Shown piece by piece: positions 1 to 37,013 of a DNA stretch of 37,013 nt. How positions within the stretch are numbered: the stretch's first letter is position 1; every line of letters starts with the position of its first letter. The translations under genes and the position numbers were made by a program. The notes below the pieces were generated by a model. The model searched no databases, had not been told where the DNA came from, and worked only from the letters and a program-made list of their open reading frames with translations. The stretch is from Nitrosomonadales bacterium (GTDB lineage Bacteria > Pseudomonadota > Gammaproteobacteria > Burkholderiales > Gallionellaceae): positions 1 to 37,013 of the forward strand of contig JACREB010000021.1 in assembly GCA_016218475.1 (NCBI GenBank), written 5' to 3'.

Positions 1-50
1 GAAGTGGGTCAAGCAGGGATGGGCGGCTTGCCGTTGCCGCCCAACTCGCA

Positions 51-133
51 AAAAGCGGAGTTTACATGTAGTAAATGAGCATTTTGAGCCTGATTTTAAC
101 GCCGCAATGCGCCCTTCAGCGCTTTGTGACACA
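51..133. repeat. Dispersed intergenic repeat, left copy
   Basis: This stretch of about 83 bases recurs at 36931-37013, offset by exactly 36880, with one difference that I can see (position 68, g against a). It contains the small palindrome TTTAC-(5 nt)-GTAAA and ends in CGCTTTGTGACACAGTA. The inverse of that end opens the right-hand copy, so the element has terminal inverted repeats. It is non-coding; the 64-aa ORF over it is a shadow. Confidence 0.85.
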
Positions 134-225
134 GTAAGATTATGTTCGGCATTGGCATCAAACGCCGCATTGGCACTGCTTGCGGGATTTTCTTGGGCAA
201 TTCGTGGTGATGTGAGGTTTTCAGA

Positions 226-1824
226 ATGAACCGCAGCTTCTCCTCACTCAGCAATAAACAATTCGACCTGCTGGTCTGCGGCGGTGGCATCTATGGCGCG
301 TGGACGGCTTACGACGCGGCGTTGCGCGGTCTGAGCGTCGCGCTTGTGGAGCAGGGCGACTGGGCGGGTGCGACCTCCTCCGCGTCCACCAAATTGATTC
401 ACGGCGGCCTACGCTATCTGGAGTCGCTCGATCTCAAGCTGGTCAAGAAATCGCTGGCGGAGCGGCAGATGCTGTTGTCGGTTGCGCCGCACCGCGTCTG
501 GCCGTTGCGCTTCGGTGTGCCGGTCTATGCGGACAGCCGCGTCGGCACGCTTCAGTTGAAGGCGGGTTTATCCATGTACGATTTCCTCGCGGATAATCCG
601 GGCACGGACATGGTGCACCACCACTTCGATGTTCAAGCCTTTGCCGGGCGTTTTCCGTTTCTTGGCAGCGACGGACTGAAAGGCGGCTTTACTTATGCCG
701 ATGCGCAGACCGACGATGCGCGGCTGGTGCTGGAACTGGTCTCCGGCGCGCTGGCTGCCGGGGCGGTGTGCGTGAATTATTGCAAGCTGACTGATGTTAT
801 TGAGGCCGATGGGCAGGCTTGTGGCGCTGTGGTGCGGGATGTGTCCTATTCACCCTTCGACAGGCTCAGGGCGAACGGAACTTTTGAAGTGCGCGCGAAA
901 CAAATCGTGAATACCACCGGCCAATGGATCGCAGCATCGGAGCAGGGGCGCAGTTGGTGCCAGTTGGACAAGGGTGTGCATCTGGTGATGCCCGCGCTGC
1001 CGACCGACGAGGCGCTGCTGTTGACCGCCAAGTCCGATGGCCGGGTATTTTTCATGATCCCCTGGTATGGCATGACGCTGCTCGGCACCACCGATGCGGA
1101 TTACAGCGGCGACCTCGATCATGTCGTGGTCAATCCCGAAGAGGTCGCCTATCTGCTGGCCGAAGCCAATCACTACCTCAAGACCGCGTGGATGGAACAG
1201 GATGTGGTCGGCAGCTATGCCGGTTTGCGCGTGATGAAGCATAGCGACAAGGCCTTGCCGTCGTCCGCCAGCCGCGACTGGGAATTGAAAACCGCCGACA
1301 ACGGGGCGCATTATTCCATCGGCGGCAAGATCACCTCGGCGCGCGAAGATGCGGCACACATTGTTGACACGGTGTGCGCGCAACTGGGTGTCGATGCAGC
1401 CTGCGCAACCGGATACCGCACCTTTCCGTGGGCGCCGGAGGCCGACTATACCCGGTGGTTTGTCGCCGCAAGCACCCGGGCGATGCAGCTCGGCATCGAT
1501 CAGGAGAGCGCGAAGTGGCTGATACGCAGGCACGGCAAGCGGGTGAGCGAGGTGTTCCGCATCATTGAAGGCGACCCCTGCTCCGCCGAACGTATCATGC
1601 CTGCGCTGCCGTTCATCTATGCGGACTTGCTGCTCTGCGCCAACGGTGAAATGGCCGTTCATCTGGACGACTTGCTGCGCCGCCGCATGCCGCTGCTGAT
1701 TCTGGCACAGATGGATGAAAACGATTTGCGGCGTATTGCCAAAATTGTTGCCACCGCGATGAGTTGGGATGAAGCAACGCTCAACCGAGAGGTAGGTCGG
1801 GCTTTGCCCGACACGTCGGATTGA
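226..1824 (+). CDS. glpD: Aerobic glycerol-3-phosphate dehydrogenase
   Basis: FAD-dependent enzyme that oxidises sn-glycerol 3-phosphate to dihydroxyacetone phosphate and passes electrons to the quinone pool at the inner membrane. The N-terminus has the dinucleotide-binding motif CGGGIYGAWTAYDAALRG (about residues 18-35), followed by GATSSASTKLIHGGLRYLE, which is typical of GlpD. The C-terminal part (residues about 390-525) fits the DAO_C domain. At 532 aa it is about 30 residues longer than the 501-aa E. coli protein. About 12 extra residues (YSPFDRLRANGT, near 207-218) come from a dispersed repeat, and the last dozen (after LNRE) from a second repeat. The start at 226 gives the FAD fold the usual N-terminal spacing. 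It lies 28 bp upstream of a kinase gene in the same direction, consistent with a glycerol operon. Confidence 0.95.
   Translation: MNRSFSSLSNKQFDLLVCGGGIYGAWTAYDAALRGLSVALVEQGDWAGATSSASTKLIHGGLRYLESLDLKLVKKSLAERQMLLSVAPHRVWPLRFGVPVYADSRVGTLQLKAGLSMYDFLADNPGTDMVHHHFDVQAFAGRFPFLGSDGLKGGFTYADAQTDDARLVLELVSGALAAGAVCVNYCKLTDVIEADGQACGAVVRDVSYSPFDRLRANGTFEVRAKQIVNTTGQWIAASEQGRSWCQLDKGVHLVMPALPTDEALLLTAKSDGRVFFMIPWYGMTLLGTTDADYSGDLDHVVVNPEEVAYLLAEANHYLKTAWMEQDVVGSYAGLRVMKHSDKALPSSASRDWELKTADNGAHYSIGGKITSAREDAAHIVDTVCAQLGVDAACATGYRTFPWAPEADYTRWFVAASTRAMQLGIDQESAKWLIRRHGKRVSEVFRIIEGDPCSAERIMPALPFIYADLLLCANGEMAVHLDDLLRRRMPLLILAQMDENDLRRIAKIVATAMSWDEATLNREVGRALPDTSD
846..887 (+). repeat. SPFDRLRANG-type repeat inserted in-frame in glpD
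   Basis: The sequence reads CACCCTTCGACAGGCTCAGG, then GCGAACGG. It is a short repeat found widely in bacterial genomes and encodes SPFDRLRANG here. On the other strand it reads FALSLSKG, seen in the antisense ORF. Related copies lie in this window at about 7383-7470, 23590-23616 and 24664-24745. It interrupts a GlpD region that has no such residues in other family members and leaves the frame open. Confidence 0.8.
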
Positions 1825-1835
1825 AACCCGACCTA
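1793..1835. repeat. Palindromic repeat forming the glpD 3' end
   Basis: Inverted arms TAGGTCGGG (1793-1801) and CCCGACCTA (1827-1835) enclose TTTGCCCGAC. The glpD stop codon TGA (1822-1824) lies inside the element, so the C-terminal residues VGRALPDTSD are repeat-encoded. The hairpin could also act in RNA, but no T-run follows, so I do not call it a terminator. Confidence 0.75.
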
Positions 1836-1852
1836 TGCCGAAATAATCAGAC

Positions 1853-3379
1853 ATGATCTTCGCCATCTCGCTCGACCTCGGCACCACGTCGGTCAAGGCT
1901 GGCTTGCTCGATCACGAAGGCGTGCTCGGACACATCGTCGCAAAACCTGCCCCGAATATCTCCGTTAGCGGCGGGCGCTACGAAAGCGACGCATTGGCCT
2001 ATGCGGCAACTGCCGAGCAGGTGCTTGGTGAATGCATCACACATACAGATGATTGCAAGACTCTCGGCGTGTGCAGCCAGCGCTCATCTTTCCTGCTCTG
2101 GGATCGTGCCACCGGCCAGCCGCTCACCCCGCTGATTTCATGGCAGGACAATCGCGGCGCGGCGAGCTGCGATGCGTTGCGCGCGCAGGAGCCTTCGATC
2201 CGCGATCTCACCGGCCTGCCGCTGATGCCGTATTATTTCGCACCGAAGCTGCGCGTTATGTTGCTGGAAAATCCCGGGTGGCAGGCAAGACTGGAGTGCG
2301 GCGAACTGCTGGCGGGTACGCTGGATACGTTCCTAATCTGGCGCTGGACTGGCGGCAAACATTTCGTGACCGATGCGTCGATGGCCGCGCGCACCCTGCT
2401 GATGGACATCCGCCAGCAGCGATGGTCGCCGCGACTGTGCGAGCTGTTCGGCATCCCGATAAACATACTGCCGGAAATCAAGCCCTCCGCAGGGCTGAAT
2501 ATAAGGCTGAGTAATGGCCTGATTCTGCAGGCCAGTGTCGGCGATCAGTCCGCCGCGCTGATCTCCAGCGTCAGCGAAGACCGCGCGGAAACCTTGGTCA
2601 ATCTTGGCACGGGCTGTTTTGTCGTGCGCTATCTACAGGATGGAAAATCTGCATTGTTGGGTATTCCAGAATACACGACAGTGTTGCCACAATTGGAAAA
2701 CCACCCCCATCCCAACCCTTCTCCCTCCGGGGGAGGGATTGAGGGAGGGGGTGAAAGTGAGGGAAATAAGCTGCCGACAATTATGGAAACACCAATAGAT
2801 GGTTACCTGCGTACGCTGGTGTATCAGGACAGCACACTGCGCACCCATTTCGCCATCGAGGGCACGCTCAACTCCATCGCTGCCGCACTCGCCCCTTATC
2901 CGGTGGGTGAATGCATGCTTGAAGACCTCGCGGCAAATGACATTTTTTGCCTCGCCGAACCCAGCGGCCTCGGCGCACCCTACTTCCGAAATGATATCGG
3001 CATCCGCTTTTCCCGTCCGGTCGAGCACATGTCACAACGCCAAATCGCCGCCCTGTTGCTGGAAGCTGTCATTTTCCGCGTGACACGGATATTGGAAGAT
3101 TTTCACCGCGCATCCGCCCTTGAGCGTGTTTACCTTTCGGGCGGGTTATCCGGGCTGGGCTGTTTGCAACAGGGCATCGCACGGTGCGTGCCGTTTGATG
3201 TTTACCGCCTGTCGCAGGCCGAAGCCAGCCTGCAAGGCGCTGCGCTGCTCGCGGCAGGAATGGCTCCGGCATTCCGCAGGGAGGTTGAAAAAATATCGAC
3301 AGTGTGCAGCACCCATGCGCCGCCGGAAAAATACCTGCTCTGGAAAAACTGGCTCGACGTTTTGCTGGAGCAACATTAA
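1853..3379 (+). CDS. FGGY-family carbohydrate kinase, glycerol kinase-like
   Basis: ATP-dependent sugar or polyol kinase of the ASKHA fold. The N-terminal phosphate-binding motif SLDLGTTSVKAG is at residues 5-16. SQRSSFLLWDRATG, SWQDNR, GLPLMPYYFAPKLR and GTLDTFLIWRWTGG follow, in the order and wording of glycerol kinases. The C-terminal FGGY domain includes YLSGGLSGLGCLQQ. Placement directly after glpD makes glycerol the likely substrate, but several residues differ from classical GlpK (DLGTT rather than DQGTT), so I leave the symbol blank. A repeat insertion (PHPNPSPSGGGIEGGGE, around residues 282-300) adds a glycine- and proline-rich loop in the middle. The stop is 9 bp from hrpA. Confidence 0.85.
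   Translation: MIFAISLDLGTTSVKAGLLDHEGVLGHIVAKPAPNISVSGGRYESDALAYAATAEQVLGECITHTDDCKTLGVCSQRSSFLLWDRATGQPLTPLISWQDNRGAASCDALRAQEPSIRDLTGLPLMPYYFAPKLRVMLLENPGWQARLECGELLAGTLDTFLIWRWTGGKHFVTDASMAARTLLMDIRQQRWSPRLCELFGIPINILPEIKPSAGLNIRLSNGLILQASVGDQSAALISSVSEDRAETLVNLGTGCFVVRYLQDGKSALLGIPEYTTVLPQLENHPHPNPSPSGGGIEGGGESEGNKLPTIMETPIDGYLRTLVYQDSTLRTHFAIEGTLNSIAAALAPYPVGECMLEDLAANDIFCLAEPSGLGAPYFRNDIGIRFSRPVEHMSQRQIAALLLEAVIFRVTRILEDFHRASALERVYLSGGLSGLGCLQQGIARCVPFDVYRLSQAEASLQGAALLAAGMAPAFRREVEKISTVCSTHAPPEKYLLWKNWLDVLLEQH
2695..2765 (+). repeat. PNPSPSGGG-type repeat inserted in-frame in the FGGY kinase
   Basis: A C-rich stretch followed by a G-rich stretch (CCCTTCTCCCTCC / GGGGGAGGGATTGAGGGAGG) forms a hairpin and encodes a Pro/Gly-rich peptide. 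It belongs to the same family as the insertions in hrpA and dnaE. It is recognised by composition, by its palindromic design, and because the peptide interrupts a conserved domain. Confidence 0.75.
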
Positions 3380-3388
3380 GAGAAAAAC

Positions 3389-6300
3389 ATGACGGTAAAA
3401 CCTCCTTTATCCGCCAGTGCCCTGCGCCGGAAAACACGCCTCGACTCTCTTGCGCCCATCGAATTCCCCGCCGATCTGCCGGTGGTAGACAAGCGCGAGG
3501 ATCTGGCGCGCGCCATCGGCGAAAACCAAGTGGTCATCGTTTGCGGCGAGACCGGCTCGGGCAAGACCACGCAGTTGCCGAAGATATGTTTGCTGCTGGG
3601 GCGCGGCATCCATGGCTGCATCGGTCATACCCAGCCGCGCCGCGTGGCGGCACGCTCGGTGGCATCGCGCATCGCGTTCGAACTGAAAACCGAGCTGGGC
3701 GGCGTGGTCGGCTACAAGGTGCGTTTCCACGACAAGGTGTCGCCCGACACCAGTATAAAATTAATGACCGACGGCATTCTGCTGGCGGAAATCCACAGCG
3801 ATCCGCTGCTGAAAAATTACGATACGCTGATCATCGACGAGGCGCACGAGCGCTCGCTCAACATCGACTTCCTGCTCGGCTATCTCAAACAGTTATTGCC
3901 GCGCCGCCCCGATCTCAAGCTGATCATCACCTCGGCCACGCTGGATGCGGAGCGCTTTGCCGCGCATTTCGGAGCAGTAAAGATCGAAGTTTCGGGGCGC
4001 AGTTACCCGATCGAGACGCGCTATCGCCCGCTGCAAATCAGCGACGAAGGTGAGGCGCAGGATGTGCCGCAGGCGGTGAGTTCCGCGCTGGGCGAGCTGG
4101 CTGCTGGCGGATTAAAAGGCGACGTGCTGGTGTTCCTGCCGGGCGAGCGCGAGATTCGCGATACGGCGGAAGCGTTGCGCAAGCACCACCCAAAAGGCAT
4201 CGAGGTGTTGCCGCTGTTCGCACGCCTGTCGGCGGCGGAGCAGGATCGGGTGTTCAAGACCGGAGGACAACGTCGTGTCGTGCTGGCAACCAATGTCGCG
4301 GAAACTTCGCTGACCGTGCCAAACATCGGCTATGTGATCGACTGCGGCCTGGCGCGGATGAACCGCTACAGCATCCGCCAGAAGGTCGAGCAGTTGCACA
4401 TCGAAAAAACTTCGCGCGCCGCCGCCAGCCAGCGCGCCGGGCGTTGCGGGCGCGTGATGAGCGGCGTGTGCATCCGCCTGTACGACAAGGCGGATTTTTT
4501 GCAGCGCGCCGAATTCACCGATCCGGAAATTTTCCGGGTGTCGCTGGCGACCGTGATTCTGCGCATGAGTGCGCTGGAACTGGGCGACATTGCCGAGTTT
4601 CCGTTCATCGAGCCGCCCAGCCCGCGCATGATCGCCGACGGATACCAACTATTGATGGAATTAGGGGCAATCCAGGATTTACCCTCACTTGCAGTGCGCG
4701 TTCCGGCTGGTACGCCGGAACCGCTCGATGTGCGCAGAGCATGCTCTGCGAATTCCCCATCTCGCCCCCCGCCCCTCTCCCCTCAAGGGGGAGGGTTAGG
4801 GGGCAAGATGCTTACCCCGCTCGGCCATGAGCTGGCCAAGTTGCCGCTCGACCCCAAGATCGCACGCCTGTTGCTGGCCGGAAGGCAGTATCAGTGCCTG
4901 ACCGAAATCCTGATTATCGCCAGCGCACTGTCGGTGCAAGACCCGCGCGAACGTCCGCTGGATCGGCAAGAAGCGGCGGATGCAGCACATAAGCATTTTG
5001 CCGACGAGCGTTCCGATTTTCTGGCGCACTTGAAAATATGGGCATGGTTCGAGCAGGCGGTAACACAAAAAAAATCCAACCGCCTGCTGGCGGAAGAATG
5101 CCGCAAGAATTTCCTGTCGCCGCTGCGCCTGCGCGAGTGGCGCGAGCTGCACCAGCAGTTGCACGCGCAGGTTGCGGAGATGGGGATGCGCGGCAACGAA
5201 CAACCCGCGACCTACGAGCAGATACATAAGGCACTGCTGTGCGGGCTGCTCGGCAACATCGGTATGAAGAGCGTGGAAGGCAACGAATATCTCGGCGCAC
5301 GCGGCATCAAATTTTTCATCGCGCCGAATTCGGTGCTGGCGAAAAAAGGCAGCAAGTGGGTGATGGCGGGCGAGCTGGTCGAGACCCACCGCCTGTATGC
5401 GCGCTGCGTGGCGCGCATCGAGCCGGAGTGGCTGGAAGAGGTCGGCGCGCATCTGATCAAGCGGCATTATTACGACCCGCACTGGGAGAAGAAGGCCGCG
5501 CAAGTCAGCGCCTTCGAGCGCAGCACGCTCTACGGGCTTGTCCTCAACCCGAAAAAACGTGTGCACTACGGGCCGATGAACCCTGCCGAATCGCGCGAGG
5601 TATTCATCCGCCAGGCGCTGGTCGGCGGCGAATTCTACACCCAGGCTGCGTTCTTCGCGCACAACCGGAAACTGATCGCCGACATTGAGGCGCTGGAACA
5701 CAAGGCGCGCCGTCCCGACGTGCTGGTGGACGACAAGCTGATCTTCGCCTTCTACGACAGCCGCATTCCGGCGGACATATACAACGGCGCTGCGTTCGAA
5801 CACTGGCGCAAGGATGTGGAACGCGCCGACGCAAAACTGCTCTACCTGAAGAAGGACGACCTGATGCGCCACGAGGCGGCGGGGATCACCACCGACCAGT
5901 TCCCGCCGCAGTTGCAGATCGACAATGTCAGCTTCGCGTTGGGCTACAACTTCTCGCCCGGCAAGAACGATGACGGCATCACGCTCACCGTGCCGCTCGC
6001 GCTCATCAACCAGGCGAGCGCGGCACGCGGCGAATGGCTGGTGCCGGGCATTCTGGCGGAGAAAGTGGTGCAACTGCTCAAAACGTTGCCGCAACGCTTG
6101 CGCCGTCATCTGGTTCCGGTGCCGGAATTCGCGGCGGCATTCTGCCGTGATGTTGCCCCCTCCAACGTACCGTTAGCGCAAGCTCTGACACGCTATATCC
6201 GCGAACAGAAACAGATCGACGTGCCGCCCGACGCATTCCGTCTGGAGCAGTTGCCGCAACACCTGCTGATGAATTTCCGCATCGTGGATGAGCATGGGCG

Positions 6301-7303
6301 GCAACTCGGCATGTCGCGCAATTTTGCGCAGTTGCACGGCGAGTGGGCTACCCCCTCCTCCCCCTCCCTAGCCCTCCCCCGGGGGGAGAGGGGACTGTTT
6401 GGTGGAACATTTGGTATAAGCCCCCCCGGGGGAGGGGTTGGGGAGGGGGAGCGTTACACCTCGTGGAGCTTCGGCGCCTTTACCGAGACAAGCGTAGAGA
6501 AACGCGCCGGGCAAGCAGTCACCGTATTCAACGCGTTGGTGGATGACGGCGACGCGGTGCTGCTGCGCGCCTTCGACACGCGCGATGCCGCGCGAGCAGC
6601 GCATCGTGGCGGGTTGCGCCGCCTGTTCATGCTGCTGCTGAAAGAACAGGTGAAATACCTGGAGAAAAACCTGCCGGATGCACAGCGGCTGGGAATGCTG
6701 TTTATGGCGCCCCATTCCCCGTTCAGCGGCACGCAGCAGGAGTTGCAGCAACAGATTCTCGCGACGACCTTCGAGCGCTGCTGCCTGAACGACCCGTTGC
6801 CTATCAACGGGGCTGAATTCACCGCGCGCGGCAAGGAGGCGAAGAACCGCCTGCTACTGATCGCGCAGGAAATCGCGCGACTGGCCGGCAATATTCTCGG
6901 CGAATATCAGGCGTTGCAGAAGAATCTGCCCCAGATCAAGGCGCATCCCCGAGCGGCGCAGGATGTGCGCACGCAACTGGAATGGCTGCTGCACAAACGC
7001 TTCATCGCCGAGACACCCTACGAGCGTTTGCAGCATGTACCACGCTATCTCAAGGCGATCGGCCTGCGCATTGAAAAACTGCGCAGCAACCCGGCGCGCG
7101 ACGCGCAGCGCATGGCGCAGATGCAGCCGCTGTTGCAGGCGTGGCAAAAGCTGCGCCATGCGCGACAGGGTAGACCCGGCCCACGCTTGGAAGAATTCGC
7201 CTGGCTGTTGCAGGAACTGCGCGTGTCGCTGTTTGCACAGGAACTGAAGACACCTGTGATCGTGTCGGTGAAGCGGTTGCAGAAGATGCTGGAGCTGATG
7301 TAA
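3389..7303 (+). CDS. hrpA: ATP-dependent RNA helicase HrpA (DEAH box)
   Basis: Large DEAH/RHA helicase; the E. coli HrpA family acts on RNA and has been linked to rescue of stalled ribosomes. Walker A GETGSGKTTQ is near residue 52, Walker B/DEAH IIDEAHERS near 149, motif III ITSATLD near 180, and motif VI QRAGRCGR near 347. Helicase-associated HA2, OB and the long HrpA-specific C-terminal region follow. The length of 1304 aa is close to the 1300 aa of E. coli HrpA even though two repeat-derived insertions are present, near residues 448-473 and 987-1022. It is the third gene of the glpD-kinase-hrpA run and starts 9 bp after the kinase stop. Several long antisense ORFs over it are codon-bias shadows. 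Confidence 0.95.
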   Translation: MTVKPPLSASALRRKTRLDSLAPIEFPADLPVVDKREDLARAIGENQVVIVCGETGSGKTTQLPKICLLLGRGIHGCIGHTQPRRVAARSVASRIAFELKTELGGVVGYKVRFHDKVSPDTSIKLMTDGILLAEIHSDPLLKNYDTLIIDEAHERSLNIDFLLGYLKQLLPRRPDLKLIITSATLDAERFAAHFGAVKIEVSGRSYPIETRYRPLQISDEGEAQDVPQAVSSALGELAAGGLKGDVLVFLPGEREIRDTAEALRKHHPKGIEVLPLFARLSAAEQDRVFKTGGQRRVVLATNVAETSLTVPNIGYVIDCGLARMNRYSIRQKVEQLHIEKTSRAAASQRAGRCGRVMSGVCIRLYDKADFLQRAEFTDPEIFRVSLATVILRMSALELGDIAEFPFIEPPSPRMIADGYQLLMELGAIQDLPSLAVRVPAGTPEPLDVRRACSANSPSRPPPLSPQGGGLGGKMLTPLGHELAKLPLDPKIARLLLAGRQYQCLTEILIIASALSVQDPRERPLDRQEAADAAHKHFADERSDFLAHLKIWAWFEQAVTQKKSNRLLAEECRKNFLSPLRLREWRELHQQLHAQVAEMGMRGNEQPATYEQIHKALLCGLLGNIGMKSVEGNEYLGARGIKFFIAPNSVLAKKGSKWVMAGELVETHRLYARCVARIEPEWLEEVGAHLIKRHYYDPHWEKKAAQVSAFERSTLYGLVLNPKKRVHYGPMNPAESREVFIRQALVGGEFYTQAAFFAHNRKLIADIEALEHKARRPDVLVDDKLIFAFYDSRIPADIYNGAAFEHWRKDVERADAKLLYLKKDDLMRHEAAGITTDQFPPQLQIDNVSFALGYNFSPGKNDDGITLTVPLALINQASAARGEWLVPGILAEKVVQLLKTLPQRLRRHLVPVPEFAAAFCRDVAPSNVPLAQALTRYIREQKQIDVPPDAFRLEQLPQHLLMNFRIVDEHGRQLGMSRNFAQLHGEWATPSSPSLALPRGERGLFGGTFGISPPGGGVGEGERYTSWSFGAFTETSVEKRAGQAVTVFNALVDDGDAVLLRAFDTRDAARAAHRGGLRRLFMLLLKEQVKYLEKNLPDAQRLGMLFMAPHSPFSGTQQELQQQILATTFERCCLNDPLPINGAEFTARGKEAKNRLLLIAQEIARLAGNILGEYQALQKNLPQIKAHPRAAQDVRTQLEWLLHKRFIAETPYERLQHVPRYLKAIGLRIEKLRSNPARDAQRMAQMQPLLQAWQKLRHARQGRPGPRLEEFAWLLQELRVSLFAQELKTPVIVSVKRLQKMLELM
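4745..4810 (+). repeat. Pro/Gly-rich repeat insertion 1 in hrpA
   Basis: CCCCGCCCCTCTCCCCTCAA is followed by GGGGGAGGGTTAGGGGGCAAG, giving a C-rich/G-rich hairpin. The encoded peptide PPPLSPQGGGLGGK interrupts the HA2 region just before LTPLGHELAKLPLDP, a stretch conserved in DEAH helicases. The frame is kept. Confidence 0.75.
6345..6455 (+). repeat. Pro/Gly-rich repeat insertion 2 in hrpA (double copy)
   Basis: Two C-rich/G-rich palindromes lie in tandem (CCCTCCCCCGGGGGGAG, then CCCCCCCGGGGGAGGGG). They encode LALPRGERG...ISPPGGGVGEGE and are bounded by native HrpA sequence (FAQLHGEW before, SWSFGAF after). The insertion adds about 35 residues without breaking the frame. Confidence 0.75.
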
Positions 7304-7554
7304 AAAAGGCGGGGTTTGAGGGGTACCCTTTCTTAACCTAGCAGATCGTTCCGCTAAAACCATTTACAAATAAACCGTTCGGCCTGACCCTTCGGCTACG
7401 CTCAGGACTAAAGGCCTTGTCGAAGGCCAGTATCGGCGGGCATCCAGCGGTTCGACAAGCTCTGATGGAACAACTAAGTATTGACTAAGCACGATAACCC
7501 CGTGCCAAGTCACTACTTAACCGCGAACAGTAACGGTTTTACTGGAACGCACTG
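7304..7554. other. Intergenic region with degenerate SPFDRLRANG-type repeats
   Basis: This is most of the gap between the convergent ends of hrpA and dnaE. Around 7383-7470 it carries diverged pieces of the CTTCGACAGGCTCAG family (ACCCTTCGGCTACGCTCAGG and GCGGTTCGACAAGCTCTGA). I see no intact gene and no convincing hairpin plus T-run terminator. Confidence 0.6.
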
Positions 7555-7617
7555 CTAATGTAGTGTCGCACTGCATAACCCAAAGGCCAAAAGAAATACT
7601 GTTTTTTTCATGCTCAT
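7555..7617 (-). pseudogene. Truncated secreted-protein start (signal-peptide remnant)
   Basis: A 20-codon ORF begins MSMKKTVFLLAFGLCSATLH and stops. It has the n-region lysines and hydrophobic core of a Sec signal peptide and is preceded by GGAGATCAATC, a plausible ribosome binding site. Nothing recognisable follows in any frame before dnaE, so it looks like the 5' remnant of a lost exported protein. It could also be a real tiny secreted or leader peptide. It is too short for the ORF track. Confidence 0.35.
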
Positions 7618-7732
7618 GATTGATCTCCGATGATTATGTGATTTAAATTCAATATATCGCTTTACCAGCCATTCCCGTGAAGTTTACCAGCCTGGCCCGC
7701 CGCGTTTATTCAAGCCATGCGCGTTGCCGGAT

Positions 7733-10700
7733 TCAGGCATAAATTATCTTCACGTTTTCCGGTTTCAACAAGTCGCGCAAGTCGCGCAGCAAATCGTCGT
7801 GCAGCGTCACCTGCCAAGCCTCGTCGAGGCGTAATTGGCAAGCGGCATTGTCGTTGCGGTAATGGATATGCACCGGGCATTTGCCATCGCGGTACGGCGT
7901 AAATAGTTTTTTGAGTTGTGAAATGCTGGCTTTGCCGTTGCAGCGCAGCGCCAGTTGTTGCGCAAAATTGGAGCGTGCCGATGCAAAGTCGAACAGTTCT
8001 TCGCCGTTTACGCGCACGCTGTCGGAATACAAATCCATGCTGGCTTTGCCGCGCACCACCAGCAGCTCATCCTCGCGTATCCACAGGCGATTGGCCTCGT
8101 AGATTTCGTTGAACACCGTCAGTTCCGCCTGCGCGCTGCCGTCGTCCAGCGTAATGACCGCCATGCGCCCGCGCCGCGTTTGCTGGATGCGCAGCCCGGC
8201 CACGATGCCCGCCAGCACGACCGGTACGCCGCGCCGCAATTTATCCTCCGACCTGTGCCCGCGCTCTTCAGTTCGCCCGGCAAATTGCGGGGTAAGGTCG
8301 CCCAATTTCACCTTGATGAAATTGGCCAGTTCCGCTTCGTATTCCTGATACGGATGACCGCCCAGATAAAATCCCAGGCTGCTTTTCTCGTGCGCCAGTT
8401 GTTCGCGCAACCGCCAGCGCGGCACATCGGCGTATTGCACCGTCAGCACGGCATCCGCCTCGTCGTTGCCGAACAGGCTGTTCTGGTTGGCAAACCGCGC
8501 CTGTTGGTCGGCGCTTGCCAGCGCGGCATCCAGCGTCGCCATCAGGCAGGCGCGATGAGCGTTGATGCCATCGAATGCGCCGGCGCGGATCAGCGCCTCG
8601 ATGGTGCGCCGGTTGACGACGCGCTTATCCACGCGGCGGCAGAAATCGAACAGGTCTTTGAACGCGCCTTGTTCACGCGCCTTGACGATGCTGCCAATGG
8701 CCGCTTCCCCGGTGCCTTTGATGGCGCCCAGACCGTAAGCGATGGTTTTTTTGCCCGCCTCCGACACGTTACTGATAGAACTACTAGCCATTCGACTAGG
8801 CGAGTCGACAACACTCGCCAAGTCGCTGGTTATGGCCAGCCCTCTATCCAACTTTCCCCCAGAGGGGGAAAGAGCAATCGCCTCCTCTCCCTCCGGGAGA
8901 GGATTGAGGTGAGGGTTTCTGCCAGCCGATTGCGGGAGGAGGCGGTGGGACGGCACTCCCGCCCCGGATGCTTCGCAACGCCGTGTCATGCCGTCAACCG
9001 GGGAAAACACATAGCCCGAACTGTTCACGTCCGGCGGCAATATGCGCAATCCCTGCTGCAGGGTGTCGATATAGAAGATGCGCACCTTGTCGGTATTGTC
9101 CATATCGCCAGACAGGGTCGCCGCCATGAAAGCGGCCGGATGATGCGCCTTGAGATAGGCGGTCTGATAGGCCACCAGCGCATAGGCGGCGGCATGCGAT
9201 TTGTTGAAACCATAACCGGCAAATTTCTCCATCAGGTCGAACAGGTTGCCCGCCTGTTCTTTCGAGGTGCCGTTCTCGAATGCGCCGTTGACGAAAATCT
9301 CGCGCTGTTCTGCCATTTCTTCGGCCTTCTTCTTGCCCATCGCGCGGCGCAGCAGGTCGGCGCCGCCGAGGCTATAGCCGCCGACGATCTGCGCCATCTG
9401 CATCACCTGCTCCTGGTAGACCATGATGCCGTATGTCTCGCGCAGCACCGATTCGACGGCAGGGTGCGGGTAGTCGAATTTTTCTTTATCGTTCTTGCGC
9501 CGCGCAAAGATCGGGATCTGATCCATCGGGCCGGGGCGGTACAGCGCCACCAGCGCGATGATGTCCTCGAAACAATCCGGCTTGGCCTGTTTCAGCGTAT
9601 CCTTCATGCCGCGCGATTCCAGTTGGAATATTGCGGTGGTGTTGGCTTTTGTGAGCAGGTCGTAGGTCGGCCTGTCGTCGAGGGGCAGGGTCTCGATGGA
9701 GAAGGGAGAAGGGTTCGCACCTTCGGTGCTCAAGGGGGATGGGTGTGAAACCTCCGCGCCGCCTTCTCCCTTCTCCCTTTTCCCTTCCCCCTTCTCACCC
9801 TCAAGCCTGTTTATATGACGCACTGCCCAATCAATAATCGTCAGGGTGCGCAGGCCGAGAAAGTCGAACTTCACCAGTCCGATGGCTTCGACATCGTCCT
9901 TGTCGAACTGGCTGACCACGCTGGTATTGCTGTCGGCACAATACAGCGGGCAGAAATCGGTGAGCTGTCCGGGCGCGATCAATACGCCGCCGGCGTGCAT
10001 CCCGACATTGCGTGTCAGATCCTCAAGGCGTTCGGCCAGTTCCAGCAGTTCCGGCACACCCTCTTCGCGTTCGGCGATGGCGTTGATCTCCGGTTCCATC
10101 TCACGCGCCTTCTGCAGCGATACCGGCTTGACGCCCTCGACCGGAATCGCCTTGGACAGGCTGTCGCACAGCCCGTACGGAAAATCCATCACCCGCCCGA
10201 CGTCGCGGATCACCGCCTTGGACGCCATCGTGCCGAAAGTGGCGATCTGCGATACGCACTGCGCGCCGTATTTGTTTTTCACGTATTCGATGACGCGCTC
10301 GCGCCCGTCCTGGCAGAAATCCACGTCGAAGTCGGGCATTGATACCCGCTCCGGATTGAGGAAGCGCTCGAACAGCAGGCCGTAGCGCAGCGGGTCGAGA
10401 TCGGTGATGCCCAAGCTGTATGCCACCAGCGATCCCGCGCCGGAGCCGCGCCCCGGGCCGACCGGCACGCCGTTTTCTTTAGCCCAGCGAATGAAGTCCG
10501 CAACGATCAGGAAGTAACCGGGGAAGCCCATCTTGATGATGGTGTCGGCCTCAAAGGCAAGACGCTGCTGGTACTCCGGCAGCTTCGCGGCGCGTTCCGC
10601 TTCGTCCGGGTAAAGCAGCGCCATGCGTTGCCGCAAACCGAGCGCCGCCTGCTCGCGCAGGTAATCGTCCAGCCCCTGCCCGTCCGGGGTGGGAAAATCC

Positions 10701-11536
10701 GGCAGGCGCGGCTTGCCCAGCACCAGGGAAAGATTGCAGCGGCGCGCGACTTCCACGCTGTTCTGCAACGCCTCCGGCAAGTCGGCGAACAACTCCGCCA
10801 TCTCCTGTTGCGTCTTGAAATATTGCTGCGCGGTGAAATTTCTGGCGCGGCGCTTGTCGTTGAGCACATAGCCTTCGGAGATGCACACGCGCGCTTCGTG
10901 CGCTTTGAAATCCCCGGCGGCGAGAAACTGCACCGGATGTGTCGCAACCGCCGGCAAGCCGAGCTTGGCGGCAAGCTGCACGGCGGCCTGGATGCAAAGC
11001 TCCTCGTCGGCGAATCCGGCGCGTTGCACTTCGAGGTAATAGCGGTTGTTGAACAGCCCAGCCCATTCCTGCGCGAACTGCTTGGCCTGCTTCGCGTTGC
11101 CGGACAGCAGCGCGCTGCCGACATCGCCGAGATGCGCACCGGACAACGCGATCAGCCCGGACGTACTCTCGTGAAACCATTCGCGGCGCAGCTCGGCGCG
11201 GCCGCGATGCTGGTTCTCCAGGTAGGCGCGCGACAGCAGGCGGCACAGCAACAGATAGCCCTCGCGCGACTGGCACAGCAGCAACAGGCGATATGGCCGG
11301 TCGCGGTCGGCGTCGTTGCTGATGAACACGTCGCAGCCGACGATAGGCTTGATCCCCTTGCCGCGCGCGCCCTGGTAAAATTTCACCATCCCGAACACAT
11401 TGCTCAAATCGGTCAGCGCCAGCGCGGGCATGCCATCGTTCCGGGCGGCGGCGACCGCTTCATCCACGCGCACCATGCCATCCGAGATGGAATATTCGCT
11501 GTGCAGACGGAGATGTACGAAAGATGGTTGCGGCAT
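7733..11536 (-). CDS. dnaE: DNA polymerase III subunit alpha
   Basis: Replicative polymerase catalytic subunit of the DnaE1 type. The PHP domain is N-terminal (FVHLRLHSEYSISDG onward). The catalytic motif PDFDVDFCQDGRERVIEYV near residue 400 matches the paired Asp residues of E. coli DnaE. HhH, OB (RIQQTRRGRMAVITLDDGSAQ) and tail regions follow. The length is 1267 aa against about 1160 in E. coli. The excess is accounted for by two repeat-derived insertions, near residues 580-615 and 845-925, both kept in frame. The gene is monocistronic here and converges on hrpA. The 597-aa plus-strand ORF over it is a shadow. Confidence 0.96.
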   Translation of the reverse strand: MPQPSFVHLRLHSEYSISDGMVRVDEAVAAARNDGMPALALTDLSNVFGMVKFYQGARGKGIKPIVGCDVFISNDADRDRPYRLLLLCQSREGYLLLCRLLSRAYLENQHRGRAELRREWFHESTSGLIALSGAHLGDVGSALLSGNAKQAKQFAQEWAGLFNNRYYLEVQRAGFADEELCIQAAVQLAAKLGLPAVATHPVQFLAAGDFKAHEARVCISEGYVLNDKRRARNFTAQQYFKTQQEMAELFADLPEALQNSVEVARRCNLSLVLGKPRLPDFPTPDGQGLDDYLREQAALGLRQRMALLYPDEAERAAKLPEYQQRLAFEADTIIKMGFPGYFLIVADFIRWAKENGVPVGPGRGSGAGSLVAYSLGITDLDPLRYGLLFERFLNPERVSMPDFDVDFCQDGRERVIEYVKNKYGAQCVSQIATFGTMASKAVIRDVGRVMDFPYGLCDSLSKAIPVEGVKPVSLQKAREMEPEINAIAEREEGVPELLELAERLEDLTRNVGMHAGGVLIAPGQLTDFCPLYCADSNTSVVSQFDKDDVEAIGLVKFDFLGLRTLTIIDWAVRHINRLEGEKGEGKREKGEGGAEVSHPSPLSTEGANPSPFSIETLPLDDRPTYDLLTKANTTAIFQLESRGMKDTLKQAKPDCFEDIIALVALYRPGPMDQIPIFARRKNDKEKFDYPHPAVESVLRETYGIMVYQEQVMQMAQIVGGYSLGGADLLRRAMGKKKAEEMAEQREIFVNGAFENGTSKEQAGNLFDLMEKFAGYGFNKSHAAAYALVAYQTAYLKAHHPAAFMAATLSGDMDNTDKVRIFYIDTLQQGLRILPPDVNSSGYVFSPVDGMTRRCEASGAGVPSHRLLPQSAGRNPHLNPLPEGEEAIALSPSGGKLDRGLAITSDLASVVDSPSRMASSSISNVSEAGKKTIAYGLGAIKGTGEAAIGSIVKAREQGAFKDLFDFCRRVDKRVVNRRTIEALIRAGAFDGINAHRACLMATLDAALASADQQARFANQNSLFGNDEADAVLTVQYADVPRWRLREQLAHEKSSLGFYLGGHPYQEYEAELANFIKVKLGDLTPQFAGRTEERGHRSEDKLRRGVPVVLAGIVAGLRIQQTRRGRMAVITLDDGSAQAELTVFNEIYEANRLWIREDELLVVRGKASMDLYSDSVRVNGEELFDFASARSNFAQQLALRCNGKASISQLKKLFTPYRDGKCPVHIHYRNDNAACQLRLDEAWQVTLHDDLLRDLRDLLKPENVKIIYA
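8755..9000 (-). repeat. Composite repeat insertion 2 in dnaE (~80 aa)
   Basis: Between VDGMTRR and KKTIAYGLGAIKGTGE the protein carries about 80 residues absent from other DnaE proteins, including NPHLNPLPEGEE and LSPSGGK. The DNA contains at least two dispersed repeat types side by side: C/G-rich palindromes (CTCCCTCCGGGAGAGGATTG) and the 48-bp hairpin at 8785-8832. This suggests nested or successive insertions at one tolerated site. Confidence 0.75.
8785..8832. repeat. 48-bp covarying palindrome, copy in dnaE
   Basis: It begins TAGCCATTCGACTAGGCGAG and ends GCCAAGTCGCTGGTTA. Outer and inner arms pair (GGCGAGT with ACTCGCC). A second copy of the same 48-bp length lies at 25742-25789 in the BRO-domain gene. 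The outer segments are the same, but the inner stem is different and also pairs. Here it sits inside the larger dnaE insertion and keeps the frame. Confidence 0.75.
9699..9800 (-). repeat. Repeat insertion 1 in dnaE (GEKGEGKREKGEG)
   Basis: A pyrimidine-rich stretch (CTTCTCCCTTCTCCCTTTTC) pairs loosely with GGAGAAGGGAGAAGGGTTCG and encodes a charged EKGEGKREKGEGG segment followed by HPSPLSTEGANPSPFS. It splits native sequence between IDWAVRHINR and IETLPLDDRPTYDLL. The frame is kept. Confidence 0.75.
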
Positions 11537-11591
11537 GATGTAGTGATAAAAACCTGAGCGGCAATTTTAGCACTGTCGGCAGCGCGAAAGG

Positions 11592-11625
11592 AGGTAAGCA
11601 GGCATTTCGGTAAGCAGGCATTTCG
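11592..11625. repeat. Short tandem duplication upstream of dnaE
   Basis: The 17-bp unit GGTAAGCAGGCATTTCG occurs twice in direct succession. A hairpin-like CGCCGCAAGGCG follows. It lies 55-90 bp upstream of the dnaE start on the other strand, where promoter elements would be expected. No gene is present in 11537-11852. Confidence 0.6.
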
Positions 11626-11724
11626 CCGCAAGGCGAAAGCTCGCAATAATTCTTATCGGCGATTCAAAATATTAGAATCCGGCCTCCAATTTCGCTGCCC
11701 CAATTTCGCGTCCCCCGCACCTCG

Positions 11725-11773
11725 CCCTAACAACTGGAACGCTATTTGTTGCTGAACCTTGCAGGCATTAGGC
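11725..11773 (+). other. Possible decayed integron attC-like site
   Basis: CCCTAACAACTGGAACGC at the left and GCAGGCATTAGGC at the right resemble the ends of attC sites (consensus RYYYAAC and GTTRRRY), with ATT in place of GTT. At 49 bp it is shorter than usual and the inner arms pair poorly. It is listed only because a clear attC lies 1.7 kb downstream in the same orientation. Confidence 0.25.
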
Positions 11774-11852
11774 ATCAAACCTAACCCTCTTTTCCCATTT
11801 TTGCGCTGCTCACCGCTTGAACTGCGCATGTACTTGTGGCTGCTCGCTTCCG

Positions 11853-12128
11853 TTACAACCCGAGTTCACTGTGTGAGCCAAGGCGCACCAGATGCAAAAT
11901 CTTGTCGCCAAGTTTTTGGTATATCAACACGAGGTCGGGCTTGATGTGGCAATCACGGAAATCCTTCCACTCGCCAGTCAGCGCATGGTCGCGGCACCGC
12001 TCCGGTAATGGCCCGTCATTCGCCAGCATGGCGATGATGCCCAGCACATCTTCCGCCTTATATCGACCGGAACGGCTTACCCGCTTGAAATCGGCCTTGA
12101 ACGGTGATTGCCGGAAAATCTCCCTCAT
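11853..12128 (-). CDS. yafQ: YafQ-family toxin (RelE/ParE superfamily)
   Basis: The 91-aa protein ends with the YafQ signature RDCHIKPDLVLIYQ...LHLVRLGSHSEL. The family consists of ribosome-dependent mRNA interferases, and the conserved His residues in these motifs are the expected catalytic or RNA-contacting residues. It is coupled to the upstream antitoxin by a 4-bp ATGA overlap (12125-12128), the usual order antitoxin then toxin. The ORF looks intact. It lies in a transfer-prone patch between dnaE and the attC site. Confidence 0.88.
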   Translation of the reverse strand: MREIFRQSPFKADFKRVSRSGRYKAEDVLGIIAMLANDGPLPERCRDHALTGEWKDFRDCHIKPDLVLIYQKLGDKILHLVRLGSHSELGL

Positions 12129-12385
12129 CCCTTATGCCACTCGTCCGCAAGCTGCTCAAGCGTCACGCGCTCCAGCCCCTTACCGCTACGCGCCTGCCTC
12201 ATTGCCTTGATGGTTTTTTCGTTGGGAACGAGCGGCTCGAACGGCAGCGCCTTTTCTCGCGCCACGCGGGTCAGCATGATGCGGAAAGCATCGGAAACAG
12301 TCAGCCCCATCGCAGCCAACACGGCGGCGGCCTCTTCCTTGGTGTGCTCGTCAATGCGCGCACGGACAACAGTGTTAGTAGCCAT
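12125..12385 (-). CDS. dinJ: RelB/DinJ-family antitoxin
   Basis: The 86-aa protein has an N-terminal ribbon-helix-helix (TNTVVRARIDEHTKEEAAAVLAAMGLTVSDAFRIML), the DNA-binding and dimerisation domain of RelB/DinJ. A C-terminal segment that would wrap the toxin follows. It is the first gene of the pair, and the RNA start is probably controlled from the palindrome just upstream (12408-12420). Likely autoregulated by the antitoxin-toxin complex, as known for this family. Confidence 0.88.
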   Translation of the reverse strand: MATNTVVRARIDEHTKEEAAAVLAAMGLTVSDAFRIMLTRVAREKALPFEPLVPNEKTIKAMRQARSGKGLERVTLEQLADEWHKG

Positions 12386-12407
12386 ATTTACATCCTTTCA
12401 AAGTTGG

Positions 12408-12441
12408 GCTACATTGTAGCTCAATTTATAATTACCGGCAA
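12408..12441 (-). promoter_or_regulatory. Promoter and operator of the dinJ-yafQ pair
   Basis: Reading on the minus strand, TTGCCG (12441-12436) and TACAAT (12418-12413) are separated by exactly 17 bp. The -10 lies inside the palindrome GCTACAATGTAGC (12408-12420, six-base arms), a natural operator position for repression by the antitoxin. The start codon is about 22 bp further on, with AAAGGATG as ribosome binding site. Confidence 0.6.
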
Positions 12442-12463
12442 CACGCGCTTAGCCTTGTCCAAT

Positions 12464-12598
12464 GTGAGATGAGCCTGAACGAAAGGATGTGTTTCCAACG
12501 TGAGATGAGCTTGGAGGAGCGAAAGTTGGGATCATGGAGGCATGATCGTGACTTTACATACCCAAGGAAAGCCGCGAGGATCCATTTCGGAAATTTAG
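12464..12598 (+). mobile_element. Probable insertion-sequence end remnant
   Basis: GTGAGATGAGC occurs twice, 36 bp apart (12464-12474 and 12500-12510), like the internal repeats at IS ends. Then comes a short ORF (12542-12598) starting MIVTLHTQGKPRG that stops after 18 codons. The start resembles the opening of some DDE transposases as I recall them, but it is too short to assign. I treat it as debris. Confidence 0.3.
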
Positions 12599-12644
12599 CA
12601 TCAGATTTAGTCGTTGGCAAGCAACCGGATAGGCAAGGTTAATT

Positions 12645-12818
12645 CCGTGCTTATCGGGTTAGCTCCCAAATCATGCTGCATACCCCACGGCGGGGATGAT
12701 TCCCTTGGATTGGTGCCAGTATGGCCAACAATTTCCCCACAAAAACGCGGTTTCGCCCCACTTTTCGCCCCACAATTCTCCGTTGTAGAATCGTTGGGAG
12801 CTAACCCGATAAGCACGG
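12645..12818. repeat. 25-bp perfect inverted repeats around a ~124-bp core
   Basis: The right arm (12794-12818) begins TTGGGAGCTAACCCGATAAG and is the exact inverse of 12645-12669. The core contains a run of related CCCCAC segments (TTCCCCAC, CGCCCCAC, CGCCCCAC). It looks like a MITE or the ends of a collapsed element. Translated on the minus strand it gives an open but unrecognised tail (GELWGEKWGETAFLWG). No transposase is present. Confidence 0.65.
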
Positions 12819-12855
12819 TTAATTCTACGTCGCTCCCCGAAGAGCAGGTTTCGCC

Positions 12856-12899
12856 GTATTAACAATTTGTTTGACATGCTGAATAGTTGTTAATACAAT
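12856..12899 (+). promoter_or_regulatory. brnTA promoter with operator palindrome
   Basis: TTGACA (12871-12876) and TACAAT (12894-12899) are separated by 17 bp, a near-consensus sigma-70 promoter. Perfect 10-bp arms GTATTAACAA (12856-12865) and TTGTTAATAC (12887-12896) flank the -35 and overlap the -10, as expected for autorepression by BrnA. Transcription should begin around 12905-12907, almost on the brnT ATG. Confidence 0.75.
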
Positions 12900-12904
12900 T
12901 TGCC

Positions 12905-13177
12905 ATGATTACTTGGGATGAAAACAAACGGCAACGCAACATCCGCGAACACGGTCTGGATTTTGTAGGATGCGATGCGGTTTTTGATAGCCCGGTGGTC
13001 GCGTGGGACGATGACCGGAAAGCCTACGGTGAGTTGCGCATCAATTTGCTTGGTTTTCTCAATGGTATCGTTGTGCATTTGACATACACGGAACGCGGCG
13101 ATGATCTGCACGTCATTAGCTTGCGTAAGGCTGAAAAACATGAAATCCGCTACTTTGCCAAAGAACTTTCCAAATAG
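12905..13177 (+). CDS. brnT: BrnT-family ribonuclease toxin
   Basis: The 90-aa DUF497/BrnT protein starts MITWDENKRQRNIREHG and ends ISLRKAEKHEIRYFAK, both hallmark motifs of this RelE-like RNase fold. The ORF track starts at a TTG (12887), but that codon lies inside the promoter and operator, so ATG 12905 is preferred. With the -10 at 12894-12899 the message may be nearly leaderless. The following antitoxin gene overlaps it by 38 nt, the usual toxin-first order of brnTA. Confidence 0.88.
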   Translation: MITWDENKRQRNIREHGLDFVGCDAVFDSPVVAWDDDRKAYGELRINLLGFLNGIVVHLTYTERGDDLHVISLRKAEKHEIRYFAKELSK

Positions 13178-13466
13178 CCCAGAAGCGTGGGCAAAACTAA
13201 TTGCCGATGCTCCCGGCGAGGATCGCCCGCCCACCCATGAGGAAGAGGCGCACCGGAAAAACGCCGTGGTCAGCCGCTCCTTGCCCGAATTGCGCGAAAA
13301 GCTCGCTGCTCGTCGGCGTGGGGCGCAGAAAGCCCCAACCAAAATTCCAACCACTATCCGCTTTGATGCGGATGTTCTCGCGGAACTGAAAGCGTCCGGG
13401 CGCGGCTGGCAGACGCGCGTGAACGATGCCGTGCGCGAGTGGCTCAAGGCTCATTCACCCGTGTAG
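13140..13466 (+). CDS. brnA: BrnA-family antitoxin
   Basis: The 108-aa partner of BrnT has an acidic, variable N-terminus (APGEDRPPTHEEEAH). Its C-terminal ribbon-helix-helix is IPTTIRFDADVLAELKASGRGWQTRVNDAVREWL, the standard BrnA DNA-binding domain with the conserved GxGWQTR. The start at 13140 (MKSATLPKNF) is chosen over the upstream 13101 codon because it gives the usual domain layout. An attC site follows 28 bp after the stop, so the pair is in cassette orientation. Confidence 0.85.
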   Translation: MKSATLPKNFPNSPEAWAKLIADAPGEDRPPTHEEEAHRKNAVVSRSLPELREKLAARRRGAQKAPTKIPTTIRFDADVLAELKASGRGWQTRVNDAVREWLKAHSPV

Positions 13467-13494
13467 CTCATCGTCTCCCTCTCCGTAGTGAAAA

Positions 13495-13557
13495 GCCTAA
13501 CCCTGCGCTCAAGCGGGACTGCGCAAAAACGCGCAGCCCCTCACTTTTACGTTAGGC
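13495..13557 (+). other. Integron attC recombination site
   Basis: The 63-bp imperfect palindrome has R'' GCCTAAC (13495-13501) and R' GTTAGGC (13551-13557), which pair perfectly and fit the consensus RYYYAAC...GTTRRRY. Inside, GGG-A-CTGCGC pairs with GCGCAGCCCC, leaving one extrahelical base, and a short AAAAAC loop caps the stem. This is the architecture IntI recognises on the folded bottom strand. It sits just downstream of brnTA, in the position a cassette's own attC would occupy. No integrase gene is in the window. Confidence 0.85.
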
Positions 13558-13616
13558 TTCGAAGAAGCAAGTCCTCGGGTTATCGGCAAGCGACCCTCAG
13601 CCCCCCACGCACACTC

Positions 13617-13647
13617 TTGACTCTGTAGTATGGTACAGGGTTTAAAG
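13617..13647 (+). promoter_or_regulatory. MerR-type promoter with 19-bp spacer
   Basis: The -35 TTGACT (13617-13622) and a weak -10 TTAAAG (13642-13647) are separated by 19 bp, the over-long spacing that MerR-family activators correct by twisting DNA. The spacer contains the dyad CTGTA-(6 nt)-TACAG. It lies directly upstream of merR, so the regulator and the two genes after it are probably one autoregulated transcript. Confidence 0.75.
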
Positions 13648-13673
13648 TGTTGCTCATGAAGGGAGCCGCGCTT

Positions 13674-14084
13674 ATGTCTTCGTACACCATCGGTCAGTTG
13701 TCGCGCTTATCAGGAACGGGGGTAGAGACCATCCGTTACTACGAGCGCGAAGGTCTGATTTCCGAGCCACCACGCCGTGCGTCTGGTTACCGGCAATATC
13801 CAGAGGATACGCTGTCACGATTGCGTTTCATCCGTCACGCTAAAGCGTTGGGTTTTAGTTTAAAGGACATCAAAGAGCTATTGGAATTGCGCGTCGCGCC
13901 GGGAACCACCTGTGCGGACATACGCAAGCGTGCCGAGGCAAAAATCGCTGATGTGCGCGTCAAACTCGAAATGCTCCGGCAAATAGAGCAAGCCCTCGTG
14001 AAACTCACAACTACTTGCCGAGGGCGCGGGCCCATCAGCGATTGCCCCATTCTCGATGCTTTAGAGGAGCAAGACCCGACATGA
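13674..14084 (+). CDS. merR: MerR-family metal-responsive regulator (mercury type)
   Basis: The 136-aa protein has an N-terminal winged HTH (SYTIGQLSRLSGTGVETIRYYEREGLI), a long dimerisation helix and a metal-binding tail. Cys80, Cys115 and Cys124 have exactly the 35- and 9-residue spacing of Cys82/117/126, the Hg(II) ligands of Tn501 MerR. ATG 13674 is preferred over upstream GTG and ATG codons because GGGAG lies 8-13 bp before it and it gives the usual N-terminus. The stop overlaps the next start in ATGA. Mercury is the best guess; other thiophilic metals are possible. Confidence 0.85.
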   Translation: MSSYTIGQLSRLSGTGVETIRYYEREGLISEPPRRASGYRQYPEDTLSRLRFIRHAKALGFSLKDIKELLELRVAPGTTCADIRKRAEAKIADVRVKLEMLRQIEQALVKLTTTCRGRGPISDCPILDALEEQDPT

Positions 14085-14821
14085 CGACCGTAGAACTTAT
14101 ATATTTTCGCGAATGCCCCAACATATCTTTGGCACGTGAACGGCTGTTGCAAGCGTTCGCTGCCGCTGGAATCACCCCACAGTGGCAAGAATGGGAACGC
14201 AACGACCCCGCCAGCCCTACCCATGCATGCGCCTACGGCTCGCCCACCATTCTGGTGAACGGCCGCGACGTGACGGGCATTGAACCATCCACTGATAGCG
14301 CCGGTGCGTGTCGAGTGTACACACACGCATCGTCGACAACAGACGGTGCACCCAACGTGGACGCCATCGCAACGGCGCTGCGTAAACCCCATGCAACCGC
14401 ACGGGCACGGGCAGGCTGGCACAGTTCTTTTGCAGCCCTACCTGCCATCGCTGCAGCGGCGCTGCCCAAGCTAACGTGCCCGGCATGTTGGCCTGCGTAC
14501 TCTGGACTGCTGAGTTCTATGGGCGTGAGCTTCATCAACTACACACCGTATTTATTCCCGTTAACCGCAGCGTTTCTGCTGGTGTCTTTGATCGCGCTGG
14601 GTTGGCGGGCACCGCGACGCCGAGGCTACGGCTCCCTGTGGTTTGGCCTCGCGGCATCGGCCGTGCTCTTGGTAGGGAAATTTGCATTTGATTCCGACAT
14701 CGCCATGTACGCCGGAATGGCGGTATTGGTCGCCGCTTCGTTGTGGAACGCTTGGCCGCACGCCCGGCGAGAAGCGGCTGGAAATTGTCCGGCATGTGTT
14801 TCCACTGCCACTAAACCGTAA
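14081..14821 (+). CDS. Thioredoxin-like domain fused to MerC-like membrane protein
   Basis: The 246-aa protein appears to have two parts. Residues 1-105 look like a thioredoxin-fold domain (VELIYFRECPNISLARERL, later YGSPTILVNGRDVTG and GACRVY), with single Cys residues rather than a CXXC. Residues 115-235 hold about four hydrophobic segments beginning with LTCPACWPAYSGLLSSMGV, which resembles the CXXC membrane entry of MerC. It ends with a second CPAC near the C-terminus. I infer a role in mercury or other thiophilic metal uptake and hand-over under MerR control. The ORF track's start at 14015 is 22 codons too early; ATG 14081 overlaps merR. Confidence 0.6.
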   Translation: MTTVELIYFRECPNISLARERLLQAFAAAGITPQWQEWERNDPASPTHACAYGSPTILVNGRDVTGIEPSTDSAGACRVYTHASSTTDGAPNVDAIATALRKPHATARARAGWHSSFAALPAIAAAALPKLTCPACWPAYSGLLSSMGVSFINYTPYLFPLTAAFLLVSLIALGWRAPRRRGYGSLWFGLAASAVLLVGKFAFDSDIAMYAGMAVLVAASLWNAWPHARREAAGNCPACVSTATKP

Positions 14822-14831
14822 GGAGATTTTT

Positions 14832-15095
14832 ATGAACGCAAAACGAAAAGTCGAAGTTTTCAGCGCCGGTTGTCCCGTGTGCCAAGAAACCATCGATCTG
14901 GTCACGCGCCTCGCCTGTACTTCCTGCGAAGTCACCGTGTTAGACATGAAAAAGAACGATGTCGTACAGCGTGCGAAACAGCTCGGCATCCGTTCTGTTC
15001 CAGCCGTGGCGATTAACGGCCAGCTTGCTGGCTGCTGTGCCGGACGTGTACCCGACGAGAAAACGTTGCGAGCGACAGGTCTGGGGCAATCCTGA
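14832..15095 (+). CDS. Small thioredoxin/glutaredoxin-fold protein
   Basis: The 87-aa protein has an N-terminal redox motif (VEVFSAGCPVCQETIDLV), a cis-Pro loop RSVPAVAINGQ and extra Cys pairs (CTSC and GCC). ATG 14832 is preceded by AGGAG at 6 bp spacing; the longer ORF start is a shadow within the previous gene. As the third gene of the merR operon it probably shuttles metal or reducing equivalents in the cytosol. There is no merA or merP in the window, so it could be the soluble metal-binding partner of the membrane protein. Confidence 0.7.
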   Translation: MNAKRKVEVFSAGCPVCQETIDLVTRLACTSCEVTVLDMKKNDVVQRAKQLGIRSVPAVAINGQLAGCCAGRVPDEKTLRATGLGQS

Positions 15096-15384
15096 AACAG
15101 ATGTGAACGGCTATTGAAGTCCGCGTAAATATGGCCGCAAGGGCGAATTTTTGCCAAGCGGATAGCAAGAGCGTTTATGGGTTGTGCTGGTATGGCAGAA
15201 CGTGCCGCGCAATAACGCGCTGGCAAAATATCTGACAAGTCATGCAAAAACTTCTGTGTAAGTGCATTACGGGCGGTCAACCTGATACAACTCCGACAGG
15301 ATCATCAGTCTTTTGGTTGCTGAAATAGCTATGCATTCCACCCAGGTTGTTAAAGAGCGCCAGCCACGTTGGTATGTATTCAGA
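15096..15384. other. Intergenic region, no gene found
   Basis: The two flanking operons converge in this gap. I see no intact ORF with a plausible start, no further attC site and no clear terminator. The sequence is of ordinary composition. Confidence 0.5.
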
Positions 15385-17631
15385 TTAAATCACGCATTCC
15401 ACAAAAAAATGTTTTTCACCATCCACGTCTTCCGCGACCAGGCCGTGAATATCGGTCTCAAAACCCGGTAACTTCTGGTTGATATCGCGCGCAAACTTCA
15501 GGTATTCCACGATGGTTTTGTTGAAGATTTCTCCGGGGATCAGCAACGGGATACCCGGCGGATAAGGGGTCAGCAATACTGCGGTGATGCGCCCTTCGAG
15601 CCGGTCGATTTCCACGCGCTCGATCTCGTCATGCGCCATTTTGGCGAATGCGTCGGACGGCTTCATCGCCGGTTGCATGTCGGACAAATACATCTCGGTG
15701 GTCATGCGCGCCACATCGTGCGTGTTGTAGGCATCGTGGATCTGCTGGCATAAATCGCGCAGGCCGACGCGCTCGTACTGCGGGTACTTCGCGGAAAACT
15801 CCGGCAGGATGCGCCAGATCGGCTGGTTCTTGTCATAGTCGTCCTTGAACTGCTGAAGCGCGGTGAGCAGCGTGTTCCAGCGGCCTTTGGTGATGCCGAT
15901 GGTGAACATGATAAAAAACGAATACAGGCCGCACTTCTCGACGATCACGCCATGCTCGGCGAGATATTTGGTGACCATCGCGGCGGGGATGCCGGTTCCG
16001 TCGAAGTTGCCGTTGAGGTTGAGCCCCGGCGTGATGATGGTCGCCTTGATCGGATCGAGCATGTTGAAGCCGGACACCAGCTTGCCGAAACCGTGCCATT
16101 TATCGCCGGTCTTCAGCACCCAGTCTTCGCGGGAACCGATGCCTTCCCCGGCGAGCTTATCCGGCCCCCACACCTTGAACCACCAGTCCTTGCCGAATTC
16201 CGCATCCACTTTGCGCATTGCGCGGCGGAAATCCAGGGCTTCGGCGATGCTCTCCTCCACCAGCGCGGTGCCGCCGGGCGGTTCCATCATCGCGGCCGCC
16301 ACGTCGCATGAAGCGATGATCGCGTATTGCGGGCTGGTCGAGGTGTGCATCAGATAGGCTTCGTTGAAAACATGGCTGTTGAGCTTATGGCTTTCCGGTT
16401 CTCGCACCAGTATCTGCGATGCCTGCGACAGGCCGGCCAGCAATTTGTGCGTGGATTGCGTGGAAAATATCATCGACTGTCTGGCGCGCGGGCTGTCTCT
16501 GCCGATGGCGTGCATGCTCTTGTAGAAGCCGTGAAAGGCCGCGTGCGGCAGCCAGGCTTCGTCGAAATGCAGCGTATCGATGCGCCCGTCCAGCATCTCT
16601 TTCAACATCTCCACGTTGTACGCGATGCCGTCATAGGTGCTCTGGGTGATGGTCAGGATGCGCGGTTTTTTGGTCTTGTCCTTGATGAACGGGTTGGCGT
16701 CGATCTTTTTCTGGATATTCTGTGGTTCAAACTCGGATTTCGGGATCGGCCCGATGATGCCGTAATGGTTGCGTGTCGGCGTGAGAAATACCGGTACCGC
16801 GCCGGTCATCATGATGGAGTGCAGGATGGATTTGTGGCAATTGCGGTCCACGACCACGATGTCGTCTGGCGCGACCGTCGAGTGCCATACGATCTTGTTT
16901 GAAGTGGACGTGCCGTTGGTTACAAAATACAAATGGTCGGCGTTGAAAATGCGCGCCGCGTTGCGCTCGGAGGCGGCTACCGGGCCGGTGTGGTCGAGCA
17001 GTTGGCCCAATTCGTCCACCGCATTGCACACGTCGGCGCGCAGCATGTTTTCGCCGAAAAACTGGTGGAACATCTGCCCGACCGGCGATTTCAAAAATGC
17101 CACGCCGCCGGAATGCCCCGGGCAATGCCAGGAGTAGGAGCCGTCCTGCGCGTAGTGCAGCAACGCGCGGAAAAACGGCGGCGCCAGCGAATCCAGGTAG
17201 GATCTGGCTTCGCGGATGATGTGGCGCGCCACGAATTCAGGCGTGTCCTCGTGCATGTGGATGAAGCCGTGCAACTCGCGCAGCACATCGTTCGGGATAT
17301 GCCGCGAAGTGCGCGTCTCGCCGTACAAGTAGATCGGGATGTCGGCGTTCTTGAAACGGATTTCTTCGACAAACGCGCGCAAGCTCTTCAGCGCGACTTC
17401 GGTTTCTTCTTTGCTGCCCGCGCCGAATTCTTCGTCGTCGATCGACAACAGAAAAGCCGACGCGCGGCTCTGCTGCTGCGCGAACGAAGTCAGATCGCCG
17501 TAACTGGTGACGCCGAGAATTTCCATTCCCTCTTTTTCAATCGCGTCGGCCAGGGCGCGAATGCCGAGACCGCTGGCATTTTCCGAGCGGAAGTCTTCGT
17601 CTATGATGACGATAGGAAAACGAAATTTCAT
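15385..17631 (-). CDS. PLP-dependent Orn/Lys/Arg decarboxylase (biodegradative type)
   Basis: The 748-aa fold-type I decarboxylase has an N-terminal response-regulator-like wing domain (FPIVIIDEDFRSENASGLGIRALADAIE). The core contains SWHCPGHSGG, FVTNGTSTSNKIVWH, FDEAWLPHAAFH and the PLP lysine in STQSTHKLLAGLSQAS (about residue 395). A C-terminal domain follows. The length is nearer AdiA (about 755 aa) than LdcI or SpeF (about 710-730 aa), but substrate cannot be decided by eye. It makes a polyamine (agmatine, cadaverine or putrescine) while consuming a proton. It stands alone, with no adjacent antiporter gene. Confidence 0.88.
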   Translation of the reverse strand: MKFRFPIVIIDEDFRSENASGLGIRALADAIEKEGMEILGVTSYGDLTSFAQQQSRASAFLLSIDDEEFGAGSKEETEVALKSLRAFVEEIRFKNADIPIYLYGETRTSRHIPNDVLRELHGFIHMHEDTPEFVARHIIREARSYLDSLAPPFFRALLHYAQDGSYSWHCPGHSGGVAFLKSPVGQMFHQFFGENMLRADVCNAVDELGQLLDHTGPVAASERNAARIFNADHLYFVTNGTSTSNKIVWHSTVAPDDIVVVDRNCHKSILHSIMMTGAVPVFLTPTRNHYGIIGPIPKSEFEPQNIQKKIDANPFIKDKTKKPRILTITQSTYDGIAYNVEMLKEMLDGRIDTLHFDEAWLPHAAFHGFYKSMHAIGRDSPRARQSMIFSTQSTHKLLAGLSQASQILVREPESHKLNSHVFNEAYLMHTSTSPQYAIIASCDVAAAMMEPPGGTALVEESIAEALDFRRAMRKVDAEFGKDWWFKVWGPDKLAGEGIGSREDWVLKTGDKWHGFGKLVSGFNMLDPIKATIITPGLNLNGNFDGTGIPAAMVTKYLAEHGVIVEKCGLYSFFIMFTIGITKGRWNTLLTALQQFKDDYDKNQPIWRILPEFSAKYPQYERVGLRDLCQQIHDAYNTHDVARMTTEMYLSDMQPAMKPSDAFAKMAHDEIERVEIDRLEGRITAVLLTPYPPGIPLLIPGEIFNKTIVEYLKFARDINQKLPGFETDIHGLVAEDVDGEKHFFVECVI

Positions 17632-17752
17632 AGCTTACTCCCAGGCGGGGTAATGAAGTGGCGCGGATTGTCGCAGAATTTCAGGGTGCTGTGAAACAAA
17701 TTACCGGAACAATGTTAGCCAAGTAGTAATGCCCGGTTTCTCACAAACAGTG

Positions 17753-17838
17753 CGTAGGTTGGGCAAAGCGCAGCGTGCCCAACAAGTGAAAGCATCTTTA
17801 ATATGGTGTTGGGCACGCTGCGCTTTGCCCAACCTACG
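17753..17838. repeat. 31-bp perfect inverted repeat (GTAGGTTGGGC family)
   Basis: Arms 17753-17783 and 17808-17838 are exact inverses, starting CGTAGGTTGGGCAAAGCGC and separated by a 24-nt loop. This repeat type is common in intergenic DNA of many proteobacteria. It lies in the gap 17632-17883 between the decarboxylase start and the ubiV stop. No other feature is seen there. Confidence 0.85.
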
Positions 17839-17883
17839 GAGAAGCAGTATTCGGCGGATTTAACCACCGTGCGGCAGCACTCA

Positions 17884-18789
17884 TCAGGCGGCGGGCTGCT
17901 TGTCACGGATAAAATCCAGGCCGGGCTTGCCGTACCAGTAACCGTTGCAGGATGCAGCAGGCATCAGGCCTCCGATCTGTGACAAAGCTTGCGCAGGCGC
18001 AAGGCGCTGCTCCATGCATTCGTGGAACAGTTGGAGTATCTTGCCGGTGTGGTGCGCCTGCGGGCTGATGCGCACCACGTCGATGCCCGCGCTTTGCAGC
18101 GTATCCAGTTCGCCGATCAGGTTATATACCAAGGCCGACTGGGTCTGGATGCCGTTCAGGTTCAGGAAGGGCTGTCCTTCACGGGTTTTCAGCGTGAGGC
18201 CATCCTCGTAATCGAGGCATTTGAACTGGCAATCGTCTTTTTGCAGGTTATAGTGGCGCGCGGTGAAGCAACGCGCCGAAAAAGCCAGCGGCAGGCGTCC
18301 GTAGGCAAATACTTCGGTTTCCGGTTTCGATTGGCTGTTGTGCAGAACTGCCACCAGTGCTTCGTGCGACATCTCCACCGGTATCACCCAGCGGGTCGCG
18401 CCCATCCCGGCAAGCATATCGAGGGTTTGCGGGTTGTAAATATTCAGGGTCGAACCCGCCACGAATGGCATCTTGTTCGCCAGCAGGCGCACCGCGCCCA
18501 TGTCGTTGGCTTCCACGCGGAAATCTCTGTTGTCGGCGAGCTTGCGCAGGGTCTTGAGATCATTCTCCGACTCGATCAGGGTCTGCGTCGAAAGCACCAC
18601 TTCCTTGCCGGCGGCGGCAAGCCGTTCCGCCATGTCCAGATAGTCCTGCAGGCGCAACAGGTGGCGGCGGGAGCAGACGGTTTCGCCGAGGTAGATGATA
18701 TCCACGGGCGCGCCGGCCATCTCCTCGTAAAACTTGAGCACGGTGTCGCGATCCCAGTAGTAGAGGATGGGGCCAAGAGCTAGCTTCAT
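17884..18789 (-). CDS. ubiV: U32-family protein UbiV (O2-independent ubiquinone hydroxylation)
   Basis: The 301-aa peptidase-U32 family member acts with UbiU, and in E. coli also UbiT, in oxygen-independent ubiquinone synthesis. Cys39, Cys174, Cys187 and Cys191 have the spacing of the [4Fe-4S] ligands of E. coli UbiV (39, 180, 193, 197). Conserved stretches include LGETVCSRRH and ARCFTARHYNLQKDDCQFKC. It starts 2 bp after ubiU ends, so the two are co-translated. No ubiT is present in the window. Confidence 0.92.
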   Translation of the reverse strand: MKLALGPILYYWDRDTVLKFYEEMAGAPVDIIYLGETVCSRRHLLRLQDYLDMAERLAAAGKEVVLSTQTLIESENDLKTLRKLADNRDFRVEANDMGAVRLLANKMPFVAGSTLNIYNPQTLDMLAGMGATRWVIPVEMSHEALVAVLHNSQSKPETEVFAYGRLPLAFSARCFTARHYNLQKDDCQFKCLDYEDGLTLKTREGQPFLNLNGIQTQSALVYNLIGELDTLQSAGIDVVRISPQAHHTGKILQLFHECMEQRLAPAQALSQIGGLMPAASCNGYWYGKPGLDFIRDKQPAA

Positions 18790-18791
18790 AA

Positions 18792-19805
18792 TTATTTCCA
18801 GGGGCGATAGTACGCGCCAAGCGTCTGTTGTTGCCCTTCAGAAACCTTGCCGAGTTCGGTCATCCATGCCGGTTTGACGGAAAATGCCCTGGCATCGCGC
18901 AGGCAACTGTCGATGGCCTGGCGCCATACTTTGGTGACCTGCTCGACATAGGCGGGGCTGCGCTGGCGTCCCTCGATCTTGATCGCGGCGATACCCATGC
19001 GGATCAATTCCGGCAATAGCTCCAGGGTATTGAGGCTGGTGGGCTCCTCGATGGCATAATAAGTTTCACCCTCCACATCGAAGCGGCCTTTGCATAGTGT
19101 CGGGTAGCCGGTGTTTTCGTCGGTGCCGTAGCGGTCGATGAGAATGCCGTTCAGACGCGATTCCAGGCCGTTGGGCGTTTTCTGCCAGCGCACCGCCTTG
19201 GGCGGCGAGCATACGCCACGGGTGTTGGGAGAATCGCCGGTGGCGTAGGAAGACAAAGCGCAACGCCCTTCCACCATGACGCACAGGCCGCCGAAACCGA
19301 ACAGCTCGATTTCCACCCCGGTGCCTGCCATCAATTGCTCGACCTGCGCCAGCGCCAGCACGCGCGGCACCACGGCGCGCTGGATGCCGAACATCTCGTG
19401 GTAGAAGTTGATCGCTTCGTAGTTGGTGGCCGAGCCTTGTACCGAAAGATGCAGGCGCAGGCCGGGGTGGGTTTTTACGGCATACTGCATCAGCCCCGGG
19501 TCGGCCAGGATCACCGCATCCATGCCCAGTTCTGCGGCGGCGTCGATAGCTTTCGTCCAGCGCTGCCAGTTGTCTGCCTGCGGATAGGTATTCAGCGCCA
19601 GCAAAACTTTTTTGCCTTTTGCATGGGCGTAACGCACGCCCTCTTTTGCGTTGTCGAAACTGAAGTTGAGGCCGGTAAAATTGCGGGCATTGGTGTCGTC
19701 GCGGAAGCCGATATAGACGCAATCGGCGCCGTTGTCTATCGCCGTTTTCAGCGCCGGAAGGCTGCCTGCCGGGCACACTAATTCGATTTTTTTGTCATGC
19801 TGCAT
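18792..19805 (-). CDS. ubiU: U32-family protein UbiU
   Basis: The 337-aa partner of UbiV starts MQHDKKIELVCPAGSLPALK. Cys175, Cys182, Cys199 and Cys238 are each shifted by six from the E. coli UbiU cluster ligands (169, 176, 193, 232), with identical spacing. The ORF track start (20060) is rejected: it adds 85 residues overlapping yhcC, while ATG 19805 has GAGGAA upstream and the family N-terminus. It overlaps the end of yhcC by about 11 bp. The yhcC-ubiU-ubiV order suggests one operon used under low oxygen. Confidence 0.93.
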   Translation of the reverse strand: MQHDKKIELVCPAGSLPALKTAIDNGADCVYIGFRDDTNARNFTGLNFSFDNAKEGVRYAHAKGKKVLLALNTYPQADNWQRWTKAIDAAAELGMDAVILADPGLMQYAVKTHPGLRLHLSVQGSATNYEAINFYHEMFGIQRAVVPRVLALAQVEQLMAGTGVEIELFGFGGLCVMVEGRCALSSYATGDSPNTRGVCSPPKAVRWQKTPNGLESRLNGILIDRYGTDENTGYPTLCKGRFDVEGETYYAIEEPTSLNTLELLPELIRMGIAAIKIEGRQRSPAYVEQVTKVWRQAIDSCLRDARAFSVKPAWMTELGKVSEGQQQTLGAYYRPWK

Positions 19806-20847
19806 ACAGTATTTCCTCTTCAGCGGGGTGCCGGAAAGGCACTTGGCATTCCGCCGCGCTTTTGCCGTCCACCGCGATTCCAACCTTTCCGCCAAAAAGG
19901 GAGGTTCGATCGGTTGCTTCCATAAAACGCCCTTGTGCCAAACATCCCTGACGGCTGCCGCGCCGCGCCAATTCTTGTTCGATTCCGTTGAGCACGCTCC
20001 ATTTTTGCGAACACCACTCCGGCGCCAACAGGATATCTTTCGATGCGGTGCCTGTGACACGATGGAACATGATGTGTTCCGGCGTGCGCTCGATCAGGTC
20101 GCACGCGTGCCGGATATATTCCTCGCGCTGCAATGGCCGGTATTCGCCACGGCGCCACTGGTTGGCGAGCACGGTGTGTTTCACCACATGCAGCGGGTGC
20201 AGTTTGAGCCCGTCCACGCCGATGTCCAGCACGGTATCGAGACTGGCATGGTAATGCGATTCGTCCTCGCCGGGCAGGCCGAGAATCAGATGGGTACACA
20301 AGGGAATCCCGCGCTGCCGTGCTGCGACGGCCACTTCCCGGTATTCCTTCAGGCCGTGGCCGCGGTTAACCCGGCGCAGGGTCTCGTCGAAGGCCGACTG
20401 CAGGCCGAGTTCCAGCCACACGATGAACCCTTCCTCGCGGTACCCGGCAAGCAGGTCGAGCGCTTCGCCGGACACGCAATCCGGTCGCGTGCCGACCGAA
20501 AGGCCGACGATATCATGCCGCGTCAAGGCATGGCGGTAGAGCGCGTCCAGTTCCGCCACATCCGCATAAGTATTGGTATAAGCCTGAAAATAGGCTATGA
20601 ATTTTTTTGCCCGCGTGCGCTTCGCAATGGCGCGCCGCCCGCTGTCGCATTGCGATTCCAGCGTTTGCGGCTCCGGGCCATTGGGGTTGAATGAGTTGTT
20701 GTTGCAAAAAGTGCAACCGCCGACGCCCTTCGCGCCATCCCGGTTCGGGCAGGTAAAACCGGCATCGAGGGCGATCTTGTGTATCCGCTCGCCATGGCGC
20801 TCGAACAGGTATTGACCGAAGGTGTGGATATAATCAGAGAGAGCCAT
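19795..20847 (-). CDS. yhcC: Radical SAM protein of the YhcC family
   Basis: The 350-aa member of the TIGR01212/YhcC family has the cluster motif CPNRDGAKGVGGCTFCNN, where an elongated first gap precedes CXXC, as is usual for this family. It then has GLSVGTRPDC, WLELGLQS and HLILGLPGED. The reaction is not established as far as I know. Coupling to ubiU-ubiV hints at an anaerobic role, but that is only context. The last about 65 residues are Arg/Gly-rich and less conserved. Confidence 0.85.
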   Translation of the reverse strand: MALSDYIHTFGQYLFERHGERIHKIALDAGFTCPNRDGAKGVGGCTFCNNNSFNPNGPEPQTLESQCDSGRRAIAKRTRAKKFIAYFQAYTNTYADVAELDALYRHALTRHDIVGLSVGTRPDCVSGEALDLLAGYREEGFIVWLELGLQSAFDETLRRVNRGHGLKEYREVAVAARQRGIPLCTHLILGLPGEDESHYHASLDTVLDIGVDGLKLHPLHVVKHTVLANQWRRGEYRPLQREEYIRHACDLIERTPEHIMFHRVTGTASKDILLAPEWCSQKWSVLNGIEQELARRGSRQGCLAQGRFMEATDRTSLFGGKVGIAVDGKSAAECQVPFRHPAEEEILYAA

Positions 20848-20907
20848 GATTCAATAAAGAAAGACTAGCACGCAGCCAACGCTTGTTCAACCGGAATAGA
20901 TACATGG

Positions 20908-21693
20908 TTATTTTGCGTGGCCTGCGCTGTTGATGAGCTCTAGAACCACCGGAGTGTGATCCGAAGGGCGCTCCGATTTGCGTGGAGTTTTATCTATCAC
21001 GCAACGCTTGCATTGCGCCACAAGCGGCTCGCTGACCAGGATGTGGTCGATGCGCAGCCCCAAGTTGCGGCGGAACGCCATCATGCGGTAGTCCCACCAG
21101 GAATAGGATTTATCAGCTTGCTCGAACAGGCGGAAGCTGTCGCGCATTCCGAGTTGCAACAAGTTGCGGAACTCCTCCCGCTCCGGTTCGCTGACCAGCA
21201 CATTACCTTGCCATGCGACCGGGTCATAGACATCGCGGTCATCCGGCGCGATGTTGTAGTCGCCCAGCAACGCCAGGTTCGGGCAGCGCACCAGCTCTTG
21301 TTTCAACCAGCCGCGCAATGCGGCGAGCCATTTGAGCTTGTATTGGTACTTGTCGGAATCGACGCTCTGGCCGTTCGGCACATACACGTTTATCACGCGG
21401 ACACCGTTGATCGTGGCGGCGATGATGCGCTTCTGCTCGTCGGCAAAATCCGGGATACCGGTCTGCACATCGCTGGCGGGTTCGCGGCTCAGGATCGCTA
21501 CGCCGTTATAGGTCTTCTGCCCGCTGAAGATGCTGTGATAACCCGCCGCCTGCAATTCGGCCTGCGGGAACTCGCTGTCCCGCTGTTTGGTTTCCTGCAA
21601 ACACAATACATCGATCGGGTTGGCGGCCAGCCAGTCCAGCACTTGCGGCAGGCGAACTTTCAGCGAGTTGACGTTCCAGGTCGCAAGTTTCAT
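20908..21693 (-). CDS. xthA: Exodeoxyribonuclease III
   Basis: The 261-aa Mg-dependent AP endonuclease and 3'-5' exonuclease of base-excision repair has the full set of EEP-fold motifs: MKLATWNVNSLKVR, LQETK, NVYVPNG, LLGDYNIAP, SWWDYR, LRIDHILVS and SDHTPVV. The length is normal. Its ATG overlaps the stop of the DUF4124-glutaredoxin gene (21690-21693, ATGA), so the two are translationally coupled. Confidence 0.95.
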   Translation of the reverse strand: MKLATWNVNSLKVRLPQVLDWLAANPIDVLCLQETKQRDSEFPQAELQAAGYHSIFSGQKTYNGVAILSREPASDVQTGIPDFADEQKRIIAATINGVRVINVYVPNGQSVDSDKYQYKLKWLAALRGWLKQELVRCPNLALLGDYNIAPDDRDVYDPVAWQGNVLVSEPEREEFRNLLQLGMRDSFRLFEQADKSYSWWDYRMMAFRRNLGLRIDHILVSEPLVAQCKRCVIDKTPRKSERPSDHTPVVLELINSAGHAK

Positions 21694-22253
21694 TGTGCGG
21701 CGGGATTGGCCGGCGCAACCCCGCTTGCCGCAGCAGGTGAAGATGCGGGAAGTGTCACAGGCACAGGCAGTATGACAGGCAAGCGAAATGGCGCGGTCTT
21801 CGGATAGCCTGCGATGTCTAATTCGCTATTCCATTGGTTGGCTTGAAAACCTTTCAAGAAAATCCTGCCTACCGATAACGCGGGGACACTATCGAACCCC
21901 GAAAGCGCCTTGAAGGCGTCGATATCTTCCCGGGTTACCAGTTTTTTCTCGCTGAACGGAATGCCGCGCTTGGTCAACAGGCCGCGCGCCTGATCACAAG
22001 GATCGGTGCAGTTTTCCGCGACATACAGCGTGACCGGGAAATTTTGCTGCGCGCGGCGCGTTTCATAGGGCAGGTCTTCGACCGGCGTGACATTGTCAGA
22101 TAATTTTTTGGTTTCGACACGCGCCGTATCCGCAGGCGGCGTATCGCCGTAATGCACCTTGCCCTGCGTGTCCACCCAGCGGTACAGCTTGCCTGCCTGC
22201 GCGCCGAACGGCATGATTGCCAGACAGATCAACAACAAAACGATGCGATTCAT
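21690..22253 (-). CDS. Exported DUF4124 and glutaredoxin-domain protein
   Basis: The 187-aa protein has a Sec signal peptide (MNRIVLLLICLAIMPFGAQA). A DUF4124 motif follows (GKLYRWVDTQGKVHYGDTPP), then a glutaredoxin-like domain (FPVTLYVAENCTDPCDQARGLL, ...SVPALSVGRIFLKGF). The Pro/Ala-rich tail is probably disordered. It is likely a periplasmic thiol protein of unknown partner. AAGGAGG is at the expected spacing and abuts the MITE-like repeat at 22269. Confidence 0.85.
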   Translation of the reverse strand: MNRIVLLLICLAIMPFGAQAGKLYRWVDTQGKVHYGDTPPADTARVETKKLSDNVTPVEDLPYETRRAQQNFPVTLYVAENCTDPCDQARGLLTKRGIPFSEKKLVTREDIDAFKALSGFDSVPALSVGRIFLKGFQANQWNSELDIAGYPKTAPFRLPVILPVPVTLPASSPAAASGVAPANPAAQ

Positions 22254-22268
22254 TTTGCCTCCTTAAGA

Positions 22269-22412
22269 AGGGTATCTCTCAAAATTCAGAGTTCGCCCAA
22301 ATGCAAGGCGCGGAAAAAATTTCGTAGCGCTGCATATAATGGTATATGTTAGCAAGAAATTTTTTACGCAACGCAGCAGTTGGGATGAAATCTGGATTTT
22401 TAGAGATGCCCT
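22269..22412. repeat. MITE-like imperfect palindrome providing the prlC stop
   Basis: Left end AGGGTATCTCTCAAAATTCA and right end (inverse strand) AGGGCATCTCTAAAAATCCA match over most of about 60 bases. The arms continue through GCAAGGCGCGGAAAAAATT against GCGTTGCGTAAAAAATT to a centre near TATAATGGTATA. The element is about 144 bp. Its right end supplies the last prlC codons and stop (GGGCATCTCTAA = GHL*). Confidence 0.8.
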
Positions 22413-24586
22413 GAAGTTTCGAGTAGCCCATTATGCCGCAACAATGCGTCTATGCTTGGCTCGCGCCCGCGAAACGCGCTGAACGAGTCCATCGCGCCGC
22501 GGCTGCCGCCCACCGCCAGTATCTCGCTGCGGAAGCGCGCGCCGACATCGGGGTTGAGCACGCCGTTTTCCTCGAACAGGCTGTACGCGTCGGCGGACAG
22601 CACTTCCGCCCATTTGTAGCTGTAATAGCCCGCCGCATAGCCGCCGGAGAAGATATGCGAAAAGCTGTGCGGGAAGCGATGGAACGCGGGCGGGATCAGC
22701 ACCGCCACTTCGGCGCGCACTTCGTCGAGCAGTTGCAGAATGCTCTTGCCGCCACCCGCCTCGAAGTTGCTGTGCATCAGCATGTCGAACAGCGAAAATT
22801 CGATCTGGCGCAAGGTTTGCAAGCCGCTCTGGAAATTCTTCGCGGCAAGCATCTTGTCGAACAACGCGCGCGGCAACGCCTCGCCGCTGTCGACATGGCG
22901 CGTCATGCCGCGCAGCACATCCCATTCCCAGCAGAAGTTCTCCATGAACTGGCTGGGCAATTCAACCGCATCCCATTCCACGCCATTGATGCCGGACACG
23001 GCGAGGTCTTCCACTTCAGTCAGCAGGTGGTGCAGTCCGTGCCCGAATTCGTGGAACAGCGTGATTACCTCGTCATGCGTGAACACCGCGGGTTTGCCGC
23101 CGACCGGCGGGGAAAAATTGCAATTCAAATAGGCGACAGGCGTTTGTATAACAGAGGACAGAGGACAGGGGACAGAAGACAGAGGTGCAGTTGCGGCTGC
23201 GCCGCGTCTTTTGTTATAGGCGTGCCGCGTAGCGGCACACAAAACATCCGTCTTCTGTCCTCTGTCTTCTGTCATCTGAACACGTCGCCGCGTGATCACA
23301 TCGTCCATCCATGCCCCGCCGCGCTTGCTGTTGCGCGCATACAGGTCGAGATAAAATTGGCCGGCCAGTTGCCCCTGCGCATCGCGGATGTCGAGGAAGC
23401 GCACGTCGTCATGCCACACGGGTGCGCGGGATAATTTGATCTGCAAGCCATACAGCGTCTCGACCAGCCTGAACATGCCGGGCAGCACCGCATCTTCGGG
23501 GAAATACTGCTTCACTTCCTGCTCGGAAAAGGCGTAGCGTTTCTCGCGCAGTTTCTCGCTGGCGTAGCCCACGTCCCACGATTGCAGGCCTGTCCTGAGC
23601 TCAGCCGAAGGGTCGTCTATGCCCAATTCGGCGCGCGCAAATCCGCGCAGTTCGGCCAGGTCTTTTTCGGCGAAAGGCCGCGCGCGCTGCGCCAGTTCGC
23701 GCATGAACTCGGCCACCTGTTGCGGCGACTCCGCCATCTTGCTCGCCAGCGACAGCTCGCCGAAGTTGGCGAAGCCCAGCAGGCTCGCTTCCTCGCCGCG
23801 CAGCCGGACGATTTCATCCATCAGCGCGGTGTTGTCCCACTCCGGCTTGCCGAACTCGCTGGCGCGCGTGCCATAGGCGCGATACATCGTTTCGCGCAAC
23901 GCGCGGTTGTCGGCGAATTGCATCACCGGCATGTAGGACGGTGCTTTCAGCGTGAACAACCAGCCGGATTTATTGGCCGCTTGGGCGGCCTCATGCGCCG
24001 CCTGCAACACATCTTCCGGCAAACCGCTCAGTTCGTTCTTGCTCTCGATCACCAGCGTGTAGTCGTTGGTCGCGTCGAGCAGGTTGTCGGAAAAGCGCGA
24101 CGACAGTTCTGCCAAGCGCTCCTGAATTTCCAAGTAGCGCTGCTTCTTGTCTTCCGGCAGCTCCGCGCCGCCGAGACGGAAATCGCGCAGCTCGTTCTCG
24201 ATGATCTTCTTGCGCGCCGCGCTCAAACCGGCGAATTCAGGGCCGTTGCGCAACGCCTTGAACTTTTCGAACAGCGCGAGATTCTGCCCGAGTTCGGCGT
24301 AATACTGGGTGATCTTCGGCAGCGTGGCGTTATACACCTCGCGCAACTCGGGCGAATTCATCACCGCGTTCAAATGCCCGACCGGCCCCCACGCGCGCGA
24401 CAGCCGCTCGTTGGCATTTTCCATCGGCACGATGAAATCCTGCCAAGTCGGTGGTGCATTGTCGGCTAACAGCCGCGCGATCAGCGCGCGGTTTTCCGCC
24501 AGCAACTGTTCAATCGCCGGTGCGACATGTTCGGGCTTGATCTCCGCAAAGCGCGGCAGACCGGTGAAGTCGAGTAATGGGTTCAT
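22400..24586 (-). CDS. prlC: Oligopeptidase A (M3 metallopeptidase)
   Basis: The 728-aa cytosolic zinc peptidase degrades oligopeptides, including cleaved signal peptides. The zinc site HEFGHGLHHLL is near residue 512 and the third ligand lies in SGINGVEWDAVELPSQFMENFCWE. Conserved GGAWMDD and QTPVAYLNCNFSPPVGGKPA flank the first insertion. It exceeds E. coli PrlC (680 aa) by 48 residues, matching a repeat insertion of about 45 residues (MTEDRGQKTDVL...LSSVPCPLSSV) near residues 435-480 plus a few residues (DDPSAELRTG) near 325. The C-terminus is set by the adjoining MITE. Confidence 0.95.
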   Translation of the reverse strand: MNPLLDFTGLPRFAEIKPEHVAPAIEQLLAENRALIARLLADNAPPTWQDFIVPMENANERLSRAWGPVGHLNAVMNSPELREVYNATLPKITQYYAELGQNLALFEKFKALRNGPEFAGLSAARKKIIENELRDFRLGGAELPEDKKQRYLEIQERLAELSSRFSDNLLDATNDYTLVIESKNELSGLPEDVLQAAHEAAQAANKSGWLFTLKAPSYMPVMQFADNRALRETMYRAYGTRASEFGKPEWDNTALMDEIVRLRGEEASLLGFANFGELSLASKMAESPQQVAEFMRELAQRARPFAEKDLAELRGFARAELGIDDPSAELRTGLQSWDVGYASEKLREKRYAFSEQEVKQYFPEDAVLPGMFRLVETLYGLQIKLSRAPVWHDDVRFLDIRDAQGQLAGQFYLDLYARNSKRGGAWMDDVITRRRVQMTEDRGQKTDVLCAATRHAYNKRRGAAATAPLSSVPCPLSSVIQTPVAYLNCNFSPPVGGKPAVFTHDEVITLFHEFGHGLHHLLTEVEDLAVSGINGVEWDAVELPSQFMENFCWEWDVLRGMTRHVDSGEALPRALFDKMLAAKNFQSGLQTLRQIEFSLFDMLMHSNFEAGGGKSILQLLDEVRAEVAVLIPPAFHRFPHSFSHIFSGGYAAGYYSYKWAEVLSADAYSLFEENGVLNPDVGARFRSEILAVGGSRGAMDSFSAFRGREPSIDALLRHNGLLETSGHL
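23152..23278 (-). repeat. TEDRGQK/LSSV-type repeat inserted in-frame in prlC
   Basis: Arms ACAGAGGACAGAGGACAGGG and CTTCTGTCCTCTGTCTTCTG pair to form a hairpin whose loop encodes CAATRHAYNKRRGAAATA. The same arm sequence with a different loop occurs at the ruvX 5' end (34797-34883). The reading frame stays open through the whole insertion. Confidence 0.8.
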
Positions 24587-24636
24587 GGATTAAGCTGAAA
24601 ATAAATACTGTGGTGGGGAATCTGACAGTCGCATTT

Positions 24637-24773
24637 TACTATAGGGCGCTTCTAGAAATGGCATTTCGACAGGCTTGAGGCGAACGGCCACCATTGTTAA
24701 TCAACAAATTATCCGTTCGTGCTGAGCCTGTCGAAGCATGGACGGATAATTTTAGCAGCGTACTATAGGGCGC
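24637..24773. repeat. 13-bp direct repeats bracketing a SPFDRLRANG-type palindrome
   Basis: TACTATAGGGCGC occurs at 24637-24649 and again at 24761-24773. Between them, TTTCGACAGGCTTGAGGCGA and TGAGCCTGTCGAAGCATGG form inverted copies of the CTTCGACAGGCTCAG family. The layout looks like an inserted element with flanking duplications. The gap 24587-24794 holds no gene. Confidence 0.7.
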
Positions 24774-24794
24774 AGGTGCAGTTCCCCGCGTCCG

Positions 24795-25493
24795 TTATTT
24801 CTGCTTCCTCGTGCGCGGTACACCAATCCGTGAACACCAAGCCGATATTGGGCATTCATCGCACAGTGGCGTGGTCGGAGTACAAATCTCGCGCCCGAGA
24901 GAAATCATATTCACGTGTAATGAATGTCGAAGTTCGGGAGGGATTTTGGCTTGCAGGCGATCCATGTCTCGCGGCGCGCAGTGCTTGTCTTTCTGTGTCG
25001 GCCTGACCCAGCCGAGACGCCTGGCGATTCGCCAGCAATGCGTATCCACGGGGAAAACTTGTCTGCCCAGCGAATACATCAAAACACATCGCGCAACTTT
25101 CTTTCCAACTCCCGGCAGTGACAACAAGAAAGCTTCAGCATCCTTATCGCTCATTTTGCGCAATGGCTTCAGAGTCGGTTCGCCAAACTTTTCCACGATG
25201 ACATCGAAAAGGTCGCGGATCGCCTTTGCTTTCTGGTTCGACAGACCGCCGCTGACGATAGGCCGCGCAATATATTCGGCGGGCGCTTCGGCAATTCGCA
25301 AGTGGGTGGGAAAAGTTTCTTTCAGTGAGCGGAAGGTGCTGCGGTAGCTCGCTTCGCCAGTCTTGGTGCTACAAATGATAAACAGCAGTTCGTCCAGCGG
25401 GTTTTTGAGGTTGTAGTGATTGAAGTCGTGGTAGCGGGTTTGCAGGGCTGCCGCGACGTCAAAAACAGACAAAGGATATTTTCGCGTTGGCAT
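24795..25493 (-). CDS. HhH-GPD DNA glycosylase, endonuclease III-like
   Basis: The 232-aa base-excision enzyme has helix-hairpin-helix LPGVGKKVARCVLM (residues 126-139), with Lys132 at the endonuclease III nucleophile position and Asp150 (VDTH) as the catalytic Asp. The iron-sulfur loop is Cys204-x6-Cys211-x2-Cys214-x5-Cys220. It diverges from ordinary Nth in the N-terminal half (FNHYNLKNPLDELLFIICSTKT), so it is not simply nth. It lies at the edge of an island with two cytosine-5 methyltransferases, and thymine or 5mC-deamination repair is a reasonable guess. Confidence 0.8.
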   Translation of the reverse strand: MPTRKYPLSVFDVAAALQTRYHDFNHYNLKNPLDELLFIICSTKTGEASYRSTFRSLKETFPTHLRIAEAPAEYIARPIVSGGLSNQKAKAIRDLFDVIVEKFGEPTLKPLRKMSDKDAEAFLLSLPGVGKKVARCVLMYSLGRQVFPVDTHCWRIARRLGWVRPTQKDKHCAPRDMDRLQAKIPPELRHSLHVNMISLGREICTPTTPLCDECPISAWCSRIGVPRTRKQK

Positions 25494-25741
25494 GTTTGGA
25501 AATCAGTGGTGAGCCGTCGCGGTTTTACTCTTTCCCTTTGGCCAATTTTTTCTTGCTCGGGGGCAGATAACTCTCTGCGGAAACCACCTTCTTGCCCGTC
25601 TTGCCTTCCAGCTCCAGCCGCGCTTTCTTGGCAATGCCACCGCCAGTTATCGCCGCATCCTCGTTCTCGTTCATGCCGGTTGCTTTCATGCTCTCGGCAA
25701 TCTGGCGCGTGGACAATTCTGCCAGCGCGGTAAGCTTTGCA

Positions 25742-25789
25742 TAGCCATTCCACTAGGCTGCCAAAAAACGGCAACCAAGTGGCTGGTTA
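25742..25789. repeat. 48-bp covarying palindrome, copy in the BRO gene
   Basis: It begins TAGCCATTCCACTAGGCTGC and ends ACCAAGTGGCTGGTTA, the same length and outer sequence as 8785-8832 in dnaE. The inner stem here is GGCTGCC with GGCAACC. At the tenth base the dnaE copy has G (pairing with C) and this copy has C (pairing with G). Confidence 0.75.
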
Positions 25790-26226
25790 AAATCAGCTCG
25801 GCTTCGCTCATGTGGTCGCGCAGGTTTTGCGACTTCAAACCCTTCATCGCCTTGTGCGCTTTTACGTCCACATCGGCCCACTCCTGATGGATGATGTTGG
25901 TGAGGATCGCGTATTCCTCGCCCTCCTTGATGTCGTGTTCTCTCCAATAGTCCGTCAGCTTGTTGCGTGTCTCCTGACCGGTCATGCGCTGCTGTATCCA
26001 CTTCTCGCTACGCCCGTGCTTCTGCCATGTCTCGCGGGCGCGATCCAGCGAACGGGCGGGATCAGCCATCTCCTGCATCCGCTCATAACCCACCTTCGCC
26101 AGCCACAGCTTGATCGGCTCGGCTTTGGGGCTAGGCACGGACTGCACCAGACGCAGTAGCGTTTCGGCGGTGGCAACATCGGTGAGGTAATTTTTGCCGT
26201 CTGCGGCAGGCAGTTTCAGTCGGTTA

Positions 26227-26244
26227 CATTTTGTAACCGACTCA
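26227..26244. other. Intragenic palindrome in the BRO gene (approximate position)
   Basis: The sequence AGTCGGTTACA-TTT-TGTAACCGACT, with 11-bp arms, lies around 26217-26241 inside the BRO coding region where SVTKCNR is encoded. It shares GTTAC/GTAAC half-sites with the palindrome upstream of the same gene. It may simply reflect coding constraint. Confidence 0.4.
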
Positions 26245-26468
26245 CTGCCTTCCTTGCCCAGCCTGTTTTTCAGTACCTTCCAGTAGTTTCGGGCGGACTG
26301 ATAATCCGGTTGCTGGGTGAGTACCTGCACAATGTCCACCACCGAAAACCACCACGTTTCCGTGGCCTCGTCATACACGCGGCGGATTTCATGTTCCTCG
26401 AAGATGGCTGGCTGGAGTTGCATGGTCAGGGCTCCTTGTTCATGGATGGCAGGCGAACTATTTCAACT

Positions 26469-26485
26469 GGTAACAAATTGTTACC
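26469..26485. promoter_or_regulatory. 17-bp perfect palindrome upstream of the BRO gene
   Basis: GGTAACAA-A-TTGTTACC lies 46 bp before the BRO-domain start, in the gap between it and the endonuclease gene. The symmetry and position fit an operator for a dimeric regulator. Which protein binds is unknown. Confidence 0.55.
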
Positions 26486-26539
26486 GATTGAACACTTGAG
26501 ACACTGTCCGTAAAAATAATTCGTGCATGGCACATTTGC

Positions 26540-27844
26540 TCAAAACTCCACCGGCCCGAACTTTTGATAAAGTTCCGCCAGATGCCGCACCGACATCCTG
26601 AACTGGCTACGCGCTTTCACGGTCGATTTTTCGGTGCTGGCATTCATCACCTTGGAACCCGGGTCAAGAATCACAAGACCGGCACACAATGCCGCCAGAT
26701 ATCGGTTGAAGTCCGTGCCTTCCCCCAGCAATGCCGGGCTGAGATAACGATAGGTTGGCGCTGCCACCTTCTCGCCTTTGTAACGAATATATGCCGCATG
26801 CGCGTGTTTCTTGTTCCATTTAATCAGCAGATGGGCAAATGACCAAGCGGCTTCGCAGCGCCCTTTATCCGTGAGCAACTCCACCGCGCCGCCCACATCC
26901 TCGATGATTTTTTGGGACGGGTTAAAACCGCGCACGACCAACGTGAGGCCGGTCTTCTCATTGCGGCAATCGGCGCGGTGTGTGCCGGTGAAATAGAGCG
27001 TGTCCTCGCCCGAGGGTTTACCGTATTTGCGGACGAAGGCTTTAACACCATCCTCGCCATACATCCCACCATCTGGCTCCGGCGTAATTAGGGTTATCCG
27101 ATCCTTGCTGTAGGCCTTTATTTCCCAGCCCATAAAATCAGGTTCAGAAATGCTGTTACGAATAATGCCGAGCAGTGCCTCCAATGTATAACCACCCCCG
27201 TTGCTTGCCTTATATGGAACAATGATTCCATCTTTCTTCAAGCTTATCGAAGGTTGCCAGCCTCTCTTCCTGATTTCTGACAATCTTTCCAAAAGCATGA
27301 TCCTTGAATCTCGGCCTTGCAGCGGCAAATTGAAAAACACGCTTTCTTGAGAAAACGCGCTTTCAGCCTGTCGCTGCCGAAACTCTTGTGCAATGCTGCT
27401 TTCCGCAGGTGCAAGGTAAGCCAATGTTTCACCGTTGCGGGTAATTCCAAAAAATAATATTCGTCCATCCGGGCCATTGTTGAAGCGTCGTTGGGACGCG
27501 GGTATTGGCCTCAACAACTCATTGGGTGCTCGTTTGCATCCACGAAGAAAACCGGACAGCCGAACTTCTGGGTATTGCGGATAGAGAATAAGTTGTGCGC
27601 CAGCAGCCTGCTCAGTCTTGTCGGCATCAATCCACGCGAAATTCAGTTTTGCTTTGTAGGTGCTGTCCTTACCGTTCGAGGTTGCTTCGACGTTCTCGAA
27701 CGGAAACATTTGCACTACATCAAAGTTCCCACCGAGATATATCTGCTGCTTGCTGTTATCGTTTTCTGCGAGTGGTTTGCAAAAGGCACGAACAGCGCCC
27801 AACTCAGAGAATCGCCGCAACAAACCAGCAAGGTCAGCAAACAT
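26540..27844 (-). CDS. MvaI/BcnI-family type II restriction endonuclease
   Basis: The 434-aa protein's C-terminal half matches the MvaI/BcnI family: GGGYTLEALLGIIRNSISEPDFMGWEIKAY holds the nuclease motif Asp236-x4-Glu241-x-Lys243 with Glu222 upstream, and FVRKYG, NSYFTGTHR-like and ELLTDKGRC segments follow. MvaI itself is about 250 aa, so the first about 200 residues are an extra N-terminal region of unknown role. Family enzymes are monomeric nickers or cutters at CCWGG or CCSGG sites. With the Dcm-like methyltransferase two genes upstream, CCWGG is the likely target. The ORF is intact. Confidence 0.8.
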   Translation of the reverse strand: MFADLAGLLRRFSELGAVRAFCKPLAENDNSKQQIYLGGNFDVVQMFPFENVEATSNGKDSTYKAKLNFAWIDADKTEQAAGAQLILYPQYPEVRLSGFLRGCKRAPNELLRPIPASQRRFNNGPDGRILFFGITRNGETLAYLAPAESSIAQEFRQRQAESAFSQESVFFNLPLQGRDSRIMLLERLSEIRKRGWQPSISLKKDGIIVPYKASNGGGYTLEALLGIIRNSISEPDFMGWEIKAYSKDRITLITPEPDGGMYGEDGVKAFVRKYGKPSGEDTLYFTGTHRADCRNEKTGLTLVVRGFNPSQKIIEDVGGAVELLTDKGRCEAAWSFAHLLIKWNKKHAHAAYIRYKGEKVAAPTYRYLSPALLGEGTDFNRYLAALCAGLVILDPGSKVMNASTEKSTVKARSQFRMSVRHLAELYQKFGPVEF

Positions 27845-27885
27845 ATTTCTCCTTTAGCGCAATGCCTAAATTTCAATGGCAAACA

Positions 27886-28167
27886 TCAAGCATCTAGCTG
27901 TTGGCCGCAAGCTGTCATGAAAATTGGATATGCAGCTTCAATCACCTTTTCATGTCCAATATTTTCCTCAAGCTCATTAAGCAAGAAGCGCAATTCTATG
28001 ACTTCGACATCTGAGAATGTTCGTTTGCTATCCGAGTTGTTGATAATGTCAGCAGGATCATCCTCTGGATGGAAAAGCAGCCTGCTGCATTGCATCTCCG
28101 AGAACCACAACAAAGCGCCATCAAAAGTTGTGTCGTGAAGTTTTGGAATACGTGATTGGGTGTGCAT
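27886..28167 (-). CDS. Small conserved-looking protein of unknown function in the R-M operon
   Basis: The 93-aa protein lies 10 bp after the methyltransferase stop and 41 bp before the endonuclease start, so it is co-transcribed. It is acidic and mostly helical by eye, with FHPEDDPADIINNSD and VEVIELRFLLNELEENIGHEKVIEAAYP. There is no HTH, membrane segment or nuclease motif. I do not recognise the family. The position suggests an accessory or control role, which is a guess. Confidence 0.65.
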   Translation of the reverse strand: MHTQSRIPKLHDTTFDGALLWFSEMQCSRLLFHPEDDPADIINNSDSKRTFSDVEVIELRFLLNELEENIGHEKVIEAAYPIFMTACGQQLDA

Positions 28168-28177
28168 GATTTCTCCT

Positions 28178-29452
28178 TTAAGCAGTTGCGTAACGAAGGG
28201 GTAATTCAGTTTCCAGGATACCAGGTTCCAGCATCGGTTGCATCAACTTTGCAACATGAGTCATTACATCAACAACAACAGAATTTCCGAATTGTTTATA
28301 AGCCCGTGTATCTGACACCGGAATCCTGAACGTATCTGGGTAGCCCATCAGCCGCGCACATTCTCTGGGTGTGAGTCGGCGCGGGTTTTTTCTTGTGCCT
28401 TGATACACGAGAATTTCCGAGCCATCCTTGTAGTAGCGCGCCGATAAGGTGCGCGTCACGTCTCCGGGTTTGACCAAGCCGAAGCCGAAGCCATTGCCCT
28501 TTGCTTTGTGCTTCGCGGCGTAGTTCTGCAAGTAGAGCCAAAGGTTGTCGGTGAGAGTGTATTTGTCCGGCACTTTCTTTTTCTTGTGGTCGAAGTATTT
28601 TCCCTCATCCCAAGACAAAACAGGTTCACTGCCGTCGGTGCGATGCAAAATGTCCTTGAGCGTGGCTGCGCCCTTTTTGGGCAGGGGCAGCGCGTCGAAA
28701 TCGAATGCGACCGGTTCGCGGAAGCCTGCGATGAGGATGCGTTCGCGGTGTTGCGGGACGAAGTGCGCGCCGTCTATGACGCGGTAGTGAATGTGGTAGC
28801 CGAGGTCGAGGGTCAATGTGCGGCGAATGACATCGAAGGTTCGCCCTTTGTCATGCGAGACGAGGTTTTTGACGTTCTCCAGCAGGAAGGCGCGCGGGCG
28901 TTTGGCCTCGATGATGCGCGCCACATCGAAGAACAGCGTGCCTTGTGTTTCGCAAGCGAAGCCATGCGCCTTGCCTAGCGCATTTTTCTTCGATACTCCG
29001 GCTATCGAAAACGGCTGGCAGGGAAAACCCGCCAGCAGCACGTCGTGATCGGGAATATCGGCGGCTTGTACTTGAGTGATGTCTCCGGCGATGGGATGCC
29101 GGTCGCGGAAATTTTCGGCGTAGGTTTTTTGCGCGTAGCTGTCCCATTCGCTGGTGTACACGCAACGCCCGCCGATTTGTTCGAATGCCTTGCGCAGGCC
29201 GCCGATGCCCGCGAACAGGTCGATGAAATCAAACGCGCCTGCGGGGCTTTCTTCACCAAACGGCAGCAGTTGTTGCAATGCGTGAGCCAGATAGGCGGGA
29301 GGGGGCGTTTGTTTCGTTTCCCACCTTCTGACGGTGCGGACATCAATGTCTAAATATTTTGCAAGAGCCGCTTGGGTATGGTGTTTGCGGGCTTCGTCCA
29401 GATAAGAAAGCACAGTGTCTTGATCGCTGACTAAGGTGAGAGTGGCATTCAT
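28178..29452 (-). CDS. DNA (cytosine-5) methyltransferase, Dcm/EcoRII-like
   Basis: The 424-aa enzyme transfers a methyl group from SAM to C5 of cytosine. Motif [17 protein letters not shown] (75-90), motif [10 protein letters not shown] with Cys145, motif VI LLENVKN, motif [14 protein letters not shown] and motif X FGNSVVV are all present. The wording around them ([65 protein letters not shown]) is very close to E. coli Dcm, pointing to CCWGG. The N-terminal 70 residues contain an XRE-like helix-turn-helix ([20 protein letters not shown]), as in methyltransferases that repress their own gene. It is followed by the small protein and the MvaI-like endonuclease. Confidence 0.9.
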
Positions 29453-29476
29453 GGCTATTCATTGACCGGAAATTAT

Positions 29477-29521
29477 CTGGGAATTTTTGCGGACAATATG
29501 TCATTTATTATTCCCAGTCAA
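29477..29521 (-). promoter_or_regulatory. Promoter and operator for the Dcm-like methyltransferase operon
   Basis: On the minus strand, TTGACT (29521-29516) and TATTGT (29498-29493) are 17 bp apart. An inverted repeat CTGGGAAT / ATTCCCAG (29510-29517 and 29477-29484) overlaps the -35 and sits just past the -10. The promoter lies at the 3' end of the upstream methyltransferase gene. The methyltransferase's own HTH domain is a plausible repressor of this site. Confidence 0.55.
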
Positions 29522-30766
29522 GTTGCATACACGGATGTGCGGCGTATGCGCTACGCGGTGGATTTTGGCTTGACCATTTGGCGGTTTACAGCCTTGCCCG
29601 AATACCTGTCTCGTATCAACAGAACCACTCCGCACCCCCAACCTGCCCGCCAGCTCACGGCCTATCGTTTCCCCCAGCAACACCGGAACTGCATTCCCTA
29701 TCTGGCGCATCGCCTCGCCCCATGCGCCTTTGATGACGAAGCTATCGGGAAATGTCTGTATCCGTTTTGCCTCGCACACCGTGAAATAGCGGACGCTGCC
29801 ATCCGGGTAGCGGATCATGTTTTCTCCGCCGGGAACGCCGTGGCCTCCCGCCTTGATGGTTTTTGCGGGCCAGTCAATATCGCTGCCGGTGTGGCCGGGA
29901 TAGGTGCGTGCGCCGTCGTGGAAGATATGGTCGTCAATGCTGTGTCGGGTTTCCGGATCGGGGATGCCTTGCAGTGCATCCCTGACCGTGCGCCAGGGCT
30001 GTTGCTCCGGCTCGAACATGCCGTACTTGTCTTTCAAGCGAACAATTTTTTCTTGCAAAAGCTCAGTCATCGGCATGCGTTCTGCTTTCGGCACATGGTG
30101 GCGCTTCCAATATTCGCCTGTTACATACATTTCCCAAAGCAATCGGTCTTCGGAATGCGTCTCTGCTGGGAACGACCAAGGCGCACCAATGTTGGCTCTC
30201 GTGCCTACGATAACTACCCGTTCCCGCGTTTGCGGGACACCGTAATTGGCCGCGTTGATTAGCTTGAACGAGACGTCGTATTTTGTTCCGGCGTAGGGAA
30301 GCTGGCCGATGCTGCGAAGGTCGCGCAAATGATCTTTCCAGTCTGTGCCGTGCTTGGCAATAAATCCGGGGTAGGTGAGCCGCAGGATGATGTACTCGAA
30401 ATAATCCGCAAAGGATGCCCTGAGCAAGCCTTTGACGTTTTCGAATACAAAAGCTTTGGGAGTGAGTTGTTCAATCGCCCGGATTGCATAGGGGAACATG
30501 TCGCGGCTATCTTGATCCGCTTTATGTTTGCCGCCCAACGAGAAGGGTTGGCAAGGCGGGCCACCTGCCACGACGTCAACATCGCTCAGGGCATCAAGGT
30601 CAAAATCTTTGATGTCTCCAAAGTAAACTTTTTTCGCATCAAAGTTTTCGTAGAGCGACGCGCAGGCGTGCTTGTTAAATTCCACAAATGCGGAATGCTG
30701 GAAACCGGCAAGTTCCAGCCCTTTAGCTAGTCCGCCCGCTCCGGAAAATATCTCCAGTGACTTCAT
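29501..30766 (-). CDS. DNA (cytosine-5) methyltransferase, Eco29kI-like partner
   Basis: The 421-aa enzyme has motif I SLEIFSGAGGLAKGLELAGF, motif IV GGPPCQPFS (Cys72), motif VI FENVKG, motif VIII NYGVPQTRERVVIVG and a long variable region. It ends RQIGNAVPVLLGE. ATG 30766 is chosen because it overlaps the upstream Eco29kI-like endonuclease stop (ATGA, 30763-30766). That is the R-then-M arrangement known for Eco29kI; the ORF track's 39 extra residues lie inside the R gene. The predicted target by association is CCGCGG. It looks intact although its endonuclease is broken. Confidence 0.85.
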   Translation of the reverse strand: MKSLEIFSGAGGLAKGLELAGFQHSAFVEFNKHACASLYENFDAKKVYFGDIKDFDLDALSDVDVVAGGPPCQPFSLGGKHKADQDSRDMFPYAIRAIEQLTPKAFVFENVKGLLRASFADYFEYIILRLTYPGFIAKHGTDWKDHLRDLRSIGQLPYAGTKYDVSFKLINAANYGVPQTRERVVIVGTRANIGAPWSFPAETHSEDRLLWEMYVTGEYWKRHHVPKAERMPMTELLQEKIVRLKDKYGMFEPEQQPWRTVRDALQGIPDPETRHSIDDHIFHDGARTYPGHTGSDIDWPAKTIKAGGHGVPGGENMIRYPDGSVRYFTVCEAKRIQTFPDSFVIKGAWGEAMRQIGNAVPVLLGETIGRELAGRLGVRSGSVDTRQVFGQGCKPPNGQAKIHRVAHTPHIRVCNLTGNNK

Positions 30767-31403
30767 GGCTTGCGCCCGATATTTTTGAAGTGATTTTTGA
30801 CTCTGGAAAGGATGGCGCTTTCTTCTGCACGAGCGCCATTGCATTTTTCTGCCCAAGCTCGACCCGGATGAATCACATCCCAATCTGATTTGGCTTGTTC
30901 GTATCTGCCGCTGCCGGGATCGTGGTTGCCGAAGCCATCCACGGCAGTAGCGGCATGTTCAATTTGATTAGCGCGGCTTCGATAGTGCTGATCATGTCTG
31001 AACTGGCATCCTCGAAAATAACAAAACGACAACTGAAGTCCTTGATCTCCAGCCCTTGAGCAGCGCCGATATTTCGACTGTGTTCCCGCAGGCGGCTAAA
31101 CAGTTCTTTGGATTGATCGAGCTGATTGTCGGAGATCCTCGCCTGTCGCCAACCCTTTGGTACAACCTTGCCGACATATATCGGGCAACTGTAAGACAGG
31201 CGATTCAGATCCGCATATTTTTTGTAGACTGGATTTTTGCCTGTGTAATAGATGGCGTAAACTCCAGTGCCAAGGAAAGACTCTGGCGGGGGCAGCGTGT
31301 GTACGGGAGTGCCGTTAAAGAACCTGATAGCGTCTTTGACGAGCTCGGCAAAAGCGTCGTTTTTGTATACGTGCTCACTTCTGTCGAAAGCTTTTGATTT
31401 CAT
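30763..31403 (-). pseudogene. Eco29kI-family GIY-YIG restriction endonuclease, frameshifted
   Basis: Frame 1 (31403 downward) gives the GIY-YIG core: GTGVYAIYYTG with Tyr49, CPIYVGK with Tyr76, SRLREHSR with Arg104 and His108, IEAALI with Glu142. As I recall, these are the Eco29kI catalytic positions. After NMPLLPW (residue 155) the frame turns to nonsense (MASATTIPAAADT). The true C-terminus, VDGFGNHDPGSGRYEQAKSDWDVIHPGRAW, is read in another frame, ending at 30763. The whole is 641 nt, one short of a multiple of three, and about the 214-aa family length. The break falls where catalytic Asn154 is expected. A sequencing error is possible. Confidence 0.8.
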
Positions 31404-31443
31404 ATTTTAAAGCAAAATGGCCAAGAAAAAGTTGGGGCGTGAA

Positions 31444-31809
31444 TCACTCGCGCGCCGGGTCAATCACACTCACCACGCGCGCGACGATTTCGCCTGTTGT
31501 CGCCTCGTCCAGCGTTTCGACGTATTCCGCCGAACCCGCGCGGGTTCTGGCTTCCAGGTCAAACGTGCGCACCTGGTTGCAAACGGCGACACCGTTGGTA
31601 TCGTGCCCGCTCACCGCAACTGTCAGTCCCATCTCGCGCATGGCCGCGCCGCCGCTGGTGATCGGAACCAGCATGGCGACGCCGAGCGCGTTGATTTCTT
31701 TCGGGGTGATAACGACGAAGCGATGCCGGTCTTTCATTTCGCGTCCCGCAACCGGATTGGGATTCACCCAGTAGACATCGCCCTGCTGTGGGACGCGGCG
31801 GCGGATCAT
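31444..31809 (-). CDS. MazF/ChpB-like (PemK family) endoribonuclease toxin
   Basis: The 121-aa protein begins PQQGDVYWVNPNPVAGREMKDRHRFVVITPKEIN and has VPITSGG, CNQVRTFDL and VETLDEAT in the order found in ChpB and PemK toxins. Family members cleave mRNA at short motifs. The ORF track start (32139) reads through the antitoxin in the wrong frame; ATG 31809 overlaps the antitoxin stop by 4 bp. The toxin end is 40 bp upstream of the Eco29kI-like endonuclease gene, the border of the defence island. Confidence 0.85.
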   Translation of the reverse strand: MIRRRVPQQGDVYWVNPNPVAGREMKDRHRFVVITPKEINALGVAMLVPITSGGAAMREMGLTVAVSGHDTNGVAVCNQVRTFDLEARTRAGSAEYVETLDEATTGEIVARVVSVIDPARE

Positions 31810-32072
31810 GCGATCTCGCGACCTACCGGTTCGCCTTCCAGCGCCCAGGCCGTTTCGGCATTGAGCTTGGCAATTTTTGCGGGGGTGACGTCCTGCAGTA
31901 GCTCGTGGAGGGAATAGCGGCGTTTGTTGGCCGCAGGACGCGCCGTCAGAACCCCCTCGGACACGTTCAACTCCAGCTTGCTGCCCACTTCGATGTGGAG
32001 CATTTGCATCATATTTGCCGGAATGGTGACGACGGCAGCACCGCCTTGTTTGCGCACATTTACGGTTGTCAT
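31806..32072 (-). CDS. MazE/ChpS-like antitoxin (AbrB fold)
   Basis: The 88-aa protein has an N-terminal swapped-hairpin DNA-binding domain (VNVRKQGGAAVVTIPANMMQMLHIEVGSKLELNVSEG). Its C-terminal tail contains RRYSLHELLQ, typical of ChpS/PemI antitoxins, and neutralises the toxin. CAGGAGG lies 5 bp before ATG 32072. The first gene of the pair, it probably represses its own promoter. Confidence 0.87.
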   Translation of the reverse strand: MTTVNVRKQGGAAVVTIPANMMQMLHIEVGSKLELNVSEGVLTARPAANKRRYSLHELLQDVTPAKIAKLNAETAWALEGEPVGREIA

Positions 32073-32097
32073 GGCATCCTCCTGTTTGTGGTTGCAC

Positions 32098-32126
32098 TTT
32101 GTAGCACTTTTGGATGCACGGTGCAA
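32098..32126 (-). promoter_or_regulatory. Promoter of the ChpS/ChpB-like pair
   Basis: On the minus strand, TTGCAC (32126-32121) and TACAAA (32103-32098) are separated by 17 bp. A repeated AAGTGC flanks the -10 (AAAAGTGCTACAAAGTGC), a possible antitoxin site. The promoter lies between the pyrC' stop and the antitoxin start. Confidence 0.55.
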
Positions 32127-32148
32127 GCTCCAATGCCAAACGCTCCCG

Positions 32149-33423
32149 TCAGCCCTGATAAACAATCTGCCCATCGAGCAGCGTATAACGCACCCGGCCC
32201 TGCATCTCGTAGCCGTTGAATGGTGTGTTTTTTCCCTGGCTCTTCAGCGCGGAAGGTTCGACTTTCCAGCTTGTCTTCGGGTCGAACATACAGATGTCCG
32301 CATGTGCGCCAACCGACAAGTGGCCTATCTTCTGCCCCAGCAATTGCGCGGGATTGATGGTCACGCGGGATAGAGCATCCAGCAGCGGCACCTTGTCCTG
32401 TTCCGCCCATTTCAGCACCAGCGGCAGCAGAAGCTCCAGGCCAGTTGCGCCCGCTTCGGCTTCTGCGAACGGCAACTGTTTGGCATCGTCATCCACCGGG
32501 GAATGATTGGAGCAGACCGCGTCAATCGTGCCATCCAACAGCCCGGCGCGCAACGCTTCCTTGTCGCGCAGGCTGCGCAGCGGCGGAACCAGATGGCAAT
32601 TGGAATCGAAAAACCCGATGTCCATTTCGGTCAGGTGCACATGGTTCATCGACACATCGCAGGTCACCGCCAGCCCATCACGCTTGGCGGTGCGCACCAT
32701 TTCCACGCCCGCCGCGCTGGAGAGGCGGCAGATATGCAGGATCACGCCGGTCTCTCGCGCCAGTTGCAGCATGGTCGAAAGCGCGATGGTCTCGGCGCAT
32801 ACCGGGATGACGGGCAGGCCGCAACGAGTCGCCACTTCGCCGTCGTGCGCCACGCCGTCCTTGGCGAGAAAGCTGTCCTGCGGACGCAGCCATACGCGGT
32901 AGCCGAAGGTCGCCGCATATTGCATGGCGCGCATCAACACCCTTGTGTCGGTCAGCGGCGCATCGGCTTGGCTGAAGGCCTTGCAGCCTGCGTCCGTCAG
33001 CTCGATCATCTCGGTGAGTTCCGCGCCTTTCAGGCCGTAAGTCAAGGCGCCGACCGGGAACACGCGCGCCTGATTCAGCGAGCGGGCGCGGTGCTTGAGC
33101 ATCTCCACCAGACCCGGCTCGTCCAGCGGAGGGTCGGTATCGGGCAGGCAGGACAGCGAGGTGACGCCGCCCGCCACCGCCGCGGTCATCTCGGATTCCA
33201 GCGTGGCCTTGTATTCGTAACCCGGCTCGCGCAAACGCGCGGCGACATCCACCAGTCCCGGCATCACGACCAGCCCGCCGGCATCGATTACCTGCTCCGC
33301 GACGAAACCTTGCGGCGCTGTGCCGATGGCGACAATGCGCCGCTCGGCGATGAACACGTCCTGCTGCGCGTCGATGTTGTTTTTCGGGTCGATCAGGCGA
33401 CCGTTTTTGATGTGGACGTTCAT
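32149..33423 (-). CDS. pyrC': Dihydroorotase-like PyrC' (predicted inactive, ATCase partner)
   Basis: The 424-aa amidohydrolase-fold protein is of the PyrC/PyrX type. The metal motif normally read DxHxHLREPG is here [10 protein letters not shown], so both first-shell His residues are missing. The later site reads [11 protein letters not shown] rather than the active enzyme's CSDHAPH. This matches the inactive pDHO of Pseudomonas, which serves as structural partner of ATCase. An active dihydroorotase must be encoded elsewhere. Start 33423 overlaps the pyrB stop by 4 bp. The 637-aa ORF in the track is this gene plus a pyrB shadow, not a fusion. Confidence 0.88.
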
Positions 33424-34376
33424 ACCTTCACCCCTGCCAACATGCTCATCACCGCCATGCGCACCGCGATGCCAAATGTGACCTGCGGCAGGATCACCGA
33501 ATGCGAGCCGTCCGCCACGCTGGAGTCGATCTCCACACCTCGATTCATCGGCCCCGGATGCATGACGATGGCATCTTGTTTCGCCAGCGCCAGCCGCTCC
33601 TGCGTCAGGCCGTAATACTTGAAATATTCTTGTGCCGACGGCAGTAGCGCGCCTGTCATGCGCTCGTTCTGCAAGCGCAGCATCATCACCACGTCGACAT
33701 CTTTCAAGCCCTGCGCCATGTCGTGATAGACCCGCACGCCGAGATGTTCCACCATCGCCGGTAACAGCGTTTTGGGTGCGATGACGCGCACTTCCGGTAC
33801 GCCGAGCGTGGTCAGCGCGTGGATCTGCGAGCGCGCCACGCGCGAATGCAGCACGTCGCCGACGATCGCCACGCGCAGGTTGTGGAATTCCTTCTTGTAG
33901 TGGCGGATGGTGAACATGTCCAGCAGCGCCTGGGTGGGGTGGGCATGGCGTCCGTCGCCGGCGTTGATGACATGCACATCCGGTGCGACATGCCGGGCGA
34001 TGAAATGCGCCGCGCCGCTCTGCGCGTGGCGCACCACGAACATGTCGGCGTGCATCGCGCACAGGTTGTCCACGGTATCCAGCAGGGTCTCGCCCTTGCT
34101 GGTGGAAGATGAGCCGATGTTGAGGTTGACCACATCCGCCGACAGGCGCTTGGCGGCGATCTCGAAGGTGGTGCGGGTGCGGGTGCTGTTTTCAAAAAAT
34201 ACGTTGAATACCGACTTGCCGTGCAGCAGCGGGACTTTTTTGATTTCGCGCCCTTCGGCAACATCGAGAAACGTCGCCGCCTTGTCGAGGATGTTGCGCA
34301 CGATGCCGACCGGTAAGCCCTCGGTGGTCAGCAGGTGCTGGAGTTCGCCGTGTTTATTGAGTTGCGGATTTTTCAT
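33420..34376 (-). CDS. pyrB: Aspartate carbamoyltransferase catalytic subunit
   Basis: The 318-aa enzyme makes N-carbamoyl-aspartate in pyrimidine synthesis. It has carbamoyl phosphate motifs [12 protein letters not shown] and [14 protein letters not shown], and Asp-domain motifs [11 protein letters not shown] and [11 protein letters not shown]. It is coupled by ATGA overlaps to ruvX upstream and pyrC' downstream. No pyrR lies between ruvX and pyrB, although one is often found there in related bacteria. Confidence 0.96.
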
Positions 34377-34894
34377 ACGATCAGCCCTGCTGCGGGTTCA
34401 TCAAAATAAGCCTGCAAAATTTGCTGCGCGGCGTATTGGTCGATGAGGGTTTTTTGCTTCTTGCCATGGACGCCTCCCTCGTTTAACTGCGCGCTTGCAG
34501 AGTGCGAAGTATAACGCTCATCGACTAATATCACCGGCAAATTAAACCGCCCCTTGAGGCGGTTGGCAAAGCGGCGGCATAACGCGGTCAGCTCGTGCGG
34601 CGTGCCATCGTCGTTGCACGGCAAGCCGACCACCAGCGCGCCCGGCTGCCATTCGTCGAGCAACGCCGCTATTTTAGCAAAGCGCGCAACGGTTTTTTCG
34701 TCGGTAATAGTGGTCAGCGGGTTGGCTTGGCGCAGCAGGGTATTGCCTGTGGCGACGCCGATGCGTTTGGTGCCGAAATCGAATGCGAGAAGCGTTACAG
34801 AGGACAGATGACAGAGGGCAGATGACAGAGTGTTGTTGCTACGCGATTCTTTCTGTTTTCTGTCTTCTGTCTTCTGTACTCTGGTGTCAGGCAT
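34373..34894 (-). CDS. ruvX: RuvX/YqgF-family RNase H-fold nuclease
   Basis: The 173-aa protein's family core starts [17 protein letters not shown] and has [20 protein letters not shown] and [14 protein letters not shown]. Members act in Holliday-junction resolution or 16S rRNA maturation. Before the core, about 32 residues ([14 protein letters not shown]...LCHLSSV) come from a TEDRGQK/LSSV repeat, so the native start is displaced. ATG 34894 overlaps the algH stop by 8 bp and is the only sensible start downstream of algH. Confidence 0.9.
34797..34883 (-). repeat. TEDRGQK/LSSV-type repeat forming the RuvX N-terminus
   Basis: Arms AGAGGACAGATGACAGAGGG and CTGTCTTCTGTCTTCTGTAC pair around a loop (GTTGTTGCTACGCGATTC). 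It has the same arms as the prlC insertion at 23152-23278 but a different loop. It encodes most of the RuvX N-terminal extension. Confidence 0.8.
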
Positions 34895-35447
34895 GTCCGA
34901 CACCTTCCGCCAGCGAAGCATAATCCACCCCAAACAAGGCCATCGCGGCGGGTAGCCGGTCTTCCGGCGGCAAGTCGAATATGATGTGTTCGGATGCCGG
35001 CATCGTCAGCCATGCGTTTTCGGTCATCTCGTGCTCCAGTTGCCCCTGCGCCCAGCCCGCATAGCCCAGCGTGATGATCAAATTACGCGGCCCACGACCT
35101 TCGCCGACCGCTTCCAGAATATCCTTGGACGTTGTCAGTGATAGCCTGTCGTTGATGCGCAGTGTGGACTGCCAGTTTCCCTGCATGTCATGCAACACGA
35201 AGCCTCGCTCGGTCTGCACCGGGCCGCCGAAATGCACCGGCATTTTTTCAAGTTTGGGTTGATGCAGCGGGATGTTGATCTGGCTGAACATTTCGCCCAG
35301 CGTCAGGCTGATCGGGCGATTCAATACGATACCCAATGCGCCGTTCTCGTTGTGCTCGCATATGTAGGTCAGCGTACCGGCAAAAAATCCCTCCTGCATG
35401 GCTGGCATGGCAATCAGGAAATGATGGGTAAGATTGAAATCGGACAT
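34887..35447 (-). CDS. algH: YqgE/AlgH family protein
   Basis: The 186-aa protein of the UPF0301/DUF179 family has NLTHHFLIAMPAMQEGFFAGTLTYICEHNENGALGIVLNRP, HFGGPVQTERGFVLH, LGYAGWAQGQLEHEM and NAWLTMPA. The molecular role is poorly defined; it was named for alginate regulation in Pseudomonas. ATG 35447 gives the family N-terminus; the track start adds 23 residues. It is the first gene of algH-ruvX-pyrB-pyrC'. Confidence 0.92.
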   Translation of the reverse strand: MSDFNLTHHFLIAMPAMQEGFFAGTLTYICEHNENGALGIVLNRPISLTLGEMFSQINIPLHQPKLEKMPVHFGGPVQTERGFVLHDMQGNWQSTLRINDRLSLTTSKDILEAVGEGRGPRNLIITLGYAGWAQGQLEHEMTENAWLTMPASEHIIFDLPPEDRLPAAMALFGVDYASLAEGVGHA

Positions 35448-35493
35448 GGCCCCATTGTAACTGCCCAGGCAATGTCGCACAATTAACGCGGAT

Positions 35494-36126
35494 TTACGGC
35501 TGGCTGGGCAATTCATCCTGTTCGGGCAAATTCAGCCGCCCCAACACCTGCCAGGCCAGACTACGGCAAACATTGTTCAGCATTGTCGGCAGATTGGGAG
35601 GCACCTGATCTTCCAATAGCAGTTTGCTGGCGCTCACCGCATACACGGGATCGAGCAGGCGCGGACGATAATCCTGCATCATTTCGTCCAGCGTGCGTTC
35701 AGCGGCCATCTGTTGCCACGGATTGGTCGGCCATTGTGATGGGATGCCGTATGCTTCCGGGAAGGCATCGAGATCGTTGCACACCGTGCGAATATCCTCG
35801 TGCGATTCGCGGAATGGCAGCAGTACAAAACCCGACATCTCATAAAACTTTCGATCCATTTCAGGGCGGTTGCCGCCGCCGTCAATGACCGCCAACCACT
35901 TCGGCCTGGATTCCAGTTTGTCGATAATTTCTTGCAATTTGTCGGGAGATCGCCCGTCGAGCGGTGTATAGCGGCGGATTCCCCGCGACAGCGGATCGCG
36001 TGCGGCATCGGTGAGCACGGCAATCGAGCGCTTGCCGAGCAACCCGAGGCCGTGGCACAACATGTGCGTAATACTGGTTTTACCGGTGCCCCCCTTGTTG
36101 CCGATTACACAAATTATTCTTTCCAT
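35494..36126 (-). CDS. ParA/MinD-like P-loop ATPase
   Basis: The 210-aa protein has a deviant Walker A at the N-terminus (ICVIGNKGGTGKTSITHMLC). Its Walker B-like strand is WLAVIDGGGNR, where standard ParA proteins have DxPP. No ParB, MipZ partner or conjugation gene is near. START ATG 36126 has GAAGGAAAGC upstream and the motif at the usual distance; the track start is 10 codons earlier. The role is unknown, perhaps positioning or regulation. It is not obviously in the algH operon (46-bp gap). Confidence 0.75.
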   Translation of the reverse strand: MERIICVIGNKGGTGKTSITHMLCHGLGLLGKRSIAVLTDAARDPLSRGIRRYTPLDGRSPDKLQEIIDKLESRPKWLAVIDGGGNRPEMDRKFYEMSGFVLLPFRESHEDIRTVCNDLDAFPEAYGIPSQWPTNPWQQMAAERTLDEMMQDYRPRLLDPVYAVSASKLLLEDQVPPNLPTMLNNVCRSLAWQVLGRLNLPEQDELPSQP

Positions 36127-36158
36127 GCTTTCCTTCGTCAGCACAATTGCACGCACTA

Positions 36159-36216
36159 AGAGCCTATTTCAGTAGGTTTCATGTCCCGGGGTATGAAACC
36201 TACTGGAATAGGCTCT
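36159..36216. repeat. 58-bp palindrome, copy 1 (downstream of fliW)
   Basis: AGAGCCTATTTCAGTAGG...TGAAACCTACTGGAATAGGC pairs over about 24 bp around TGTCCCGGGGT. A second copy (36817-36873) lies upstream of fliW. Confidence 0.85.
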
Positions 36217-36265
36217 AAATCCAAATACCGGTTAATCAATAATCACCCGCAGGCTGAAAAAGATT

Positions 36266-36715
36266 TCATGAGCCATTGCCGGACAGTATTTTTTGCATCC
36301 CGATGCGGGATTTGGTGTTGATCAGGATGGGTGCGGCGATATTCACATACATGTTCCCCGCGACTCTTTTGAGTTCATTTTGCGGGGTGTCATTTTTGAC
36401 CGACAATACCGTCAGCACCAGAATATCGGACGGATCGTCGAGTTTAATTTCGGCAACTTCCTCGTCGGTCAACGTCAGGTTGTAATTAAAGCCGGATAAT
36501 GTCGGGTCCGTTAACGGCAGTGATACATCGCCATCGTCCATTGACAGGAGATAAACAACCTTACCGTTTAACAAATTACCATGGTCGTCAATTTCATGAA
36601 ACAGTTTCCATCTTGTGCAATTCTCAAAGCCGGGTATCCCTTTGGGGAATGTAATGATTTGGGCGGGGTCAATACTTAGTTCGCCAAATCGTGTTTTTAT
36701 CCTGATATTCGCCAT
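36266..36715 (-). CDS. fliW: Flagellar assembly factor FliW
   Basis: The 149-aa protein has family motifs FGELSIDPAQIITFPKGIPGFE, LSMDDGDVSLPL, DILVLTVLSV and MYVNIAAPILINTKSRIGMQ. FliW binds flagellin and the regulator CsrA, relieving CsrA repression of flagellin translation. No csrA or flagellin gene is in this window. It is flanked on both sides by the same palindrome. The length is normal for the family. Confidence 0.93.
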   Translation of the reverse strand: MANIRIKTRFGELSIDPAQIITFPKGIPGFENCTRWKLFHEIDDHGNLLNGKVVYLLSMDDGDVSLPLTDPTLSGFNYNLTLTDEEVAEIKLDDPSDILVLTVLSVKNDTPQNELKRVAGNMYVNIAAPILINTKSRIGMQKILSGNGS

Positions 36716-36816
36716 AGCTCACGCCCCCAGGTTGTTAATATTAACGGCACATAACGGATTTTCCCGCTATCCAACGTGCGTGTAAAGGCTTTTGCTCTAT
36801 TTCTGGTTGTATATTT

Positions 36817-36873
36817 AGAGCCTATGTCAGTAGGTTTCATGCGCGGGGCATGAAACCTACTGAAATAGGCTCT
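36817..36873. repeat. 57-bp palindrome, copy 2 (upstream of fliW)
   Basis: AGAGCCTATGTCAGTAGG...TGAAACCTACTGAAATAGGC forms the same stem as copy 1, with a different loop (GCGCGGGGC). The gap 36716-37013 otherwise holds only the terminal dispersed repeat. Confidence 0.85.
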
Positions 36874-36877
36874 TAGT

Positions 36878-37013
36878 CTTACTGTGTCACAAAGCGATCA
36901 AGGGATGCAGTGCAAGGCAAAATCGGGCGAAAAAGCGGAGTTTACATATAGTAAATGAGCATTTTGAGCCTGATTTTAACGCCGCAATGCGCCCTTCAGC
37001 GCTTTGTGACACA
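36878..37013. repeat. Dispersed repeat with terminal inverted ends, right copy
   Basis: It opens CTTACTGTGTCACAAAGCG (36878-36896) and ends CGCTTTGTGACACA (37000-37013), which is the inverse. The right 83 bp repeat the sequence at 51-133 of this window. It is probably a small non-autonomous element, and the right edge is cut by the window. Confidence 0.8.

Follow-up and report, generated by a model that had tools for sequence, protein, structure and literature searches.

The window, that is the whole 37,013-nucleotide stretch of DNA analysed here, corresponds to contig C181 of a metagenome-assembled genome (MAG) of 2.3 Mb in 221 contigs, 86% complete and 0.7% contaminated. Next to dnaE, it carries a segment where toxin-antitoxin genes, mobile element remnants and a single putative integron recombination site follow one another, namely:

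11690..11767, plus strand: decayed remnant of the 5' end of an MFS transporter gene, which is divergent to dnaE in relatives
11768..11773, plus strand: TTAGGC, probable cassette left end, reverse complement of the R'' box of the attC below
11853..12128, minus strand: yafQ-family toxin gene (RelE superfamily; PF15738, E 3.6e-29)
12125..12385, minus strand: relB/dinJ-family antitoxin gene (TIGR02384, E 1.8e-23)
12451..12568, no strand assigned: terminal remnant of a dispersed insertion element, with 86-91% identical copies in congeners, several at contig ends
12645..12818, no strand assigned: MITE-like element of 174 bp, with perfect 25-bp terminal inverted repeats and TTAATT on both flanks
12856..12899, plus strand: brnTA promoter (TTGACA-17-TACAAT) enclosed by a perfect inverted repeat of 10 bp (GTATTAACAA/TTGTTAATAC), the probable operator
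12905..13177, plus strand: brnT, BrnT-family ribonuclease toxin (PF04365, E 4.7e-21)
13140..13466, plus strand: brnA, BrnA-family antitoxin (PF14384, E 5.7e-19), overlapping brnT, its ATG at 13140 read from the sequence
13495..13557, plus strand: attC, with R'' GCCTAAC at 13495-13501 and R' GTTAGGC at 13551-13557
15102-15225: dispersed repeat

The succession of BrnT then BrnA, the overlap of their open reading frames and the presence of PF04365 and PF14384, both above cut-off, are those of a type II BrnTA toxin-antitoxin system, and the BrnTA pair of the original prediction is confirmed by these Pfam matches. Just 5' of brnT, the sigma-70-type promoter is enclosed by the inverted repeat, and the identical palindrome is found 5' of a brnTA homologue (77% identity) in another Gallionella-type genome (L264), with no attC nearby. 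The closest brnTA homologue (G099) has no attC. On other attC-bearing contigs, BrnT homologues (28-46% identity) lie between attC sites (G010:C34) or directly before one (G005:C6). BrnTA is thus a recurrent cassette cargo in the genus, and the brnTA lineage of the window exists outside cassettes as well; with BrnT-type cassettes among those found in Gallionella arrays, the pair at hand is plausible as cassette cargo. From the brnA stop at 13466, the attC starts 28 bp later in the same orientation, a spacing normal for a cassette, so that the integron cassette arrangement initially announced, with attC directly after brnA, is indeed present.

The 63-bp palindrome (GCCTAACCCTGCGCTCAAGCGGGACTGCGCAAAAACGCGCAGCCCCTCACTTTTACGTTAGGC) has exactly the GCCTAAC and GTTAGGC ends originally described. 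Its R'' and R' boxes fit RYYYAAC/GTTRRRY with 7/7 pairs complementary, and the recombination cut is predicted after G13551. Besides the inner (L) stem, two unpaired extrahelical bases are present at canonical positions, C13514 and A13518 (bottom strand: G and T), where a single extrahelical base had been predicted along with the stem. In an attC, the bottom strand is expected to fold better than the top one, and folding gave -16.1 kcal/mol for the bottom strand of this site vs. -12.9 kcal/mol for the top.

Related sites were gathered by searching 3.3 kb around the attC against 60 related genomes, which returned dozens of 60-65-bp matches to exactly the attC stretch, many of them at regular spacing per contig; the named contigs with the same attC core belong largely to Gallionella, Gallionellaceae and other Nitrosomonadales MAGs, which makes Gallionella the probable genus of the source genome. 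Forty-five sites were collected and 41 aligned for structure counting. Under an R stem, an L stem and two extrahelical positions, 88.8% of the aligned cells pair, and pairing drops to 22-50% when the structure is slid along the alignment. Double-change cells amount to 60 vs. 20.8 after shuffling, with 12 pairs changed on both sides. With a covariance model built on all 41 sites (R1), the window attC reaches 84.1 bits and the next-best stretch of the window at most 12.3 bits. With a second model restricted to 29 sites from other genomes (R2), the source genome being excluded, it still scores 78.5 bits (E 2.9e-19 over 154 kb), which is the outcome of the covariance check initially proposed. Since the R' is part of the following cassette, strict regular expressions for attC overlooked almost every real site, and the covariance model was used instead. 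The Rfam scan of the window gave no match. The matches obtained by plasmid BLAST with the attC, some of them in cassette contexts, were all short (73-79%, E 0.4) and were set aside. Taken from sequence and predicted fold, it is near certain that 13495-13557 is a genuine attC of the Gallionella genus family. A chance palindrome or an unrelated repeat, with virtually no probability left, was rejected in view of the leave-out score, the extrahelical bases, the covariation and the homologous arrays beside intI; as for a high-copy palindrome foreign to cassettes, the case put forward as a refutation, the homologous sites actually form regular arrays, several of them adjoining intI.

Within the 37-kb contig, the genus covariance model found no second attC (next-best score 12 bits), no stretch lies within fewer than 8 mismatches of the 23 positions of the attI core, and the search for an intI fragment returned none. 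No integron integrase scored above cut-off in the source assembly, itself 86% complete; TIGR02249 matches below cut-off were attributed to other tyrosine recombinases, given that such matches also turn up in 14 control genomes. The announced absence of integrase and array thus holds for the contig and not genome-wide, as cassettes and arrays reside on other contigs: the proposed search for intI and further attC sites retrieved attC on C40, C68, C191, C174, C103, C3 and C213, and no intI. By covariance model, C40 opens with six attC that precede a hisC-like gene, and C68 has about nine weaker ones; C3 and C213 have two each, and single sites are found on C181 (the window), C191, C174 and C103, on the last of these close to the contig end. 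As the attC of C40, C68 and C103 sit near contig ends, the intI of the source genome may be merely unassembled. These arrays also provide the brnTA cassette with a plausible home source. The six-cassette array of C40 spans L030:417-3718, its intI being unassembled or lost. On the 4.9-kb contig C68 (L103), the attC are longer and divergent, probably a second array or integron type.

Regarding classification, a complete integron does not apply, since neither the contig nor the rest of the assembly yielded intI and the window has no attI-like core. CALIN (PMC9024848) likewise comprise attC without intI, and the source genome has such clusters on C40 and C68, both touching contig ends; IntegronFinder 2 requires at least two clustered attC for a CALIN (PMC9024848), whereas the window has one in 37 kb. 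The SALIN (PMC12690207) offers the closest description, i.e. one attC with its cargo gene and neither intI nor a second attC nearby, with the proviso that its definition is based on IntegronFinder whereas the window site was judged single by the genus covariance model. Among the possibilities initially listed (a stray cassette, a CALIN remnant or an off-target insertion), the stray single cassette has stood as a SALIN and the CALIN has not, with one attC only. The site is a stray cassette of a known kind, SALIN-type, and is as such mildly surprising. Other Gallionella chromosomal arrays share the attC family and the BrnT-type cargo with the window but hold several cassettes each, and intI is present in about half of the genomes. 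No description of the integron system of this group was found, none of the papers searched bringing together Gallionella, integron and attC.

The left end of the cassette was searched for from the composition of the arrays. There, the six bases that follow the cut are already part of the next cassette. Among 78 neighbours, the R' hexamer is the reverse complement of the R'' of the next site in 63 (9.0 expected). From this rule, a cassette ending in a GCCTAAC attC should start with TTAGGC, of which the plus strand of the window has two copies only, one inside the attC itself and the other at 11768. It is precisely at base 11768, upstream of dnaE, that homology to the dnaE-MFS region of three relatives (G016, G020 and G083) stops. 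In the relatives read, dnaE-MFS is an intact non-integron junction; in the window, only the first codons of the MFS gene are present, with a stop codon, and neither the remainder of the gene nor another copy was found in the source assembly. The chance of meeting TTAGGC within a few bases of the junction is estimated at about 1 in 1000. The base before the junction is A, as in relatives (GGCATC), whereas array sites have G in 94 of 96 cases; secondary integrase sites have been reported as GNT (PMC10127599). The hexamer precedes brnT by 1.1 kb, with other genes and elements in between, and the cassette proposed from 11768 would measure 1.78 kb and contain the opposite-strand yafQ/dinJ pair, whose relatives do not adjoin attC. 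On balance, the cassette probably starts at 11768, in which case an integrase-type event would have joined its left end to the dnaE side.

Besides, a diverged copy of one end of the MITE-like element is present at 12611-12645, and its 25-bp end also occurs at a contig end in G012. At 11782-11842 on the minus strand, right after yafQ, a weak attC-like stretch can be read (TGCGC..TCAAGCGG..GCGCAAAA, then GTTAGGT); this degenerate attC is not claimed, being the best of 1226 stretches by plain alignment, barely so, with no support from the covariance model.

To the right, the attC is followed by TTAGGCTTCG... and then by a merR-type operon and not by the remaining MFS gene. At 13674-15095 are encoded a merR-type regulator, a MerC-like membrane protein preceded by a DF-family domain, and lastly a thioredoxin-like protein whose gene has 91% DNA identity to G074. 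The Orn/Lys/Arg decarboxylase block begins at about 15373 and is conserved, with its decarboxylase-U32 neighbourhood intact. In the relatives where both are seen, dnaE and the decarboxylase are on different contigs. Gene order is disrupted to the left as well as to the right of the brnTA-attC segment. A clean insertion should have left the missing part of the MFS gene on the right flank; since it is not there, a single event does not suffice and at least two are needed.

Solitary cassettes are not restricted to this window. An attC of the same family is present in 55 of 61 genomes of the genus and intI in 31 of 61 congeners. Solitary attC with several kb clear on each side were found in G008, G009, G012, G016, G017, G026, G050, which belongs to another genus of the order, and twice in G079, a one-contig genome with these two sites, a cassette cluster and no intI; counted together, about nine solitary sites thus lie in other genomes, and the suggestion that cassette DNA is found outside integrons in this group is borne out. 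Several of these cassettes start right behind ...TTTTAGGGTGTCTACTTTACG|TT, the attI core adjoining intI in intact integrons of the group, and attI-like cores precede solitary cassettes at L234, L252, L255 and on C191 of the source genome. At L239:3416-3655, an N-terminal fragment of an integron integrase directly adjoins a solitary cassette, and this locus clearly reads as a decayed integron. Given such orphan attI-like sequences and the intI fragment, many solitary cassettes of the group are, as far as their flanks can tell, worn-down integrons and not off-target insertions. The window differs from them in having neither attI core nor intI fragment.

Within the source genome, C191 (L031:2318-3020) holds a second solitary cassette, made of a cation-efflux gene and an attC between polA and htpX, which are apart in the congeners checked. 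Its left end lies behind a degraded attI-like core, the only one within three mismatches in this genome; this core partly overlaps a dispersed repeat, making the case weaker than L234 or L239. A sequence of about 130 bp is kept up to the cassette start at L257:5685-5836 (minus strand) and L177:1323-1453, as well as in G025, G078 and G099, and is possibly a second attI type without intI. In G012, the cassette is preceded by such a sequence of about 130 bp, different from the attI core and common to another cassette start; an empty-site test of this solitary cassette did not prove off-target insertion, its flanks being mostly apart in other species and its left flank being a repeat found beside other cassettes.

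With these elements in hand, the window very probably holds a brnTA cassette stranded outside any integron. The explanation favoured as a whole, with some reserve, is that of a solitary integron cassette (SALIN) which came from the Gallionella cassette pool and was stranded beside dnaE. In this scenario, a non-attI target within the MFS gene would have recombined with attC in an integrase-type event, so that the left end of the cassette came to lie on the dnaE side. The remaining part of the MFS gene would have been lost in a second rearrangement, which would also have introduced the merR block and the side with the Orn/Lys/Arg decarboxylase, and the insertion element remnant and the MITE-like element would have landed inside, in between. 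With no intI nearby, the cassette would be frozen unless an integrase acts in trans, and its retention would be favoured by the addictive toxin-antitoxin pair and the promoter that it carries. The off-attI origin, taken separately, is a serious possibility falling a little short of probable. Off-target integrase activity rearranging DNA is documented (PMC10127599), and cassette insertion at non-classical attG sites was described by Loot et al. (2024; doi 10.1038/s41564-023-01548-y), as relayed by citing papers (PMC12901181, PMC12444791). By that account, the window is alike in having a cassette outside attI/attC arrays in a chromosome, with its left end inside a gene, and unlike in that the right junction does not restore the target, the MFS fragment being on the left only, that the base 5' of the cut is A and that the window is known from sequence alone. 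The cassette thus resembles an attG-type insertion (PMC12901181), short of proof.

A decayed integron or CALIN, reduced to the addictive brnTA cassette by loss of intI, attI and all other cassettes, is rather unlikely here, even with worn attI-like cores (L234, L252, L255, C191) and an integrase remnant (L239) at solitary cassettes elsewhere; the R' TTAGGC right of the attC is also typical of a following cassette, and the stretch after yafQ could be counted on the same side, for the little its narrow first rank is worth. Against it are set the lack in the window of any attI-like core, intI fragment or second attC detected by the covariance model, and the intact dnaE-MFS junction of the relatives. 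The rearranged right side makes it impossible to tell off-attI insertion from integron decay at this site. Passive carriage of brnTA-attC, with no integrase involved here, either on an insertion element or through dispersed repeats recombining by homology, would fit the broken gene order and the remnant, MITE-like element and repeat surrounding the segment; it is improbable, as none of these elements is at the 11768 junction, which bears instead the predicted cassette-start hexamer, so rarely expected there by chance. Still less likely is an assembly artefact, whereby the contig would join unrelated parts of one genome at a repeat: the assembly is fragmented, dispersed repeats are present at 12451 and 15102, and dnaE and the decarboxylase are on separate contigs in relatives, but the attC has only about 35 bp in common with the copies nearest to it, its distance from brnA is that of a cassette and the decarboxylase-U32 neighbourhood is intact and conserved.

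Beyond the stranded SALIN-type cassette favoured for the window, a wider and doubtful proposal is that the Gallionella integrase, lost from some species, may have repeatedly seeded single, often self-expressed cassettes at non-attI sites, and that recombination of such stray attC with other targets may have reshuffled core gene order, the window then being a product thereof at the dnaE-MFS breakpoint. Since several apparent stray cassettes are decayed integrons, with a worn attI or an intI fragment, caution is required and the flanks have to be read before an off-target insertion is called. The window provides a natural case of a cassette outside an integron in a largely uncultured, iron-oxidising group, and the broader pattern of solitary cassettes across Gallionella holds more interest than this single case. 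With stranded cassettes of this kind, it can be tested whether extra-integron spread, shown in laboratory strains, lastingly marks wild genomes too.

Follow-up and report, generated by a model that had tools for sequence, protein, structure and literature searches.

Introduction

The Eco29kI restriction-modification system, carried by plasmid pECO29 and directed against CCGCGG, is the described system with which the locus presented here can be compared residue by residue. In its endonuclease, the substitutions Y49A, H108F and E142A abolish cleavage, and R104A and N154L leave about 2% and about 10% of the activity, respectively; N154L also weakens DNA binding, and the ability to bind DNA survives in some of the active-site mutants (PMC1952068). 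A promoter lying just ahead of M.Eco29kI has been mentioned as well (PMC3039593). Solitary (orphan) methyltransferases, which are methylases without a cognate active endonuclease, are commoner than solitary endonucleases (Ershova et al. 2012, PMC3488263), and solitary genes have been reported to derive only rarely from the degradation of complete systems (Oliveira et al. 2014, PMC4176335).

Here we analyse a 37,013-nt stretch of a genome from the Gallionellaceae, a family of iron oxidisers, hereafter the window, which contains an Eco29kI-type operon of endonuclease (R) and methyltransferase (M). We conclude with considerable confidence that a recent 7-nt deletion has struck this operon, that its endonuclease is most likely inactive and that its methylase, which can still be made, is probably a nascent solitary enzyme.

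An Eco29kI-type endonuclease gene broken by a 7-nt deletion

The R gene (Table 1) encodes an Eco29kI-family endonuclease (PF09517, GIY-YIG superfamily), about 64% identical to Eco29kI across its readable part and numbered identically, active site included. As in the plasmid system, R precedes M and the stop of the former overlaps the start of the latter (ATGA), an arrangement also found in the relatives. Unlike Eco29kI, the window system is chromosomal, lying in a slot between pyrC and prlC, and its R is frameshifted at W153-N154: the gene reads as Eco29kI through NMPL, after which the frame is lost and a premature stop ends the product at 30873, so that an uninterrupted frame of about 215 aa (215 aa in intact relatives) is reduced to 176 aa. 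The Pfam profile RE_Eco29kI, of 164 positions, matches in two pieces, at profile positions 2-108 (E = 7.3e-39) and 111-163 (E = 6.2e-23), both exceeding the cut-off and with exactly two positions missing between them; with phmmer against the PDB, the pieces match the Eco29kIR chains 3mx1, 3mx4 and 3nic at residues 24-174 and 176-230. Five of the six residues of the catalytic set (Y49, Y76, R104, H108 and E142) are present, and N154 is deleted. The initial annotation had placed these five residues at their Eco29kI positions, which the numbering and alignment bear out, and had located the shift after NMPL, at the expected Trp-Asn (Asn154), on which the two-piece matches and the DNA alignment agree. 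Judged from its sequence, R is a pseudogene of the Eco29kI-type family and not a working member.

Table 1. Features of the window discussed in the text.
Feature	Position	Strand	Remarks
prlC (oligopeptidase A-like), presumed	22400..24586	-	other border of the slot
MvaI/BcnI-family endonuclease	26540..27844	-	presumed partner of second methylase; full-length Pfam match
93-aa ORF	27886..28167	-	no family assigned; between second methylase and presumed endonuclease
Second C5 methyltransferase, Dcm-like	28178..29452	-	N-terminal HTH; ORF complete
Cognate C5-cytosine methyltransferase M, 421 aa	29501..30766	-	PCQ and ENV motifs present
-1 indel in last codons of M	29586..29606	-	usual family stop (29586-29588) out of frame; 28-aa extension
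Endonuclease gene R, Eco29kI family	31403-30763	-
3' remainder of R, out of frame	30763..30948	-	from TAVDGFGNHDPG to NIGRKP; stop overlaps methylase start (ATGA)
Truncated R ORF, 176 aa	30873..31403	-	Eco29kI residues 1-152, then 24 out-of-frame residues
Junction of 7-nt deletion	30949..30950	-	Trp153-Asn154 codons and one base lost; placement ambiguous by 1 nt (shared T)
MazF-like toxin	31444-31809	-	upstream of R
MazE-like antitoxin	31806-32072	-	upstream of R
pyrC (dihydroorotase)	32149..33423	-	slot border

Aligned with its closest relative (G005, loci L002/L007; same genus, 88% DNA identity), R shows one clean 7-nt gap and no other indel, the window reading CCGC-------TACTGCC against CCTCTTTGGAATACTGCC and, over a longer span, CCGC-------TACTGCCGTGG against CCTCTTTGGAATACTGCCGTGG. 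A 7-nt loss comprising the W-N codons plus one base had been proposed beforehand and is precisely what this comparison yields; alignment to Eco29kI-family proteins also falls into two pieces from which exactly W153-N154 is missing. The site reads CCNCTNTGGAAYAC in eleven further close relatives, and W-N is found in every examined relative whose R alignment covers it. Neither a homopolymer nor a short tandem repeat occurs at the deletion site. The main lesion is the frameshift, which replaces the last ~60 residues (the last third), and not the loss of Asn alone; it is the decisive damage because N154L by itself keeps residual activity in Eco29kI. That the deletion falls on a catalytic codon is a weak coincidence, by our own estimate very roughly 1 in 10, counting about 6 catalytic codons in 215 and one 7-nt deletion.

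Since residues 1-152 are conserved and some active-site mutants of Eco29kI still bind DNA (PMC1952068), a truncated or reversible (phase-variable or frameshifted) product might be thought to keep a function, for instance in binding DNA or regulating the operon. This is very improbable, however: the protein has lost its final ~60 residues, which belong to the Pfam domain, N154L weakens DNA binding in Eco29kI (PMC1952068), ribosomal frameshifting is unable to restore deleted codons, and the site has no simple repeat. Programmed frameshifting or phase variation was rejected on this last ground and because the W-N codons are physically gone. Nor is the system at all likely to be kept active by another intact endonuclease of the Eco29kI type encoded at a different place in the genome, an idea to which we attach almost no probability; the assembly is only 86% complete, but protein and PF09517 searches return R as its sole matching locus, and more than one copy is found in no relative of a 61-genome sample.

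The methyltransferase gene

M carries a DNA_methylase domain (PF00145, E = 1.4e-58) and is 84-92% identical across residues 1-387 to its close 393-aa relatives. The description of the methyltransferase as untouched stands as far as its catalytic motifs are concerned and fails at its end, where a further -1 indel, in the final codons, has given it a 28-aa tail and a length of 421 aa, against 393 codons in all close relatives. The frameshifted terminal codons lie in a poorly conserved tail, and for this reason the activity of M is probably kept. With R now ending at 30873, translational coupling through the ATGA overlap may be weaker and the expression of M thereby lower.

By homology, the window system would be specific for CCGCGG. 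This sequence occurs at 357 sites in the assembly against 925 for a reversed control, which is within the range of the relatives; its avoidance as a record of past restriction was rejected, the counts not being distinctive. As the genome shows no distinctive scarcity of CCGCGG, past activity of the system is without independent support.

Age and reality of the deletion

Computed pairwise between R copies, the mean dN/dS of the window gene is 0.083, and intact copies span 0.057-0.094; its unique substitutions are only four and mild (E65D, A80V, L120I, I204V). Outside the deletion, R thus appears to be otherwise under purifying selection, and since it is conserved there like its intact relatives, the break is recent. 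We regard the gene as a pseudogene of recent date, belonging to a known family and otherwise ordinary.

Such freshness suits an error as well as a recent event, the remainder of R being intact-looking and constrained. The source assembly is a fragmented draft (221 contigs, 86% complete) in which the deletion may be false or reflect a minority strain, and a second indel lies close by, in M. We nevertheless consider it unlikely that an assembly or sequencing artefact, or the collapse of mixed strains, conceals a population with an intact endonuclease. A clean 7-nt loss is not a usual error for short or long reads, and Eco29kI-type R genes break repeatedly elsewhere, an isolate genome included (see below). 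With no repeat at the site of the 7-nt gap, and with the window's long housekeeping ORFs open, we think it more likely that the deletion is real than that the assembly is wrong.

Relatives and recurrent damage to R

Within the Gallionellaceae, orthologous R-M pairs are found in G005 (L002/L007) and in Ca. Ferrigenium altingense (G020; L003/L012), with 82-88% DNA identity for R and 89-92% for M. Unlike the window, both have an intact R with W-N and an M of the usual 393 aa, and the G020 pair occupies the same chromosomal slot as that of the window. A long frame in G020 suggestive of an R-M fusion was rejected, R and M being in different frames.

A methylase-based scan, limited to a single genome of each species, yielded 48 loci, 30 of which were comparable, that is, had R upstream and enough sequence. 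R was essentially intact at 24 of these 30 and broken or suspect at the other six, with M open in all six, although the frequency with which M is lost first lies beyond the reach of a sample anchored on M. A nonsense stop lies inside the conserved WDVIHPGR in L022, and the C-terminus of R is lost in L029. In the isolate Thiothrix eikelboomii ATCC 49788 (L027, around 4869-5001), the first 40 R codons are joined in frame to the whole of M and the rest is gone. The 5' part of R is replaced in L013 and L014, both near contig starts, and in a Chamaesiphon assembly (L023), at a contig start, residues 106-108 have changed from REH to EED, including H108D, beside an open methylase.

One reverse case was encountered. 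The congeneric locus L055 (G016:C20, 8633-9280, minus strand) has an open R frame in which R104H and 12 unique substitutions occur, and its adjoining M is cut to 30 codons. This locus plausibly represents a later stage of decay than the window, and its combination of open R and truncated M fits an R that died first. Its contig may be a contaminant, since G016 has two pyrC and two prlC genes; a reading of G016 as a genome with a solitary endonuclease was rejected on the same count, and only the locus itself is used here.

Separately, two Neisseria gonorrhoeae records (NZ_CP119142.1 and NZ_CP119140.1) contain an Eco29kI-type endonuclease region, about 68% identical, in which no gene is listed. 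Both are of chromosome size (2.17 Mb) though filed as plasmids.

The pyrC-prlC insertion slot

The interval between pyrC and the gene that we take to be prlC (window 22400-33423) is a polymorphic insertion slot in the genus: the two genes are 46-143 bp apart, the slot being empty, in eleven same-genus genomes, and 5.6-8.3 kb apart in the window and five others (G008, G016:C20, G017, G020 and G026). Among the other cargo of the slot are additional cytosine methylases and a gene for an endonuclease III-like glycosylase. Beside the Eco29kI pair, the window holds an MvaI/BcnI-type system that, from its reading frames, is apparently intact; as its ORFs are complete, the cell may still restrict other sites. 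What appear by eye to be the same Dcm-like methylase and MvaI/BcnI-type endonuclease are present in L071 (G008, 3243-6593, minus strand), together with a Vsr-like ORF (by eye) and without the Eco29kI pair.

The endonuclease III-like HhH-GPD gene of the window (24795-25493, minus strand) recurs at the end of methylase-bearing islands (L009, L010, L013, L057, L071 and L072) and is missing from the empty slot L074; it is possibly a repair partner for deaminated 5-methylcytosine. The prlC gene itself has an in-frame insert of ~40 residues (23162-23278, minus strand), where nearly all relatives fail to align. Matches to the insert are scattered over about 20 places of the same genome, which suggests a small mobile repeat within a housekeeping gene.

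Discussion

The evidence assembled here is best explained by a type II restriction-modification operon, R then M with an ATGA overlap, that lies in the pyrC-prlC slot and has recently suffered a 7-nt deletion, with the Trp-Asn codons lost and the rest of R put out of frame. The cell would most likely no longer make an active endonuclease, M could still be made and would probably still methylate CCGCGG, and with R dead M would become a nascent solitary enzyme. In this order of events restriction would be lost before modification, which would keep the cells safe, and both genes would be free to decay, the C-terminal tail of M having already drifted. The safe path of decay suggested at the outset is upheld by the broken R beside a kept M and by the same direction of damage at other loci. 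Only a broken R was found in the genome, in an assembly 86% complete and for a specificity taken from homology; the window M would resemble solitary methyltransferases in being a methylase without a cognate active endonuclease, and differs in that the remnant of the endonuclease is here nearly whole.

The operon illustrates cleanly, and at a recent stage, the order in which such systems are expected to decay, restriction before modification; its genus also holds intact and more decayed orthologues, of which two occupy the same chromosomal slot. Because of these orthologues, the disputed in-place origin of solitary methylases is testable in one lineage. It is conceivable, though doubtful, that the pyrC-prlC slot of the Gallionellaceae preserves a time series, from the intact pair (G020) through an R freshly dead beside a kept M (window) to the loss of the catalytic Arg with M nearly gone (L055). 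If so, a solitary methylase would have formed naturally in place and then been lost, against the published conclusion that solitary genes seldom arise in this way, and the kept methylase would possibly protect its host against incoming CCGCGG systems.
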